NCBI GenBank assembly: GCA_030156945.1
Contig: JASGLT010000007.1
Span: 1 to 64,000, forward strand
Source of the DNA: Thermococcaceae archaeon
GTDB lineage: Archaea > Methanobacteriota_B > Thermococci > Thermococcales > Thermococcaceae
Direction: 5' to 3'
DNA length: 64,000 bases
In this document: one piece after another, positions 1-64,000 of the stretch
Numbering within the stretch: the first letter of the stretch is position 1
Layout of the letters: every line of letters begins with the position of its first letter
Notes under the pieces: model-generated
What the model saw: only the letters and a program-made list of their open reading frames with translations
What the model was told of the DNA's origin: nothing
Database searches by the model: none
Made by a program: the position numbers and the translations under genes

Positions 1-1911
<1,911 letters not shown>

Positions 1912-1992
1912 GAGTACCACTCCGACCCCACTTAAAAAAGCTTTTCTGCAACTACAATCTGTCAACGCTGAGGCCATTTTAAAAATGAAAGA

Positions 1993-3273
1993 TCAAAGGA
2001 CGCCCTTCTTCCCCTTTCCCCAGCTTATCTTTGCCGTCAGAACCTTTTCACTTGAGAATATCCTTGCAGTGAGGTAAAGGGTGGCACCCCCTACCAAAGC
2101 GAGGTAGGCTATGCTGAGCAGCATCATCTGATACTCCCCAGTAACCGCATACCTGTAGGCTGCTATCGGGTGCGTGAAAGGAATCGCCAGCAGGCCGTAC
2201 CGGGCAAAGGCCGGAAGCTGGGAGAGGTCGACGAACATCAGCAGGAAGGCCGGGAATGCCAGCGGAAGGATTACAGAGCTTACCACGGTGTTAGCGCTCT
2301 GGACGTCCTCAGCATAGACCGCCAGTAGCATTGCAAGTGCCAGGGCAAACACTATTGTCAGGAACACTATCACGGCAAACAGGAGCATTCCCTCCGGGGT
2401 TATGCCTAGCCCCAAATCCTCCAGGCTTATACCTGCATCCGCCTGAAAGTTCCCCAGGTAGTTCCTGAGACCGATCATGTAAGCAAGGGCCGCCACGAGT
2501 CCCATAACGGCCGTGCCCGCTATCTTTGAAGCAACTATGGTCCTCCTCTTAACGGGGAGCGTCAGGAGGGTTTCCAGGGTCTTGTTCTCCTTTTCAGCCG
2601 CCACTGCACCTGCTGACATCTGAGCCGTTATTGTGACCATGAGGAAAACTATGAGCGGAAGGCTCAGCGACTGGGAGGCGAGGACCGAGGATACTATGGA
2701 CGGGGGAACGTCGACTATCCTTCCACGGATTACCGATTTGCTGACCGCCCCCACTGACTCGAGCACGGCCTCGGGGTTGTCAAAGCCGGCCCTTTTCACC
2801 TTTATCTTAGCAAGCTCTTCAGAAAGGACGTCAACTACGGCCCTTATCCTGGTTTCACTTACGCTCTCCCTCATTCCCGTCCCAATGGTGTTGAAGATTC
2901 CGTAGATCTCGATCTCCGCCCTGAGGTTGTTCTCTATTGCATAGGTGAAGTTGGAGGGGATTATAACGAGTACGTTCTGCTCCTCTCTGGACGCCTTCTC
3001 AAGTGCATCCTGAAGCGATTCGGCACCTATCACGGTCACGGTGACGTTCGGAGTAACGTTAAGGGCCTTTATCAGAAGCTCGCCGTACCTCCCCTCGTCA
3101 AAGTTGACTATGGCAACGTGGGTCTCCTCCTGAGCCTGTTCGAATCCAACCTGGATCATCTTGCCCATCGCAGGGTAGAGGATGAGCGGGACTATGATTA
3201 GGCCGAAGAGCAGCTTCTTGTCCCTAACCAGGTTCATTATCTCCTTCCTCGCCAACACCCAGAAGTCGCTCAT
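1993..3273 (-). CDS. ABC-2 type exporter permease (NatB-like)
   Basis: A 426-residue integral membrane subunit of an ABC-2 type exporter, similar in layout to the NatB Na+ efflux permease. A first membrane helix (about residues 20-40) is followed by a large extracytoplasmic domain (about 45-205) with the fold seen in NatB/YhaP-type permeases. A block of about five to six helices fills 205-410. The short motif EKENKTLETLLTLPV after the second helix is the usual ABC-2 coupling segment. The upstream ATPase gene overlaps by 4 bases, so the two subunits are made together. The substrate cannot be read from the sequence; Na+, lipids, antibiotics or peptides are all known for the family. Confidence 0.85.
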   Translation of the reverse strand: MSDFWVLARKEIMNLVRDKKLLFGLIIVPLILYPAMGKMIQVGFEQAQEETHVAIVNFDEGRYGELLIKALNVTPNVTVTVIGAESLQDALEKASREEQNVLVIIPSNFTYAIENNLRAEIEIYGIFNTIGTGMRESVSETRIRAVVDVLSEELAKIKVKRAGFDNPEAVLESVGAVSKSVIRGRIVDVPPSIVSSVLASQSLSLPLIVFLMVTITAQMSAGAVAAEKENKTLETLLTLPVKRRTIVASKIAGTAVMGLVAALAYMIGLRNYLGNFQADAGISLEDLGLGITPEGMLLFAVIVFLTIVFALALAMLLAVYAEDVQSANTVVSSVILPLAFPAFLLMFVDLSQLPAFARYGLLAIPFTHPIAAYRYAVTGEYQMMLLSIAYLALVGGATLYLTARIFSSEKVLTAKISWGKGKKGVL

Positions 3274-4028
3274 GAGCCCTCACCCCCCACGGGCTCTGGA
3301 ATTTCAACCCCAATAACCCTCATGAAGACCTCCTCAAGGTTCTCGGCGCCGTATCTGTCCTTGAGCTCCCCCGGCGCCCCTGACTCAACTATCCTGCCCT
3401 CGTTTATGAGCGCCACCCTGTCGCAGAGGAACTCGACCTCAAGCATGTTGTGGCTTGAAACGAGAAACGTAACTCCCTCCTCCCTTGCAAACCGCTTTAT
3501 CGTCTTCCTGATTGTGTAGGCGTTGATAATGTCGAGACCGCTCGCAGGTTCATCGAGGATAGCGAGCTTAGGCCTCACCATAAGGGCCCTCGCAAGCAGT
3601 AGCTTCCTCGTCATTCCCTTTGAGTACGTCGAGACCTTGTCTTTGAGCCTCTCCCCGAGATCGGCTATCCTGATACCGAGCTCCACCATCTCCTCTGACC
3701 TCTCCTCGTCCTTGGCGTAGAGCCTCGCCATAAAGCGAAGGTACTCAAGCCCCGTGAGGTTTTTGTAGGCCCCAGCCTCCTCTGGCAGGTAGCTGATTAT
3801 CCTCCTCACTTCCCCGGCATCCTTGACAACGTCGTGGCCAAAGACCTCGGCCCTTCCGGCCGTAGGCTGGAGGAGCGTTGTGAGTATCTTCAGAGTAGTG
3901 CTCTTGCCAGCGCCGTTGGGGCCAATGAGCCCGAAGATTTCTCCTTCTTTAATCTCGAAGCTTATCCCCTTCAGGGCCTTGACCTTTCCGTAGTCCTTCT
4001 CAAGGTTTTCTACGAGAACTGCCTTCAT
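3270..4028 (-). CDS. ABC exporter ATP-binding subunit
   Basis: A 252-residue ATPase of the ABC-2/NatA type that powers the permease encoded just downstream. Walker A is GPNGAGKST (residues 36-44) and Walker B LAILDE (155-160). The signature helix reads YSKGM (135-139), a common variant of LSGGQ in this subfamily. The frame extends 43 codons upstream, but that part is the out-of-frame reading of the preceding gene. The ATG at 4028 overlaps that gene's stop as ATGA and starts the conserved MKAVLVENLEKDYG. It sits in one run with the permease, two or three small membrane proteins and an XRE regulator, so the whole 5344-1993 stretch looks like one operon read from the promoter near 5395. Confidence 0.92.
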   Translation of the reverse strand: MKAVLVENLEKDYGKVKALKGISFEIKEGEIFGLIGPNGAGKSTTLKILTTLLQPTAGRAEVFGHDVVKDAGEVRRIISYLPEEAGAYKNLTGLEYLRFMARLYAKDEERSEEMVELGIRIADLGERLKDKVSTYSKGMTRKLLLARALMVRPKLAILDEPASGLDIINAYTIRKTIKRFAREEGVTFLVSSHNMLEVEFLCDRVALINEGRIVESGAPGELKDRYGAENLEEVFMRVIGVEIPEPVGGEGS

Positions 4029-4384
4029 CGGGATCCCCCCAGCTTGTAGATGATTATCCCCAGGGTCGCAAGTGCCGCCCCGAAAATAACCATCTCCTTT
4101 AGCCCGGCATAACCTCCAACAAAAGCTATTCCGAGTCCGCTCGCCACCCCAATCCACCCATTAAGCTGGCGGGCGTTTTTGAACGGGTGGCCGAGGGCGA
4201 CCAAGAGGGCGCCGAGAATTACCAGTCCGATTTCGAGTACGAAGAAGAACGGGTTAATAGCTTCGCAGACTTCCCCACCCGGAAGCACCGTACATGCTGC
4301 CCTATCTACAGGGGGCCTCAAAATTGCAAGTATTAACCCAAGGGCATAGAGCACTCCGCCCGCAACCTTTTCACCTACCCTCAT
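4025..4384 (-). CDS. Small membrane protein of the ABC exporter operon
   Basis: A 119-residue hydrophobic protein with about four predicted membrane helices (near residues 8-24, 45-65, 74-92 and 97-112). I do not recognise a family. Two cysteines lie in the loop after the first helix (in ACTVLPGGEVC) and could form a disulfide outside the membrane. The start at 4384 is preferred over an upstream codon at 4417 because a good GAGGTGAT-like site (GAGGGTGAT) ends 5 bases before it. It overlaps the end of the XRE regulator by 14 bases and the start of the ABC ATPase by 4, so it is co-translated with both. A role as an accessory or immunity-type subunit of the exporter is inference. Confidence 0.75.
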   Translation of the reverse strand: MRVGEKVAGGVLYALGLILAILRPPVDRAACTVLPGGEVCEAINPFFFVLEIGLVILGALLVALGHPFKNARQLNGWIGVASGLGIAFVGGYAGLKEMVIFGAALATLGIIIYKLGGSR

Positions 4385-4583
4385 TTTTATCACCCTCGTA
4401 GATGAAAATGTCTTCAATATTAACGTTAAAAAACTTAGCGATTTTGAACGCGAGCCTAAGGGAGGGGTCGTACCTGCCCTTTTCTATGGCTATTATCGTC
4501 TGCCTCGTGACTCCGAGGGCCTTTGCGAGCTCCTCCTGAGTAAGACCCCTCTCCTCCCTCAGCTCGCGGAGTCGGTTCTTCAT
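4371..4583 (-). CDS. XRE-family helix-turn-helix regulator (YgzD-like)
   Basis: A 70-residue DNA-binding protein made of little more than one XRE/Cro-type domain. The helix-turn-helix spans about residues 13-34, with the typical sequence LTQEELAKALGVTRQTIIAI followed by E-KGRYDPSL, the classic small XRE pattern. Such proteins bind as dimers to short inverted repeats. Its location inside the exporter operon, next to two DUF2178 membrane proteins, is a familiar arrangement in Thermococcales. The likely target is the four-half-site GTAAAG operator in front of the operon (5355-5392), giving autoregulation. That link rests on position and symmetry only. Confidence 0.92.
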   Translation of the reverse strand: MKNRLRELREERGLTQEELAKALGVTRQTIIAIEKGRYDPSLRLAFKIAKFFNVNIEDIFIYEGDKNEGR

Positions 4584-4960
4584 TACATCACCCTCTCAAG
4601 ATAGGCCTTTGAAATGACGAGTACGGCAATCATTGCCCCACACGGCATCAGGAGGTATTTAGTCATCAACACAGCCGTCTCATAATCCTCCGAGATCAAC
4701 CAGATGAGCTCTGACATGAGCGCCACTAAGAGTGCAAGAGAGCCGTAGTAAATGCTCTTCAGACGTATCAGTTCGGTTCTCTCGTCGATAATCTTCTCAG
4801 GGCCTCGGTTGTAGAATTTTTCAAGAAGGTAAACGGAGGCGACCATGATTATGAACGTTGCTGAAGCAGCGAACGGTTTCTTAGCTGTTAGGGCGAGGTG
4901 GTTAGTGGCTAAAATTCCCACGAAGAGGACGATGAAGAGGAGCCATCTGTAGGGAATCAT
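4583..4960 (-). CDS. DUF2178 family membrane protein
   Basis: A 125-residue protein with four predicted membrane helices in two pairs: residues about 5-24 and 32-48, then 71-92 and 101-119. Between the pairs is the cytoplasmic motif E-KIIDERTELIRLKS, typical of DUF2178 proteins, which carry a conserved DER. Such proteins are commonly found beside small XRE regulators and may hold or sense the regulator at the membrane, but no function is established. The stop overlaps the start of the XRE gene by one base. The next gene upstream is a paralogue, so the pair arose by tandem duplication. Confidence 0.8.
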   Translation of the reverse strand: MIPYRWLLFIVLFVGILATNHLALTAKKPFAASATFIIMVASVYLLEKFYNRGPEKIIDERTELIRLKSIYYGSLALLVALMSELIWLISEDYETAVLMTKYLLMPCGAMIAVLVISKAYLERVM

Positions 4961-5344
4961 CTACATCACCTCCTCGTAGTGCGCCCTCGCGAAGAGCGAG
5001 AGGAGGGCGTAGACGAACATGAACAGTCCGCTGACGATTGATGCGCTCTTCCAGAAGGGGTCGCGCTGGGAGATTATACCCGTAGAGACGAAGGTGAGTG
5101 CTATGGTGAAGCCCAGAACGCGCACGGTCAGGGCGTAGCTCTTCTCCCCAATGCGCTCCATCCGCTCATCAACGATTACCTCTCCAATCCTTTCAAGGTA
5201 GCGCTCGTAGGCAGAGGCGATTATTGCTCCCAGGAAGAGGCTTACGACGCCGAGAATCACGCTCCCTCTGCTGGATGCCACAACAAAGAGCCCGAGGACG
5301 ATGACGAATATTGTCCCCCACCCGAGCCAGTACTTTGCCTTCAT
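4961..5344 (-). CDS. DUF2178 family membrane protein, first gene of the exporter operon
   Basis: A 127-residue membrane protein with the same two-pair helix layout as its neighbour and the motif GEVIVDERMERIGEKS (about residues 54-69), again with the DER of DUF2178. It is the first gene of the operon. Its ATG at 5344 lies directly downstream of a strong promoter with a TATA element read on the minus strand (CCTTATAAGG, 5392-5401) and of the double palindrome at 5355-5392, which covers the expected transcript start. Expression of the whole operon should therefore be blocked when that site is filled. Confidence 0.8.
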   Translation of the reverse strand: MKAKYWLGWGTIFVIVLGLFVVASSRGSVILGVVSLFLGAIIASAYERYLERIGEVIVDERMERIGEKSYALTVRVLGFTIALTFVSTGIISQRDPFWKSASIVSGLFMFVYALLSLFARAHYEEVM

Positions 5345-5354
5345 TCACACCACC

Positions 5355-5392
5355 GATGTAAAGTTTCCTTTACGTAAAGCTTCCTTTACATC
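5355..5392. promoter_or_regulatory. 38-base operator with four GTAAAG half-sites at the exporter promoter
   Basis: The segment holds two exactly adjacent 16-base palindromes, GTAAAGTTTCCTTTAC (5358-5373) and GTAAAGCTTCCTTTAC (5374-5389), and the whole 38 bases is itself a near-perfect dyad beginning GATGTAAAG and ending CTTTACATC. It lies between the minus-strand TATA box (about 5394-5400) and the first start codon (5344), over the expected transcript start. It suits cooperative binding of two dimers, most simply the XRE protein of the operon. Confidence 0.75.
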
Positions 5393-5413
5393 CTTATAAG
5401 GTTTTCCCCAAAG

Positions 5414-5421
5414 TTTTTAAA
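5414..5421 (+). promoter_or_regulatory. TATA box of tRNA-Leu
   Basis: TTTTTAAA centred 28 bases before the tRNA start, the expected archaeal spacing. It faces away from the exporter promoter, about 20 bases distant. Confidence 0.6.
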
Positions 5422-5445
5422 TCCGAAGGAAAAATTCAGGAGCGC

Positions 5446-5533
5446 GCGGGGGTAGCCGAGCCTGGCCAAAGGCGCGGGATTTAGGGTCCCGTCCCGTAGG
5501 GGTTCCGGGGTTCAAATCCCCGCCCCCGCACCA
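5446..5533 (+). tRNA. tRNA-Leu (anticodon TAG)
   Basis: A complete class II tRNA. The acceptor stem GCGGGGG (5446-5452) pairs with CCCCCGC (5523-5529), followed by A and an encoded CCA (5531-5533). The anticodon stem CGGGA/TCCCG (5475-5479, 5487-5491) closes the loop TTTAGGG, placing TAG at 5482-5484, which reads leucine CUA/CUG codons. A long variable arm follows and the T arm is CGGGG-TTCAAAT-CCCCG. No intron is present. Confidence 0.96.
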
Positions 5534-5608
5534 CACCAGATTTCACGCTTCTCATCCCCTGGGTAAGGTTTATAAGACCAGTCCATTATCCCGGATGAGG
5601 CGAGACCG

Positions 5609-5896
5609 GTGGAGCGAGAGATAACGGAGGAGAAGCTCCAGAAGTACTTCAGGATAACTGAAGAGGCCCTTAAGGCCCTTGAGGTTGCCGTTCACGAGAG
5701 AAGCCTTTTAATGGCTGTTGCCAGAGACTTTTTGGAGATGGCAAGGAGCTATTTTGAGGATGCAAAATACTACTACGAGAAAGGTGACTACGTTACCGCT
5801 TTCGCGGCCCTAAACTACGCCCACGGCTTTATAGATGCGGGCGTGAGGTTGGGAGTGTTCAAAGGTGAAGACGACAGGCTTTTTGCCTTCGGGTGA
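5609..5896 (+). CDS. DUF357 family protein
   Basis: A 95-residue, all-helical protein of the archaeal DUF357 family. It is acidic and rich in Tyr and Ala, with a central helix pair around [21 protein letters not shown] (about residues 45-65) resembling a single TPR hairpin; the C-terminal helix carries [16 protein letters not shown]. Function is unknown. The start is a GTG at 5609; a nearby ATG at 5595 is out of frame. The stop lies in TGATGA right before the next gene (UPF0212), so the two are transcribed together, a common archaeal pairing. Confidence 0.8.
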
Positions 5897-5901
5897 TGAA
5901 A

Positions 5902-6297
5902 ATGGGGGACTACGTGGTCGTTCTCGAGGCTCCTATAATCGTGAGGGACGTTGAGACGAGCGAGGATGCAATAAACGTTGCCGTAAGCAAGGTGGCCAAA
6001 GCGCTGAACAAGGAGAAACTCGACTTCGTGAGGGTCGAGATAGGCTACTCCCAGTGCCCCGTGTGTGGTGCGCCCTTCGAGAGCGCCTTCGTGATAGGCA
6101 CCATAGGACTCGTTGGGATGTACCTCACGATAAAGGTCTACAACGCCCAGACTATTGAGCACGCGGAGAGGATAGCCAAAGCCGTTGTCGGAAAGGCGCT
6201 TAAGAAGGTGCCTTTGAAGGTCTACGAGATAAGGGAACTGAGAGAGGGAGAAGAGGAGGGCGGCATAGAACTTAACAACGGCGGTGAAGTGCTCTAG
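5902..6297 (+). CDS. UPF0212 (DUF555) protein
   Basis: A 131-residue archaeal protein of the UPF0212 family with no known activity. It begins MGDYVVVLEAPIIVRDVE and holds a rubredoxin-like SQCPVCG knuckle (Cys at about residues 50 and 53), which could bind a metal if the protein dimerises. The C-terminal half is predicted alpha/beta. The frame is open from a GTG at 5893, but the ATG at 5902 is preferred: GGTGAT ends 4 bases before it and homologues begin with MGDYVV as far as I recall. It overlaps no gene but follows DUF357 by 5 bases. Confidence 0.8.
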   Translation: MGDYVVVLEAPIIVRDVETSEDAINVAVSKVAKALNKEKLDFVRVEIGYSQCPVCGAPFESAFVIGTIGLVGMYLTIKVYNAQTIEHAERIAKAVVGKALKKVPLKVYEIRELREGEEEGGIELNNGGEVL

Positions 6298-6449
6298 CCG
6301 TTCTACCCTTCGGCTTTTAACCGACCTCCCCACCGTTCCGAGAAAATCAAAACCAGAAAGCTATGGTTTGCTAAGCCTCATGATCGCCTATCCTATTAAT
6401 TTTCCCGCAATTCCAGCCCACTCGCCGGAGTTTTTCAATCAGGGGAAGC

Positions 6450-7040
6450 TCAAAATGCATCATCTCGGAAATACCCCATACTCCCAGCTTCTCTTTTGAA
6501 TTCGCCGACGAGAATCGGCGCATATTCGAAGGTCAGACCCCAAAGTGAGAGGAATCTTCTGAAGTTGTGAAACTCTTTAACGGGCACGAGAACAACGCCC
6601 GGAGCAAGCTCTACCGAGTCCGTCTGCCCCAGCACTCCCGGGCTTTTCCCCCTTCCCCGATATGCGTAGAGGAAGCGCATCTTCACACTCTGTGGAAAGT
6701 GAGAGTATGAGAACCTGAAGAGAAAGTAGCCACCGGCGTTAAGTTCCTCGTGGAGGAATTTGTCTCTTAAAAGGGAATAACCTTCAACGAGGAGAGCAAA
6801 GCCCACGAGGTTGTTCTCATCAAAAATCTCCTCGAGAAGAAACCCCTTCACATCGAGTCTCTCTGGAGGGAACTCTTCCTCAAGGAGAGTCTTAAACCTA
6901 AAAGCAACGTCAAAGGGGTTTCCTTCTTTGACTATGACCGATATATCGAGGTCTTTGGGCTTTTCTTTGCCCTTGAGGAAGGAACCGTAGAGCAGGATAT
7001 CCCAGACTTCGTGGTTTTTGAATGAGAACTCTTTGGCCAT
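6450..7040 (-). CDS. MNT-type nucleotidyltransferase (antitoxin of HEPN-MNT pair)
   Basis: A 196-residue protein of the minimal nucleotidyltransferase family. The signature GS-x9-DLD is clear (GSF at about residues 19-21, DLD at 30-32), with a third acidic residue in RLDVKG near 65. In characterised HEPN-MNT pairs the MNT enzyme AMPylates its HEPN partner and so silences it. It is longer than minimal MNT proteins because of a C-terminal extension of about 90 residues that is well formed but unrecognised. The frame is open from 7127, yet the ATG at 7040 starts one base after the HEPN stop with a GGCTGAT site before it. It is the distal gene of the HEPN operon. Confidence 0.82.
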   Translation of the reverse strand: MAKEFSFKNHEVWDILLYGSFLKGKEKPKDLDISVIVKEGNPFDVAFRFKTLLEEEFPPERLDVKGFLLEEIFDENNLVGFALLVEGYSLLRDKFLHEELNAGGYFLFRFSYSHFPQSVKMRFLYAYRGRGKSPGVLGQTDSVELAPGVVLVPVKEFHNFRRFLSLWGLTFEYAPILVGEFKREAGSMGYFRDDAF

Positions 7041-7041
7041 A

Positions 7042-7374
7042 TCAGCCAATCTTTTCCTTAAGTCTGATGACATCATTTCTAATCGCCACCAAGATGCGGT
7101 CGTCAATCCTCTTCGTGTAGGTATCACGGTAGTAGGGAAAGTAGTAGCTCAGCATTCCGTATAGATCGGGGAAACGGGGTTTTAAAAGCCTGAAGCGCTC
7201 GCTGTGATTGTCGGGAAGGACCTTTAAGTCGCGCCAGAGAATGTAATCGCATATCGCCACTAGGGCCTTGAAGTACATCATAAAGGCAGCGTTGTTAAAG
7301 CCCTGCTTAAAAAGAACCTCCGCGCTCTGGGAGTATTCCTCTATGTTGGCCTTCAGGTCCTCGAGCCTCCCCAT
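7042..7374 (-). CDS. HEPN domain protein (putative RNase toxin)
   Basis: A 110-residue four-helix protein of the HEPN superfamily. The family's RNase motif is R-x(4-6)-H at the last helix. Here the equivalent segment reads RNDVIRLKEK (about residues 99-108), with Arg where the His is expected, so catalysis may be lost or altered. A His is present elsewhere (DNHSERFR, about residue 56). The gene comes first and the MNT gene follows one base later, the standard order of HEPN-MNT toxin-antitoxin operons. The promoter lies between two palindromes (7383-7396 and 7422-7435), with a minus-strand TATA box at about 7406-7415. Confidence 0.82.
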   Translation of the reverse strand: MGRLEDLKANIEEYSQSAEVLFKQGFNNAAFMMYFKALVAICDYILWRDLKVLPDNHSERFRLLKPRFPDLYGMLSYYFPYYRDTYTKRIDDRILVAIRNDVIRLKEKIG

Positions 7375-7382
7375 GCTATCAC

Positions 7383-7474
7383 GTTTATAGGTAAACGTGA
7401 GTAGGGTATAAAAGGTTTTTTGTTTATTTGTAAACGGAAAAGGGTTGAAAACTTAATTTTGTTTATGAATAAAC
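7383..7474. promoter_or_regulatory. Three palindromic operators at exact 39-base spacing before HEPN-MNT
   Basis: Three copies of GTTTAT-N3-TAAAC occur: GTTTATAGGTAAAC (7383-7396), GTTTATTTGTAAAC (7422-7435) and GTTTATGAATAAAC (7461-7474). Start-to-start distance is 39 bases both times. The first covers the expected transcript start of the HEPN gene and the second lies just upstream of its promoter element, so they flank the TATA box; the third abuts the stop of the next gene. Confidence 0.75.
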
Positions 7475-7481
7475 AAAACGA

Positions 7482-7898
7482 CTAAAGCAGGTGTGAGATA
7501 ATTGTTCCCAGTATTGCCCCCACTATGATCGCAAGAACTGAAGCAAATACAGATGCGAGTGCTTTATAAGCTTCTACTGCGTTTTTAAGAGCATTGCACT
7601 TCACAGCAGTTTCTTGCAAGTTGTATTTGTCTGATGCTAGCTGTAGAGCAGTTTCCAATCTTAACTCAAGAAAATCAAGTTCCTCCATCTTCTTGAATGC
7701 AACATTTTCCATAAATTTGGGAACTGCTCTGATTTCCATTTCGGCCTTCATTTTAAGTTCGCTGTATTTGCTTTTGATAAACTGAACACTTGAAGAGCTT
7801 AGTCCGATTTCTGACTCCATAGCAAGTTTTTCGATATAATCCACGAACCGTTCAATTTCTTCTAGCTCTACTGAGCTTTCCGCCGGTTCCTCGCCCAC
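7482..7898 (-). CDS. Coiled-coil protein with C-terminal membrane anchor
   Basis: A 138-residue protein I do not recognise. Residues about 8-110 are strongly helical and charged, with heptad-like spacing (ELEEIERFVDYIEKL; KMEELDFLELRLETALQL), and a single hydrophobic helix at about 113-135 (FASVLAIIVGAILGTIISHL) ends the chain, so it is a tail-anchored or single-pass protein facing the cytoplasm. Its base composition is more AT-rich than the neighbours, and with the HEPN-MNT pair it forms an island between UPF0212 and pyrG. The start is a GTG at 7898; a minus-strand TATA box (about 7931-7940, ACTTATAAAC) supports separate transcription. A role with the HEPN-MNT pair is possible but unproven. 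Confidence 0.6.
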   Translation of the reverse strand: MGEEPAESSVELEEIERFVDYIEKLAMESEIGLSSSSVQFIKSKYSELKMKAEMEIRAVPKFMENVAFKKMEELDFLELRLETALQLASDKYNLQETAVKCNALKNAVEAYKALASVFASVLAIIVGAILGTIISHLL

Positions 7899-7977
7899 TC
7901 TTTAATCCTTCTTACTCTTTGATCTACGTAAGTTTATAAGTTTTTTCTCAACTTTATACCTGTACTCCTGACGATAG

Positions 7978-10547
<2,570 letters not shown>

Positions 10548-10613
10548 AGCACCACCCTGAAGAGTAAAGAGGGAAACCTTTTAAATCTTTTTGAGACCTC
10601 TCTTCCAGAAAAA

Positions 10614-10621
10614 CTTATAAA
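10614..10621 (+). promoter_or_regulatory. TATA box of rps8e
   Basis: CTTATAAA preceded by purine-rich bases; predicted start near 10645 leaves a leader of about 30 bases carrying GAGGTGAG. Confidence 0.55.
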
Positions 10622-10674
10622 CGCTCCTCGCAAAGTGCCGAAGGGTTGAGTATTAAGCTCATGAGGTGAGATAA

Positions 10675-11067
10675 ATGGCCATATGGCAGGGAAGATCACT
10701 CAAGAAGCCTTCGGGTGGAAGGATCATCCTCGCAAGGAAAAAGAGGAAGAGGGAGCTTGGAAGGGAGCCCGCTCTAACGAGGGTTGGCGAAAACGCTGAG
10801 AAGAAGAAGATCATCAGAACCTACGGCGGCAACAGGAAGGTAAGGCTCGTTGAAGCCCTCTATGCCAACGTCTTCGAGAACGGAAAGGGCAAGAAGGTCA
10901 GAATCCTCAGGGTACTTGAGAACCCGGCCAACAGGCAGTACGTGAGGAGAGACGTAATAACCAAGGGCGCCATAATTGAGACGGAAGCCGGAAAGGCTCT
11001 CGTTACGAGCAGGCCAGGGCAGGATGGCGTTGTTAATGCCGTTCTGATTAAGGAAGAAAGCTCCTGA
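10675..11067 (+). CDS. rps8e: 30S ribosomal protein S8e
   Basis: A 130-residue ribosomal protein of the small subunit found in archaea and eukaryotes. The N-terminus [16 protein letters not shown] and the very basic stretch [10 protein letters not shown] are diagnostic, followed by the beta-barrel core (YGGNRKVRL to the end). The ATG at 10675 follows GAGGTGAGATAA. It is transcribed alone, between a divergent membrane protein gene and the convergent NOG1 gene. Confidence 0.97.
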
Positions 11068-11128
11068 GTTCTTTTATTTGATTCTCCAACCTCTTCTGTT
11101 TTTTGCGGGAGTTAGAAGGTATAAAAAG

Positions 11129-12202
11129 CTAAAGCCCTTCTCTGAACCTCTCAAGCTCTTTTTCCATGATCTTTCTGGCCAGTTCCTCCGCCTTGGGTCT
11201 TACGAGTTCAATGACCCTCCTCTTGAGCTCGTCGAGGCCTTCGCCGGTAAGGGCCGAAACTCTGAGCGGTTCAAGCCCCTTGGACTTAACGAACTCCTCA
11301 ATCGTTTTCATTTTCTCCTCCTCTGCTATGTCGGCCTTGTTTAAGACAACGATGAAGGGAAACTCGCCAAACTCAGAGTAAATCTCTTCGAAGAGGTGCA
11401 TCTGCTCCTCTATCGGGAAGCCACAGTACTCGCTCGGGTCAAAGATGTAGACGATGACGTCCCCGAGGTGCTTTAAGGCCAAAATCGCCTGCTTTTCAAC
11501 CTCGTTCCTCTCGCTGAGCGGCCTGTCGAGCAATCCCGGCGTGTCTATCACCTGGTACCTGAGGTAGTGCTCCTCGAACTGTCCAACGTTTATTCCCTTG
11601 GTTGTGAAGGGGTAGCTCGCGACCTCTGGCTTTGCGTTGGTTAATGCCCTTAGAAGGGTGCTCTTGCCGACGTTGGGATGGCCAGCTATAACCACCGTCG
11701 GTAGCTCAAGATCAACGACGGGGAGGTCCTTAAGGACATTTCGAGCTTTGTTAAGGTACTCAAGGTCGTCGCCAATGTCTTTAAGTATGTCGGCGACCCT
11801 GCCATAGAACTGCCTCCTGAGCTTGGCTATCTCAATCGGGTCTCTCTCGTAGCGTATCTTCTCCACGTACCTCTGCTCGAGGGTTCTTATCGTCTTTATC
11901 GCCCAGTTGACCCTCGCCAGCGAGCGGTGGAACTGGTCGCGGTCGACGAGTGTGTCAACGAGCTCCTGGTAGAACTTCGGCAGTGTTGATACTCCCGGCG
12001 TCCTGTCGAGGATTTTTCTCAGATTGTCCCTTACCACGTTGGAGACCGTTCTGACCCTGAGCTCCTCCCTCTGTCTCGCCTTTGCAACCTTCCCGCCCTG
12101 GGGAGTGAAGGCTGAAGCGGCCTTCTCGGCCCTCCTGAAGGCCTTGTCGATGAGCTCATCAGCGGTAAGGACTGTCGGCATCTTCTCAAACGGGTTCTTC
12201 AT
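11129..12202 (-). CDS. NOG1-family GTPase
   Basis: A 357-residue GTPase of the NOG1/Obg superfamily, which in eukaryotes works in 60S ribosomal subunit assembly; the archaeal form is thought to do the same. The N-terminal helical bundle fills residues 1-165. The G domain follows: G1 GHPNVGKST (174-182), G3 DTPG (220-223), G4 NKAD (288-291), G5 SALTG (about 311-315). The C-terminus is a short basic helix (KIMEKELERF). It lacks the long C-terminal part of eukaryotic NOG1, as is normal in archaea. Divergent from the uppP operon. Confidence 0.93.
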   Translation of the reverse strand: MKNPFEKMPTVLTADELIDKAFRRAEKAASAFTPQGGKVAKARQREELRVRTVSNVVRDNLRKILDRTPGVSTLPKFYQELVDTLVDRDQFHRSLARVNWAIKTIRTLEQRYVEKIRYERDPIEIAKLRRQFYGRVADILKDIGDDLEYLNKARNVLKDLPVVDLELPTVVIAGHPNVGKSTLLRALTNAKPEVASYPFTTKGINVGQFEEHYLRYQVIDTPGLLDRPLSERNEVEKQAILALKHLGDVIVYIFDPSEYCGFPIEEQMHLFEEIYSEFGEFPFIVVLNKADIAEEEKMKTIEEFVKSKGLEPLRVSALTGEGLDELKRRVIELVRPKAEELARKIMEKELERFREGL

Positions 12203-12352
12203 GGTCTCACCTCAAAGATTTTTCTCTCGCGGGAGAAGAGAGGTACGGTTTGTTTAAAAATGTGCCGTCGGGTCGAAGGTCTTGGAAGTCGCTCCAACCT
12301 CACAAAAAAGTTTATTTTCATCGAGGTATCTCTTTATCAGTGAGTGATGAGC

Positions 12353-13123
12353 ATGATGACCGAGGCTTTCAGTGCCTTCATATATGGCATTGTGATCGGA
12401 CTGCTTTCCCTGATTCCCGCATCTCCCGAACTACCGGGATTGGGCGAAGTACCAAAACTGTACTTTTCCCTGCTTCCAGCGGCTTATCTGGGCTCCCTCG
12501 TGGCCTTCATGTTCTACTTCAGGGAAGAAATTTCAAGGGGAACTTTTATGGCCGTTAGAGGCACTTCGTGGGGAGAACTCAAGTACGTGGTTCTGACTGC
12601 CCTAATCACACTTATCATTGGAATCCCGCTTTCAAGGGTTGGAGCCTCCTGGAGGACCCTCCTCAGTGTAAACATTATCTCCGCCCTGCTCCTGCTGGTA
12701 ATGGGGGCGAAGTTACCCTCATCGGCCCTCCTGAGAGAGCTTGAGGAAAGCCTGCAGGAAAAGCCCACACCCCTCGATGCGTTCCTTGCGGGAGTTTCGC
12801 AGGGGTTGTCCGCCATACAGGGGATTTCGAGGAGCGGTCTTGTGGCGCTTTTCCTCCTTCCCCTCGGACATGATGGGAAGAGGCTCCTGAGGCTCTCCTT
12901 TGAGGCAGCCCCAGCCTATCTCGTCGTAAAAATCCTCACCACCGGATGGTCCCCACTGTCTCCGAAATGGCTCGGCCCCGTTACGTTCACTTCAGCGTTT
13001 TTTGCCACAAGCCTCGGAATATGGGGGCTTATGAGACTCTCCGAAAAGATTGAGACGGGGAGGTTCCTTGTTCTCTACGGACTGCTCGGGGTTCTGGTAT
13101 CGCTTGTGGGGGTGATTCTGTGA
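12353..13123 (+). CDS. UppP/BacA-like polyprenyl diphosphate phosphatase
   Basis: A 256-residue membrane protein of the undecaprenyl pyrophosphate phosphatase (UppP/BacA) family, which recycles the lipid carrier for glycan assembly; in archaea the substrate would be a dolichyl-type diphosphate. The second family motif is intact as GISRSG (residues 157-162), while the first glutamate-rich motif is replaced by LSLIPASPELPG (about 18-29), so it is a divergent archaeal member. About eight helices are predicted. The frame opens at 12344; the ATG at 12353 is preferred since GTGAT lies 4 bases before it. A TATA box sits near 12309-12318. The next gene, a sugar-phosphate nucleotidyltransferase, overlaps by 4 bases. 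Confidence 0.8.
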   Translation: MMTEAFSAFIYGIVIGLLSLIPASPELPGLGEVPKLYFSLLPAAYLGSLVAFMFYFREEISRGTFMAVRGTSWGELKYVVLTALITLIIGIPLSRVGASWRTLLSVNIISALLLLVMGAKLPSSALLRELEESLQEKPTPLDAFLAGVSQGLSAIQGISRSGLVALFLLPLGHDGKRLLRLSFEAAPAYLVVKILTTGWSPLSPKWLGPVTFTSAFFATSLGIWGLMRLSEKIETGRFLVLYGLLGVLVSLVGVIL

Positions 13124-14379
13124 AAGGAGTAATACTCGCGGCTGGAAAAGGAGAAAGATTGAGACCTCTCACAGACGACAGACCAAAGGTAGTCCTCAAA
13201 GTCGCCAACAGACCAATAATAGAATACATCCTCGAAAACCTCGATCCTTTCGTCGACGAGTTCGTCGTTATAACCAGGTACAAAAAGGAGAAGCTGATTG
13301 AAGTCCTCGGCGACGAGTTTAACGGAAAGCCGATAACCTACGTTGACCAGCTCCCGGGGGATGGAACGGCTAAGGCCATAGAAAGCGCAAAGGAACACGT
13401 TGGGGATGAAGAGTTCATCGTTGCCAACGGAGACATATACATTGAGGAAGACGGAATTAAAGAACTTGTGGCAGCTTTTAGACGCGAAAAAGCAGATGCA
13501 GCCCTCCTCGTAAAGCACTTCGATGACTTAAGCCACCTTGGAAAGATAGAGGTCGAGGAAAGCTCGGTGAAGAGGGTTGTTGAAAAGCCCGGAAAGGTCC
13601 CAGGTTATGCGAACCTTGGAGTGTACATCTTCAAGCCCGAGGTGTTCGAGTTCATTGAGAAAACCTCCCTCAGCGAGAGAGGAGAGTACGAGATAACCGA
13701 CACCCTGAACCTCATGTTGAATGCGGGTAAGAGGGTAGTTTATGCCGTCTACTCCGGCTACTGGAACGATATAGGGCGACCCTGGAACCTACTCGAGCTT
13801 AACGAGTACCTTTTGAAGACCAAACTGAGGCACGAGATTAGGGGTACGGTTGAGGAGGGAGCAGTTCTAATCCCCCCGGTTGAAGTTGGCGAGGGCACTG
13901 TAATAAGAAGCGGGGCATACATAATCGGCCCAGTGAAAATCGGAAAGAACTCCCGGATTGGCCCGAACTGCTTCATAAGACCCTACACGAGCATCGGCGA
14001 CAACTGCCACATCGGAAACGCGGTTGAGGTGAAGAACTCCATCATAATGGACAACTCCAACGCCCCCCACCTCAACTACGTCGGAGATTCGATAATCGGT
14101 GAAAACTGCAACCTCGGAGCTGGAACGATAACAGCCAACCTGCGGCACGACAGGGGCAGCATAAAGGTCGAGATAAAGGGAAAGCTTGAGGACAGCGGAA
14201 GGCATAAGCTAGGGGCAATAATCGGGCACGGCGTCAAGACTGGGATAAACGTGAGCATCTATCCTGGAAGAAAGATAGGCAGCGGCTCCCTCATCGGGCC
14301 GGGTGTTGTTGTCACCAAAAACATACCTCCTCAGACCACGGTTATCCTGCGGCAGGAACTGGAGGTGAGGAAGCTATGA
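13120..14379 (+). CDS. Bifunctional sugar-1-phosphate nucleotidylyltransferase/acetyltransferase (GlmU-like)
   Basis: A 419-residue two-domain enzyme. The N-terminal part (about 1-230) is a nucleotidyltransferase with GVILAAGKGERLRPLT and the metal-binding ANGDIY (about 105-110). The C-terminal part (about 245-415) is a left-handed beta helix of hexapeptide repeats ending with the GlmU-type acetyl-acceptor region (APHLNYVGDSIIGENCNLGAGT). Archaeal relatives make UDP-GlcNAc and related sugars from glucosamine/galactosamine-1-phosphate. The start is a GTG at 13120 overlapping the uppP stop, with GGGGGTGAT ahead. Together the two genes suggest cell-surface or N-glycan precursor supply. Confidence 0.92.
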   Translation: MKGVILAAGKGERLRPLTDDRPKVVLKVANRPIIEYILENLDPFVDEFVVITRYKKEKLIEVLGDEFNGKPITYVDQLPGDGTAKAIESAKEHVGDEEFIVANGDIYIEEDGIKELVAAFRREKADAALLVKHFDDLSHLGKIEVEESSVKRVVEKPGKVPGYANLGVYIFKPEVFEFIEKTSLSERGEYEITDTLNLMLNAGKRVVYAVYSGYWNDIGRPWNLLELNEYLLKTKLRHEIRGTVEEGAVLIPPVEVGEGTVIRSGAYIIGPVKIGKNSRIGPNCFIRPYTSIGDNCHIGNAVEVKNSIIMDNSNAPHLNYVGDSIIGENCNLGAGTITANLRHDRGSIKVEIKGKLEDSGRHKLGAIIGHGVKTGINVSIYPGRKIGSGSLIGPGVVVTKNIPPQTTVILRQELEVRKL

Positions 14380-15488
14380 ACTGGGATGACGTGGTTGTTC
14401 TCATAAACTTCCTTTCCCGATGGATTCTCTTTGGGGTTGCCGCCTACAAGGCATGCTCCGAGAGGAGCAAGGGGTGGCTGCTTTTAACGGGAGCCTTTTT
14501 CATCATGGCGCTTGACATCGAGAGCTCCATACTGGAAATCTTGGGCATAAAGATTCCGCAGGATGTCTACAGAGTCGCTTTTCAAATTCCAATGATGCTG
14601 GTAACTGTTCTAATGCTCTGGGGAGCCCTCCACATAAAATACGAAGGCACAAGCTTCAAACATACGGAATACCTCCTCGTCTATATCCTGGCAGCTTACA
14701 TCTGGAGTTTCCTATCTGCAGCCGGTTTGCTGGGTGAAAGTCTTGGAGTTAACTTCCTCTTCCCAATGCTCGCCGGAGGAGCTTCCCTGATCTACTTGGG
14801 GTGGGTGCTCAAGAACTACGAAATTGGCAGTGGGAAAGTGGAGTCGCTGTTCTCGTGGGGACTAATCCTCCTCGGTGCCCTGAACCTCACGTATCCCGTC
14901 ACCAGGTTCATAGACTGGTTCGCACCCATAGGCTTTGCGCTGGGAGGACTTTTCAGGCTGATGGCAGCAATAGGGGCAATCAACTTTGTTTTGTTCTCCG
15001 TCAGAGAGGTTCAGACACCACATCCCCCAGAGATAAACCCAGGAGCCTATATACTCCCAAACGGTGATAAAGCCGATAAACTGTTCTCACTCGTTAAATC
15101 CCAACCAGGCACGGTTCTGATAACCAGGGAGGAGCCCACTGCTCTGATCGAGAAAATACCCCGGGAAAGCCTGGTCTTCTGGATAACGAGGGTGAAGGAA
15201 GGAAAGTTGCAGGACTCCCCCACCGTCTACGCGATCAGCCCCACAAAGATAGACATCCTCATCGACTATGTAGCCAGGGCCCTTCGTAGCGGCTATCACA
15301 CCATTTACATAGACGCCTTCGAATACCTGGTGCTCGAAAACGGCTTTGAGAACGTTTTAAAGTTCCTGCTCAACGTCAAGGACAGGGTGATTGAGCAGAG
15401 GGGCACTATGTTCCTCGTAGTTGACGTCCGCACGCTAACAGAAAAGCAGAGGAAAATACTGGAAAAGGAGTTCCAGAGTCTCAAATGA
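14376..15488 (+). CDS. Membrane protein with C-terminal DUF835 domain
   Basis: A 370-residue protein with about seven membrane helices in residues 5-215 followed by a soluble domain of about 150 residues. That domain matches DUF835 (begins about GTVLITREEP, with YHTIYIDAFEYLVLENGFE in the centre), a Thermococcales-enriched family tied to sensory or regulatory proteins and of unknown activity. The layout resembles a membrane sensor with a cytoplasmic output domain. It overlaps the nucleotidyltransferase by 4 bases, so it is the third gene of the uppP operon, and its 3' end overlaps the convergent CBS gene by 8 bases. Confidence 0.8.
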   Translation: MNWDDVVVLINFLSRWILFGVAAYKACSERSKGWLLLTGAFFIMALDIESSILEILGIKIPQDVYRVAFQIPMMLVTVLMLWGALHIKYEGTSFKHTEYLLVYILAAYIWSFLSAAGLLGESLGVNFLFPMLAGGASLIYLGWVLKNYEIGSGKVESLFSWGLILLGALNLTYPVTRFIDWFAPIGFALGGLFRLMAAIGAINFVLFSVREVQTPHPPEINPGAYILPNGDKADKLFSLVKSQPGTVLITREEPTALIEKIPRESLVFWITRVKEGKLQDSPTVYAISPTKIDILIDYVARALRSGYHTIYIDAFEYLVLENGFENVLKFLLNVKDRVIEQRGTMFLVVDVRTLTEKQRKILEKEFQSLK

Positions 15489-16656
15489 GGCCCATTTTTT
15501 CCAAAAATCTCTTTGAGTAGTGCGTGTCTTTTTCGAGCTCCGCCTTCTGAAGGAGCTGTCTCTCAATTGCCCTGAGGGCATCGTGGACTGCCTGAATGGC
15601 TCCCCAGGTCTCTCCGGTGGCTATGAACACCCCGCGGTCAGTAACTATCCTCATCCTCGCCTGGTAGAGGTGGACTCCCCTGAACTTCTCCTTGAAGCGT
15701 CTTATGTAGAGGTATATTGTACCCTCCTGACCAAGGAGGTCCTCGTAGCCGTCTATGAAGCGCCTTATGTCACTGATTATCCTCTCCCTCGTGAAGTCAC
15801 TGAGTATCGAGGCATCGCCTCCGAGCTGGAGGTAAAATCTGGCCTCTTTCTCTGTCATCTTTGAGATAGGCAGCAGAAGGTCTTTCATCGTGAGTATCCC
15901 GACAACCTTGTTTTCCTCGTTGACCACGACAAGGCCGTCTATGTCGTTGTCTTTCATCGTCGCGACGGCTTCCCTCACGGTTGCGTCGGGCAGAATCGTT
16001 ATGACGCCCCTTATCATCACGTCCCTGAGCTTCATGCTGAAGGGAGGTATCTTCTCACCGACAACCTCTCCAGCCTGTGCCCTGAAGCGTGGCTTTATAA
16101 AGCGGACTATGAGGTCGTGAAGGGTTACCAGGCCCTCAAGCCTCCCTTCCTCGTCAACAACAGGGATCCTGGAGATTCCATGGTCTCTCATCGTTGCAAG
16201 GGCCTTTGCAACCGTATCGCTGGGCCCGAGGGTGATAACATCGGTGGTCATGTACTTCTCAACCTTCTCCTTTCCAAACTTTTCCTGGGCAACCCTATCG
16301 AGAAGGGCAATATCGCTTATAACACCAATTATTTCAGCCTTTGACGGTCCTACGGGTAGAGAGCGCAGATCAACCTCCAGCATGAGCTTTGCAGCTTTGC
16401 TCAGGTCTTCATCAGGTTTCATTACAGGAGCAGGCTTGTAAACATCCCTAACCTTGGCCTTTGTGGGGTCCCACTTAAGGTGGGAGCGGATTATGAGGTC
16501 CTGAGTAAGGACCCCTTTGTACAGATTTCCGTCAAAAACCACTATAAGGTCGGGGTCTTCCTTTTCAAAGATTCCGATCGCCTCAGAAAGTGGGGCGTCT
16601 ATGTCTATTTTCTGAAACTTGTCTGTCATAACTTCCTGGACAGAAATTCCGACCAT
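15481..16656 (-). CDS. Four-CBS-domain protein with C-terminal HPF/S30AE-like domain
   Basis: A 391-residue cytoplasmic protein. Four CBS domains run from about residue 5 to 265 (VQEVMTDKF, VRDVYKPAPV, VEKYMTTDVI and LRDVMIRGVI mark their starts); CBS pairs usually bind adenine nucleotides. The last 100 residues resemble ribosome hibernation-promoting factor: YQARMRIVTDRGVFIATGET followed by AIQAVHDALRAIERQLLQK matches the last two strands and long helix of HPF/YfiA. A nucleotide-gated ribosome inactivation factor is the natural reading, but it is inferred from sequence shape. The ATG at 16656 follows AAAGGAGGTGGCAAC, a very strong ribosome site, and is chosen over 16674. Confidence 0.85.
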   Translation of the reverse strand: MVGISVQEVMTDKFQKIDIDAPLSEAIGIFEKEDPDLIVVFDGNLYKGVLTQDLIIRSHLKWDPTKAKVRDVYKPAPVMKPDEDLSKAAKLMLEVDLRSLPVGPSKAEIIGVISDIALLDRVAQEKFGKEKVEKYMTTDVITLGPSDTVAKALATMRDHGISRIPVVDEEGRLEGLVTLHDLIVRFIKPRFRAQAGEVVGEKIPPFSMKLRDVMIRGVITILPDATVREAVATMKDNDIDGLVVVNEENKVVGILTMKDLLLPISKMTEKEARFYLQLGGDASILSDFTRERIISDIRRFIDGYEDLLGQEGTIYLYIRRFKEKFRGVHLYQARMRIVTDRGVFIATGETWGAIQAVHDALRAIERQLLQKAELEKDTHYSKRFLEKMGLI

Positions 16657-16818
16657 GTTGCCACCTCCTTTCATTTTTATTACGGTGTCTGAGGATTTAA
16701 ACCTTTGCCACCCGAGATATTTTAGTTAACATGGGTTAATAAATCTTTTGCCGGATGATGTCCGAGAAGTTGAGGGAACCCATGAGTGTCCCCAAGCCGC
16801 CCAACTCGAAGGCTAAAA

Positions 16819-16828
16819 CTTTATAAAG
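16819..16828 (+). promoter_or_regulatory. TATA box of tRNA-Ser
   Basis: CTTTATAAAG centred about 28 bases before the tRNA start. Confidence 0.65.
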
Positions 16829-16851
16829 TTCTCCGAGGGAATCTCAATCGC

Positions 16852-16938
16852 GCCGGGGTAGCCTAGCCTGGGAAGGCGCGGGACTCGAGATCCCGTGGGC
16901 GTCCGCCCACCAGGGTTCAAATCCCTGCCCCGGCGCCA
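16852..16938 (+). tRNA. tRNA-Ser (anticodon CGA)
   Basis: A complete class II tRNA. The acceptor stem GCCGGGG (16852-16858) pairs with CCCCGGC (16928-16934), followed by G and encoded CCA. The anticodon stem CGGGA/TCCCG closes the loop CTCGAGA with CGA at 16886-16888, reading UCG. The variable arm is long (GGGCG/CGCCC type), as expected for serine, and the T loop is TTCAAAT. No intron. Confidence 0.96.
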
Positions 16939-16964
16939 ACTGCCGAGCCCGCTGAGGGATCTTT

Positions 16965-16998
16965 AACTGCTTTCTTTCCCACTTTCAAGGAAGCAGTT
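16965..16998. terminator. Hairpin between tRNA-Ser and map
   Basis: AACTGCTT (16965-16972) pairs with AAGCAGTT (16991-16998) across an 18-base, pyrimidine-rich loop. It lies 27 bases after the tRNA and 40 bases after the convergent map stop. A bidirectional terminator is possible, though archaeal termination usually needs only T runs. Confidence 0.3.
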
Positions 16999-17037
16999 TC
17001 TTCTGCGCAAAAGAGCATAGGTCAAAAATAGGAGCGA

Positions 17038-17970
<933 letters not shown>

Positions 17971-18024
17971 CTAAAGCCGGAAAAAGTTTATAATCTCACT
18001 ATCCCCTTAGAGTACGGTGGGCCC

Positions 18025-19506
18025 ATGTTAGAGCTTGGGAAGTACATAAACATCTCGGAAGACCTGTTCGTAGTCAGAAACCTGATAGGATCAATCCTGC
18101 AGGGTGTTGGTGTCGCCTATCTCGTCCCTGTTCTACTTGCGTGGTTTTATCCCGATGAGCTTGAATACGTCACTTACTTTGCTTTTCCAGGAATCATAAG
18201 CGTGCTTCTCGGAGCCTGGCTCGGAAGGCATCAGGAACACCTCGAAGACGTGAACTTAAGACAGGCCATGGTGGCAGCTGCCTTCACCTGGCTCTTAGCC
18301 TCGGCAATAAGCGTTGTGCCCTTCATGAAGATAGCCGGAATGAGCTTCATTGACTCCTATTTTGAGAGCATGAGCGCCTGGACCAGCACCGGACTAACCA
18401 TAATGAGCAACCTTGAGAGCTACCCCCACATCCTGCTCTTCTGGCGTGCTTGGATGCAGTGGCTTGGGGGTATTGGAATAGTTCTCGTGGCCCTCACCAT
18501 TCTCATCAGGCCGGGTGTTGCAGCGGCAAGGCTTTACCGTGCGGAGGCGAGGAGCGAGAGAATTCTGCCCAACCTCGTGAACACCTCAAAGGTCATCTTC
18601 CAGATTTACCTCGTCCTGACCCTCCTTGGAGTCTACCTGTACTACATAAACGGCATGAACCTGTTTGATGCACTCACACACTCAATGACCGGCCTTGGAA
18701 CCGGTGGTATGAGCACCCATGACCTCAGCATCGGCTACTTCAACAGCAAGTCCATTGAAGCCGTCACGATCTTCCTCATGATAATGGGTGCCGTAAACTT
18801 CACCGTCCACTACAGGATGTTCAGCACAAGGCGTCTTAAGGTGTTCTTTGAGGATGTTCAGGTAAGGTACCTCTTCGTGTTCCTTACTCCAACCATACTC
18901 CTCGTGAGCTACGTCCTATTCACCTCGGGATGGAGCGTGGCTGAGGCCGTGAGGGAATCCATATTCCACTCAGTGTCCGCAATAACCTCTACGGGCTTTG
19001 GAATAGCGGATCTCAGGAAATATCCCGAGCTCGGGAAGTTCCTTTTGGGTGTTTTAATGGTAATCGGTGGTGGTGCCGGAAGTACGGCCGGCGGAATAAA
19101 GCTGATCAGGGTTACGCTGATGTACGAGAGTCTCAAATGGACGATACAGCAGGCAATACTCCCCCGCGGGGCCGTGATAAAGAAGAAGGTGGGGAACTAC
19201 GTTTTCACCGAGTCCGACATTCAGGAGGTAATGGGCTTTACGATGACCTACGTTGCAATCCTGCTAATTGGGACTGTTTACACCTCCCTGCGCCTCGGAA
19301 CGAGATTCGTTGACTCGTTTTTTGAGGTGGCATCTGCACAGGGTAACGTTGGTCTTAGTGTTGGTATAACCTCCCCTTCCCTTCCAGTCGACATGAAGAT
19401 CCTCCTCATCCTCCACATGTGGATAGGAAGGCTCGAGATATTCTCGACACTTGTGTTCCTTATCAGCGTGTTCCTTCTGGTCCCGAGGGTGGTGAAGAGG
19501 GAATGA
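18025..19506 (+). CDS. TrkH-type potassium transporter
   Basis: A 493-residue K+ uptake channel subunit of the TrkH/KtrB family, located in the cytoplasmic membrane. Four repeats of the M1-P-M2 type are recognisable by their selectivity filters, for instance SAWTSTGLTIM (about 115), HSMTGLGTGGMS (about 225), HSVSAITSTGFG (about 315) and ASAQGNVGLSVG (about 440). GGGAGSTAGGIKLIR is the conserved intramembrane loop of TrkH. No TrkA (RCK) gene is next to it. A TATA box (GTTTATAATC, about 17985-17993) precedes it. The stop overlaps the following ATPase gene by ATGA. Confidence 0.95.
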   Translation: MLELGKYINISEDLFVVRNLIGSILQGVGVAYLVPVLLAWFYPDELEYVTYFAFPGIISVLLGAWLGRHQEHLEDVNLRQAMVAAAFTWLLASAISVVPFMKIAGMSFIDSYFESMSAWTSTGLTIMSNLESYPHILLFWRAWMQWLGGIGIVLVALTILIRPGVAAARLYRAEARSERILPNLVNTSKVIFQIYLVLTLLGVYLYYINGMNLFDALTHSMTGLGTGGMSTHDLSIGYFNSKSIEAVTIFLMIMGAVNFTVHYRMFSTRRLKVFFEDVQVRYLFVFLTPTILLVSYVLFTSGWSVAEAVRESIFHSVSAITSTGFGIADLRKYPELGKFLLGVLMVIGGGAGSTAGGIKLIRVTLMYESLKWTIQQAILPRGAVIKKKVGNYVFTESDIQEVMGFTMTYVAILLIGTVYTSLRLGTRFVDSFFEVASAQGNVGLSVGITSPSLPVDMKILLILHMWIGRLEIFSTLVFLISVFLLVPRVVKRE

Positions 19507-20357
19507 AGGTATTAGAGGCCAGGGATCTGAACTTCAGGTACAGTCGGGGAAAAAAGCAGGTTCTGCGTGATGTGAACCTCCAAATAAAGAGGGGCGAGTT
19601 CGTGGGCATCGTAGGCCCGAGTGGCAGTGGCAAGTCCACCCTTTGCCTGGCCTTTACCGGAATTATACCTCATCTGATACACGGGGAGTTTAAGGGGAGT
19701 GTGATAATAAGAGACCCCCAGACTGGAGCCAAGCACTCCACCCTCGAAACGCCGCCTTCTAAGCTCTCCCCTATAATAGGACTGGTTCTGCAGAACCCCG
19801 AAAGTCAGCTTTTCAACATGACTGTTGAGGAGGAGGTTGCTTTCCCCCTCGAAAACCTCGGCCTTCCTCCCGAGGAAATCGAAGCTCGCGTTAGATGGGC
19901 ACTTAAAACAGTCGGCTTGGACGGCCGAGAGGAGGAGTTTCCGCCAAACCTGAGCGGTGGAGAACAGCAGAGACTCGTAATAGCCTCTGTCCTCGCAATG
20001 AAGCCGAGCATACTCGTCCTCGACGAACCCACTGCCCAGCTCGACCCCGTTGGAAGAAAGGATGTCCTGAACCTCATATCCGAACTAAACGAAAAGGAGA
20101 AAATTACCGTAATCCTCGTTGACCACCATACCGACTTCCTTTTTAAAAGGGCCGACAGGATTCTTGTCATGAACGATGGCAGAATCTTAATGGAAGGCAG
20201 ACCCAGAGAGCTCGCAGAAAGGGCCGAAGAACTGAGGGAGGTCGGAATCAAGCTTCCAGCGGCCGTGGAGGTATACGCGGAACTCAAGAAGAGGGGTCTG
20301 GAGAAGGCCCTCTCAATCCTTCCCCGGGAGGCTCTCTTCTGGAGAGCAGGTCGGTAA
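19503..20357 (+). CDS. Lone ECF-type (cobalt/vitamin) ABC ATPase
   Basis: A 284-residue ATPase of the energy-coupling-factor group (EcfA/CbiO), which normally drives uptake of vitamins or metal ions together with EcfT and a substrate protein. Walker A is GPSGSGKST (38-46), the Q loop LQNPESQLF (about 96-104) is the ECF hallmark, the signature is LSGGEQQ (150-156) and Walker B LVLDEPTAQLD (171-181). No EcfT, second ATPase or S component is beside it. Instead it is translationally coupled to trkH (ATGA overlap), an unusual context, and its last 74 bases overlap the convergent TPR-like gene. The real partners are presumably encoded elsewhere. Confidence 0.88.
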   Translation: MKVLEARDLNFRYSRGKKQVLRDVNLQIKRGEFVGIVGPSGSGKSTLCLAFTGIIPHLIHGEFKGSVIIRDPQTGAKHSTLETPPSKLSPIIGLVLQNPESQLFNMTVEEEVAFPLENLGLPPEEIEARVRWALKTVGLDGREEEFPPNLSGGEQQRLVIASVLAMKPSILVLDEPTAQLDPVGRKDVLNLISELNEKEKITVILVDHHTDFLFKRADRILVMNDGRILMEGRPRELAERAEELREVGIKLPAAVEVYAELKKRGLEKALSILPREALFWRAGR

Positions 20358-21120
20358 GCTTAACGGTTTTACCTTCCAGGGCGTTTTTAAGGTCAAATAT
20401 CTTCAGCATGGCCTCGAAACGAGCGTTTGGGTCATTTATTTTCTCAGCCATGAGAAGTGCAGCGTTAACGAGCTCCTTTGCAGTTTCAGGATCGTGGCGA
20501 GTTGAGTGCTCCGCCATGTAGTACAGGGCAAGGGCTTTGTGGAAGGGGTTCTTTATGTGCTTCAGCACAGCCTTTGCCCTCTCATGGTCACCGGCCTTAT
20601 AGAAGAGCTCAGCTATCCTCACCAAAACAGAATCCAGCTTGTCTATATCTCTCACAAGCCTGAGAGCTCCCGCAGCTTTGTCAATTAGCCCCCTCTCAAC
20701 GAGATTTCTAACGATTTCCGTCAGGACGTCATCCTGATTCATGGCAAGGTTCAGGGCGCTCTTCAGGGTTAAATCCCCACTGAACTCATCGCCCAGGTGG
20801 TAGAATATGACGCTCATGTCGGCGAGAAGAATGGCCCTGTACCTTGGACTTTTCACATTATTCACGATAAGCCCAATCGAAGTTAAAAGGGGGATTACAC
20901 GGGAAGGAGACTCTTCTCCCCTCTCAACCCTCCTAAGGATTTCCCAGAGAACGAGTCTTAAAGCCACGAACAGGTTTACGTCTTTTTTGAGCCTCCTTGC
21001 CTCTAAAACGGCGGTTTCAAAGTCCCTTACCTCAGCGTAATCCTCAACCTTCTCCAGGATCTCAAGTTCGGAACCTTCCTCCCCCGAGTCCGTTTTAAAA
21101 AGCTCGTCAAGCTTGCCCAT
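20284..21120 (-). CDS. TPR-like helical repeat protein
   Basis: A 278-residue, almost wholly helical protein built of about 34-residue repeats of TPR type. The clearest are around RVIPLLTSIGLIVNNV, YKAGDHERAKAVLKHIKNP (about 187-205) and HKALALYYMAEHS (about 206-218). Such proteins are scaffolds for protein contacts; the partner is unknown. The frame opens at 21192, but the ATG at 21120 follows a purine-rich site (GGAGAAGGGAGGGGCGA) and overlaps the CYTH gene end by 14 bases. It is the last gene of the archaemetzincin operon. The 74-base overlap with the convergent ATPase gene is long for this genome. Confidence 0.75.
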   Translation of the reverse strand: MGKLDELFKTDSGEEGSELEILEKVEDYAEVRDFETAVLEARRLKKDVNLFVALRLVLWEILRRVERGEESPSRVIPLLTSIGLIVNNVKSPRYRAILLADMSVIFYHLGDEFSGDLTLKSALNLAMNQDDVLTEIVRNLVERGLIDKAAGALRLVRDIDKLDSVLVRIAELFYKAGDHERAKAVLKHIKNPFHKALALYYMAEHSTRHDPETAKELVNAALLMAEKINDPNARFEAMLKIFDLKNALEGKTVKLTDLLSRREPPGEGLRGPSPDPSS

Positions 21121-21658
21121 TCGCCCCTCCCTTCTCCAGTAGCAGTTCAAGATAGGAGCGTCTCTCAAACCTTCTGACGCCGAGGGACTCAAGAATACCT
21201 TTTAGCTTCTCAACAGCACCCGGAATGGATTCCTCGTCCTCAACAAGGGTTTCTATTTCCACGAACTTCCCCAGCCCCTCGATTTCGTCCAGCGTTATAA
21301 CAACACCCTTCTCGACGTAGTACTTCTCCCGGACTTTGTGGACGGTAAGAACCTCCACGAATCCAAGTTTCTCAAGAATCCGTGAGTGCTCGTCAGGATC
21401 CGTTAGCTGTACCTCCACCTCTTCCCTCGTCTTGGAGCTTCCATCCATCTTCGGCCCTTTGTAAGTTAGAAAAGCCTCGAAGTGTCCGTTGAACTTCCTA
21501 AGCCGTATCCTCAAAGCCTCGTCCGTTTTTGAAAAATCCCTGCATGGATGCTGATAGTAAGTGTCCTCATGGTACTCCCTTCTAATTAGGGAAAACTTTT
21601 CCCTCACCCTTTCAAAGATTTCTTCGTCAGCGTAGCCCTTGAGCTCCACCTCAATCAC
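21107..21658 (-). CDS. CYTH domain protein (CyaB/thiamine triphosphatase-like)
   Basis: A 183-residue enzyme of the CYTH superfamily, a tunnel-fold group acting on triphosphates (class IV adenylate cyclase, thiamine triphosphatase). The defining ExExK is at residues 3-7 (EVELK), followed by basic and acidic tunnel residues (RIRLRKF, YKGPK, REEVEV, LDEIEGLGKFVEIE). The start is a GTG at 21658, which overlaps the archaemetzincin stop; the upstream part of the frame from 21697 is the archaemetzincin gene in another frame. The natural substrate of the archaeal enzymes is not settled. Confidence 0.9.
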   Translation of the reverse strand: MIEVELKGYADEEIFERVREKFSLIRREYHEDTYYQHPCRDFSKTDEALRIRLRKFNGHFEAFLTYKGPKMDGSSKTREEVEVQLTDPDEHSRILEKLGFVEVLTVHKVREKYYVEKGVVITLDEIEGLGKFVEIETLVEDEESIPGAVEKLKGILESLGVRRFERRSYLELLLEKGGANGQA

Positions 21659-22209
21659 CCAACCACCCCCAGATTTTCTTCCAGCTTTCTCCTGCATTCA
21701 GGACAGTAGTAGGGGCTCTTTAGGTCGGTGTCGAGAATCGAGTTTGAAAAATGCATGACACACCTAACGTTAGGGCAATGGGAAAGACCGAAAACATGAC
21801 CAAGCTCATGCATTGCCTCCTTTACCGCACGGAGGCCCAGGAGCTCCGGGTTTGGTAATCCGCCGTAGAATTCAGGTCTCAGTCGATAAAGTGAAATTAT
21901 GGCTGCCCCGAGTCCTCTGTGCGCCAGCCCAAAGATGAAGTTCAGCCCCTCCTCGTAGAGATCAAGGGAGGTAACCCCGAGTACTGCCCTAGCCCCCCTC
22001 TTCTTTCTGACCTCAGACAGAAGGGTTAGAAAGCCCCTCCCAAGAAACTGGTCCCTTAGGGGGTTGTAAGTGTCTCTAAAAGCATCCTCGGGTAACGGCT
22101 CACCAATTTTTGCCCTCAGCCCAAGCCCGGAGTAGTAGTCGTCCACGAATTTACGGATGAGTTCCAAAATCTCCCAATCTATTGTGCCTACGGGGACGAT
22201 GAGAATCAT
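21655..22209 (-). CDS. amzA: Archaemetzincin (zinc metalloprotease)
   Basis: A 184-residue metzincin protease. The zinc site HELGHVFGLSH is at residues 134-144, followed by the family's structural cysteines C145, C150, C169 and C172 (CPNVRC...YYCPEC), which bind a second zinc. The conserved Met of the met-turn is in VMHFSNS. Physiological substrates are unknown. Length is standard. The gene overlaps a 44-codon ORF upstream and the CYTH gene downstream by 4 bases each, so it is inside a tightly packed operon. Confidence 0.95.
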   Translation of the reverse strand: MILIVPVGTIDWEILELIRKFVDDYYSGLGLRAKIGEPLPEDAFRDTYNPLRDQFLGRGFLTLLSEVRKKRGARAVLGVTSLDLYEEGLNFIFGLAHRGLGAAIISLYRLRPEFYGGLPNPELLGLRAVKEAMHELGHVFGLSHCPNVRCVMHFSNSILDTDLKSPYYCPECRRKLEENLGVVG

Positions 22210-22340
22210 CCGAAGCCCTCCCCCGAGAGTATTTCCACCTCCTCAAGGAGGGGCTCTTCACCGGGTATGCAACGGGAACTCCAAACTCCCGCATATTTCC
22301 CGTTTATCTGGGCGAGGAGAGAGCTTCCTTTGATGTCCAC
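22206..22340 (-). CDS. Small protein (44 aa) in front of archaemetzincin
   Basis: An ORF of 44 codons from a GTG at 22340 to a TGA that overlaps the archaemetzincin ATG (GGATGATT). GGTG lies 7 bases before the GTG, and a minus-strand TATA-like element (CTTTATTT, about 22374-22382) sits at the right distance for a short leader. Third codon positions are mostly G or C, as in the neighbours. The product begins VDIKGSSLLAQINGKYAGVW and has an acidic end (EEPLLEEVEIL). The frame is open further upstream (reading YSYWCWF before the GTG) without an ATG, so the start is uncertain. No family recognised. Confidence 0.55.
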   Translation of the reverse strand: MDIKGSSLLAQINGKYAGVWSSRCIPGEEPLLEEVEILSGEGFG

Positions 22341-22396
22341 GAACCAGCACCAATAAGAATAGGGGAGTGGAAGAAATAAAGCTTTCGTGAAAAGGC

Positions 22397-23434
22397 TCAG
22401 GGAGTCAGATCCATTGGCCTGAGCTCTTCGAGAAGGTGCTTTGCGAGCTTTATTGTGAGGTCTATATCCCTCAGATCGGCTGTTTCTACCTGACTGTGCA
22501 TGTAGCGTATTGGAACGCTCAGAACTGCCGTGGCAACACCCTCCCTGTTGATCTGCATGATGTTGGCGTCCGTCCCCGTCGGCCTTGGACTGGCCTCAAC
22601 CTGGAGGGGTATCTCGTACTTCTTTGCGACTTCATCGGCAAAGGCGCGGACTTTTGGGTTTATGTTGGGTCCAACGTCCATAACCGGTCCCCCGCCGAGC
22701 TTGGGAACTATTTTGCCCTTGTCCCCAACCTGCTTGGCAAATGTTACGTCCATAGCTATTCCAATCTCAGGGTCGATGGCGTAAGAAGCGACTCGCGCTC
22801 CCCTCAATCCGACCTCTTCCTGCACGGAGGCCACGAAGTATATATCCGCTTCGTGGTTTTCAATGGCTTTCGCCGCCTCTATCATTGTGTAGAGGCAGAC
22901 CCTGTCGTCGAGGTAGGGGGTGGCTATCCTGTTCTCGTTGAGCCTGGTGAAAGCCGGGGCGAACTCTCCAATGGTTCCCACGCGGAAGCCCATCTCCTCG
23001 GCCTCCTCCTTGCTGTCGGCCCCGACATCGACCACCACAGTGTCCCAGTCCGCTGCTTTCTTCCTGTCCTCGGGCTTCTGGAGATGTGGAGGGATGTGGC
23101 CGACAATGCCGTAGCGCTCGCCCTTCTCGGTGAAGAACCTTATCCTCTGGGCCACGAGAGTTCTCGGGTCAACGCCGCCCACAGGAACCACGTGGAGGTA
23201 GCCCTCCTTGTCTATGTGGTTGACCATAACCCCTATCTTGTCCATGTGCGCCGCTATCATCACCTTCGGACCGTTGCCCTTCTTGTGGGCTATCACGTTC
23301 CCCAGCTTGTCAACCTTTATCTCATCCACGACTGGCTTCAGCTCCTCGATGACGACGTCCCTTATCCCCATGAACTCGTATCCAGAAACGCCCGGAGCTT
23401 CAACAACTTTCTTCAGCAGCTCTATGTCAACCAT
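22397..23434 (-). CDS. M42-family aminopeptidase (TET type)
   Basis: A 345-residue cytosolic metallo-aminopeptidase of family M42, whose Pyrococcus relatives form dodecameric tetrahedral (TET) particles that trim peptides. Metal ligands and catalytic residues are visible: His63 and Asp65 (AAHMDKIG), Asp176 (YLDDRV), catalytic Glu206 with Glu207 (QEEVGLRG), Asp229 (AMDVTF) and His313 (YMHSQVE). The pattern [14 protein letters not shown] is typical of the Thermococcales members. Which of the TET1-3 specificities applies cannot be told from motifs alone. Monocistronic. Confidence 0.93.
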
Positions 23435-23504
23435 TCCAATCGCCTCCTTTTAGATACACGTCTTAATGCTCTAACACCAGTAGTTATTTAAAGTTTGCGA
23501 AACT

Positions 23505-25091
23505 TCAGCCCAATAACACCTGTAGATATGCCTCCTCCCCCGGTTCAAGGCGCTCTATCTCCCACACTACCCTTGAATCCTCTATTTTTGCGCTTCCCTT
23601 GGTGCTCCTGACTTCCAGGGCCGTAATCGGCTTCTCAAGCCTGAAGTTTTCGAGGGGCCTCAACCTCGGGGCCTTCACCTTTATGAAATGGTGCCTTCCG
23701 AGGCTCTCCTCCTGAATCTTGGGCATGAAAAATGCCGGATATAGCGTTGCTCCAAAAACTCCCAATCCCAAAAGTATTATGGCCAGAAGTGTTCTTGACC
23801 CCTCCTCCACGGGGGGCTGGACTGGAGTAGTGCTGGTTGGCGAGTGAGTGGTGGTCGTGCTCTGCGTGTGAGTTGGTGTTGGTGTGGGGGTCTCAGGAGG
23901 TGTGACGGTGAACTCCATTTCCGTGCCAAGGAAATTCTCGCTCTCGGCCGATATAAAGAGGGTCCCGTATCCCACGGATTTTAGGTCAACAACCGCTATC
24001 CCGCTGGAATTCGTGAGGGCGTATGCTGTGCCACGTGGGCCTGAGACTGAGAGGGTTATCCCTTCAACCGGCTGATTGTTGGCCCTAACACGAACTATGA
24101 GCTTATCCCCCTTCTGGGCAACGTCGAGGGTAAGCTGGCTGACTGCTACGCTCTCGCTAACTATCCTTCCATCAAGGTCGAGAACCACGTTGTAGATCCC
24201 GGGAGTCTTTGCGGAGTACGTTACCGTTCCTCCCTCCGAGGTCAGAAACTCGACGCCGTTTATGTAAACCTTGATTCCTTCAACACCCCTGCCATCTGGC
24301 CCGTAAACAAAAACATTTATGAATCCGTTCTTGAAATCCACCGTGTAGCTTAAGTTTCTCCTGTACACCTCGAAGGAGGCGGAAGTTTCCCGATAAACTC
24401 TGTTCAGATATGCCCAGAACAAGATGGTGTAATTGCCCACTTCTGGCTTTTTGAGGAGCAGCTCCTTCTTCCACATCCCCCCCGGCCTAACAAAATCCAC
24501 GAGGGTTACGTTCTCCAAGGGAGTCCCGTTGTAAAACAAGATGTACCCTATCCTACCGCTTATAAGGGTGTTTGACTTGGAGGTTATTTTAAGTACAACC
24601 CCCACGTCGCTTCCGTAAACGTATTTTTTGTCCGCACTTACTTCGAGCTTAAAGTCTATTACCGGCTTCACTATGACCACGATGGGAACCTCGGAGTAAA
24701 AATCGCCCGCCTTCGCAACAAGCCTCAGAGTGTAGTTCCCGGGAGATGGATTGAGAACGGTAACGGTTATTGTACCCTCAACGCTTTCCCCGGGAGCAAG
24801 CACCTTCCTTATGGCGGTTATCCCGTACTGAAAAGCGTCAGAAGGGCCCGTGACATACACCACGATGTTTTCAAGGGAAGAGCTTCCCACGTTAGTTATG
24901 TTGTATTGAATCGCTATCACGTCGCCCGGTTCAACGTAGAAAGTATCTTTCAGCGGCTGGATGGTTAGGAGAACTTCAGAATTCGAGGATGTGCCGTTTG
25001 CAGGCTGTAAAGATGGGTTCTCCGATCGCACAGGAGACAACAAAACGCTCACCAGGAGCAGTAGTAGTACTAAAAGGCCCTTACGCTTCAT
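23505..25091 (-). CDS. Secreted, C-terminally anchored protein with CARDB-like domains
   Basis: A 528-residue surface protein. An N-terminal signal peptide (KRKGLLVLLLLLVSVLLS, residues 2-19) is followed by beta-rich Ig/CARDB-like domains (about 40-145, 150-245, 250-395). A Thr/Pro-rich, probably O-glycosylated linker lies near 398-425. A membrane helix (about 433-455) is followed by a cytoplasmic tail of about 70 residues that is itself beta-rich (LGRHHFIKVKAPRL). The layout fits an S-layer-associated or adhesin-like protein. It overlaps the end of hjc by 11 bases, so the two are co-transcribed although they seem unrelated in function. Confidence 0.75.
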   Translation of the reverse strand: MKRKGLLVLLLLLVSVLLSPVRSENPSLQPANGTSSNSEVLLTIQPLKDTFYVEPGDVIAIQYNITNVGSSSLENIVVYVTGPSDAFQYGITAIRKVLAPGESVEGTITVTVLNPSPGNYTLRLVAKAGDFYSEVPIVVIVKPVIDFKLEVSADKKYVYGSDVGVVLKITSKSNTLISGRIGYILFYNGTPLENVTLVDFVRPGGMWKKELLLKKPEVGNYTILFWAYLNRVYRETSASFEVYRRNLSYTVDFKNGFINVFVYGPDGRGVEGIKVYINGVEFLTSEGGTVTYSAKTPGIYNVVLDLDGRIVSESVAVSQLTLDVAQKGDKLIVRVRANNQPVEGITLSVSGPRGTAYALTNSSGIAVVDLKSVGYGTLFISAESENFLGTEMEFTVTPPETPTPTPTHTQSTTTTHSPTSTTPVQPPVEEGSRTLLAIILLGLGVFGATLYPAFFMPKIQEESLGRHHFIKVKAPRLRPLENFRLEKPITALEVRSTKGSAKIEDSRVVWEIERLEPGEEAYLQVLLG

Positions 25092-25482
25092 GATCGATCA
25101 CCTCTTCGAGGGACTTCTGCCTTCCCGTGATTTCATCAAACGTCAGATACTTTGAGTTTTGAATGCTTATCTTATAGTTTTTACTCCCCTTCTTCAGATC
25201 TTCGGGTCTGAAAAAGTACCAGCCCCTGTTAACGAACTTCACGGCTATTAGGGGGACGCCTCCAAAGCGCTCTGCAAATGATAGGAGCTTCCTGTAGTCC
25301 TCTTCCCGGATGTAGATTGCCTCGCTATGGGTGCTCTTAACCTCTATGCAGAGGTACCTCCTCCCGTTACCAGCTATTATGTCCACCTTCTTGCTCCCGG
25401 CTGAGCGCACAACGGCGAATCCCGCCTCTTCCAGCATCTTTATGAGCTCCCTCTCAGCACTCGCACCCCTTCGATACCTCAT
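25081..25482 (-). CDS. hjc: Holliday junction resolvase Hjc
   Basis: A 133-residue structure-specific endonuclease that cuts four-way junctions during recombination. The nuclease-fold catalytic residues are present: Glu10 (SAERE), Asp34 (KKVDIIA) and Glu47-x-Lys49 (IEVKS). The basic N-terminus MRYRRG contributes to junction binding. It is divergent from the gamma carbonic anhydrase gene, and the shared upstream region of about 70 bases carries a plus-strand TATA box (GGTTTATAAG). Confidence 0.95.
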   Translation of the reverse strand: MRYRRGASAERELIKMLEEAGFAVVRSAGSKKVDIIAGNGRRYLCIEVKSTHSEAIYIREEDYRKLLSFAERFGGVPLIAVKFVNRGWYFFRPEDLKKGSKNYKISIQNSKYLTFDEITGRQKSLEEVIDHEA

Positions 25483-25552
25483 GGTTTTCCCCTCTGAATC
25501 TTTTCCGGTTAGGTTTATAAGTCATCCCAAAGAGGAAAAAGTGGTGGTTAAG

Positions 25553-26077
25553 ATGGCGGTTTACGAACTCAACGGAAAAAGACCAATAATCCACGAGACT
25601 GCTTTCATTGATGAGAGTGCCTCGATAATAGGAGACGTTGTGCTTGAGGAGAAGACGAGCGTCTGGCCTTCGGCGGTTCTCAGGGGTGATGTGGAGCAGA
25701 TTTACGTTGGCTGCTGCTCCAACATCCAGGACAACGTCAGCATACACACTTCCCACGGTCAGCCCACGAAAATAGGAAAGTACGTCACGATAGGCCACAA
25801 CGCCGTTGTGCACGGGGCCGAGATAGGGGACTACACCATAATCGGGATGGGTGCCATAATCCTCGACGGTGCGAAGATCGGAAAGCACGTCATCATAGGA
25901 GCGGGGGCACTAGTACCGCCGGGCAAGGAAATTCCGGACTACAGCCTCGTCGTTGGAGTTCCAGGAAAGGTTGTCAGGCAGCTCAGCGAAGAGGAAATAG
26001 AGTGGACGAGGAAGAACGCCGAGATTTATATGAAGCTCGCCGAGATGCACCTAAAGAGCAGAAAGCCCGTTAAGTGA
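25553..26077 (+). CDS. Gamma-class carbonic anhydrase-like hexapeptide protein
   Basis: A 174-residue left-handed beta-helix protein of the gamma carbonic anhydrase group, close in pattern to Pyrococcus horikoshii PH1591. The three zinc histidines are His65 or His68 (SIHTSHG), His82 and His87 (GHNAVVHG), and Arg44/Asp46 (LRGDVEQ) match the conserved pair. The acidic loop with the proton-shuttle glutamates of the Methanosarcina enzyme is absent, as in most such proteins, so CO2 hydration activity is not assured. The ATG at 25553 follows GGTGGTTAAG; the TATA box is at about 25512-25520. Confidence 0.9.
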   Translation: MAVYELNGKRPIIHETAFIDESASIIGDVVLEEKTSVWPSAVLRGDVEQIYVGCCSNIQDNVSIHTSHGQPTKIGKYVTIGHNAVVHGAEIGDYTIIGMGAIILDGAKIGKHVIIGAGALVPPGKEIPDYSLVVGVPGKVVRQLSEEEIEWTRKNAEIYMKLAEMHLKSRKPVK

Positions 26078-26083
26078 TGTTCA

Positions 26084-26878
26084 ATGATAGCCCGTCTCAT
26101 CTCCCATGTTCCCTCAATTTTATTTGAGCCCGTGTACAGGTTCTATGAGGACTACCTCCTCGAAAAGGTTAAAGGCGGGAAAATACCAAGACACGTGGCC
26201 ATAATTATGGACGGCAACAGAAGGTGGGCCAGAAAGCTTGAAAAGCCCCCCTGGTACGGCCACCTCTTCGGCTCCCGAAAGCTTGAGGAAATCCTGGAGT
26301 GGTGCAGGGAGCTGGGGATAAGAACGCTTACTGTTTACGCATTTTCCACCGAGAACTTCAATCGTTCTCCAGAGGAGGTAAAAGCACTCATGAACCTGTT
26401 TGAGGAGAAGTTCAGGGAACTGGTGGAGGACGAGAGGGTGCACCGATACGGAATCAGGGTAAACGTCCTCGGAAGGAAGGAGCTCCTGCCCGAGAACGTC
26501 AGGAGAGCGGCTGAAGAGGCTGAAAAGGCAACGAAAAAGTACTCTAACTACAACCTCAACATAGCCCTTGCCTACGGAGGAAGGAGCGAGATAACCGACG
26601 CCGTCAGGGATATAGTTAGAGATGCCCTCGAGGGAAAGCTCAGCCCCGAGGAAATAGACGAGGACCTCATAAAGCGCTACCTCTACTATCCCAACATGCC
26701 AGATCCCGACATAGTCATAAGGACTGGGGGGGAAGTGAGAATAAGCAACTTCCTCCTCTACCAGATTGCCTACAGCGAGCTCTTCTTCGTGGACGTATAT
26801 TTCCCCGAGTTCAGGAAGATAGACTTCCTAAGGATAATAAGGGAGTACCAGAAGAGGGAACGTCGCTTTGGTAGGTAA
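26084..26878 (+). CDS. uppS: cis-Prenyltransferase (UppS/dehydrodolichyl diphosphate synthase type)
   Basis: A 264-residue enzyme that extends short isoprenyl diphosphates with Z double bonds to make the long lipid carrier for glycosylation. Family motifs: HVAIIMDGNRRWA with catalytic Asp43, YAFSTENFNR, NIALAYGGR, and the C-terminal PDPDIVIRTGGEVRISNFL and SELFF. The carrier would be used by GT-C enzymes such as the one at 31499 and recycled by the UppP-like protein at 12353. It follows the carbonic anhydrase-like gene by 6 bases with GTGATG before the start, so the two form an operon. Confidence 0.95.
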   Translation: MIARLISHVPSILFEPVYRFYEDYLLEKVKGGKIPRHVAIIMDGNRRWARKLEKPPWYGHLFGSRKLEEILEWCRELGIRTLTVYAFSTENFNRSPEEVKALMNLFEEKFRELVEDERVHRYGIRVNVLGRKELLPENVRRAAEEAEKATKKYSNYNLNIALAYGGRSEITDAVRDIVRDALEGKLSPEEIDEDLIKRYLYYPNMPDPDIVIRTGGEVRISNFLLYQIAYSELFFVDVYFPEFRKIDFLRIIREYQKRERRFGR

Positions 26879-26969
26879 ATGTAGCTTTTTTCGGCCTTTG
26901 AAACCCTTTTTAAACTTTTCCGCTAAAACTTATTAACCTTCCCTCCCATTTTCCCAGCGGGGTGTAGGA

Positions 26970-27656
26970 ATGCAGTATTCGGAGCTTCCACCGAGGATGA
27001 AGAAGGTGTATTCTCAGGTGAGATACCTGGACGACTACCACTGGGAAATCCAGGGGGAGAGAATACTTGGGATCCACAAAAAAAGCAACATTAAGGTGGT
27101 CATAGACGTTGCAAACGACAGAGAGCACGCAGAGAAGCTTGCCGAGGAAAAGTCCGGGGATGGAATAAGGATAATCGCAATACCCGATAAGGGCGTCTTC
27201 TTCATAAAGAACGGCGCGTTCATACTGACCTACCGCTACCTAAAGGCCACGCTGGTCGACGTCAACGACCACATAGTTTGGAGCGGCTTCAAAGTGATTC
27301 CCAGCGAAGAAGGACTCGTGCAGGAAGACTTCTACGAATACCTGGGAGCGGCCCTCATAAACCACATAAAGGAGAACATGCTAGCGGGCCAGGACTACGT
27401 CTTCTGGCAGTTTTATAAGTGTGAGAAGTGCGGAAAGTACGTCGATATAGAAAACCTCGAATCTCACCTGGCAGAACACGGCATAAAGCAACACGAAAGA
27501 GGGGAAGAAAGGTACGAAGTGTTCGAGATAAACTTCAGGGACGGCAAGGTCTACGACAAATACGGGGAGAAAGTTGAAGAAAAGAGCTTCAGCGACGAGG
27601 CCAAGGAGTTCATAAAAGAGGTTTTATCAGGGGGACAGTACGAAGGCGGGTCATGA
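26970..27656 (+). CDS. TBP-interacting protein TIP26-like
   Basis: A 228-residue protein whose sequence pattern matches the Thermococcus kodakarensis TATA-binding-protein-interacting protein TIP26, which binds TBP and hinders its DNA binding. The N-terminal 145 residues form an alpha/beta domain ([37 protein letters not shown]). A CxxC...HxxxH site (C151, C154, H166, H170) suggests a bound zinc. The remainder is charged. This family is restricted to Thermococcales as far as I know. A short leader follows an AT-rich element near 26925-26935. The gene stands alone. Confidence 0.75.
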
Positions 27657-27930
27657 GGAGAGGCATAAGCGCTTTCCCCTCGGCGGCCCGACGCTTCCTT
27701 GACCTTCCCCGGAAACCACTCCCAAATTGGCAGGCCCTTTCAACTTTTTGCATCCCTTGGTAGGGAATTGGGATGCCTCCATCATTCAGCGATTACCCCA
27801 TCATGGCCACTTCTAAAGCAGGGAGATAGGGCATGAAACGCTCCCTCTAAATCAAAACCGCTCGAAAAACTTTGTTTAAGAGATATGACACCTTTAAAGC
27901 CGGAAAAGGGAAAAAGACCAAGTTCAGTCC
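27657..27930. other. Convergent intergenic stretch with a hairpin, no gene seen
   Basis: About 270 bases between TIP26 and the convergent ThrRS gene, long for this genome. No ORF of convincing codon use was found on either strand. GCATCCC (27750-27756) and GGGATGC (27770-27776) form a perfect 7-base stem with a 13-base loop that itself contains a CCC/GGG pairing. The first 100 bases are GC-rich. It may hold a small RNA or the remnant of a gene. Confidence 0.4.
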
Positions 27931-29811
27931 TCATCCCCTGAACTTCGGCCTCCTGTTGAGGAGCAGCGGCAGAGGCCTCGGCCTGTAGGGGAATCCTTCA
28001 GTCTGCTGCTTGATTTCCTTGATGAGGTCTTCGAGCTGCATCTCGACCTGCTTTCCGTCGCTCCTCCTCCTGACGGTAACTGTGTTCTGTTCCTTCTCGT
28101 TCCTTCCAACGACAATGATGTACGGAATCCACTCTTTTTCCGCCTTCCTGATCTTCTTGTTGAGCCTGTCGCCGGTATCGTCCACATCAACCCTTATCTT
28201 AGCACCCTCGAGCTTTCCAGCCACGTAGAGCGCATAATCCATTACCTCGTCGCTGACAGGGATAACGCGAACCTGTATCGGGCTGAGCCAGAGCGGGTAC
28301 ATCGGCTTGATGCCCTTCTCCTGGAGCTTGGCCTGCTTCTCGAGGATAGCATACATGACTCTCTCGATTGCTCCGCTCGGCGAGCAGTGGAGTATGAGTG
28401 GGGTTCTTTCCTTACCCTCTTCGTCGTAGTAGGTTATGCCGAAGCGCTCCGCGTTTTCAACATCGATCTGGACGGTGCTTAGAGCTGCAGCCTTGTCGAG
28501 GTTGTCAACGAAGTTGAACTCGAACTTGAGGATGAAGTAGAAGAACCTCTGGTCCCACATCTCGATGAGGACGGGCTTTCCTATTATCTTCGCCAGCTCG
28601 ACGATGAAGTCCTTGTTCTCCTCCCAGAAGTCGCGCGTGAACCTTATGGCAACCTCGTAGTCATCCGGCGTAAGTCCAACGCCCTTGAGGACCTCCATGC
28701 TGAGCTTGTACTGCTTCTTGAACTCGTCCATGGCCTGCTTGAGGTCTCTCGCTACCGTGTGCATATCCGGCATCGTGAAGGCCCTGAGCCTTCTCAGGCC
28801 TGAAAGCTCACCGCTCTTCTCCCTTCTGAAGGAGTACCTCGTCAGCTCGTACATCCTGAGCGGGAGGTTGCGGTAGCTTATCGTGGCGTCCTTCTTTATG
28901 AGGAACTGGCCGAAGCAGGCCGCGAACCTGAGGAAGAACTTCTTGTCCCCGCTCTTGACGACGTACTGCCTGGCGGGGAAGCGGTTCAGGTACTTCTCAA
29001 GGGCCGGGTGCTCGAAGTCGTACATGATCGGCGTCTCGACCTCCATGGCACCGTACTCAATGACCTTCTCGGTGACGTACTGCTCGAGGAGGCCCTTAAT
29101 GAGCCTGCCCTTTGGATAGTAGCGGAGGTTTCCGCCGTCGCTTCCAGGCTCGTAGTCCACGAGCTCCTGCTCGAGCATGAACTTGACGTGCGGCGGCTCC
29201 CTGTCAGCCACCCTGTTCTTGCTTATCTCGTAGTTCGCGAACTTCTTGAGGTTTTCATGCCCGGTGAAGTCGAACTTGTCGACCTCTATCAGCTCGCCCT
29301 CCGGCGTGAGGATGTACCAGTAGCTCTTCAGCTCCTCTTCCTTTTCGAGGGCGATGTTGCGCTCCTCCTTGCTGACGGCCTCTCCGCTCGGGACTATCGT
29401 CCTGCTGAGCTCTGCCAGCGGGTGCCCCTTGCAGCTGAGCTTGAAGGCCTTGTAGTAGCCGAAGGGGGCGCGCTTGACCTCGAAGCCTTCCTCTTTAAGT
29501 CTCTCTTCGATTCTCTGGAGAATTTTGAGGGCCACGTCTGGCTTTGCCAGCTCACTGCTGAGGTGTGCGAAGGGGTAGACGAAGATCTTATCTGCCTTAA
29601 CCTGTGATGCGACGTCTTTGATCTCCTTAACAGCCTTTTCGACAACCTCATCGGGGTTGGTCTCGTCGACCTTTTCAACGCTCATGAAAACCGCGAGAAC
29701 TTCCTCCAGCCTGCCCTTCTTCTGCTCCTCGCTTATAGGCTCTGGGTTCTTCAGGGCCTTGTCCTTGACCTCGTACTCGAGATAGTCCGAGTGTATCAGA
29801 AGCATTCTCAT
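27931..29811 (-). CDS. thrS: Threonyl-tRNA synthetase
   Basis: Charges tRNA-Thr. The 626-residue archaeal form has the D-aminoacyl-deacylase-like N-terminal editing domain (residues about 1-145, beginning [15 protein letters not shown]), which removes serine. The class II catalytic core follows (about 200-510), with motif 2 region [20 protein letters not shown] and motif 3 [17 protein letters not shown]. The anticodon-binding domain (about 515-610) ends the protein. Zinc ligand Cys is in RFAACFGQF. The first ATG at 29811 has GGTGATTAAGG before it. Monocistronic; divergent from the Csl4 operon. Confidence 0.97.
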
Positions 29812-29929
29812 CCTTAATCACCCTTTTTCCTTCTGCTGAAACAACTAAAACCTTTTCCCCCATCCCTTTAAAACTCCTTGGGCCAAAGGCTTAAAAAATG
29901 CCCCCGGGAAATTTGATAGAGGTGGGAGC

Positions 29930-30520
29930 ATGAATGAAAAGAAGTCTGCCAGAGAGGGAGACCTTGTACTTCCGGGCGATTACCTCGGAGTCATTGAAGA
30001 GTACATGCCTGGGAATGGGGTTAAGGAGGAAAACGGTGAACTCTATGCTGTAATAGCTGGCAGGGTACGAATCGACCCGGAGAAGATGGAAATAAGTGTT
30101 GAACCCATAACCGATACCCCGCCCCTGCCAAAGGTCAACGACGTCGTAATTGGGAGGGTTATCGAGGTAAAGTCTCAGAGCGTCATAGTCCAGCTGATAA
30201 AGATAGAAGGACGTGAAAATGACCGGGAGATAGCAACCTCAAAGCTCGCGGGAATACACGTATCTCAGGTTAAGCCTGGGTACGTTGAGGACCTAAGTAA
30301 GGAGTTCAAAATAGGGGACATAATACGAGCCAGGGTCATATCCAACGAGAAGAGCCCCATACAGCTTTCCACGAAAGGTCCTGATCTTGGTGTGATATAC
30401 GCTCTCTGCACCCGCTGCAGAACGCCCCTCGTTAGAAGGGGCGACAGACTCGTCTGTCCACGTTGTGGAAACGTTGAAACAAGAAAGCTCTCCTCCCTAT
30501 ACCGGAAGGTGACAGTCTGA
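29930..30520 (+). CDS. Exosome RNA-binding subunit Csl4
   Basis: A 196-residue cap subunit of the archaeal RNA exosome, which recruits DnaG and substrates. Three parts are visible: an N-terminal domain (about 8-65), an S1 RNA-binding domain (about 70-150) and a C-terminal zinc ribbon with C160, C163, C176 and C179 (LCTRC...VCPRCG). It is first in an operon with DUF2067 and RNA polymerase subunit L; its TGA overlaps the next ATG (TGATG). Coupling of exosome and polymerase subunits in one transcript is a common archaeal theme. Confidence 0.94.
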   Translation: MNEKKSAREGDLVLPGDYLGVIEEYMPGNGVKEENGELYAVIAGRVRIDPEKMEISVEPITDTPPLPKVNDVVIGRVIEVKSQSVIVQLIKIEGRENDREIATSKLAGIHVSQVKPGYVEDLSKEFKIGDIIRARVISNEKSPIQLSTKGPDLGVIYALCTRCRTPLVRRGDRLVCPRCGNVETRKLSSLYRKVTV

Positions 30521-31152
30521 TGGCAAGGGCCAAGAAGGTTATAACAATCCACGTCAGGGATGACAGGGAGAAGGAGGAGTTCATGAAGGAACTCCAGAGG
30601 GTCAGGGTTCCAGCGTTCATCTACGTCCACGGCAAGCTCGATTCGCTCAAGATAAACGTCCAGGGGACCAAGGATGAAATCAGGGAAGCAATCGGAATTA
30701 TTCGGGGAATACATTCAAGGGTAAGGGCAAAACTCTACCCCGACAGACGCGGCCTTTACCACTACTCCATAGACGACATCAACAGGGAGGCCGGAGCAAG
30801 TGTTTCCGTGCCGATACTCATTAAAACCCTGGAGCTCCTCGACGAAAGAGTCGAACTTCACAACGGCGAATTAGTCACATCTATCCCCTGGGATGATATC
30901 GTGAAAGTTACGCGAAAACTTGGGGAGTACCTGGCAGAGGTCTCACTACAAACTACCCGGCAGATCAGGGAGGTTGTGCTTCCCGTGGCGGTGGCGTATG
31001 AGCTCGACCCGGAGGAGGTCCTGGAGCTTCTGGTGAACCTCGGTGCCGCCGAGTGGAAGGAGGATAAGTTTAAATACGAACTTGTCAAGAACAAGGAGCA
31101 GGCTCTGGAAATGCTGCTCAAACATCTGAAGGGTGAGGAAGATGAAGATTGA
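30520..31152 (+). CDS. DUF2067 family protein
   Basis: A 210-residue archaeal protein of the DUF2067 family with no assigned function. The N-terminal 70 residues look like a small alpha/beta RNA-binding fold ([20 protein letters not shown]). The central part contains [15 protein letters not shown] and the C-terminal part is helical. Its fixed place between Csl4 and RpoL suggests a role linking RNA decay and transcription. The ATG overlaps the csl4 stop by one base, and its own end overlaps rpoL by 11 bases. Confidence 0.85.
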
Positions 31153-31429
31153 GATCATCAAGCGTGAGGAAAACCTTCTTGAATTCTACCTCGAGGGTGA
31201 GGACCACACCTTCGCAAACCTGCTCAACGAAGTGCTTCACGAAAACAAACACGTGACCTTTGCAGGATACACGATAGAACATCCAGTGCTCATGGCAAGA
31301 AAGCCGAAGTTCAGGGTGACCACAGACGGCAAAGTTACCCCCGAACAGGCCCTCGAGGAAGCCGCTCAGAAGATATTCGACAGGGCCAGAGCAGTTCTTG
31401 AGGCATGGAAGGAAGCCATAGAAGGATGA
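31142..31429 (+). CDS. rpoL: DNA-directed RNA polymerase subunit L
   Basis: A 95-residue subunit equivalent to eukaryotic Rpb11, which pairs with subunit D in the assembly platform of the polymerase. The alpha-like motif [19 protein letters not shown] and the [11 protein letters not shown] segment identify it. The ATG at 31142 is preferred over the GTG at 31133 because GGGTGAGGAAG stands directly before it. It is the last gene of the Csl4 operon. Confidence 0.96.
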
Positions 31430-31498
31430 TTTTCTTTTACCTACCATTATTCGAAATTCTTTTAAGGGGCCTATGAGATTATCTGGCGGTAGGGGTAA

Positions 31499-32881
31499 AT
31501 GGGGCAAGGTTCTGCAATCCGAAAAAATGTAACTCAGTTAAGGAAGGCTCTTTCACAGCGGGCCCTACAAACCCTTGCACTCATTCTTCTCCTCGGCCTC
31601 GGAATCCGGCTCTACCTTGCCCCCTACTCAAGCGGAAGCGACATACCTCAGTTCTACGGCTTTGGTGGAACCATGCTCAGGCACCCCCTAGACTTCTACG
31701 CCCACGCCTCTGGACATAACTGGAAAACTGAGGGTTGGCCCTATCCCTGGCCCTACGTTTACGGCCCCGTCCTGGCCTATCTGCTTGCATTCCTACGACT
31801 GATAGTCGGTGAAGGGGCGGTCAGGTCCTTCTGGGACCCAAAGGGTTACCACGTCTTCGTCTCAAGGCCATGGATCCTCGCAGTGAAATCGCTCTTCATC
31901 CTGGCCGACCTCGGCATAGCCGTTTTGCTCTACAAGATGCTCAAGAAAAAGTCGGGATGGGCAGCGGTGGTGGCTTCTGCATTCTACTTCCTAAACCCGA
32001 TGGTCATTTACGTCTCCTCAATCTACGGCATGTTCGACGGCCTGGCGGTTCCGCCTTTCCTCCTGGGCATTCACTTCATCGAGGAGGGAAGGAAAAACCC
32101 CGGATATGCTCTCATCGGATTCAGCCTCGCGGTGAAGCACACGCTTCTATTCCCCGCACTGGTGGTTCTATGTGACCCATTCCCACCCCAGAGAGGGGAT
32201 CCTCAGGACCTGAGGCGGATCTTTGCATGCTTCCTCGCCGGCCTCCTCCTGCCCTTCGCCCCATTCCTCCTGAAGCCCGGTTCCCTCCTGGGGCTACAAG
32301 ATCTCCTCCAGGGTATAAAGCCGGGCTACACCTACCCGATAACATATAACCTCAACGGCCTCGTTGCACTGCTGACCTTCATACACGACAAAACCGGAGC
32401 AAACACCCTGTTCTACATGAAGCACTGGATCTATTTCGCGCTTCCCGCCCTAATCGCGGTTTTCTTTGTCCACAGCAGGCTCAGGAACCTCAGGATCTCC
32501 ATTGCCCTTGCCTACGCGGCTTTCGTCCTGACTTACTGGAGGGTGAACACCCAGTACACACTCCCCCTCATAGCCTTCGTTGCCTTGGCGCTCCCGGAGC
32601 TGGACTGGCCGTCCAGAGCGGTCGCGTTCCTCACCACGATTCCACCCTCCCTCTGGCCGATAGCCTTCCCCACGAGCTTCTGGTTCCACGTCCACATCGA
32701 ACGGCCCAACTGGAAAATGGTAAAGTTAATAGACGGGCACACCCTCATGATTTTCGACGTCGGGCCGTTCATAGTGCTCTCAATAGTCTTCACGATCCTC
32801 CTCCTAACCTGGCTGGTATGGATGCTATCCCTCGTCTTTGAACGCTGGAGGTGCCCCACTTGGAGGTTAGACCGAAGTTAA
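31499..32881 (+). CDS. GT-C fold membrane glycosyltransferase
   Basis: A 460-residue polytopic protein with about 10-11 membrane helices. After the first helix (about residues 22-40) comes a long outer loop with an acidic motif ([13 protein letters not shown], about 45-57), the layout of GT-C enzymes that use polyprenyl-phosphate-linked sugars. Further outer-loop Trp/Tyr-rich sequence ([17 protein letters not shown]) and [11 protein letters not shown] are in keeping with DUF2029/GT87-like mannosyl- or hexosyltransferases. The acceptor is unknown; N-glycan or archaeal phosphoinositide-sugar lipids are options. Its 3' end overlaps the RNase III-like gene, so the two are in one transcript. Confidence 0.75.
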
Positions 32882-33273
32882 GCTATCCCCGGGACTTCAC
32901 CGACAGAGGACTCGCCAAGCTCGGAGATTCTCTTGCCAACTTCTCGCTCTCGCTCGCGCTCAGCGAATACCTGGGGAAGCCCACAGGGGACAGGGTCCCC
33001 AACGCCTCCCTCGCCATTGCCCTTGAGCTGGCCGGCCTGAGGGATATAATCCCCCCAAGAACCGATAAACACGGCAAAGGGGATGTTGCTGAAGCCTTTT
33101 TAGCCTACGCGTGGCTGGAGGGGGTTATAAGCACCGAAGAAATAGTCGGGATACTCAGATCAAACCTAACGGATGACGTAACCCACTTCTCAAGGAAGAA
33201 AGAGGTTATAGGGAAGGCCTTCGGGGAGGTTTTTAAGGTCATAAAGGATAGAATGAAGGGTTTTGAAGACTAA
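32860..33273 (+). CDS. RNase III-like domain protein
   Basis: A protein of about 137 residues that matches a single RNase III catalytic domain without ds[20 protein letters not shown] (about 19-35) corresponds to the RNase III signature ERLEFLGDSVL and keeps the Asp (D23), while the Glu four residues before it is Ala. [18 protein letters not shown] (about 71-88) keeps the second acidic pair (D75, E78). Three of the four metal ligands therefore remain. The start is uncertain: TTG at 32860 lies 6 bases after GGAGGTG, while GTG at 32851 is inside that site. It overlaps the glycosyltransferase gene by about 22 bases. Confidence 0.75.
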
Positions 33274-33278
33274 ACGCA

Positions 33279-34085
33279 CTACATGCTCGTCAGGATCTCT
33301 ATGAGGCCCTGTTTAGTGGGCACCTTTGAGAACTTCTCGGGATCCTTTACCTTCAGCAGGAGGGGCACGTCTCCGAAGAGCCTGAGAACCTTGTCGAAGG
33401 GAATCTTTCCCTCTCCGGGCAGCAGGTGAAGGTCACCAACTCCGTAGGCAAGGGCATCCTCCGGCTCAACCTGCGGGAAGATCTTTCCAAAGTTGTCGTG
33501 GATCATCAGTATTATGGTCTTGTCCGTTCCGAGTTTAACGTCCTCGAGGAGCTTTTCTTCGTTACCCTGTGCACTGAGGAAGGCATGGGCAACGTCAAGG
33601 GCAAACCCAACGTTTTCCCTGTCAACGTTCTCCACAACGTATAGTGTATCCTTGACGCTGAAGGTGTTCTCGAGTGCAATGTTAATCCCGAAGGGGGCCA
33701 CGAGATCGGCAAGCTGCTGTATCGCCTCTATCTCCAGATCCAATCTTCCCGATTTTCCGCTCTGCATTACGATTACCTTTGCCCCGAGCTTTATCGTGAC
33801 GTCTGCAACAGCCCTCGCAACCCTGAAGTGCCTGGTGTAGTAAACGTGGTCCCTAAGATTAACGGACGTCGGCATTCTGATTATGTAATCGATTCCCACC
33901 CCGGAAAGCGTCGTTTCAAGAGTTCTGAGCTTCTTCTCAACTACGGAGCCGTTCATTATGATGCCCAGCGTGTGGGGGAATATCGAGACGAAGTCGTAGT
34001 TCTTTATCTTCACGTCCGCGAGGATGGATGCGAGAGTTTTGTCCTTTGTAACGAAGTGAGGGTACACAGTCACACCAATCTTCAT
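33279..34085 (-). CDS. Sugar phosphate isomerase/epimerase-like TIM-barrel protein
   Basis: A 268-residue protein of the xylose isomerase-like TIM-barrel superfamily (AP endonuclease 2 fold). Probable metal ligands are the Glu in INIALENTFS (about residue 140), the Asp in FALDVAHAF with its His (about 163-166), the His in ILMIHDNFG (about 195) and a late Glu. The activity and substrate are not determined by sequence; sugar or endonuclease roles both occur in the superfamily. It is convergent with the RNase III-like gene and divergent from sppA. Confidence 0.8.
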   Translation of the reverse strand: MKIGVTVYPHFVTKDKTLASILADVKIKNYDFVSIFPHTLGIIMNGSVVEKKLRTLETTLSGVGIDYIIRMPTSVNLRDHVYYTRHFRVARAVADVTIKLGAKVIVMQSGKSGRLDLEIEAIQQLADLVAPFGINIALENTFSVKDTLYVVENVDRENVGFALDVAHAFLSAQGNEEKLLEDVKLGTDKTIILMIHDNFGKIFPQVEPEDALAYGVGDLHLLPGEGKIPFDKVLRLFGDVPLLLKVKDPEKFSKVPTKQGLIEILTSM

Positions 34086-34179
34086 GTTATCACCTCAGGG
34101 GAATGCGCCTTTCTGTATTAAAAACTTACCGAGGGGCAGGTTTAAAAACTTCCGGCGGAATATAGGGAGGGGACATGAA

Positions 34180-35163
34180 ATGAGGGATAACGTCTGGAAG
34201 TACATCTCAATGATCCTCATAATGCTGCTCATCTTATCCGCCGTTTCAACCACCGTACTATACTTCCAAACCTCAAATCTAAAGGCAGAGCCCTACAACA
34301 CGACCACGGTCACAAGGGTTGAATCCAACTGCACCTACGATGAATACGAACTCAAAATAGCCGAACTTGAAAACCAGATAAGGTTTTTGAAGTCACGGAT
34401 TAGCAGACCCTCCCCTGGAAACGCGACAGTTGTTGTTCTGCCTATTTTCGGATTAATCGACAATTACGCCGCTCTGAATATAATCCCCACCCTGAGGACC
34501 CTCGCCGAAAACTCCTCCGTTTCCGGAGTCGTGCTCTGGATTGAGAGCCCAGGTGGAGAAGTCGGCCCTGTGATTGAGATCTACAACGAGGTGAAAAAGC
34601 TGTCCCTGCTGAAGCCCGTAGTGGCCTACACCGGTGGACTGGCGGCCTCGGGAGGCTACTACATAGCCCTCGGGGCAGACAAAATAATAGCCGCCCCGCT
34701 GGCCGAAGTCGGGAGCATTGGTGTCCTCTACGTCCACTACAACCTTGAGGAGAACTACGAAATGAACGGCATAAAAGTTGAGGTCTTCAAGACCGGCCCA
34801 CACAAGGATATGGGGGCGGAGTGGAGGGCACTCAGGGAGGATGAGAAAAAGCAGATAATCAAGACGGTCGATACTTATTTCGACGCATTCCTTTCCGCTT
34901 TCACCGAGGGGAGAGGAATGGACAGAGAGCATGCGAAAGAATACACCACCGGGGAGGTCTGGTTTGCAAAGGAAGTCAACGGGACGCTCGTTGACGATAT
35001 TGGCGACGTGGACAAAGCCATCTCCGTCATCTCAGAAATGCTGAACGTCACGAATCCGAGAGTCCTGATTTTAAGCTCCGGGGGAGCCAGGGAGTTTAGC
35101 GTCTACGGAAGCACGGCCCTCTTTATGGACCCCCGATACCTCTCTCCCTATCTGAGGGGGTGA
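34180..35163 (+). CDS. sppA: Signal peptide peptidase SppA
   Basis: A 327-residue membrane-bound serine protease that degrades signal peptides after cleavage. One N-terminal helix (about 7-28) anchors it and the protease domain faces outward. The Ser/Lys dyad is Ser157 (GLAASGGYY) and Lys209 (GPHKDMGAEW), 52 residues apart as in the characterised T. kodakarensis enzyme (S162/K214). The frame extends upstream to 34084, but the ATG at 34180 precedes the hydrophobic helix and follows AGGGAGGGGACATGAA. The downstream gene overlaps or abuts it. Confidence 0.94.
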   Translation: MRDNVWKYISMILIMLLILSAVSTTVLYFQTSNLKAEPYNTTTVTRVESNCTYDEYELKIAELENQIRFLKSRISRPSPGNATVVVLPIFGLIDNYAALNIIPTLRTLAENSSVSGVVLWIESPGGEVGPVIEIYNEVKKLSLLKPVVAYTGGLAASGGYYIALGADKIIAAPLAEVGSIGVLYVHYNLEENYEMNGIKVEVFKTGPHKDMGAEWRALREDEKKQIIKTVDTYFDAFLSAFTEGRGMDREHAKEYTTGEVWFAKEVNGTLVDDIGDVDKAISVISEMLNVTNPRVLILSSGGAREFSVYGSTALFMDPRYLSPYLRG

Positions 35164-35168
35164 GGGCA

Positions 35169-35480
35169 ATGCTCTGCGAGGAGAAGCTTGATGTGTTTGA
35201 AAACGGGTTTGAGGATGGGAAGTTCAACCTGCGCATTGAGTTCTATGGAAAAGACGCGAGAAAGCTTCTCCTTGCAGTAATAAGAGAGCTATACCTTCCA
35301 GACTATGGTGAAGAGTACGTATACCCCTTCGAATGTGCCAAGGAGTTCTGGGGAATCTACATGAATCCCGAAGAAATAGCCCCGGAAGAGTTTCACCCGA
35401 GCCCCGTAAAATTCCTAAACCAGAGCATTTTGAGCAGGCTGGAGAGTGTTCTTGACTCAATCAATGCCCGGATGATGTAA
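35169..35480 (+). CDS. Conserved protein, N-terminal part of an apparently frameshifted gene
   Basis: The frame reads 103 residues from the ATG at 35169 (GGGGGTGAGGGCA before it) and stops with NARMM*. The protein is acidic and aromatic-rich (FYGKDARKLLLAVIRELYL; VYPFECAKEFW), with no known domain. Directly behind the stop, a frame shifted by one base continues without stop for 55 more codons of well-formed sequence to 35647. Joining the two at about 35470 would give a single protein of about 159 residues. The 5' end at 35160-35169 is adjacent to the sppA stop, so the gene belongs to an sppA - unknown - permease operon. Confidence 0.65.
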   Translation: MLCEEKLDVFENGFEDGKFNLRIEFYGKDARKLLLAVIRELYLPDYGEEYVYPFECAKEFWGIYMNPEEIAPEEFHPSPVKFLNQSILSRLESVLDSINARMM

Positions 35481-35647
35481 AGCGCTCAATAGACCTGGGA
35501 AAATCCGAAGTTCACAAACTTAAGAAAGGTTTAATTGCCATGGGCAGGAACTTCATTCTGAGGGAAGACGGCTACCTCTTCGTCTTCAACAAGCCCTCCG
35601 CAAGGGGCCTCATACTGAAGTACATGGGGATGCTGGATGGAGATTGA
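35471..35647 (+). pseudogene. C-terminal continuation of the frameshifted gene
   Basis: In the frame beginning at 35471 (GAT GAT GTA AAG CGC) the sequence reads DDVKRSIDLGKSEVHKLKKG, then MGRNFILREDGYLFVFNKPS and ends MGMLDGD* at 35647. Codon use is strongly G/C at third positions. It has no good start of its own before the ATG at 35540 (35 codons), and it ends by overlapping the permease ATG at 35637 by 11 bases, as true neighbouring genes do here. One added base near 35470 would join it to the preceding ORF. A true mutation or a sequencing error are both possible. Confidence 0.55.
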
Positions 35648-36638
35648 GACTGCCGCCTGGATAGTCGTTGCACTTCTCGTCCTTTACCTCGTATGGGAAA
35701 CGGTTAGTCCAATAATCTCCCCGATAATAATCGCATTAACGCTGGCCTACATCCTCTACCCCTTCCACGAGAGACTCGCGAAAAAGATAGGAAACAGAAC
35801 CTCAGCGTTCCTGATCACGGGATTTCTAACCATTCTCACGTTCTTCTTCATCATAGGCTTCGCCCTGTGGATAGCCGATGTAAAACAGTCCCTTGCCCAC
35901 TACGTGGAGTCCTTTTTCGGGTGGCTTTTGGCCCTCAATATTCCTCCCTCCGCCGAGGAGCTCATAAACAGACTCGGTGAGGACCTCACTAAACGTTTTG
36001 AGGATTACGTACTCAGCTACACTTACTCACTCCCGAAACTCTCCCTCCAGGCCGTTGTGATGATCTTCGCGTTCTACGGCATACTCGTGAACATACGCAG
36101 AATTCAGGAGGAGGTCCACTCAATTATACCGGAGGAACACCGTCAGCTTGCCTTTAAGCTGATGCATGATGCCGGAGAAACACTTCACCGCCTCCTGAGG
36201 GGATGGCTGGCAGTCAGCATACTGAAGGGCGCAGCCACTGCCATTGGATTCTTCATCTTTGGAATAGCGGATGCAGGAGGCTCAATAGCGGCTGGCATCT
36301 TCACAGTGATATTCGAGCTCCTCCCCATCCTTGGGGGCTGGGTAGTGTGGCTCGGGGGAAGTGTTTACCTCATAGATTCCGGGAGCGTGGGCAGCGGCAT
36401 CCTCCTTGCGCTATACGGGATCACTTTCATATCCCCACTCCCCGACATCCTGCTGAAGCCCAAACTTGGAACAAGGGAGAGGGGAGTGAATGCCCTCGTG
36501 TCCCTCTTGGGCATCTTTGGTGGCTACTTCGCCTTCGGCTTCGTGGGAATTATAATCGGGCCGGTTGCCCTATCCCTTCTGGGAACCCTCGTAACAGAAT
36601 GGAAGGAAATCAAGGAGAAAAATAAAGCCAGAGGCTGA
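35637..36638 (+). CDS. AI-2E family transporter (PerM-like)
   Basis: A 333-residue membrane protein of the AI-2 exporter/PerM superfamily with about eight helices. Two or three lie at residues 5-90, then an amphipathic stretch (about 95-175), then the C-terminal block with the family's typical glycine-rich helices (ELLPILGGWVVWLGGSVYLI and FGFVGIIIGPVALSLLG). Members are proposed exporters or Na+/H+ antiporters; the archaeal substrate is unknown. The ATG at 35637 is preceded by GGGGATGCTGG and overlaps the end of the frameshifted gene. Confidence 0.88.
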   Translation: MEIETAAWIVVALLVLYLVWETVSPIISPIIIALTLAYILYPFHERLAKKIGNRTSAFLITGFLTILTFFFIIGFALWIADVKQSLAHYVESFFGWLLALNIPPSAEELINRLGEDLTKRFEDYVLSYTYSLPKLSLQAVVMIFAFYGILVNIRRIQEEVHSIIPEEHRQLAFKLMHDAGETLHRLLRGWLAVSILKGAATAIGFFIFGIADAGGSIAAGIFTVIFELLPILGGWVVWLGGSVYLIDSGSVGSGILLALYGITFISPLPDILLKPKLGTRERGVNALVSLLGIFGGYFAFGFVGIIIGPVALSLLGTLVTEWKEIKEKNKARG

Positions 36639-36663
36639 CGGGATACCCAGAATAAAGAACCAT

Positions 36664-36978
36664 TCAGCTCCTTAAAAGCTCGACATAGATGGCAAAGAGG
36701 AGAAGGGACACCGTTGCAATAACTACGGAGATTATCGTTGTCCCAATGAGGAAATCCGAATACTCCTCTGATCCCCACATTAACACAGCAAAAAATGTGT
36801 TTAGGGCCGCGAAACCTCCTAAAATGCCCTCGAAATTGAAGCCCTTCCCGAACTTCTCAAGGGAGTAGTACAGGTAAAGCTCGGCTATCATGAGCGGAAT
36901 CGTGATGATTCCTATAGCACCTGTGAGTATTGTGGCAAACTCAAGTATAGGAACAAATCCCCTTTCTGGCTCGTTCAT
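36664..36978 (-). CDS. Small membrane protein, function unknown
   Basis: A 104-residue protein with three predicted membrane helices (about residues 12-34, 46-64 and 76-100). The loop after the first helix is YYSLEKFGKGFNFEG. No family is recognised. It lies alone on the minus strand between the AI-2E permease and the divergent GHMP-family gene, with which it shares a 93-base upstream region. The frame, its hydrophobic pattern and third-position G/C bias support a real gene. Confidence 0.6.
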   Translation of the reverse strand: MNEPERGFVPILEFATILTGAIGIITIPLMIAELYLYYSLEKFGKGFNFEGILGGFAALNTFFAVLMWGSEEYSDFLIGTTIISVVIATVSLLLFAIYVELLRS

Positions 36979-37071
36979 AAAATCACCACGCGTAATTGTA
37001 CAACGCCCATAAAAAACTTTTGCTAAGGGTTAAAAGGGTTTCCACCATCCAAAAACAATGGAGGGTTGACG

Positions 37072-38052
37072 ATGATAGTTCGCACGCCACGAAGACTCCA
37101 CCTCGGACTCATAGACCCTTCCGGAAGTCTTGGAAGGCGTTTCGGGAGTCTCGGTGTTGGAATTGATGGAGGCTACGAAGTCCGCGTAAACCTGAGCGAG
37201 AGCCCCGAGATAATAGCCGCTGGAGAGGACAGAAAAACCGCTGAAGATGTAATAAGGAAGATGAACATGAGGTTCAACACGGGCGTTGGATATAGGGTGG
37301 AGGTCAGAAAAACCATACCGAGGCACGTTGGACTCGGATCCACCACCCAGCTTTCCCTCGCCATAGGAACTGCCATAGCAAGGCTCAGGCACCTAAACTT
37401 AACTCCGGAGGAAATTGCACGAGCGCTCGGAAGGGGCAAAAACAGCGGGGCTGGCATATACGTTTTCAAGCATGGAGGGTTCGTCATGGACGGGGGAGTT
37501 AAAGACGGAATCCCTCCCCTCATCTTCCATTCGGACTTTCCAGAGAACTGGGCCTTCCTGCTGATAATCCCGGAACTCAAGCCCGGCTACAATGAGGAGG
37601 AGGAAAGGGAGGTAATGGAAAGTGTGGTGGGAAGGGCGGACATTGCCATGGAGATAAGCCACAGAATACTTCTTGGCCTCCTGCCAGCACTGAAGGAACG
37701 CGACATAAAGAGCTTCGGACGGCATTTGACTGCAATTCAGAAGCTGGTTGGAAAGCATTTCGAAGTCTACCAAGGAGGAGAGTTCAGGGAGGACGTAAAG
37801 CTCCTGCTGGAATTCCTTGAGGAAAAAACCTACGGATGCGGCCAGAGTTCGTGGGGGCCCACCGTCTACGGCCTGATAAGGAGGGACGAGTTCCAGAGGG
37901 TGTATGCCGAAGCTACTGACTACCTCTCAGACCACGGGATGAAAGCCAGTATAGAGCTCGGAGTTCCCCAAAATCGTGGGGCGGAGATTATAAACGAGGG
38001 GGCGTTCATTGAACGGCTCATACGCTCGATGGGTGGAACTGATGAGGGTTGA
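37072..38052 (+). CDS. GHMP-superfamily enzyme, beta-RFAP synthase family
   Basis: A 326-residue protein of the beta-ribofuranosylaminobenzene 5'-phosphate synthase family, within the GHMP kinase superfamily. In methanogens it condenses PRPP with p-aminobenzoate, the first step to the pterin coenzyme methanopterin; Thermococcales have related modified folates. Features are RLHLGLIDPSGSLGRRFGSLG near the N-terminus and the glycine-rich GLGSTTQLSLAIGTA (about residues 88-102) in place of the kinase phosphate loop. The ATG at 37072 follows GGAGGGTTGACG. The 3' end overlaps the AGOG gene by 11 bases. Confidence 0.85.
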   Translation: MIVRTPRRLHLGLIDPSGSLGRRFGSLGVGIDGGYEVRVNLSESPEIIAAGEDRKTAEDVIRKMNMRFNTGVGYRVEVRKTIPRHVGLGSTTQLSLAIGTAIARLRHLNLTPEEIARALGRGKNSGAGIYVFKHGGFVMDGGVKDGIPPLIFHSDFPENWAFLLIIPELKPGYNEEEEREVMESVVGRADIAMEISHRILLGLLPALKERDIKSFGRHLTAIQKLVGKHFEVYQGGEFREDVKLLLEFLEEKTYGCGQSSWGPTVYGLIRRDEFQRVYAEATDYLSDHGMKASIELGVPQNRGAEIINEGAFIERLIRSMGGTDEG

Positions 38053-38812
38053 ACGAGAGATGGAAAGGAAAATAGAGAGGATTAAGGAAATCCTCAGGGA
38101 TTTGGGCTTAGAGTGCGCCAGAACGATTGAAGAGAGGGTCGATCTCCAATTTGACGCCCTGAAGTACCTCCACCAGAACCTGAATGACACCGAGCTCTTC
38201 CTGAAGCTGGTTATAGCGAACTCTCTCGTGAGCTACCAGCTCAGTGGAAGAGGGGAGGACTGGTGGTGGGAATTTGCAAAGCACTTCTCCGAGAAAAAAC
38301 CCGAGGAAAGCATCGTAAAGGCTTACTCAGAGTTTCTCCCCGCTTCGAGAGCCAACAAACGGCTTACCGAGGGGAAGATTAAGAGGCTCAAGAAAGCCGA
38401 AGGATTCCTTGAGAGACTCACCCTGGGAGAGCTTGAGGACTATTATTTCGGGAGGATGACAAGCCTGAGGGAAGAGCTCGCAAGGGCTCTGAACTCGCGT
38501 AAGGATGCCAAAACCGTCGTTTTTGCTGTTAAGATGTTTGGATACGGCGGAAGAATAGCTTTTGGCCGCTTCGTCCCCTATCCAATGGAAATAGAGATAC
38601 CTGATGACGTGAGGATAAACGCATACACAAAACGGTTTACAAAGGAGCCCCCACCGCAGTTCTGGAGCAGAATAGCCAAGGAAGTTAACATCCCTCCCCT
38701 CCACATAGATTCTATCCTCTGGCCGGCCCTTGGTGAAATCCCCGAAGTAAAAATCCGGCTTAGGAAGTACTGCAGGGACTGGACAAAGGTAGTAGAGCTG
38801 ACGAATCTCTGA
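38042..38812 (+). CDS. 8-oxoguanine DNA glycosylase/lyase, AGOG family
   Basis: A 256-residue base-excision repair enzyme of the archaeal GO glycosylase (AGOG) family, a helix-hairpin-helix glycosylase that removes 8-oxoguanine and cleaves the abasic site. The all-helical sequence with ANSLVSYQLSGRGEDWWWEF (about residues 60-79), VFAVKMFGYGGRIAFG (about 160-175) and the conserved FVPYPMEIEIPDDVR (about 177-191) matches the family. The catalytic Lys and Asp are expected in the 'VKMFGYG' helix and in the IPDD turn. The ATG at 38042 follows GGTGGAACTG; translation is coupled to the preceding gene. Confidence 0.9.
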   Translation: MRVEREMERKIERIKEILRDLGLECARTIEERVDLQFDALKYLHQNLNDTELFLKLVIANSLVSYQLSGRGEDWWWEFAKHFSEKKPEESIVKAYSEFLPASRANKRLTEGKIKRLKKAEGFLERLTLGELEDYYFGRMTSLREELARALNSRKDAKTVVFAVKMFGYGGRIAFGRFVPYPMEIEIPDDVRINAYTKRFTKEPPPQFWSRIAKEVNIPPLHIDSILWPALGEIPEVKIRLRKYCRDWTKVVELTNL

Positions 38813-38864
38813 CTTTCCCAACCAATACGATTTTAAGGACAAGGTTTTTATACTTCCCAGGTTA

Positions 38865-38877
38865 GTCTCAATGAGAC
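38865..38877. promoter_or_regulatory. Palindrome GTCTCA-A-TGAGAC at the ABC exporter promoter
   Basis: A perfect 13-base dyad lies about 20 bases downstream of a TATA-like element (GTTTTTATAC, about 38844-38853) and 24 bases before the GTG start at 38901. The position over the transcript start suggests a repressor site; no regulator gene is adjacent. Confidence 0.5.
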
Positions 38878-38900
38878 AATTGCAAGTGGAGGGATAAAGA

Positions 38901-39773
38901 GTGTGGTGGGGTTTTGAGCTCGAATTCAAAAGCACCCTAAGAACGAAAAAGCTGTGGGTGATACTCGGCATAATGACGCTCCTGTATATACCCAGCTTCT
39001 ACATTGCAAAATCCAACGGGGTTAAGGTTGAAAGCCTGAACGATGCAATGAGCGTTCTCGTTGGGAACGTAAACAGCAGCGCGAGTTTTTTCATCGCCAT
39101 TCTCGCCATTCTGATGGGTGCAACAGCCATAAACAGCGAGATAGAAAAGGGGACTCTCAGAGTGGCCATGAGCAAGCCTATTAGAAGAATAAGCTACATC
39201 CTGGGGAAGTTCACGGCCCACGCAGCCATCCTACTCTTAGCTCTCCTGATAGCCACCATTATAAGCGTGGCTGGAGTTGTGAGCCTCGGTGCTCCCCTCG
39301 GAGCCGAACTGTTCAAGGAAGCCACCCTCCTCAACATGCTCCTTCTGCTGGCCATGATTCAGCTTGTGGCCCTTGGATACATCCTTTCAACCCTAATAAA
39401 GTCCTCCAGCACGGCACTTGGGGCAGCCCTGGCGATTTTCTTCGTGATATTCCTTATAGTGCCCTCAATAGTCCAGTTTGTGGCCATGGCCCCATACATA
39501 ACTTCAGATGGCGAAATTGACCTGCAAAAGGCCCAGGAGAGGGCAGATGAGTACACCAAAAAATACCTGTTTTTCGTACCCACCTCCCAGATCGACATAA
39601 TTGTCCGCGACGCTCGCAACATTGAGCTCTCTTCGGGCGAGCTCAAAATGAACTACCTTGGAATTGTCCACGGCATACGGGAAAACCTCCCGAGCTTCCT
39701 AAGCCTCGTGTTTATGACGATAGCCTACCTGGCAATAACTTTCTACCGCTTCCTTAGGATGGACCTGAGGTGA
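38901..39773 (+). CDS. ABC-2 type transporter permease
   Basis: A 290-residue permease with six predicted helices, the first after a short cytoplasmic start (LRTKKLWVILGIMTLLYIPSF). The segment between helices two and three (NSEIEKGTLRVAMSKPIRRI, about residues 78-97) is the typical ABC-2 coupling helix. An outer loop of about 80 residues lies between helices five and six. The start is GTG (38901), preceded by GGAGGGATAAAGA. The ATPase gene follows with a 4-base overlap of its frame. Substrate unknown; a gene of the same class lies at 1993-4028. Confidence 0.88.
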   Translation: MWWGFELEFKSTLRTKKLWVILGIMTLLYIPSFYIAKSNGVKVESLNDAMSVLVGNVNSSASFFIAILAILMGATAINSEIEKGTLRVAMSKPIRRISYILGKFTAHAAILLLALLIATIISVAGVVSLGAPLGAELFKEATLLNMLLLLAMIQLVALGYILSTLIKSSSTALGAALAIFFVIFLIVPSIVQFVAMAPYITSDGEIDLQKAQERADEYTKKYLFFVPTSQIDIIVRDARNIELSSGELKMNYLGIVHGIRENLPSFLSLVFMTIAYLAITFYRFLRMDLR

Positions 39774-39778
39774 GTAAG

Positions 39779-40696
39779 ATGATTGTGATTGAGAACCTCG
39801 TCAAGAGGTATAAGGACGTCACGGCACTCCAGGGGCTCAACCTCGAGGTCAAGCCGGGTCAGATTTACGGCTTCCTCGGCCCGAACGGAGCTGGTAAGAG
39901 CACCACCATCCTTAGCACTCTCGGTTTAATCTTCCCCCAGCAGGGCCGCATTCAGCTCTTCGACCTCGAAGTCTTCAGGGACGGCAAGTATGATGAAGGC
40001 AAACTGGTTGAGGCGAAGAGGAGAATCGGCTACATGCCAGAACACGCCACCCTCTGGGACTTCCTTACACCAGTCCAAACCCTCGACATAATCGCCGACG
40101 CTTTCAAAATCCCGAAGGGAGAAAAGGAGAAGAGGATTAGAGAGCTCATCGAACTTGTGGGCCTGGAGGATGCCAAGGACAGGAAGGTCGGCAAGTTCTC
40201 AAAGGGAATGCGGCAGAGACTCCTCCTGGCTCAGGCGCTCATCAACGATCCTGACCTCCTGATTCTGGACGAGCCCATGAACGGTCTAGACCCGATGGGA
40301 ATTGCGGAGTTCAAAGACATCATCAGGGAACAGAAGAAGGCCGGAAAGACCGTTTTCTTCTCAAGCCACATTTTGGCCCACGTTGAGGAAGTCTGCGACA
40401 CCGTCGGCGTCATCGTGAAGGGAAGACTCGTGCTCGAGGGAAGTCTGGAGAAAATAAAGGAGGAGTTCCTGAAGAAGGCGGGCTACGTCATAATAATCGA
40501 GACCAACAAACCGGTCGACCTAAGCAACGCCCCCTGGAACGTCTCGCCCCTCGGGGAAAACAAGTACCGCATAACGGCATCCTCCGACGTGAGGGAAGAT
40601 GTCCACGACTTCATAACATCAAAAGGGGCCAAAATCCTCAGCATGCAGGTTAAGGAACCGAGCCTTGAGGAGATATTCCTGAAGGTTGTGGAGTGA
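39779..40696 (+). CDS. ABC transporter ATP-binding protein
   Basis: A 305-residue ATPase that energises the preceding permease. Walker A GPNGAGKST lies at about residues 36-44. The signature is FSKGMRQR (about 141-148), a common ABC-2 variant, and Walker B LLILDEPMNGLD (about 160-171). The C-terminal 80 residues form the accessory domain of DrrA/CcmA-like exporters. The frame also opens at a GTG (39770), but the ATG at 39779 has GAGGTGAGTAAG in front. It ends 10 bases from the convergent UbiD-like gene. Confidence 0.93.
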   Translation: MIVIENLVKRYKDVTALQGLNLEVKPGQIYGFLGPNGAGKSTTILSTLGLIFPQQGRIQLFDLEVFRDGKYDEGKLVEAKRRIGYMPEHATLWDFLTPVQTLDIIADAFKIPKGEKEKRIRELIELVGLEDAKDRKVGKFSKGMRQRLLLAQALINDPDLLILDEPMNGLDPMGIAEFKDIIREQKKAGKTVFFSSHILAHVEEVCDTVGVIVKGRLVLEGSLEKIKEEFLKKAGYVIIIETNKPVDLSNAPWNVSPLGENKYRITASSDVREDVHDFITSKGAKILSMQVKEPSLEEIFLKVVE

Positions 40697-40705
40697 AAAA
40701 AAGCC

Positions 40706-41971
40706 TTAAACCTTAGCCCTTTCAAACTTTTCCTTTTCTCCAAGGGGCTTTGTCGCATCTATACCCCACTTGGTGGTGAGGCTGTTCTCGGCCGATGGAT
40801 CCAGAGAACTGCCGCGAGCCCTTGGGATGACTACAAGGTCTCTATCCGCCTGGAACCTCGTTGCCACGGCCCACTCAACTTCCCTATCGTCGTAAATGTC
40901 CACGTCCTCATCGACCACAACCACGTGCTTGAGGCTCGGATGACCGGCAAAAGCTGCCAGGATCGCGTTCTTGCCGTCTCCATCATGCTGCTTGGTTATG
41001 CTGACAACGGCATGGAGCCACATTGTCCCCCCTTCAGTGAGCCTGACCCCGTGAACCTTTGGAACGACTCTTTTGACGCTCGCGTAAATCTGGGGTTCTT
41101 TGGGAAGCCCCATGAGCATGTAGTGCTCATAACCTCCTGGCAGGAGTGCGTGGAATATCGGGTCATCCACGTGGTACATCCTCTCAAAGACTACAAGGGG
41201 CTGCTTTCTAACGTGGTCATACGTTCCAGTGATGTCAACGAAGGGTCCCTCATCAACGAGCTCTGGGGTTATTCTGGCCTCAAAAACAAACTCACTCTCA
41301 ATTGGGACCGGGATTCCACCGAGGTCTATGACATCAAGCGGTTTTCCAAAAGCGATTTCGCTGATTTTTGAAGCTATCCCAAGTTCGCTGACACCATACG
41401 AAACGCTCGTAGCTCCGGCCAGAAGCAGGTGAACTGGATTGCCAACGACTATCCTGACATCCAGCTCCTCCCCGAGTTCCGACTTCTCCTTCCACATCGA
41501 ATAAAGATGCCTTGGAACGAGCCTTATCGCGGCAGTCTTCTCATCCCTGACCATTATTCTGTGAAACGAAACGTTGACGAAACCCTCATCATCCTTTGCA
41601 ATAACCATTGCAGAAGTGAAGTAGGGGCCGCCGTCTTTCGGGTAGTACTTTGGAACCGGGAGTTCTTTTAGAGAGAAATCTCTGGATGAGTTCTTGAGGA
41701 AAGGAGCCTTCCCCACCTGCCTCGGAGAGGACGGGTTCTCCATTGCCTCTGCAATTAGGTGAATAAGCTCTTCCCTCTTAACACCAAGATAGGAGGCTAT
41801 CCTCTCCCTCGTGCTCCATATGTTCCCGGCAACCTTCCACCCATCCACATCGGAGAAAACTACCGGACGGGTAGGGTACTTGAGAAGATAACGCGTTATC
41901 TCAAGCTCCTTCTTTACCGGCTCTTTTATGATCACTTTGTCTTCAAACCCGGATATTATCTCGCCGAGCAT
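40706..41971 (-). CDS. UbiD-family decarboxylase, probable anhydromevalonate phosphate decarboxylase
   Basis: A 421-residue prenylated-FMN-dependent decarboxylase of the UbiD family. Family landmarks include [22 protein letters not shown] (about 98-119), the metal/cofactor region [22 protein letters not shown] (about 133-154) and the catalytic Arg-Glu-Glu set around [15 protein letters not shown] (about 220-234). In archaea such enzymes decarboxylate trans-anhydromevalonate 5-phosphate in the modified mevalonate pathway, which fits an organism with HMG-CoA reductase (51567). The assignment to that reaction is by family and context; other UbiD roles are possible. It is divergent from the XPB-like helicase gene. 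Confidence 0.85.
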
Positions 41972-42038
41972 TCCTTACCACCGAGACTCCTTCGGCAAAA
42001 AGTTATAAAGCCTTTTTCCATACCCGAGCTGATTGGCC

Positions 42039-43439
42039 ATGCCCATGGTTACCCTGAGAATACCCAAAGGTTCAGCGATGGTGCATATAGAAAAGGCAGA
42101 CCCCCAGCTCTACTTTAAAATATACGAACTCCTCACATACAAGAAGGATTTTGGTAAATGGGAGAAGCCAGAGAGTCTCTACGACCCCTACACAAAAACT
42201 TTCCCCGTCGGTCTTCTCCCGAGGGTCCGGGAGTTCCTCAGGGAGAAGGGATATCGAGTGAGGGTAAAGGACGAGAGAGAAATCGGCGGGGTTAAGCTAA
42301 ACTCAACTTGGAACGAGAATTATATCCTGAGAAAGTACCAGCAAAAGGCCGTTAAAAAGGCCATTAAAGCGAAAATGGGAGTTCTTGCGCTTCCAGTGGG
42401 AAGCGGAAAGACCATAGTTGGTCTCCGGATAGTACACGAGGTTGATTTATCGGCCCTCATAGTAGTCCACACGAAAGAACTTCTCTACCAGTGGGCGGAC
42501 AAGGTTGAGGAAGTCCTCGGAATAAAGGCCGGAATCGTTGGGGACAACAAATGGGACGAGAAAGAGGTAACCGTGGCCATGATACAGACCCTACTTTCGA
42601 GGGGGGTTGAAAAGCTCCAAAAGGACTACGCGATAGTCCTCTTCGATGAATGCCACAGGACTTCCGCCGCTGAAAAGTTCTACGAGCTGGGAATCTCACT
42701 GCCCCAGGTGTACCGCTTTGGCTTATCAGCCACTCCCTGGAGGCGTGTTAGGGGGGAGGAGATAAAGATAGAGGCTGTCGTGGGGCCGATACTCTACGAG
42801 GTCAGGGCCGAAGACCTCATAAAAGAAGGTTTCCTCGCAAAGCCCCGATTCGAAGTCATATCCTACGAATCCAGCATGCCTTCATTCAGCGAGAGGTACA
42901 AGGAGCTTTATGAGGACATGATAATGAACAACGAGGAAAGAAACAGGGCAATAGCCAAAAAGGCCGCAGAGCTTGCGAGAAAGGGGCACAGAGTCCTCAT
43001 AGATGTGAAGCGCATCGAACACGGAAACTTCCTGAAGGAGATGCTGGAGAAGGAAGGCATAAAAGCGGAATTCCTCAGCTCCCAGAGCCCCAACAGATGG
43101 GAGATTCTTGAAGCCTTCAAAAGCGGCGAAATACCCGTCCTAATCTCGACCCTGCTTAAGGAGGGAGTTGACATACCCGATATCTCGGCCATCATCCTGG
43201 CAGGGGGAGGAAAAAGCGACATAATGACGATACAGACTATAGGCAGGGCATTAAGGCCGAAAAAAGGCATGAAGGCCGTAATAGTCGATGTAATGGATGA
43301 AGACCCCCTCCTGTATACCCACTTCATAGAGAGGCAGAAGGCCCTGATGCAGTATTACGGAAAGTACTATGACAAAGAAATGGGCTCAAAGCTCGAGAAG
43401 AAAGTCTCCAAAAAGCGCAGCCCTCGTAAGCGCCTCTGA
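42039..43439 (+). CDS. XPB/Rad25-like SF2 helicase
   Basis: A 466-residue superfamily 2 helicase resembling archaeal XPB. The N-terminal 85 residues are a small DNA-binding region. The motor follows: Walker A LPVGSGKT, DECH box (LFDECHRTS), motif III GLSATPWRR, then the second RecA domain with TLLKEGVDIPD and motif VI QTIGRALRPKKG. A basic tail ends the protein (KKVSKKRSPRKR). The ATG at 42039 lies about 30 bases after a TATA box (AGTTATAAAG, about 42000-42009). Roles in repair or transcription bubble opening are plausible. Its last 54 bases overlap the convergent truA gene. Confidence 0.9.
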   Translation: MPMVTLRIPKGSAMVHIEKADPQLYFKIYELLTYKKDFGKWEKPESLYDPYTKTFPVGLLPRVREFLREKGYRVRVKDEREIGGVKLNSTWNENYILRKYQQKAVKKAIKAKMGVLALPVGSGKTIVGLRIVHEVDLSALIVVHTKELLYQWADKVEEVLGIKAGIVGDNKWDEKEVTVAMIQTLLSRGVEKLQKDYAIVLFDECHRTSAAEKFYELGISLPQVYRFGLSATPWRRVRGEEIKIEAVVGPILYEVRAEDLIKEGFLAKPRFEVISYESSMPSFSERYKELYEDMIMNNEERNRAIAKKAAELARKGHRVLIDVKRIEHGNFLKEMLEKEGIKAEFLSSQSPNRWEILEAFKSGEIPVLISTLLKEGVDIPDISAIILAGGGKSDIMTIQTIGRALRPKKGMKAVIVDVMDEDPLLYTHFIERQKALMQYYGKYYDKEMGSKLEKKVSKKRSPRKRL

Positions 43440-44189
43440 ATATCTGCCGAAAATCTCCCTTCTGGCCTTTTTGATGCCTTTCTCGTCCCCTTTGAACACG
43501 ATATCCGGATAATCTATCTCCCACAGAACGAGCCCCTCCGGTGGCGCCGGTGGCATCTTCCTCCGGTAATTCCCCGCGAGCATTCTCTCTACTTCCTCAA
43601 CTTCAAGAAGACCAAGTCCGCAGAAGCGGAGGGCGTTCACAATCCTCCTCGCCATCTCCCATAGAAAGCTTTTCCCTTCCAGCTCAATTATGAGATAGCC
43701 GTGCCTCCTAATTATACCAACCCTTTTCAGCTCCCTAATCGGGTCCTTTCCGGGCTCAAGACGGGCAAAAGCGGAAAAATCATGGACTCCAACGAAAACC
43801 CTGGCGCATTCTTCCATAAGCTCAAGATCAAACCCTTCGTCAACAAGGTAATATCTGTACGTCTTCGACTTTGCCCAGAAGCGCGGGTGAAAATCATCGG
43901 GAACTTCAGCAACTCCGAGAACCCAGACGTCGCTGAGGTGGTGGTTTAGGACTTCTGGACGAACAAGGTCCGGCCTCCTCGACGGGACGAAGGATATAAC
44001 GTTGAAGAACGCTGAAACTCCCCTGTCAGTACGCGAGGCTCCCTTGAAGTCGTTTGTCTCAGGAGTCTCAATTATCCCCAGCTTTTTCAGGACTTTAATC
44101 ACCTCGCCTTCAACTGTCCTTACGCCCGGCTGACGCTGAAAGCCATAGAAAGCGGTACCATCGTAAGCAACTCTGAGTGCAATCTTCAT
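43386..44189 (-). CDS. truA: tRNA pseudouridine synthase A
   Basis: A 267-residue enzyme that makes pseudouridine in the anticodon stem-loop of tRNAs (positions 38-40). The catalytic Asp55 is in GASRTDRGVSAF, and KTYRYYLVDEG and GKSFLWEMARRIV match further family motifs. The frame is open far upstream to 44402, but the ATG at 44189 begins the conserved MKIALRVAYDGTAFYGFQRQ. A minus-strand TATA box (GGATTTATAACT, about 44210-44221) supports a short leader. The 3' end overlaps the helicase gene by 54 bases. Confidence 0.95.
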   Translation of the reverse strand: MKIALRVAYDGTAFYGFQRQPGVRTVEGEVIKVLKKLGIIETPETNDFKGASRTDRGVSAFFNVISFVPSRRPDLVRPEVLNHHLSDVWVLGVAEVPDDFHPRFWAKSKTYRYYLVDEGFDLELMEECARVFVGVHDFSAFARLEPGKDPIRELKRVGIIRRHGYLIIELEGKSFLWEMARRIVNALRFCGLGLLEVEEVERMLAGNYRRKMPPAPPEGLVLWEIDYPDIVFKGDEKGIKKARREIFGRYSEALTRAALFGDFLLEL

Positions 44190-44270
44190 GAGCTCAAATA
44201 CCGCTCGAATAGTTATAAATCCTTCCTGCGACAAAAGTACGAAATATTTGTCAAATGTAAACGGACAATC

Positions 44271-44283
44271 TGAACATTGTTCA
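44271..44283. promoter_or_regulatory. Palindrome TGAACA-T-TGTTCA between truA and a small ORF
   Basis: A perfect 13-base dyad that runs into the plus-strand TATA-like element TTCATAAATC (44280-44289), 58 bases before the small ORF at 44341. It lies upstream of the truA promoter on the other strand. A binding site for a dimeric regulator is likely but unidentified. Confidence 0.4.
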
Positions 44284-44340
44284 TAAATCCGACCGAAAAT
44301 GTGATAAACGTGAATTTCATGGGGGGAATAGGTGAAGGGA

Positions 44341-44442
44341 ATGGAAAGCGGAGAGGAAGTTGAGATCATGGTTAACCTCACAAATTTTGAGCTAATGTAC
44401 ACGATGATGGAGAAAAACGTGAAAGGGGAGGATCAGAGGTAG
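44341..44442 (+). CDS. Small protein (33 aa), function unknown
   Basis: An ORF of 33 codons from the ATG at 44341, which follows GGTGAAGGGA, to a TAG at 44440-44442. A TATA-like element (about 44280-44289) lies at a distance allowing a leader of about 30 bases. The product is acidic at the start and Met-rich in the centre (MESGEEVEIMVNLTNFELMY). No family is recognised. The end overlaps the convergent pheT gene by 10 bases. Its own promoter, palindrome and ribosome site argue for a real gene, but length makes it uncertain. Confidence 0.4.
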   Translation: MESGEEVEIMVNLTNFELMYTMMEKNVKGEDQR

Positions 44443-46139
44443 GGCTCCGTGTAGAGCGGGCTCAGGAACAGCTCGAAGGCCGCAACGGGCATCTCAATGC
44501 CCCACTTTTCCAACACTCCCGGGTGTATCTCCCCTATGACCCCTATTGCTTCCCCGTTGACGATGATTTTGCCAACCCTTCCAGGGATGAAGCTCGGGTG
44601 TTCCACCTCCTCAAGCTCGTACTCGAAGCCGAGGTGGCGCATAACGCCCTCGAGGATTTCTTTTGCCTCCGTGAAGGTCACGCGCGGATGAACTAAAGCC
44701 ACAGCCAGCTTGCTCTCGCTGACTGTTTTAGTCTCCCTGCTCTCGTCTATGAGCGTGGCCTTTCCGACCTCGAAGAGCTTCTGCGGGTACTCCTCGTGGG
44801 TGTTCTGGCTCAGGAAGTCGAGCAGGCTCGGTATGAGCCAATTTCTCAGGGCTGACCACTTCGGGCTTATCGGGTTCTCTATCTCCACGAGCTCAGCGGG
44901 CGGGTGGTTGAAGTAGTCCTTTCCAAACTCCAGATTCATCCTGTCGTACTGGGCCTCCCTGTTCGTAAGGTTGAACGTCATGACCTCCTGTAAGCCAAAG
45001 CCAACCATAAGCTCCCTCACTGCATCCTCGAACTCGATGAACTTGTCGCCCCTTCCCTGGACTGCCAGCTTCGGCTCCTCGGGTTCGATCTCGTTGTAGC
45101 CGTAGGCTATGAGAACGTCCTCAAGAACGTCCCTCGCGTGCATTATATCGTCGCGGAAGGCCGGATAGCGGAGCTTTGCCTTCCCGTCCTTAAGCTCCAC
45201 TTCGTACATCATCATCTCAAGGAGCTCCTTGATTTCCCCGTCGCTCAGCTCAAGCCCGGCTAATTTTCTGATGTAGTCGAGCTCGACCTCGAACTCCTTG
45301 GGAGTTAGGTCTGGCGTCTCTATCTCGAAGTCTGGATAAACTACTTTCACGCTCTTTATCTTCCCGCCGCGCTCAGCGAGAGCTGTGACGACGACGTTGA
45401 GGGCAAGCATGACTTTATTCAAGTCCCAGCCGGTTATATCAACGAAGACGTTTTTGGTCTCGGTTGTCACCCTTCCAGTTGTCTCGGAGTTGATTATCGG
45501 CGGCATCGAGAGGACTTTGCCCTCGCTGTCCACGAGGAGCGGATAGTAGGGCTTGTCCTTTATCAGGTGTCCGTATTCCCTTCCCTTCTCGTGCTTCTCA
45601 AGGATTTCCTCAAGCGTCATCTCCTCGTCGTAGCCGAGGGGAACGAACTTCTCGGTCTTCTCGGCGGCGCGGTAGTATATCGGCGGCTTGACCTTGTCGA
45701 AGTCGAAGATTCCTATCGCTACCTCCCTTCTCCTCCTTCCGAAGGTGAGCGCTACCTTCTCCTGCAGGTTTATCATCTGCTTCAGGGCCTCTTCGTCGAT
45801 GTTTAGACCCTCAACGATTGCATAGACACCGTAGGGCCTGATGTCCTTCAGCTTCTCGTCAACGTAAACGACAACGTCGCTCTTCTCGACCTCGTACTTC
45901 GGCAAACCCTTCTGGAAGCCAAGGGCAAATCGTATCTGCCTCGCTATACCCTCGGCACTCCAGAGGTCGGGCCTGTTGGTGTCCTTTGAGTCGGCTTTGA
46001 AGTAGATTTCACCGTTCTCCTCCCAGACGTCGTCGAGCTCGCATTTGGCGTAGAGGAAGAGGTCTTCCCACTCCTCGACGCTGAAGGTTTTCCCGACGAG
46101 CCTCTCAAGGTCGCGCTTTGAAACGTCGAACTTCGGCAT
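44433..46139 (-). CDS. pheT: Phenylalanyl-tRNA synthetase beta subunit
   Basis: A 568-residue beta subunit of the alpha2-beta2 PheRS, archaeal type. It carries the editing B3/B4 domain (about 85-270, including GIFDFDKVKPPIYY), B5 (about 275-345) and the catalytic-like core (about 360-560, with NPISPKWSALRNWLIPSLL). The ATG at 46139 has GAGGTGATGCTC before it. In related genomes pheS and pheT are normally neighbours; here four small genes lie between them (46145-47275), all on the same strand and nearly without gaps, so the subunits probably still share a transcript. Confidence 0.96.
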   Translation of the reverse strand: MPKFDVSKRDLERLVGKTFSVEEWEDLFLYAKCELDDVWEENGEIYFKADSKDTNRPDLWSAEGIARQIRFALGFQKGLPKYEVEKSDVVVYVDEKLKDIRPYGVYAIVEGLNIDEEALKQMINLQEKVALTFGRRRREVAIGIFDFDKVKPPIYYRAAEKTEKFVPLGYDEEMTLEEILEKHEKGREYGHLIKDKPYYPLLVDSEGKVLSMPPIINSETTGRVTTETKNVFVDITGWDLNKVMLALNVVVTALAERGGKIKSVKVVYPDFEIETPDLTPKEFEVELDYIRKLAGLELSDGEIKELLEMMMYEVELKDGKAKLRYPAFRDDIMHARDVLEDVLIAYGYNEIEPEEPKLAVQGRGDKFIEFEDAVRELMVGFGLQEVMTFNLTNREAQYDRMNLEFGKDYFNHPPAELVEIENPISPKWSALRNWLIPSLLDFLSQNTHEEYPQKLFEVGKATLIDESRETKTVSESKLAVALVHPRVTFTEAKEILEGVMRHLGFEYELEEVEHPSFIPGRVGKIIVNGEAIGVIGEIHPGVLEKWGIEMPVAAFELFLSPLYTEPYL

Positions 46140-46144
46140 GAGCA

Positions 46145-46555
46145 TCACCTCAACACATCGTTCAGGGGAATTGCCTCATACTCGCCAGCGTGGGCGAGCA
46201 AATCCTTATCGTTGGTTACTATCGGAAGCCTCAGTGAGAGGGCAAGTGCAACGAAGGGAGTATCCTTCTCGTCAAACTCCCTGCATATTCGGTAGGCCTC
46301 ATTTATAAAACCACGGTACTCAGAAAGCGGGTGAAAGATAATCCTTCCCAGGAGCTCTTCCCTGAAGTGAGCTAATTCGGGCTCAGTTATTCCTCTTTTC
46401 CTAGCTTTTTCCTCAATAATGGTCCAGTATCTCTTAAGCTCCCTTAGCATATAATCTGGGGCGTGGAGTGGTATTTCGGTCGTAAGTAGGAACTCTCTCA
46501 GCTTTGAGTTTTTGGGAATGAGGGCTGAGATTATGACGTTGGTATCCACGATCAC
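46145..46555 (-). CDS. PIN domain ribonuclease (VapC-like toxin)
   Basis: A 136-residue PIN domain protein. The four acidic metal ligands of the RNase site are present: Asp4 (VDTNV), Glu39 (MLRELKR), Asp98 (EKDTPF) and Asp116 (TNDKDLL). VapC toxins cut tRNA or rRNA; the target here is unknown. The start is a GTG at 46555 overlapping the stop of the antitoxin gene by GTGA, the standard coupled arrangement; the longer frame to 46588 is the antitoxin gene in another frame. It precedes pheT by 5 bases. Confidence 0.88.
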   Translation of the reverse strand: MIVDTNVIISALIPKNSKLREFLLTTEIPLHAPDYMLRELKRYWTIIEEKARKRGITEPELAHFREELLGRIIFHPLSEYRGFINEAYRICREFDEKDTPFVALALSLRLPIVTNDKDLLAHAGEYEAIPLNDVLR

Positions 46556-46770
46556 TCCAGCCCTAATTCTTTCTTGAACTCCTGCCAAGTCTCATCCCTC
46601 GCTTTCTCTATTGCCTCAATGTCCTTCTCGTCTATCCCGAGCCTCCGCGCGATGTCTTCAATGAACTCTATCCTCGCCCTCTCAGCTTCAATCGCCCGCT
46701 TAACTTGGAGCTCCACAAATTCCTTTCTCACACCCTCCGGAATCTGAACAACGATTTTGGGCACGGGCAT
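46552..46770 (-). CDS. VapB-like antitoxin of the PIN toxin
   Basis: A 72-residue, highly charged helical protein immediately before the PIN gene. It starts PKIVVQIPEGVRKEFVELQV and ends EFKKELGLE, the pattern seen in many archaeal VapB-like partners: a short beta strand for DNA contact and a helical tail that wraps the toxin. Start choice is between ATG 46770 and GTG 46764; GGTGAT lies 4 bases before the latter. It overlaps the DUF2283 gene end. Assignment as antitoxin comes from position and composition. Confidence 0.75.
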   Translation of the reverse strand: MPVPKIVVQIPEGVRKEFVELQVKRAIEAERARIEFIEDIARRLGIDEKDIEAIEKARDETWQEFKKELGLE

Positions 46771-47006
46771 CACCCCTGGCTTTCAACGGCCTTTCCTTCT
46801 TCTTTAACCCTTTCAATGAACTTGAGGAACTCTGGGAGAACGAGCTCTCTCGCCCGCCATATCTCAATGCCAACGACCTCACCGTTTTCATCGAGGTCTA
46901 TAACAACGTCCCCTTTCATGTCCGCGTCCACGGGCTTCTTTGGCGAGAGCTGGATGTAGAGGATGTCAACGTTCGGATCATACTTAACAACTATCTCGTC
47001 GCTCAT
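46770..47006 (-). CDS. DUF2283 protein (putative antitoxin)
   Basis: A 78-residue protein of the DUF2283 family, recognised by VKYDPNVDILYIQLSPKKPVD near the start and VVIDLDENGEVVGIEIWRA in the middle (about residues 34-52). Such proteins are often paired with DUF4258 proteins in toxin-antitoxin-like loci, with DUF2283 as the antitoxin candidate. It overlaps the DUF4258 gene upstream by 4 bases and the VapB-like gene downstream by one to three bases. The activity is not established. Confidence 0.82.
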   Translation of the reverse strand: MSDEIVVKYDPNVDILYIQLSPKKPVDADMKGDVVIDLDENGEVVGIEIWRARELVLPEFLKFIERVKEEGKAVESQG

Positions 47007-47275
47007 AACTCAACCCACCTTCCGGAAGTTAGTTTTGCAGTCCTGATTTTATCAAATTTGCTCGTGTGGTAAGTGGTCACAACTATCTTCCCATCACCCA
47101 CTTTTTCGTAGACAACAACTAAATCATGGCCGTTTTTACTCCCTACTGCCACGTACCTACCAGATTGCAGGTCAAAAAACAAATGGGATGGGTTGCGGAG
47201 CACTCTTTCCACTTCTTCCCTGGAGATTCCGTACTGTTGCATTCTCATGAGGGCGTGCTCGGTGTAGGAGATCAC
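47003..47275 (-). CDS. DUF4258 protein (putative toxin)
   Basis: A 90-residue protein of the DUF4258 family, distantly related to RelE/BrnT-like small RNases. The N-terminus TEHALMRMQQYGISREEVERVL is typical (H-x-x-x-R-x-x-x-R/Y pattern), followed by a beta sheet (GRYVAVGSKNGHDLVVVYE) and a C-terminal TYHTSKFDKI. It starts at a GTG (47275), with GGTGAT four bases before it inside the end of pheS, so it is translated directly after pheS. With DUF2283 it forms a toxin-antitoxin-like pair. Confidence 0.82.
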   Translation of the reverse strand: MISYTEHALMRMQQYGISREEVERVLRNPSHLFFDLQSGRYVAVGSKNGHDLVVVYEKVGDGKIVVTTYHTSKFDKIRTAKLTSGRWVEL

Positions 47276-47280
47276 TCAAA

Positions 47281-48786
47281 TCACCACACCAGCCTCGCTT
47301 CCCTCAACCAGCGCAGGTCGTAGCTGAAGAGGTAGCGGATGTCGTCTATTCCGAGCTTGAACATAGCTAACCTGTCGATACCTATTCCCCAGGCTATAAC
47401 CGGAACGTCTATCCCAAGGGCCTTCGTCATCTCCTCCCTGAATATTCCAGCGCCTCCGAACTCGACCCAGCCGAGCTCAGGGTGGTAGGCGCTCATCTGG
47501 ACGCTCGGCTCGGTGAACGGGTAGTAGTCTGGAAGGAACTTGACCTTCTTCGCTCCCGCTATCTCAACGGCGAATCGCTTGAGTATTCCGAGGAGATGCC
47601 TGAAGTTGAGGTCTTCCCCAACTACGAAGCCGTCAATCTGGTTGAACTCGATGAGGTGAGTTCTGTCGAGGACATCCGGCCTGAAAACGCGCTGTATCGT
47701 GAAGTACTTGCCCGGTATCTCAACGCCCTTCGCGAGCTGTCTGGCGTCGAGTGCGGTTCCATGGGCGCGAGGCATCAGGAGCATCGCCCTCTCCGGCGAC
47801 CAGACGTAGCCCCATCCCCTTGAGCCAGTATCGCCGCCGTGCTCGTGAGCAGCTTTAACCCTTGTGACGAGCTCATCCTCAGGTAAAGAGCCGACCTTCG
47901 GGTACTTGAGCTGGTAGGTGTCCGTCCACTCCCTGGCCGGGTGGTTCTGAGGCTGGAAGAGCGCGTCGAAGTTCCAGAACTGGGTCTCTATGAGGCTGTC
48001 AACCGTCATCTCGATGAAGCCCATCTCTATGAGCCTTCTCCTTATCTTGTCGAGGAAGGCCCTGTAGGGCTGCTTCTTGCCAGGATAAATCCTCCTTACG
48101 GGGGCTTTTATGTCGAACTTTCTGAACTCAACTTCCCTCCACTTGCCGGACTTTATGAGTTCTGGTGTAAGCACCGAAACCTCTTTCTTGAGCTCAAGGC
48201 CCTTCTTGACGAGCTCCTCTCCCTTCTCGGTTATCTCGGCTACTCTCTCGGTGATGATGTCTTCTTCGCCGATTTTTCTCCTCTTGAGTTCGTTAACGGG
48301 CACGAGCTTTTCGATTTCCTTAACCGGGACTTCCCCTTTCTCGGCAAGGAGCTTTAAGGCTTTATCAATGGGTCTCTCCGAAGCTTCCCTTCCCTTCTCG
48401 GTTATCTCGAGGACTAGCTTCCCGTCCTCTTTCCTCACGTTTGCCCAGCCTTCCCTCCTGAGAAGGCCAACGATGGGCTTCAGCTCGTCCTCGCTGAGGA
48501 CATCTTTGAGGTCGTCAAGTGTTGCCTTTCCCTTCTCGCGGAGAACCTTCAAAGCCCTCCACTCGGGAAGGCCGATTTGAGCGTACTTCTTTCCGGTCTC
48601 TGTGAGCTTGACAACCCTCTCGCTCCTCTCGTGGAGCTTCGCAAGTCCCTTAGCCTGAAGTCCGAGAAGGGCGCGCATCACCGCGACCTGTTCGAGACCG
48701 CTCTCTTTAACAAGCTCCTCAACCTTCGCCCTCTTGAGCTCCGCGAGCTTAATGAGTGTGAGCTTTTCCTGGTAGCTTAGCTCCAT
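47281..48786 (-). CDS. pheS: Phenylalanyl-tRNA synthetase alpha subunit
   Basis: A 501-residue catalytic alpha subunit of archaeal PheRS. The N-terminal 200 residues consist of winged-helix-like repeats ([20 protein letters not shown] and similar) that bind DNA or tRNA. The class II core follows (about 225-500), with motif 2 ([18 protein letters not shown] region), the Phe pocket ([20 protein letters not shown]) and motif 3 ([18 protein letters not shown]). First gene of the unusual pheS - DUF4258 - DUF2283 - VapB - VapC - pheT run. Confidence 0.96.
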
Positions 48787-48879
48787 ACTGCCACCTCCCG
48801 GTGTGAGTGAGAGGGAGAACTTAAGAGAATTGCGGTTGAGGGAAGGAATTAAAGTGATCGAAAAACAGCAGAAAATTAG

Positions 48880-49545
48880 TTAAGACATTGGGGATATCAA
48901 GATTGGACACTCCCCGTCGCCCAGTGTTGACTTTCGCCCCGTCCAAGTTTTGCTTCCATCGGAGTAGATTATTCCCCTCCAGCTTCTTTTTCCCAGAAGT
49001 TCTGACTTAACGATGACGCTACTGGTGTTCCCACCGGTGGAAACTTCGATTATGAGGGTTCCGTTATCCAGCTTAAGGCTTTTGAGAGAATATCCTTCTG
49101 GCAGTTCAATTAGGGCTATTTCGCTCAGGTTGTAGGGACTCGCTAGGAGGTAAACGCTCCTCTCCGAGTTGGCTGTTTCGGATGAAACAGGTGTTGTTAG
49201 GACTCCCTGGCACGATGGATAAAAGGTATCTCCATCGACGTTTATTTCAAAGATGTTCGGACTCAGGTTCCTCGGGATGCATGGGATTGTGAAGTTGGCG
49301 AGGTTTATCCTCAGATCACCGGAAGTTATTGAATGAAAGCGCAACACTATCTTATCGTCTTTGATTTCATAGCCAGCTGCCCTGAGCTCTCCAGGGTAGT
49401 AAATATCGAGGAAAATACTGAGTTTTCCTTCGGAGCATAGGGCGTGCTTTTCATCGGTATTTGGTGTTGCCCTGCCGTTTTGAAGCACCACAAATGCGAC
49501 CAGGAATGCGATAATGAAAGCCCCTAGCGCGATTCTTTTATCCAT
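48880..49545 (-). CDS. Secreted or membrane-anchored protein, function unknown
   Basis: A 221-residue protein with an N-terminal hydrophobic segment (ALGAFIIAFLVAFVVLQNG, about residues 6-24) serving as signal or anchor, then a beta-rich outer domain. Four or more cysteines (ALCSEGK, TIPCIPR, YPSCQGV, GDGECPI) probably form disulfides, common in Thermococcales exported proteins. No family recognised. The ATG at 49545 is preferred to 49581 since it begins the signal-like segment and follows GGGGGCTACCTATA. It lies between pheS and tdh on the same strand and may be transcribed separately. Confidence 0.65.
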   Translation of the reverse strand: MDKRIALGAFIIAFLVAFVVLQNGRATPNTDEKHALCSEGKLSIFLDIYYPGELRAAGYEIKDDKIVLRFHSITSGDLRINLANFTIPCIPRNLSPNIFEINVDGDTFYPSCQGVLTTPVSSETANSERSVYLLASPYNLSEIALIELPEGYSLKSLKLDNGTLIIEVSTGGNTSSVIVKSELLGKRSWRGIIYSDGSKTWTGRKSTLGDGECPILISPMS

Positions 49546-49597
49546 TATAGGTAGCCCCCCGCGTTTTCTAAAGTAATACAAAAAAGAAAAAGAGACC

Positions 49598-50650
49598 TCA
49601 TCCCTTGTGCGGGAAGAAGACGACCTTTCCGGTCTTTCCAGCGCGCATAAGCTCGAAGGCTTCCTCGAACTTATCGAAGCCCTTGTATTTGTGGGTGATT
49701 ATCGGGTCGAGGTTGAGCTTGCCGCTCTGGATGAGGCTTGAGACGGTGTACCATGTCTCCCAGAGGTGCCTTCCTGTTATGCCGTGGACTTCAAGGGCCT
49801 TGAAGATCATGAGGTTGTTGAAGTCTATCGTGACCTCCCTCGGGAAGAGGCCGAGGAGTGAGACGCGCCCTCCTGGGGTTACGGCCTTAAGACCCTGCTC
49901 AAGGGCCTTCGGGGCACCGCTGAACTCAAGGAAGACTTCAACTCCGGCTCCATCCGTTATATCCATGACGAACTTGACGGGATCCTCTTCAAAGGGATTA
50001 ACGACGTAGTCGGCTCCGACCTTCTTGGCGAGCTTCCTTCTGAACTCACTCGGCTCGCTGACTATGACCGGATAAGCTCCGCTTGCCTTGGCAACTGCTA
50101 TGCCGAGAAGACCTAGCGGGCCAGCACCGGTGATTAGGGTGCTCCTTCCAGCAATCGGGCCTGCGAGAACGGTATCGACGGCGTTTCCAAGCGGCTCCTG
50201 AAGGGTAGCGTACTCCGGCGGCATGTCCTTCGGGTTCTTCCAGGCGTTCTGAGCCGGGACTATCGCGTAGTGGGCGAAGACACCGTCCATGTCAACGCCA
50301 AATATCTTAGTGTTCTGGCAGACGTGGTAGCGGTTGTGCTTACAGGCATAGCATTTGCCACAGACTATGTGAGTCTCGGCGCTTATGTAGTCACCGACCT
50401 CAAGAGTGTCCACTCCTGGGCCCACCTCGACGACCTCTCCAGCGACTTCGTGGCCCATTATCTGGGGCGGCTTAATTCTTGACTGGGCCCACTCGTTCCA
50501 CTCGTAGATGTGGAGGTCTGTACCGCAGATGCTCGTTGCAAGGACCTTTATGAGAACTTCTCCAGGTCCGGGCTTTGGAACGTCGACCTCAACGAGTTCG
50601 GCACCGTAGGCCGGCTTAGTTTTCATAATAGCCTGCATTTTCTCGGCCAT
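49598..50650 (-). CDS. tdh: L-threonine 3-dehydrogenase
   Basis: Oxidises threonine to 2-amino-3-ketobutyrate with NAD+, in the cytoplasm. The 350-residue medium-chain dehydrogenase has the catalytic zinc ligands Cys42 and His67-Glu68, the structural zinc cluster Cys97, Cys100, Cys103 and Cys111, and the Rossmann motif TGAGPLG (about 178-184). It matches the characterised Pyrococcus enzyme almost throughout. The frame extends to 50737, but the ATG at 50650 starts the conserved part; a minus-strand TATA box (GGTTTATATC, about 50692-50701) is upstream. Confidence 0.96.
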
Positions 50651-50764
50651 AGCAACCATCTCCTTACCCTTACAATCTTTATCTAAACGAGGATGATATA
50701 AACCTTTTGCGGTTTTTCTTGGACGCGCGGCATCCAACGAAAATTCACGGGTAGAAGGGCGGAA

Positions 50765-50774
50765 AGCTTATATT
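50765..50774 (+). promoter_or_regulatory. TATA box of the MinD-like gene and hmgA
   Basis: GCTTATATTC with upstream purines (GGCGGAAA), about 40 bases before the ATG at 50807; divergent from the tdh promoter. Confidence 0.5.
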
Positions 50775-50806
50775 CAAAGGCAATCAAAAAGAACGGGGGA
50801 AAGAGC

Positions 50807-51550
50807 ATGGTGGTTGTTGTAGTTACAGGGCGCGGCGGTGCGGGGAAAACCACGACTACCGCTAATCTCAGCTCATACCTCGCAATGAAAGATTACAGGG
50901 TTCTCGCGATCGATGGTGACCTGTACCTTCCGAATCTGGGCTTTCATTTTGGTATCGAGAACGTGAAGTATACCGTCCATTCCCTCCTAAAAGACCCCAG
51001 CATAGAGCCGGAGTGGGCGATATACAAACACCCTCACACGGGAGTCTACGTGATGCCCGGGAGCAGCAACCTACATGATGTCATCGGGATCTCTCCAAGA
51101 AGGCTCGTGGAGGTTCTCGAGAGGGTGAAATCCAGGTACGGTGTTATTTTTGTGGACTCCCCAACGGGCATTCCCTTTGACACACTGCCAACTTTTGAGG
51201 TCGCAGGTTATCAGATAATCGTGGTGGAAATCGAGAGATCCCCAATTTACTCCTTTGAAACGATGGTGAAAAACGAGGTTGAGAAGCTGAAAGTTATAGG
51301 CGAGAAGTACAGGCTTCAGATTGGAGTAGTGCTGAACAAAGTCAGGGAAGCGGAAGACGTTGTGGAGCACATAATTGAGGCGGTAGAGGAGGACCTCAAT
51401 GTGCCGGTTCTTGGATGGGTCCCCCTAGATCCCGAAGTTCCAGAAGCCGTCAACGCGGGCATTCCAGTTGTGAGGTACAATCCAAAAAGCGATGCCGCCC
51501 TCGCCTTTGCTGACGTTGGGGAGGTTTTAGAGAAGTGGCTCTTCGGATGA
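50807..51550 (+). CDS. MinD/ParA-like P-loop ATPase
   Basis: A 247-residue ATPase of the MinD/ParA group. The deviant Walker A GRGGAGKTTTT is at residues 8-18, with its extra lysine position occupied by Arg9. Walker B-like IFVDSPTGI lies near 114-122 (ordinarily DxxxG). No C-terminal amphipathic membrane helix is obvious, so the protein may not be a membrane-oscillating MinD; archaeal relatives have varied partners. It is followed 16 bases later by hmgA, with which it is probably transcribed. Confidence 0.85.
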   Translation: MVVVVVTGRGGAGKTTTTANLSSYLAMKDYRVLAIDGDLYLPNLGFHFGIENVKYTVHSLLKDPSIEPEWAIYKHPHTGVYVMPGSSNLHDVIGISPRRLVEVLERVKSRYGVIFVDSPTGIPFDTLPTFEVAGYQIIVVEIERSPIYSFETMVKNEVEKLKVIGEKYRLQIGVVLNKVREAEDVVEHIIEAVEEDLNVPVLGWVPLDPEVPEAVNAGIPVVRYNPKSDAALAFADVGEVLEKWLFG

Positions 51551-51566
51551 TTTGGGGGGTGTTAAA

Positions 51567-52793
51567 ATGAACTTTGAAGAGCTCGTTGATAAGGTGGCAA
51601 GTGGTGAAATTAAGCTCCATCAGGTCGAGAAGTACACTAACGGCGACAAAAAGCTCGCGACTGAAATAAGGAGGAAAGCCCTTGAGAAAAAGCTCGGAAT
51701 AAAGCTTGAGAACATCGGGCACTACTCAATAGACCCCAACCAGGTCATAGGAAAGAACATTGAGAACATGATCGGCGTCGTTCAGATACCCATGGGCGTT
51801 GCCGGACCGCTCAAAATCAACGGGGAGTACGCGAAGGGCGAGTTCTACATCCCCCTTGCCACGACTGAGGGTGCCCTCGTTGCGAGCGTGAACCGCGGCT
51901 GCTCTGCCCTAACTGCCGCCGGGGGCGTTAAAACTACTCTCATAGACGACAAGATGACGCGCGCCCCCCTTCTCAAGTGCCCCCACGCTAGAAGGGCGAG
52001 AGAGGTTGCCGAGTGGGTGAAGAACAACCTCGACTATCTCCAAGAGAAGGCGGTCTCAAAGGTCACCAGGCACGGGAAGCTGAGGGGTGTTAGGCCATTC
52101 ATCGTGGGCAACAACCTCTACCTCCGCTTTGAGTTCGAGACCGGCGATGCAATGGGCATGAATATGGTCACGATAACGAGCGAGGAGATAATGAAGGTCA
52201 TCGAAGAGGAATTCCCCGACGTGAAGTATCTTGCACTCTCCGGCAACCTTTGTGTTGACAAGAAGCCCAACGCAGCGAACTTCCTCCTCGGGAGGGGCAA
52301 GACCGTCATTGCCGAGGCCGTGATTCCTCGGAAGATCGTCGAGGAGAAGCTGAAGACAACACCCGAACTCATAGCCGAGGTGAACTACCGCAAGAACCTC
52401 GTTGGTTCAGCGCAGGCCGGCTCGTACGGTTTCAACGCCCACTTCGGAAACATAGTAGGCGCGATATTCCTTGCTACCGGGCAGGACGAGGCGCAAATAA
52501 CAGAAGGCTCACACGGCATAACCCTCGCCGAGGTAACTCCTGAGGGAGACCTCTACATCAGCATCACGATGCCGAGCCTTGAGATTGGGACAGTTGGCGG
52601 AGGTACAAGAGTTCCCACGCAAAGGGAGGCTCTCTCGATTATGGGCGTTGCCGGAGGTGGAGACCCACCTGGAACGAACGCCAAGAAGTTCGCAGAGATA
52701 GTCGCTGGAGCAGTTCTCGCTGGCGAGCTTTCTCTGCTGGCGGCGATAGCGGCAAAGCACCTGGCAAAGGCCCACAAGGAGCTTGGCCGCTAG
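51567..52793 (+). CDS. hmgA: HMG-CoA reductase (class I)
   Basis: A 408-residue soluble enzyme that reduces HMG-CoA to mevalonate with NADPH, the committed step to archaeal isoprenoid lipids. Class I motifs are clear: ENMIGVVQIPMGVAGPL (about 55-71), TTEGALVASVNRG (catalytic Glu about 98), GDAMGMNMVT (about 196-205, NADPH and catalytic Asp) and GTVGGGTR; the catalytic His is in AKHLAKAH near the C-terminus. No membrane region, as in other archaea. The ATG at 51567 follows GGGGGGTGTTAAA. Confidence 0.97.
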   Translation: MNFEELVDKVASGEIKLHQVEKYTNGDKKLATEIRRKALEKKLGIKLENIGHYSIDPNQVIGKNIENMIGVVQIPMGVAGPLKINGEYAKGEFYIPLATTEGALVASVNRGCSALTAAGGVKTTLIDDKMTRAPLLKCPHARRAREVAEWVKNNLDYLQEKAVSKVTRHGKLRGVRPFIVGNNLYLRFEFETGDAMGMNMVTITSEEIMKVIEEEFPDVKYLALSGNLCVDKKPNAANFLLGRGKTVIAEAVIPRKIVEEKLKTTPELIAEVNYRKNLVGSAQAGSYGFNAHFGNIVGAIFLATGQDEAQITEGSHGITLAEVTPEGDLYISITMPSLEIGTVGGGTRVPTQREALSIMGVAGGGDPPGTNAKKFAEIVAGAVLAGELSLLAAIAAKHLAKAHKELGR

Positions 52794-53446
52794 CTCTCTT
52801 CTTGTTTTGGCTTTATTCTCACAACTTTGACTATTTTAACGCTCTTCTTCGCAAAGGGATCTTGGGAGATCATCTCAACACCTCTGAGGTAGAGGAGCGA
52901 GAAGGGGTAGTCAATTGCAAGGTATATCAGAAGGGTGAGAGCAAGCAGGAGAAGTGACTGAAGGAGATAGTCTTCAACGTTGAGGAGAGAGGAGAACAGA
53001 AAGCTTCCGAGGAAGCTTATCATGAAATTTATCCCGGAACGGTGCTTGTATCTCTTTCCAGCGATTTTCTTCTTCCCAATCACCCTGAGGAGAACTTCGA
53101 GGGCTTCTTTACTTCTTACGTTGAAGAAGAGAACAAACTCGGGTTTAAGCTCCCCTTCGGGCCTAATCGGGGCTACTGGAGCAGCCAGATAGAACATCCT
53201 GCTCATTCCGTCAGTTAACTCTATTATCTCGACCGACTTTCCGGAGTAGAGCCTACCAAAATAGGAGGCGAGAGTTTCGGGGTCTGGTTCAAGAAGCTCC
53301 ACGAACTCAACTCCAGCCGTTTTGAAAATCGCCTCAAGCTTTGAGGCGCAGATCGAGAGAGCCTCGCACCTAACCTGTGCGTACATCACGTATTTGTTAG
53401 GCTTCCAGCGGGAGGATACTCTATGAGACTTTTTCTCTGACTCCAT
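52790..53446 (-). CDS. Membrane protein of a local paralogous pair
   Basis: A 218-residue protein with an N-terminal soluble domain (about 1-135), two predicted helices (about 142-160 and 165-190) and a basic C-terminal tail. No family is recognised. The stretch ELLEPDPETLASYFGRLY...IIELTDGMSRMFYLAAP aligns with LFEPDAQTLTDALLQV...VLKVNSGDYSVVYVVPG of the gene at 53554-54054, so the two are diverged tandem copies. The ATG at 53446 lies about 25 bases after a minus-strand TATA-like element (CTTTTTAAATC, about 53465-53476), so the transcript may be nearly leaderless; a longer start at 53479 would lie upstream of it. Confidence 0.65.
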   Translation of the reverse strand: MESEKKSHRVSSRWKPNKYVMYAQVRCEALSICASKLEAIFKTAGVEFVELLEPDPETLASYFGRLYSGKSVEIIELTDGMSRMFYLAAPVAPIRPEGELKPEFVLFFNVRSKEALEVLLRVIGKKKIAGKRYKHRSGINFMISFLGSFLFSSLLNVEDYLLQSLLLLALTLLIYLAIDYPFSLLYLRGVEMISQDPFAKKSVKIVKVVRIKPKQEES

Positions 53447-53531
53447 CAAGCCAAATACCACTCCAGATTTAAAAAGCATTGCGTTCTGAGCGAAAAAGCT
53501 AAACCTAAAAACTTCTCAGTGGAGGCTTAAA

Positions 53532-53592
53532 AGGGGATGATGAGGAGTTTCCCTCACTCCGACCTGTGACGAGGAGCCGATGCTCTGACCCT
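53532..53592 (+). ncRNA. Candidate C/D box sRNA
   Basis: Elements in order: a short outer stem AGGG (53532-53535) / CCCT (53589-53592), box C ATGATGA (53537-53543), D'-like CCGA (53559-53562), C'-like GTGACGA (53566-53572, one base off consensus), a 12-base guide (53573-53584) and box D CTGA (53585-53588). The 12-base C'-D spacing is typical; the C-D' spacing of 15 is long. It overlaps the 3' end of the gene at 53554 in antisense, so chance is not excluded. Confidence 0.35.
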
Positions 53593-54054
53593 CTTCTTCT
53601 GGTATCCCTTCAAGATACCACCAAAAACGCTGAGAAAAACGCCGATAAAGAGAAGCAGGTTGTTTATCTCAGATGCCATGCCGTAGTGATAGCCAATGTA
53701 GAACAGAACAGATATTCCAGCAAGAACTAAAGCGCCGCCCAGGATAGATTTTCTTGAATCCCTGCCTACTATGTCTTCAGCGACCTTTTCCAGACCTTTC
53801 TCTCTCTGAACCAGGAACTCGTAGGCTTCCCTGCACTGAAGTCCCTCGATCTTGCCAGGAACCACGTAAACAACTGAATAATCGCCTGAATTAACCTTCA
53901 GAACGGTTATCTCTGGTGAAGTCTGAGCGACCTGAAGGAGAGCATCGGTAAGAGTCTGGGCGTCAGGCTCGAAAAGTTTGAGGTAGCCCTTTATGTCGAG
54001 ACCTCGTGGCTGATCGTCCGTTATGCAGTAGAAGACAGTGAACCTGGCTTTCAT
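53554..54054 (-). CDS. Membrane protein, paralogue of the next gene downstream
   Basis: A 166-residue protein with a soluble N-terminal domain (about 1-100) and two membrane helices (about 106-124 and 131-149), ending in a basic tail. The N-terminal domain aligns weakly with that of the protein at 52790-53446, notably EPD-x2-TL, a following hydrophobic strand pair and a terminal Pro. It begins KARFTVFYCITDDQPRG. The start at 54054 (ATG) is preferred to the GTG at 54060; GTGAGTGAAA precedes it. It sits between gatE and its paralogue; no function is known. Confidence 0.65.
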   Translation of the reverse strand: MKARFTVFYCITDDQPRGLDIKGYLKLFEPDAQTLTDALLQVAQTSPEITVLKVNSGDYSVVYVVPGKIEGLQCREAYEFLVQREKGLEKVAEDIVGRDSRKSILGGALVLAGISVLFYIGYHYGMASEINNLLLFIGVFLSVFGGILKGYQKKRVRASAPRHRSE

Positions 54055-54094
54055 TTTCACTCACAAAAGGAATAGAAAAAAGGGCTTAAAAACT

Positions 54095-55972
54095 TCAGCC
54101 CGCTATCTTCTGAATCTTCTTTCTGACGAGCGAGCTGACGAGCTTTCCGTCCGCCCTTCCGCGGAGCTTCGCCATCGCCCTTCCCATTATCATGCCCATG
54201 GCACCCATGCCCTTAGCTTTGATTACTTCGATGTTCTGCTGGATAACTTCGTCAATGATCCTCTCGACCTCTTCCTCACTTAGGAGCGTCAGCCCCTTCT
54301 CTTCAGCCACTTGCTTTGCAGTCTTCTCCGGGTGAAGTGCCAGCTCCTTGAATATCTCCTCAAAGGCCTCCTTCGCTATCTTCCCTTCGAGGTAAAGCTC
54401 AAAGGCTTCCCTGATGTGCTCGTCGGTGACATTCTCTATCGGAACCTCCTTCTTGAGTCCCTTGAGAACAACGACGAGTATTGAAGCCGCCAGGGAGGGC
54501 TTAACTCCCTTCTCAACTAGCTCCTCGAAGAGCTCGTCCCTCTCATCGTTTACAAGAGTCTCTGCCAAGCTTCTGTCTATCCTGTACTCCCTGATGTAGC
54601 GCTCTATCCTCTCCTGCGGGAGTTCGGGCAGGTTGGCCTTTATCCTCTCTTTCTCCTCCGGCGGCAGGAATATCGAGGGTATGTCAGTTTCAGGATACAT
54701 CCTGGCCTTTCCTGGGAGCGGGCGCATGTACTGCGTGTTGCCGTCCGGTAAAGCCCTCCTCGTCTCCTCAGGAACTCCTTCGATGGCCTCTTTAGCTCTC
54801 TTGATGACCTCGCGGAGCGCGTTCTTGGCTGTCTCTTCTTCAGCAGCAACGAGAACGAACGCGTCCTCCTCTCCAAGACCAAGTTTTTCAATAACTGCAT
54901 TAACCTCCTCCTGTATTATCCCGTAGTTCGGTAGTTCATCGATGTGGAAGATGCCCCTCACGTACTTCTTGGCCCTGTCGGCCATCTCCGTTCCGAGCCT
55001 TCTCCCCGGCTGTATCTCCTTCCCGATTAGGCCGCGGAACTTGGGGAGCCTCACTGCTAAGACTTTCCCGCCATTCTTTATCGTCCGCGCGATTATCTTC
55101 GAGCCGGTGTTCTGGAAGACGTCAGTTACGTCGTAGAACTCCTCCTTGATGTCCTCCGGCTTAACGCCCCTCTTCTTCAGCTCGTCCCTTATCTTGAGCA
55201 GGTTCAGCTGCCTCTCGACTTCCCTCTCTATGATGAGAGGTATCATGTCAAGCTCCTGGACACCCTTTATCTCGACCCTTGCTCCGCCCTTAATGGAGAC
55301 GTTGAGATCCTGCCTGATGGTTCCGAGACCGCGTTTGACTTTTCTGGTTGCCCTCAATGCGTCGCCTATGTACTTGGCCACAACCTTAGCCTGCTCGGGG
55401 TGGTGGATGTCGGGGGTAGTGCTTATCTCAACCAAGGGGATTCCAAGGCGGTCGATGCGGTAGATTACCTCCCTCTCCCTCCTCTCGACGATTCTGCATG
55501 CGTCCTCCTCAAGGCAGACTGTTGGGATTCCAACGCTTCCCCAGGGAGTATCTACTTTACCGTTCACGGCAACTATCGCCGTTCTCTGAAAGCCAGAGAC
55601 GTTTGAGCCGTCTATGACGATCTTGCGCATGAAGTGGACCTCATCGACTGGCTTGGCGTTGAGGAGGTAGCCTATCTGGAGTGTAACCTCAAGAGCCTCC
55701 CTGTCGGGTCCCCTCGGCGGCTCCTCGTCCATGTAAACGAGGTCGGTAAGCTTGTAGTTGCCCTCGTAGATGTACTTCCTGCCCTTCTTGAACTCCTCAA
55801 GGGCGGCTGGGTCAATCTCGCCCAGCTCGCTCATCGTTGGCCTCAAGCGGCGCTCAAAGGTAAAGTCAACCTCATCGCTAAGGTCACTAGGTACGGGAGA
55901 AAAGAGTTTAAAGGTGTCGAGCTGGCGGTGTATCTCAAGCCCGACCTTAAGACCGAGCTCCTCGTAGTTCAC
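54095..55972 (-). CDS. gatE: Glutamyl-tRNA(Gln) amidotransferase subunit E
   Basis: A 625-residue subunit of the archaeal GatDE enzyme, which converts Glu-tRNA(Gln) to Gln-tRNA(Gln). It has the GatB/E cradle with kinase site ([21 protein letters not shown] at the start, DEEPPRGP), a GatE-specific AspRS-like insertion (about 280-400) and the C-terminal YqeY-like tail ending [18 protein letters not shown]. The true start is the GTG at 55972, whose GTGA overlaps the stop of the small DUF104 gene. A longer frame to 56161 exists but its first 63 codons are the shifted reading of that gene. Confidence 0.95.
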
Positions 55973-56118
55973 TCGCCCCAGGTCTCCAGAAGCTCCCACT
56001 CGTCCGCCACTTCCCGTCTTGGAAGCTCCTTCACTATAACTTCCACTTCCGCCCCTTCCTGAAGGGGAACCTCCTCCAGGGGCTTCAGAACGCCTCCCAT
56101 GTAGACCGCCCTCACCAT
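55969..56118 (-). CDS. DUF104/AF2212-like small antitoxin
   Basis: A 49-residue protein of the AF2212-like (DUF104) antitoxin family. It has the typical short beta-strand start [20 protein letters not shown] followed by [11 protein letters not shown] and a short helical tail ([12 protein letters not shown]). GGTGGTGAT lies before the ATG at 56118, and the stop overlaps the gatE GTG. DUF104 proteins normally stand directly before a PIN (VapC) toxin gene; here the next gene is gatE instead, so the antitoxin is an orphan, perhaps retained as a regulator of gatE or as an antidote to a distant toxin. Confidence 0.8.
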
Positions 56119-56150
56119 TGGTATCACCACCGGTGTTTAATACGCCACCA

Positions 56151-56208
56151 TCAAGTGTCATATCATGCCCACCTCCTTTATATACTTATCGGCACATGAC
56201 ACATTTGA
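56151..56208. promoter_or_regulatory. Inverted ATGACAC elements flanking the DUF104-gatE promoter
   Basis: Read on the minus strand, a TATA box (TATATAAAGG, about 56176-56186) lies between TCAAATGTGTCAT (56208-56196) and ATGACACTTGA (56161-56151). The two elements are inverted copies of ATGACAC followed by a TTGA end. The inner copy covers the expected transcript start and the outer one lies upstream of the promoter element, so both would interfere with transcription when bound. Confidence 0.5.
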
Positions 56209-56256
56209 TCACCATATAGACAAATGTTCACCCAATTTTTTGATGTACACTTTGGG

Positions 56257-57579
56257 TCAAATCAGATAAGTGTTGTACTTTGTGTAAGGCGTTATCTCGC
56301 CGGCGTAGTTGGTCAGCATCATTCTCCCTACCTCTTCGAGGTCATCAGTGTGTCCGAGAACCCAGCCAAGCTTGACGTAGGCCGTCTCCGGAAGCATGTC
56401 CTCGCAGGGTATAACGCCAGCCTTTAGGAGCCTCCTCCCGGTGGAGTAGACGTTGAGGTTCACCCTTCCGTAGAGGCACTGGCTCGTCATGCATACCGCC
56501 ACACCGTTCTCAACGGCCCTCTCAATGGCGGGTATCATGTCGTTTGGCGTGTGGCCGAGGCCCGTTCCCTCGATGACGACTCCCTTGTAGCCCCTATCAA
56601 CGAGGAACTCAAGGAGCTCGCCCGTCACACCTGGATAGATTTTGAGTATCGCGACCTTCTCCTCGAATCTGTCGTCAACCTCTACCTCACCCTCGCCCCT
56701 CTTCCTGTAGTCGTCCCTTAGGTACTCGATCTTCCCGTCTGTCCAGACCTTCGCTATCGGAATGTCGTTGATGCTCCTGAATGTGTCTCTCCTGCTCGTG
56801 TGCATCTTCCTGACTTTGGTTCCGCGGTGGGCAAGGCAGTATGTGTCGCTCGTTTCTCCGTGCATGACTACCATAACCTCGGCAACATCGCTAACTGCCA
56901 TCCTCGTGGCGCAGATGAGGTTCATCGCCGCGTCGCTGCTCGGCCTGTCGGAGCTCCTCTGGGAGCCCACGAGAACTACGGGCTTTGTGAGGTTCCTGAG
57001 CATGAAGCTGAGTGCAGCTGCGGTATAGCCCATCGTGTCCGTTCCGTGGGCAATGACGACTCCGTCCTCGCCGGAGTTGAGAGCTTTAGCGGTCTCGTGA
57101 GCTATCCTCTTCCAGTACTCCGGCTTCATGTCTTCGCTCATTATGTTGAACAGGAGCTTTGGCGTTATGTTGGCTATATCGAATATCTCCGGGACTGCCT
57201 TCGCCAGCTCCTCTGCGGTGAAAGCAGCGTGAACAGCACCGGTCTTGTAATCTATCCTGCTCGCTATCGTTCCACCCGTTCCAAGGATGGTAACGCTTGG
57301 GAGGCCCTCTTTCCTTGGCAGGACTTCCCTGAACTCCATCTTGGGGGCTTCCTTGGCCTTCTCAAGAATTTCGATGCTTTCTATCGCGTCTATCAAAACA
57401 CCGATGTTGTAGCCGTTGTCGAGCTTAATCGTGAGTGTCTCGCCTGGGGAAAGCTCGTAGGGCGGCATAACAAGGCCCTCGAAGGTTACCCTCTCGTCGC
57501 CTTCCCTCTTGACGACCCTGACGAGGTCTCCCACACCGAGACCGTGCCTTTCCATGAACTCATCGACCTTTCTCTTCAT
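56257..57579 (-). CDS. gatD: Glutamyl-tRNA(Gln) amidotransferase subunit D
   Basis: A 440-residue glutaminase subunit of GatDE, releasing ammonia for GatE. An N-terminal beta-barrel domain (about 1-80) precedes an L-asparaginase-like catalytic domain with the threonines in TILGTGGTIASRI (about 96-108) and VIAHGTDTMGYT (about 174-185) and the conserved Lys in SQRSSDRPSSDAAMN region. The ATG at 57579 follows GGGGATGGGA; the frame to 57630 adds 17 codons. A minus-strand TATA box (CGTTTTATAG) lies near 57610-57619. gatD and gatE are separated by the DUF104 gene and its own promoter. Confidence 0.95.
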   Translation of the reverse strand: MKRKVDEFMERHGLGVGDLVRVVKREGDERVTFEGLVMPPYELSPGETLTIKLDNGYNIGVLIDAIESIEILEKAKEAPKMEFREVLPRKEGLPSVTILGTGGTIASRIDYKTGAVHAAFTAEELAKAVPEIFDIANITPKLLFNIMSEDMKPEYWKRIAHETAKALNSGEDGVVIAHGTDTMGYTAAALSFMLRNLTKPVVLVGSQRSSDRPSSDAAMNLICATRMAVSDVAEVMVVMHGETSDTYCLAHRGTKVRKMHTSRRDTFRSINDIPIAKVWTDGKIEYLRDDYRKRGEGEVEVDDRFEEKVAILKIYPGVTGELLEFLVDRGYKGVVIEGTGLGHTPNDMIPAIERAVENGVAVCMTSQCLYGRVNLNVYSTGRRLLKAGVIPCEDMLPETAYVKLGWVLGHTDDLEEVGRMMLTNYAGEITPYTKYNTYLI

Positions 57580-57644
57580 TCCCATCCCCTGCCAAAGTTC
57601 CTCAAAGACTATAAAACGTTTCGCGTACACAGAGTGGTGGTAGT

Positions 57645-58265
57645 ATGGATCTGAAGGAGATAATCGAGGGCATAAGGAGAATCTTAGACGAGGCTGACTC
57701 CGCGAGGGAAGAGGCCCTGCGGCTAACGCGAGAGGTTGTCAGGCTGAGCGGCGATGCAGTGAAGGCCATCCACAGAAACGACCTTGAGACTGCCAGGCAG
57801 AGGTTAAAAAGTGCCCAGCAGCTCGTGGAGATGATAAGGAAAAGCCTCAAGCCCTATCCGATGCTGTACTACTCCGGCTACGTCCAGAGCGCCCATCAGG
57901 AGTTCGTCGAGGCGACCCTTCTCCTGGCCTACAGGGAAGGAAGGGAGTTCCCATCCCCCTGGGATCTCGGTGTTCCAGAGGCTGACTATCTCCTCGGTCT
58001 TGGTGATTTTATAGGTGAGCTGAGGAGGCACTTTCTGCTCTTACTCATCGATGGCAAGGTTGATGAGGCTGAAAAAGTTTACCGCTCCATGGAGGAGCTC
58101 TACGGAGAACTTATGACGCTTGAGTATCCCAAAGGCCTTGTGAACATCAGGACAAAGCAGGATCAGGCGCGGCACATTCTGGAGAGAACCCTCGAAGACC
58201 TCACGAGGGCCAAGCTGAACAGAAGGCTTGAAGAGAAGCTGAAAGCGGCGGTGGGAGATGAGTGA
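57645..58265 (+). CDS. Translin family protein
   Basis: A 206-residue, all-helical protein of the translin/TRAX family (COG2178), nucleic-acid-binding ring-forming proteins. The sequence YYSGYVQSAHQEFVEATLLLAY (about residues 74-95) is the family hallmark, followed by VPEADYLLGLGDFIGELRRHFL (about 109-130). In eukaryotes translin-TRAX cuts RNA; the archaeal protein may be a DNA/RNA-binding RNase. It is first in an operon with endonuclease V, overlapping it by 8 bases. The start at 57645 follows GTGGTGGTAGT. Confidence 0.88.
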   Translation: MDLKEIIEGIRRILDEADSAREEALRLTREVVRLSGDAVKAIHRNDLETARQRLKSAQQLVEMIRKSLKPYPMLYYSGYVQSAHQEFVEATLLLAYREGREFPSPWDLGVPEADYLLGLGDFIGELRRHFLLLLIDGKVDEAEKVYRSMEELYGELMTLEYPKGLVNIRTKQDQARHILERTLEDLTRAKLNRRLEEKLKAAVGDE

Positions 58266-58839
58266 GGAACTCTTCAAAAAGCTGGCGGAAGTTCAGAGGA
58301 AGCTGGCAAAAAGAGTAGTCGAGAGGCCGCTGGATTTGTCGGCTATTAAAACCGTTGGGGCGGTTGATGTTTCTTATCGCGGCGGGAGGGCAAGGGCTGC
58401 CTTCCTCATCTGTTCTTTTCCAGAGTGCGAAGTTCTGAAACAAAGAGTTGTCGAGGTAGATGTGAGCTTTCCGTACATTCCAACTTTCTTTTTTCTCCGG
58501 GAGACAAGGCCGGTTCTCGTTGCCATTGGAAGGGAAAGGCCCGATGTACTTCTCGTGGAGGGGCACGGGAAGGCGCATCCAAGGGGGTATGGGTTGGCCT
58601 CGCACATCGGCCTCGTACTTGGTATTCCAACTATCGGAGTTGCCAAGCGGCCGCTGAGGGATGCGCCCGAAGGTTCATGGGTGAAGGTGGATAAGACCTA
58701 CGTGAGCGTCGGACACCTGGTTGACCTGCCTTCGGCGGTTGAGATAGTTAAGGCTTTAAGCATAGGGGGCTATCCGCTACCACTGAGAATTGCGGACAGA
58801 CTGTCAAAGGAACTCACGCGCGGGCATCAGGAGGAGTGA
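58258..58839 (+). CDS. nfi: Endonuclease V
   Basis: A 193-residue repair endonuclease that nicks DNA (or RNA) one base 3' of inosine. Metal ligands by comparison with the Thermotoga enzyme: Asp37 (GAVDVSY) and Glu82 (FFFLRE) are kept, while the position of the third, normally Asp in DGHG, is Glu101 (VEGHGKAHPRG). The wedge motif PYIP is present (72-75). The Asp-to-Glu change may alter metal use. The ATG overlaps the translin stop. Downstream a small membrane protein gene follows after 3 bases. Confidence 0.93.
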   Translation: MSEELFKKLAEVQRKLAKRVVERPLDLSAIKTVGAVDVSYRGGRARAAFLICSFPECEVLKQRVVEVDVSFPYIPTFFFLRETRPVLVAIGRERPDVLLVEGHGKAHPRGYGLASHIGLVLGIPTIGVAKRPLRDAPEGSWVKVDKTYVSVGHLVDLPSAVEIVKALSIGGYPLPLRIADRLSKELTRGHQEE

Positions 58840-58842
58840 ACG

Positions 58843-59385
58843 TTGAACGCAAAGAAAACCCTGAGTTTCATAACAGGTTCAGGAGTAGGAGCCCTGGTTG
58901 CGTTCCTTATCATTGTCACCCAGTATCCTGCCTCAGTATCGCCCGGAATATCCCTCTCAACCGTTATTGCAGGGATGATTGTTTTTGGGGCCCTTTTTGG
59001 AGCAAAGGTGCGCCGGGACTTCCTATCCTCCCCGGCCTCCTACCTCTCCGGCCTCGGAGCAGTGTTTCTGGTGATGGTTCTAAGCTTTTGGGCGCAAGAA
59101 CTCCCTGGAATTGCCCTTCTTCTGGTAGTAGCAGTCTCGGCGCTGCCCGTATACTCATTCAGGCCCATTTCTCTGATGGACGCCTTCCTCTCAGGCCCAG
59201 AGTATTTCGGTGGTGCAATCACAGGGCTCGCCATTGTTGGCACAATTGGACTGCTCACACCGGATAATGCTTTTGGGGCGACTTTCGTCGGAATGATCGG
59301 CGCACTCGTTGTGGAGGGGATTGCAGTTCTCCTTGCCATGGCATCTCGCAAACCCCACCAGGAGAAAAGGGGAGGGCAATACTGA
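58843..59385 (+). CDS. Membrane protein, function unknown
   Basis: A 180-residue protein with about six membrane helices covering almost the whole chain (first at about 7-27, last at about 148-168) and a short basic tail (SRKPHQEKRGG). No family is recognised. The start is a TTG at 58843 preceded by GAGGAGTGAACG; no ATG precedes the first helix in frame. It is the third gene of the translin operon and ends before a convergent HTH/zinc-ribbon gene. Confidence 0.65.
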   Translation: MNAKKTLSFITGSGVGALVAFLIIVTQYPASVSPGISLSTVIAGMIVFGALFGAKVRRDFLSSPASYLSGLGAVFLVMVLSFWAQELPGIALLLVVAVSALPVYSFRPISLMDAFLSGPEYFGGAITGLAIVGTIGLLTPDNAFGATFVGMIGALVVEGIAVLLAMASRKPHQEKRGGQY

Positions 59386-59428
59386 ACTGTATTCCATTAG
59401 GAAAAACCTAAACCTGGAAGATAGCCTC

Positions 59429-59722
59429 TCATCTGTTTTCTATTTTAAACCTCGGCTCTTCTATCCACTCGGACTTGCAGCGTGGGCACCGGGAGGGAAC
59501 TTTTATCTCAGGCTTGAAGACGAAGCCGCAGTTTCTGCACTCTGCAGGCTTTATCAGAAGAACTTTCCCTTCCCTTTTGACTATCTTCTGAATCGCTTTC
59601 AGGTCTTCAAGGATTGCCTTTACCGAGCCCTTCCCGCGGAGATCGAGAGCTCTCGCCAGCTCGCTGGGGGAGTAGTCCCTCTCCTCCAAAAGGCTTATTA
59701 TTCTCTCCCTCCGAGTCGGCAT
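59429..59722 (-). CDS. HTH/zinc-ribbon regulator (COG3357-like)
   Basis: A 97-residue protein with an N-terminal winged helix (RERIISLLEERDYSPSELARAL, about 5-26) and a C-terminal zinc ribbon (ECRNCGFVFKP...PSRCPRCKSEW, Cys at about 64, 67, 82 and 85). It matches the archaeal group of predicted transcriptional regulators with fused HTH and Zn ribbon. Targets are unknown. The ATG at 59722 is preferred over the frame start at 59842, which lies beyond the divergent pus10 start. It shares a short promoter region with pus10. Confidence 0.85.
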   Translation of the reverse strand: MPTRRERIISLLEERDYSPSELARALDLRGKGSVKAILEDLKAIQKIVKREGKVLLIKPAECRNCGFVFKPEIKVPSRCPRCKSEWIEEPRFKIENR

Positions 59723-59766
59723 GGGGACTGTTTGGGGCTGGAAATAAAAAGCTTTAGGGTGGGAGC

Positions 59767-60948
59767 ATGATAGTCGAGAAGGCCAGCGAAGTGCTTGAGA
59801 GGTATCAGCTTTGCGACCACTGTCTTGGCAGGCTGTTCGCAAAGCTTGGGAAGGGAACTAACGAGGAGAGGGGAAAGGCGATAAGGTTCGTTCTCAACAT
59901 GGAGCGGGCTAAAGAGGGTCTCCCACCGGTGGAAGAGCCCAAGGAATGTGAGCTATGCAACAATGTTTTTGATAGAATTCCTGAGCTTGTCGAGAAGATG
60001 AAAGAAACAAGTGGGAACGTTGAGTTTGATACTTTTCTCGTGGGTTCGAGGTTTCCTGATGAGATTATGGAGAAAGAGAGGGCAATCTGGGATGAGTTTG
60101 GAATAGAAGCCGCCGAGCCGATAAACCGCGAGTTCAACCGCGAGCTCGGAAAGGCCTTTGGGAAGGCAACCGAAAAGGACACCTCAAAAAGTCCGGACGT
60201 TGTCTTCATAGCCGAACCTTATACTGGAAAAATCGAGCTCCAGATAAACCCCCTCTACATTTACGGCCGTTATAGAAAACTTGTTCGGGGAATACCTCAG
60301 ACACCACATCCGGACTTCGAGGAGAGCGTTGCATCGATAATCTGCCGTCCGTTTTCCAGGGCAACCGGAGGGAAGTGCGTTTTTAAAGGAGCTGGGAGAG
60401 AGGACGTTGACGTTAGGATGCTCGGCAAAGGGAGGCCCTTCATTCTGGAGATAAAGCGCCCGAAGAGGAGAAAGATTGACCTCGAAGGGATAGCGAGGGA
60501 AATCAACGCAAGTGGAAAGGTCGAAGTGCTTAACCTGAGGTTCACCACTCCAGACGAAGCTGAGAAAGTTCTCTCGACACCTCACCGAAAGGAGTATCTC
60601 GCCCTTGTGCTTGTGGAGGAGGGCGTTACTCCTGAAGAAGCCGAGGAAGTTGCTAAAAAGCTCACTGGGCTTGAGATTCACCAGAGGACACCCTGGAGGG
60701 TCAGGAAGGCGAGGGCCGACAAGGTGAGGGTGAGGAGGGTTCACCACGCCGAGGCTAAGTGGATAGACGAAAAGCACTTCGAGCTGAGGCTCATTACCGA
60801 CGGCGGCCTCTACATAAAGGAACTCATCTCCGGGGACAAGGGAAGGACGAAGCCGAGCGTCAGCGACCTTCTCGGCAAGTCAGCATGGTGTGAGCGGCTC
60901 GACGTTTTAAACGTTCTCGATGAGCAGAGCTCTGGGGACTCTTCTTAG
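59767..60948 (+). CDS. pus10: tRNA pseudouridine synthase Pus10
   Basis: A 393-residue enzyme that makes pseudouridine at tRNA positions 54 and 55 in archaea. An N-terminal THUMP-containing region carries a zinc site (Cys16, Cys19, Cys61, Cys64: CDHC...CELC). The catalytic Asp is in GREDVDVRMLGKGRPF (Asp213 or 215, about residues 210-225). The C-terminal thumb includes RVRRVHHAEAKWID and GGLYIKELISGDKGRTKPS. The start at 59767 follows GGTGGGAGC. It ends 12 bases before the promoter of rpl21e. Confidence 0.95.
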   Translation: MIVEKASEVLERYQLCDHCLGRLFAKLGKGTNEERGKAIRFVLNMERAKEGLPPVEEPKECELCNNVFDRIPELVEKMKETSGNVEFDTFLVGSRFPDEIMEKERAIWDEFGIEAAEPINREFNRELGKAFGKATEKDTSKSPDVVFIAEPYTGKIELQINPLYIYGRYRKLVRGIPQTPHPDFEESVASIICRPFSRATGGKCVFKGAGREDVDVRMLGKGRPFILEIKRPKRRKIDLEGIAREINASGKVEVLNLRFTTPDEAEKVLSTPHRKEYLALVLVEEGVTPEEAEEVAKKLTGLEIHQRTPWRVRKARADKVRVRRVHHAEAKWIDEKHFELRLITDGGLYIKELISGDKGRTKPSVSDLLGKSAWCERLDVLNVLDEQSSGDSS

Positions 60949-60959
60949 AGTAGGTGAAA

Positions 60960-60970
60960 AATTTATAAAC
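60960..60970 (+). promoter_or_regulatory. TATA box of the rpl21e transcript
   Basis: AATTTATAAAC; expected start near 60990, which leaves an unusually long leader of about 130 bases before the rpl21e ATG. Confidence 0.6.
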
Positions 60971-60992
60971 GCTTCACCAGAGGCAATACTGA

Positions 60993-61043
60993 TTCCCGGA
61001 CCGGGTTAGTTGGTAAACTGGTGCGAAAAGATAAGTCCGGGAA
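60993..61043 (+). ncRNA. Structured RNA leader (or separate sRNA) before rpl21e
   Basis: TTCCCGGAC (60993-61001) pairs perfectly with GTCCGGGAA (61035-61043). Inside, GTTAGTT (61005-61011) pairs with AACTGGT (61016-61022) around a GGTA loop using four Watson-Crick and three G-U pairs. A GC-rich fold directly after the promoter in an otherwise AT-rich spacer suggests a stable RNA or a cis-regulatory leader. I cannot assign it to a known RNA family. Confidence 0.55.
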
Positions 61044-61117
61044 ATTCGTGAAAAGACTGGATTCCCCTTTGGGAGTTGCTGGATTTAGTGGTTAAAGACA
61101 CCTGTGAGGTGATTGGA

Positions 61118-61414
61118 ATGGTTAAGAAGGCGCACAGCTTCAGGAGGAAGACGAGGGGCAAGCTGAGCAAGCACCCGAGGAGAAGGGGCCTTCCGCCGCT
61201 CACCCGGTTCCTTCAGGAGTTTGAGGTCGGGCAGAAGGTTCACATCGTCATCGAGCCGAGCTACCACAAGGGCATGCCCGACCCCAGGTTCCACGGGAGG
61301 ACGGGAACAGTCGTCGGCAAGCGCGGAGACACTTACGTCGTCCAGATAACCGACGGCGGGAAGGTTAAGACCTTCTTCATACACCCCGTCCACCTCAGGC
61401 CCCAGAAGGGATGA
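61118..61414 (+). CDS. rpl21e: 50S ribosomal protein L21e
   Basis: A 98-residue ribosomal protein of the large subunit in archaea and eukaryotes. The basic N-terminus [20 protein letters not shown] and the KOW-like core ([26 protein letters not shown]) are diagnostic. The ATG at 61118 follows GAGGTGATTGGA; the frame to 61076 is leader. It opens the conserved archaeal run L21e - RpoF - DUF655 - KsgA, and the spacing to rpoF is 2 bases. Confidence 0.97.
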
Positions 61415-61416
61415 TT

Positions 61417-61779
61417 ATGATCGGGAGAAAAAAGCTTGAAGAACACTACATCACAGTGCCAGAGGCCAAAGAGCTCCTTGAAAGGCGGAAAGCCGAGGGG
61501 ATGGAAGAAAACCCCGAGGAGCTCATATTCTATGAGGCCAGGGTCAGTCTTGAGCATGCCGAGCGCTTTTCAAAGCTCAAGCCAGAGCAGGCCAAGGAAC
61601 TCAAAGAAAAGCTTACCGGCCTTTTTGAGTGGCTCGATGAGCGGCTTGCTACAAAGATAGTGGACCTGATGCCTGAGGACTACTTTGACATCAGGGTTAT
61701 TTTCTCCAAGGAAGACTATATGCCAACTCCCGAAGAGGCAGAGGAGATAATAAAGCTCCTCGACGAATACCGGGAGTGA
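61417..61779 (+). CDS. rpoF: DNA-directed RNA polymerase subunit F (Rpb4)
   Basis: A 120-residue subunit equal to eukaryotic Rpb4, which together with subunit E (Rpb7) forms the polymerase stalk. The sequence EEHYITVPEAKELLERR at the start and LPEDYFDIRVIF-like MPEDYFDIRVIFSKEDY near the end identify it. The ATG at 61417 is preferred to 61411 because GGGATGATT stands before it. Translation is coupled to rpl21e. Confidence 0.94.
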   Translation: MIGRKKLEEHYITVPEAKELLERRKAEGMEENPEELIFYEARVSLEHAERFSKLKPEQAKELKEKLTGLFEWLDERLATKIVDLMPEDYFDIRVIFSKEDYMPTPEEAEEIIKLLDEYRE

Positions 61780-61849
61780 CCACCTTTTCTATTTCCCTTA
61801 ACAAAGTATAAAAACTCTTGAGATAATAACGAATTCTGGGGGAGTGAAA

Positions 61850-64000
<2,151 letters not shown>

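Follow-up and report, generated by a model that had tools for sequence, protein, structure and literature searches.

The short gap between pheS and pheT in the window (the whole 64,000-nt stretch of Thermococcaceae DNA analysed here) holds four small genes, which we read with considerable confidence as an accessory cassette: two toxin-antitoxin (TA) type modules lodged in the operon gap, mobile, gained and eroded. The first module would consist of a DUF4258 toxin gene followed by a DUF2283 antitoxin gene, and the second of an antitoxin-like gene followed by a PIN RNase toxin gene. The gap position would supply expression and homology arms for transfer, while neither regulating phenylalanine charging nor preventing loss. 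For this one gap, 86 genomes offer intact, partial, scarred and empty states for comparison, and in one case the end of a transferred stretch is visible within an essential neighbour gene.

Gene layout and protein families

Read from 48786 to 44433 on the minus strand, the locus presents six open reading frames in series, with pheS first, pheT last, and all four insert frames open. The features are:

47281..48786, minus strand: pheS, phenylalanyl-tRNA synthetase alpha subunit (Pfam tRNA-synt_2d, E 9.6e-84)
47003..47275, minus strand: DUF4258 gene, probable toxin of pair 1, BECR/RelE superfamily (PF14076, E 3.6e-12; sub-threshold BrnT match)
47174..47179, minus strand: U6 tract inside the DUF4258 gene (codons TTG TTT TTT), in all 7 junction copies
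46770..47006, minus strand: DUF2283 gene, probable antitoxin of pair 1 (PF10049, E 2.9e-18)
46552..46773, minus strand: antitoxin-like gene of pair 2, 73 aa, no named family (6 of 8 junction copies precede an intact PIN gene)
46145..46588, minus strand: PIN-domain gene, probable VapC-like toxin of pair 2 (PF10130, E 5.2e-23; TIGR00305 above cut-off)
46137..46155, minus strand: 3' edge of the insert (PIN stop within TGAGGTGATGCTCATG; L101 reads TGGTGAGGTGATGCTCATG)
44433..46139, minus strand: pheT, phenylalanyl-tRNA synthetase beta subunit (Pfam tRNA_synthFbeta, E 1.3e-45; junction sequences)

The DUF4258 gene starts with GTG 5 nt past the pheS stop, the DUF2283 start overlaps the DUF4258 stop, and on the longest readings each next start within the insert overlaps the preceding stop. 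The antitoxin-like gene has three start options, GTG 46773, ATG 46770 and GTG 46764, the last of which aligns with the ATG of G018, G089 and G006. For the PIN gene, TTG 46588 is favoured over the alternative GTG 46555; TTG or ATG stands at the 46588 codon in 7/7 copies (window included) and GTG at the 46555 position in 3/7. From TTG 46588 the PIN gene overlaps the antitoxin-like frame by 37 nt, and its stop falls inside the ribosome site of pheT, whose start common to the relatives is ATG 46139. The 3' edge of the insert carries the same stop, ribosome-site and start pattern as the empty junction of G095 (L101). Because the genes are co-directional and packed, with the first start 5 nt past the pheS stop, expression of the cassette together with pheST is plausible; it would proceed by read-through from pheS and coupled translation.

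A crude look at the locus, confined to a listing of A/T runs and T runs, found no separate promoter or terminator for the cassette. The main text of a published T. kodakarensis start-site study mentions neither toxins nor phenylalanyl or tRNA synthetase genes. The sole A/T run of at least 8 on the sense strand between 48950 and 44433 is TTTTATAAAT, at 46301-46310 (minus strand) inside the PIN gene; it is a possible internal TATA box for pheT, and is not kept in G018. The U6 tract of the DUF4258 gene, which could be an internal terminator or attenuator, is found in 7/7 junction copies and in 0/23 other DUF4258 loci, and is preceded by T whatever the amino acid. The 268 kb that code for pheS and pheT contain a single run of T6 or longer, and 55 kb of window reading frames contain five.

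Profile searches assign the first protein to DUF4258 (PF14076, 46.8 bits against a cut-off of 25), the second to DUF2283 (PF10049, 66.2 against 23) and the fourth to the PIN families PF10130 (82.2 against 22.4) and PF01850 (24.7 against 23.6), with TIGR00305 of NCBIfam also above its cut-off. The pair-1 toxin candidate is filed as DUF4258 and not as BrnT (PF04365), whose cut-off it misses (22.1 bits against 34.5, E 1.9e-4). The family names of the preliminary description are upheld for DUF4258, DUF2283 and PIN; the frame that it calls VapB reaches no Pfam or NCBIfam family above cut-off (best E 0.027). AlphaFold models this antitoxin-like protein as two helices (mean pLDDT 80, pTM 0.43) with no PDB match. 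Foldseek gave no significant match and no antitoxin fold either for it (best E 4.3) or for DUF2283 (best E 0.2). In PDB sequence searches the PIN protein retrieved nothing at E 0.1 and two other profiles retrieved weak matches to unrelated molecules only, while none of the four proteins matched any family of the PADLOC anti-phage defence models at E 0.1. Residues D4, E39, D98 and D116 of the PIN protein (numbered from the V of VIVDTN), which we take to be the catalytic four acids of PIN domains, are invariant in 6/6 intact copies.

Across the Thermococcaceae, DUF2283 lies directly 3' of DUF4258 in 48/49 DUF4258 matches, the single exception carrying an internal stop, and occurs without DUF4258 in 21/69 of its own matches. 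This pairing is one of neighbourhood only, and its steadiness proposes DUF2283 as an antitoxin family. In the literature library searched, neither DUF2283 nor COG5428 occurs by name, and the Pfam number of DUF2283 occurs in one paper (PMC6733907); a scan of genome contigs with a single DUF2283 protein returned one record, a Thermococcus MAG. Given the families, the gene order, the neighbourhood and the asymmetry of loss described below, the insert proteins probably form two RNase toxin-antitoxin modules.

The junction in other Thermococcaceae

A pheT match was obtained in 91 of 94 Thermococcaceae genomes. G025, G032, G083 and G087, which have pheT fragments without a start, were left out, and 87 regions were compared, 86 of them with pheS upstream; in the other (L149, G061) there is no pheS in the stretch upstream of pheT. 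Gap lengths run up to the residue that aligns with the first residue of PheT when its start is taken at 46142, the initial reading. Uninterrupted pheST in relatives, the pattern looked for with a TA module in an operon gap, is the prevailing state: of the 86 junctions (window included), 66 are empty, the gap measuring 3-19 nt in 64 of them and 55 nt in the other 2. Another 17, the window among them, hold the whole cassette, a part or remnants, always in the same gene order:

All four genes: window only
DUF2283, antitoxin-like gene and PIN: G011, G009
Antitoxin-like gene and PIN: G021, G018, G089
Antitoxin-like gene and internally deleted PIN: G004
DUF4258, DUF2283, antitoxin-like gene and PIN tail: G006
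DUF4258 and DUF2283: G029, G033, G082, G023, G085
DUF2283 alone: G005, G035, G090
Remnants only: G003

The 8 junction copies of the antitoxin-like gene precede an intact PIN gene in six cases, the deleted PIN in G004 and the PIN tail in G006. Together with the reading frames and Pfam matches, these 17/86 genomes confirm the earlier description of four co-directional, tightly packed genes between pheS and pheT, and the relatives are not uniformly inactive remnants of the same junction. The junction cassette is more than a chance arrangement, since one gene order recurs in the 17/86 genomes and dN/dS of intact copies is well below 1.

The remaining 3 junctions hold an antisense alcohol dehydrogenase gene between pheS and pheT (G078, G101 and G109; L126, L170 and L186). 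The gene is seen in all three translations, the G101 copy being an iron-type alcohol dehydrogenase (Pfam E 3.9e-42), and the three genomes are not tree neighbours.

Some flanking genes are themselves unusual. PheT of G085, G076 and G001 (L180, L181 and L182) matches in two pieces within one open frame and looks as if it carried an extra internal stretch. In four genomes of one genus (G066, G071, G069 and G067; L153, L165, L166 and L169) one internal stop is flagged in pheT, and in G067 no single frame reads through pheS.

Loss, selection and transfer

The tree of pheS plus pheT comprises 86 rows and was built by a quick method that leaves 18/83 inner branches open; 11 rows are flagged as partial or, for L169, for in-frame stops in pheS, and the first codons of L151 are trimmed. 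On this tree the cassette is confined to core Thermococcus, in 16/33 rows of one subclade, 1/16 of its sister and 0/37 outside. Occupancy of the gap changes at least 12 times, and the minimum number of changes per gene, which does not separate gain from loss, is 7 for DUF4258, 9 for DUF2283, 6 for the antitoxin-like gene and 4 for intact PIN.

These counts bear on the claim that loss of the cassette cannot happen without risk to pheT, a seat between essential subunit genes blocking TA loss by making deletion harmful to pheT. In favour of such an anchor, all 86 junctions, eroded ones included, keep a purine-rich, ribosome-site-like sequence no more than 16 nt from the pheT start (by a loose pattern), so that harmful deletions have presumably been filtered out. 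The claim does not survive the 66/86 empty junctions, the repeated changes of occupancy and the deletion scars in six genomes, and pheS and pheT can even be split, since the antisense alcohol dehydrogenase gene separates them in three genomes. We therefore regard addiction by anchoring as improbable, and the cassette should not be taken as a sign that addiction to the synthetase is built in. On the accessory-cassette reading, the insertions and deletions that survive would be those that keep downstream translation and leave pheT its ribosome site.

The scars are of several kinds. The last DUF4258 bases remain as a leader of DUF2283 in G011 and G009, the DUF2283 tail remains in G021, the last PIN codons remain in G006, and G003 retains fragments of DUF4258 and DUF2283 along with a PIN-like tail. 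In G004 an in-frame PIN deletion takes out the conserved E39. The scars in all six genomes are losses in place. DUF4258 is gone and DUF2283 kept in G011, G009, G005/G035 and G090, and PIN is gone or deleted and the antitoxin-like gene kept in G006 and G004. A toxin candidate has thus been lost with its partner kept in about six events, a count of differing deletion endpoints judged by eye, and the reverse is seen in none; slots without a whole pair give no order of loss. This asymmetry, together with the excess of DUF2283 alone, is as predicted if the toxin depends on the antitoxin. Toxins would go first, since a cell that lost an antitoxin ahead of its toxin would be poisoned.

Broken copies also invite the view that the genes are decaying passengers, non-functional leftovers expressed by chance: G003 has remnants only, and the PIN genes of G006 and G004 are broken. 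Against it, dN/dS is 0.03-0.32 in 21/24 cassette comparisons (dS being undefined in 3), beside 0.04-0.09 for pheT, the PIN acids are intact in every whole copy, and the four window frames are open. Intact cassette genes are shown to be under purifying selection, and a state of mere decay appears unlikely.

The cassette has also moved between species at least once. In G004, nucleotides 1-60 of pheT share 58 matches with the distant G018 and 43 with the near relative G024; at nucleotides 181-240 the figures are 50 and 59, and in the last 60 nt of pheS 51 and 57. These matches point clearly to a cassette that came from a distant species by recombination with its 3' end inside pheT. Among the matches listed, the DUF2283 and PIN homologues of at least 65% identity are all at the pheST junction (for the G004 PIN, identity refers to the matched portion). 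Transfer and descent both seem to have contributed, because relative to pheT the cassette dS is lower for some pairs (G000-G029, G082-G023 and G018-G004, where G000 is the window genome) and higher for others (DUF2283 of G000-G011, PIN of G000-G021).

Other operon gaps and related systems

Pairs of the same kind occupy other operons. The 49 DUF4258 matches comprise 7 in pheST, 9 before tldE, 14 before APS kinase and 19 elsewhere. For the gap between tldD and tldE, both identified by Pfam PmbA_TldD domains, the comparison covered 87 loci from 86 genomes, one locus (L303) lacking tldD; DUF4258-DUF2283 pairs fill it in 9/86 loci, and the other 77 have 5, 9 or 10 nt. The DUF4258 proteins here are 34-38% identical to the window copy and represent another lineage, and their 9 presences need 9 changes on the pheST tree. 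G091 has the tldDE pair where its sister G015 has none, although the flanking sequences of the two agree at 91-100% per 100 nt, which argues further against a seat that prevents loss. The phosphodiesterase-APS-kinase gap, read in 30 loci only, holds the pair in 9, with DUF4258 proteins 40-43% identical to the window copy; of the others, 20 have 0-46 nt and one has other sequence. G011 carries both the pheST and the tldDE cassettes. As a tentative generalization, less likely than not, operon gaps between co-functioning genes might act as docking sites for TA cassettes, where the conserved flanks serve as homology arms, the cassettes spread between species by recombination and are expressed by read-through, and each of the three gaps (pheST, tldDE and phosphodiesterase-APS kinase) keeps its own lineage.

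The same recurrence between subunit genes could mean an accessory role for the complexes, with DUF4258 and DUF2283 acting for several operons as a small pair of regulators or complex partners and not as a TA system. DUF2283 is indeed often alone (21/69). Presence is patchy even among near-identical relatives, however, and DUF4258 figures among the BECR toxin families in PMC11980606, so that we hold this reading to be very unlikely. Least credible of all is a feedback on phenylalanine charging, in which PIN or the Phe-coding U6 tract would sense or cut tRNA-Phe and tune the synthetase: the tract is indeed in every junction copy and in none of the 23 other loci compared, but shared descent could explain it (other DUF4258 codon runs are also invariant), most genomes lack the cassette, 10/17 occupied or remnant slots have no intact DUF4258, and the operons of the two other gaps, which hold same-kind pairs, have no connection with phenylalanine. 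The interpretation first offered for this locus is thus partly supported: inserted, co-directional and packed genes are retained, but the barrier to loss and the phenylalanine link are not.

The accessory-cassette reading has close precedents. A review (PMC7167474) describes relA-mazEFG and dinB-yafNOP of E. coli, where a TA pair has entered a host operon between two cistrons; strains without mazEF or yafNO have the operon undisturbed, the review recognises no functional tie of the pair to its host operon, and it calls unelucidated how TA systems move and integrate. The pheST cassette is of the same kind, TA pairs in a host operon gap. It differs in being archaeal, in being flanked by two subunits of one enzyme, and in its up to two tandem modules, erosion stages and recombination end in a flanking gene. 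Insertion into operon gaps is familiar behaviour for TA genes, and the present locus documents it unusually closely. What may be new, as far as found, are an archaeal host, flanks that encode enzyme subunits, modules in tandem, a series of erosion stages and a recombination end in an essential gene; the literature matches listed contain no report of TA genes in pheST, which is weak evidence of absence.

At the level of the modules, PMC11980606 lists DUF4258 as a BECR toxin family with activity given as unknown and an antitoxin-first order, and mentions DUF4258-MqsA fusions. The pheST DUF4258 resembles BrnT in its weak, below-cut-off profile match (E 1.9e-4) and in the toxin gene standing first, as in brnTA. 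Its partner, unlike those of the BECR/BrnT systems described there, is DUF2283, which has neither an RHH nor an HTH match. Pair 2 resembles VapBC in that four acids of its PIN protein are conserved and the PIN gene follows, with an overlap, a small gene; it departs from VapBC in that this small gene matches no family above cut-off. A second pair of antitoxin-like and PIN genes, about 30-38% identical, lies elsewhere in the window's own genome (L227, G000:C36:18829-19385).

Follow-up and report, generated by a model that had tools for sequence, protein, structure and literature searches.

A conserved structured element in the rpl21e mRNA leader of a Thermococcaceae clade is a candidate ribosomal-protein leader

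The window analyzed here is the whole 64,000-nucleotide stretch of contig JASGLT010000007.1 from a Thermococcaceae archaeon, and all features of the rpl21e locus described below lie on its forward (+) strand. The gene rpl21e (61118-61414) encodes ribosomal protein eL21, as indicated by a Pfam match (PF01157, E = 1.8e-35) and by matches of its product to the eL21 chains of archaeal ribosomes, e.g., 6skf. Its upstream neighbor, assigned by Pfam, is pus10 (59767-60948). Downstream, at 61411-63285, Pfam identifies the genes for the RNA polymerase subunit Rpo4 (Rpb4), a DUF655 protein and the rRNA dimethylase KsgA/Dim1; the cluster thus links a ribosomal protein, an RNA polymerase subunit and an rRNA methylase. 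The rpo4 gene adjoins rpl21e in every Thermococcaceae locus checked, and DUF655 and then ksgA come after rpo4 in nearly all loci with enough sequence. Elsewhere in the window, ARAGORN reports a tRNA-Leu with anticodon tag at 5446-5533 (+) that has no match to the Rfam tRNA model at gathering score, unlike the tRNA-Ser at 16852, which this model does report at that score.

The first-pass annotation had noted a gap of about 130 bases between the promoter and the start of rpl21e, and this distance held up. A BRE/TATA promoter (GGTGAAAAATTTATAAAC, 60953-60970) is the sole strong promoter before the gene, and it receives the top score of all positions in the window with a PWM that was built from 25 distinct rpl21e promoters and therefore favors this site by construction (a partly circular result). 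With initiation ~23 nt past the TATA box (PMC4247193), the transcript is predicted to start near 60990 and to carry a 5' untranslated leader of ~127 nt (60990-61117). A second promoter near 61090, which would have shortened this leader, was not seen: no comparable site is present between 61000 and 61112, where the best PWM score is -6 as against 26. The length of the leader alone is unremarkable, since in T. kodakarensis, where the median leader is 16 nt long, ~20% of leaders measure 50-300 nt and ribosomal-protein genes own 21 of the 245 long ones (PMC4247193). L21 is not named in the main texts of the papers on Thermococcales transcription starts.

The 5' part of the predicted leader holds a conserved core element (60990-61043), delimited by its identity in the leaders L005-L010 and by a covariance model. 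Within it, the 5' strand of stem P1 (TTCCCGGAC, 60993-61001) forms a perfect 9-bp stem with the 3' strand (GTCCGGGAA, 61035-61043), as the first-pass annotation had proposed; when the leader was shuffled 1000 times, 10 of the shuffles contained a perfect stem of at least 9 bp. The second hairpin that had been placed inside this stem is likewise borne out as P2 (61005-61022), in which GTTAGTT (61005-61011) pairs with AACTGGT (61016-61022) across a GGTA loop. Between P2 and the 3' strand of P1 lies the segment GCGAAAAG (61023-61030), which is kept in types A and B of the leaders described below. Of 200 shuffles of the region spanning P1 and P2 (60985-61048), only two are as stable as the native sequence (z = -2.7). 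Folding of the whole leader is ordinary (z = -0.9 versus shuffles).

Downstream of the core, a small TCCC/GGGA hairpin had also been proposed. It does exist (ATTCCC/GGGAGT, 61061-61076, with arms at 61061-61066 and 61071-61076), but it lies outside the conserved element: it is present only in the window species and L002-L004 (four close species), and the stretch around it, 61044-61135, shows no unusual stability (z = +0.2). The Shine-Dalgarno sequence GAGGTGAT is located at 61106-61113, and a GAGGTGRT-like sequence occurs in most leaders. In the window's clade it could possibly be covered by a hairpin CACCT/AGGTG (61099-61111), which comprises 5 bp in the window and in L002/L003, 4 bp in L004, and is weaker or absent in the other types, so that it is not generally kept.

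Leaders were collected from 94 genomes of Thermococcaceae. The regions preceding rpl21e comprise 89 distinct sequences, of which 81 were assigned to a type of long leader (27 of types A/B, 30 of type C, 16 of type G and 8 of type P), all from Thermococcaceae and with predicted lengths of ~64-135 nt. The remainder consists of four leaderless sequences from genera g2 and g6 (L105, L111, L035 (=L117) and L039 (=L110)), one short leader (L038), one sequence truncated where its contig stops (L033) and two sequences of other archaea (L040, L041). In g2 and g6 the leader is missing because virtually nothing separates pus10 from the rpl21e gene behind it, an arrangement in which its control may have been replaced or lost. 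In L038 (=L128), a species of the window's own genus, the leader that follows the TATA box measures just ~32 nt, in contrast to its relatives.

The types differ in structure. When folding was extrapolated to 85°C, P1 was still predicted in type A, and P2 too in the window sequence; types B and P were predicted to fold only marginally, and types C and G mostly not at all. Type B stems comprise 5-7 bp; in types C and G long stems are absent, and stability barely exceeds that of shuffles, if at all. Outside type A, with short stems and folding near the shuffle mean, rpl21e leaders thus lack the strong fold that marks the window's clade. Types A, B and C nevertheless have a kernel in common, GG(C/G)UUAG...GnGAARAG, which is found in 22 of the 27 A/B and 26 of the 30 C leaders; its UUAG begins 12-16 nt past the predicted +1, and its chance occurrence is ~2-7e-5 per leader for a pattern that was chosen after seeing the data. 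Type C carries GC(C)GAARAG, a close variant of GCGAAAAG, at a similar distance from the predicted start. The G and P leaders, from other genera and Pyrococcus, instead show a GGGNAAAGACCC-like hairpin near the predicted start (e.g., L046, L071, L116 and L127), possibly a second, unrelated leader kernel for rpl21e.

The pairing was assessed in alignment A2, which contains the twelve distinct type A sequences; the test was limited to this type because the MAFFT alignment of A with B misaligns P1. In these twelve species the pairing has been kept with compensatory changes. P1 pairs are intact in 94% of the alignment cells, and two of them have changed on both sides, column 14-58 varying between G-C, A-U and C-G and column 11-61 between C-G and G-C. 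Sliding the partner strand of P1 destroyed the pairing, leaving far fewer cells paired. The covariation score was 0.166 compared with 0.090 in shuffles, with none of 500 shuffles as high, although kinship among sequences can push covariation above shuffles without any structure. P2 is paired in 91% of cells with one-sided changes only (U-G to U-A, G-U to G-C) and is absent in L029/L036. With this caveat on related sequences, the compensatory changes in P1 provide good but not overwhelming evidence; the events are modest in number and restricted to type A. RNAalifold on the whole leaders of all A/B sequences yielded no consensus fold, and the sequence-only model R1 added little.

Sequence conservation is concentrated in the same place. 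In L005-L010, the core (60990-61043) is 81-93% identical to the window, the rest of the leader (61044-61099) only 45-54%, and the third codon positions of pus10, where this gene lies directly upstream, 42-57%. Within A and B, the bases that do not pair in P1 (GGTTAG and GCGAAAAG) are the most conserved while the sequence of P1 changes, which is the pattern expected of a recognition site.

The core is specific to this locus. The type A covariance model R2 gave one match per genome, at the rpl21e leader, in 12 of the 94 genomes, and two weak matches elsewhere that were near chance; a direct DNA search found no second copy in the window's own genome. The core is also retained where pus10 is not directly upstream (L006, L008, L009, L053, L057, L064 and L070). 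A known riboswitch or other RNA family, for which an Rfam search had been suggested, did not emerge, as the leader has no match at gathering score. The best permissive match (sR2, 14.6 bits against a cut-off of 42) lies over the start codon and was rejected; no C/D box was found by eye. A kink-turn (a bulge followed by tandem G-A pairs) was not recognised in the core by eye. None of the 81 leaders contains a run of five T, so that the T-run past the structure expected of an intrinsic-termination attenuator is lacking; control is therefore unlikely to act by termination and more likely to act on translation.

No similarity to 23S rRNA was detected by local alignment, profile or covariance model, and local alignments of each leader type to 23S remained within the shuffle range. 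A likeness of 'TGATT...GGGGGTTAG' to TGATTGGGGGTTTAG at the base of 23S H38, first noticed by eye, was discarded because TGATT sits on the predicted start in A/B, because GATT lies upstream of the start in type C, and because the profile and covariance searches of 23S were empty there. A second resemblance, to GGGTTAGTC...CCTAAG of 23S domain III, was judged by eye. Across the rRNA loci, the top covariance match (13.8 bits) falls before the 23S gene, apparently within 16S, and was put down to chance.

Ribosomal-protein leaders (r-leaders) are an established class that includes four archaeal candidates (PMC7247131) and the L7Ae leader (PMC5539422). Like members of this class, the element belongs to the 5' untranslated region of an mRNA for a ribosomal protein, as judged by the predicted start and the promoter at 60953-60970; it is consistently associated with one ribosomal-protein gene, the core being found only before rpl21e; and in type A it has a conserved secondary structure with compensatory changes. 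We therefore tentatively read it as an r-leader through which surplus eL21 feeds back on its own mRNA, a plausible proposal that we hold with less than even confidence. In this mechanism, the first ~54 nt of the leader would fold such that P1 encloses P2 and the conserved unpaired GCGAAAAG. Surplus eL21 that is not on rRNA would bind this core on its own mRNA and thereby lower translation initiation of rpl21e, and the repression might extend to the downstream rpo4-DUF655-ksgA genes. Among the three functions offered in the first-pass annotation (an autoregulation site, a riboswitch-like element or an independent small RNA), a regulatory leader fits best, and the small RNA is disfavored. Several observations speak against autoregulation by eL21. 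Resemblance to the protein's rRNA binding site, a frequent but not obligatory trait that supports some r-leaders, did not emerge from the searches of 23S; only type A has the strong stem; ~60 nt separate P1 from the Shine-Dalgarno sequence, and the hairpin that could cover the latter is not generally kept; some genomes are without the leader (g2/g6) or have one of ~32 nt (L038); and, with rpo4 adjoining rpl21e in every Thermococcaceae locus checked, gene order does not single out eL21.

A rather unlikely alternative is that the stem protects the 5' end of an abundant mRNA by blocking 5'-3' decay by an exonuclease of the aRNase J type, for which no ligand would be needed. The predicted start and the first base of P1 are at most ~3 nt apart, the P-type leaders of Pyrococcus also have a GGGG/CCCC hairpin near the start, and type A stems are predicted to stay folded at 85°C. 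Protection would not, however, require loop and junction bases that are more conserved than the stem, it would leave a further 60-70 nt of leader unexplained, and types C and G are predicted to have no stable 5' stem at 85°C.

The leader could also be regulatory but respond to another ligand, be it a product of this gene cluster such as Rpo4 or KsgA, a different ribosomal protein, L7Ae or a small molecule; we regard this as unlikely. Behind rpl21e, nearly all genomes carry rpo4, DUF655 and ksgA, and no rRNA mimicry speaks for eL21 as the ligand. On the other hand, rpl21e is the first gene and the nearest to the leader, no Rfam riboswitch or family matches, and the core shows no kink-turn recognisable by eye.

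It is improbable that the long leader has no function, having persisted through drift with a fortuitous stem that the species share by descent. Ordinary folding of the whole leader, the different leader types between clades and the tendency of shuffles to overstate covariation among related sequences are in line with this idea, but the far higher identity of the core than of the adjoining leader and the pus10 third positions in the same species, together with the compensatory changes in P1, speak against it. Some Thermococcales 5' leaders do yield stable small RNAs (PMC3124441), but an independent or processed small RNA, e.g., a guide RNA, that happens to precede rpl21e is very improbable, given that there is no terminator-like T-run, no separate rpl21e promoter, no Rfam match and no copy of the core elsewhere, and that the core stays with rpl21e when the upstream gene changes.

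Returning to autoregulation by eL21, the leader types allow a broader and more doubtful conjecture, namely that such a leader has been rebuilt several times within one family (A, B and C, with G and P elsewhere), with the kernel kept in A to C, as natural solutions for one near-invariant protein rather than as rRNA mimicry. Few cis-regulatory RNAs are known in archaea, and leader control of translation there is poorly understood. The rpl21e element is small, and its genus has a genetic model species, T. kodakarensis; the natural leader types could serve to test the recognition of diverging RNAs by a single ribosomal protein at temperatures of 85°C or higher.

The eL21 leader is a new candidate beside the published archaeal ones, which are L4, eL15 and S15 (PMC7247131) and L7Ae (PMC5539422); eL21 is absent from the main text of PMC7247131. 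Like the eL15, S15 and L4 candidates (Eckert and Weinberg, 2020), it is structured, restricted to a lineage, associated with a single gene and marked by covariation, but it belongs to another gene, matches no Rfam model and shows no rRNA mimicry that could be found. The L7Ae leader (PMC5539422, PMC6298567) is likewise a leader structure on an archaeal ribosomal-protein mRNA proposed for autoregulation; it is a kink-turn bound by L7Ae, whereas none was recognised by eye in the rpl21e core. Thermococcales also have the sscA RNA (PMC4247193), which is similarly embedded in the long leader of a translation gene, but that gene is a different one, EF1-alpha, and sscA was described as an RNA of unknown function. 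Finally, five separate L31 leader motifs (PMC7247131) likewise represent several architectures before one gene across lineages; those motifs are bacterial, whereas the rpl21e types all come from a single archaeal family, with a kernel common to A, B and C.
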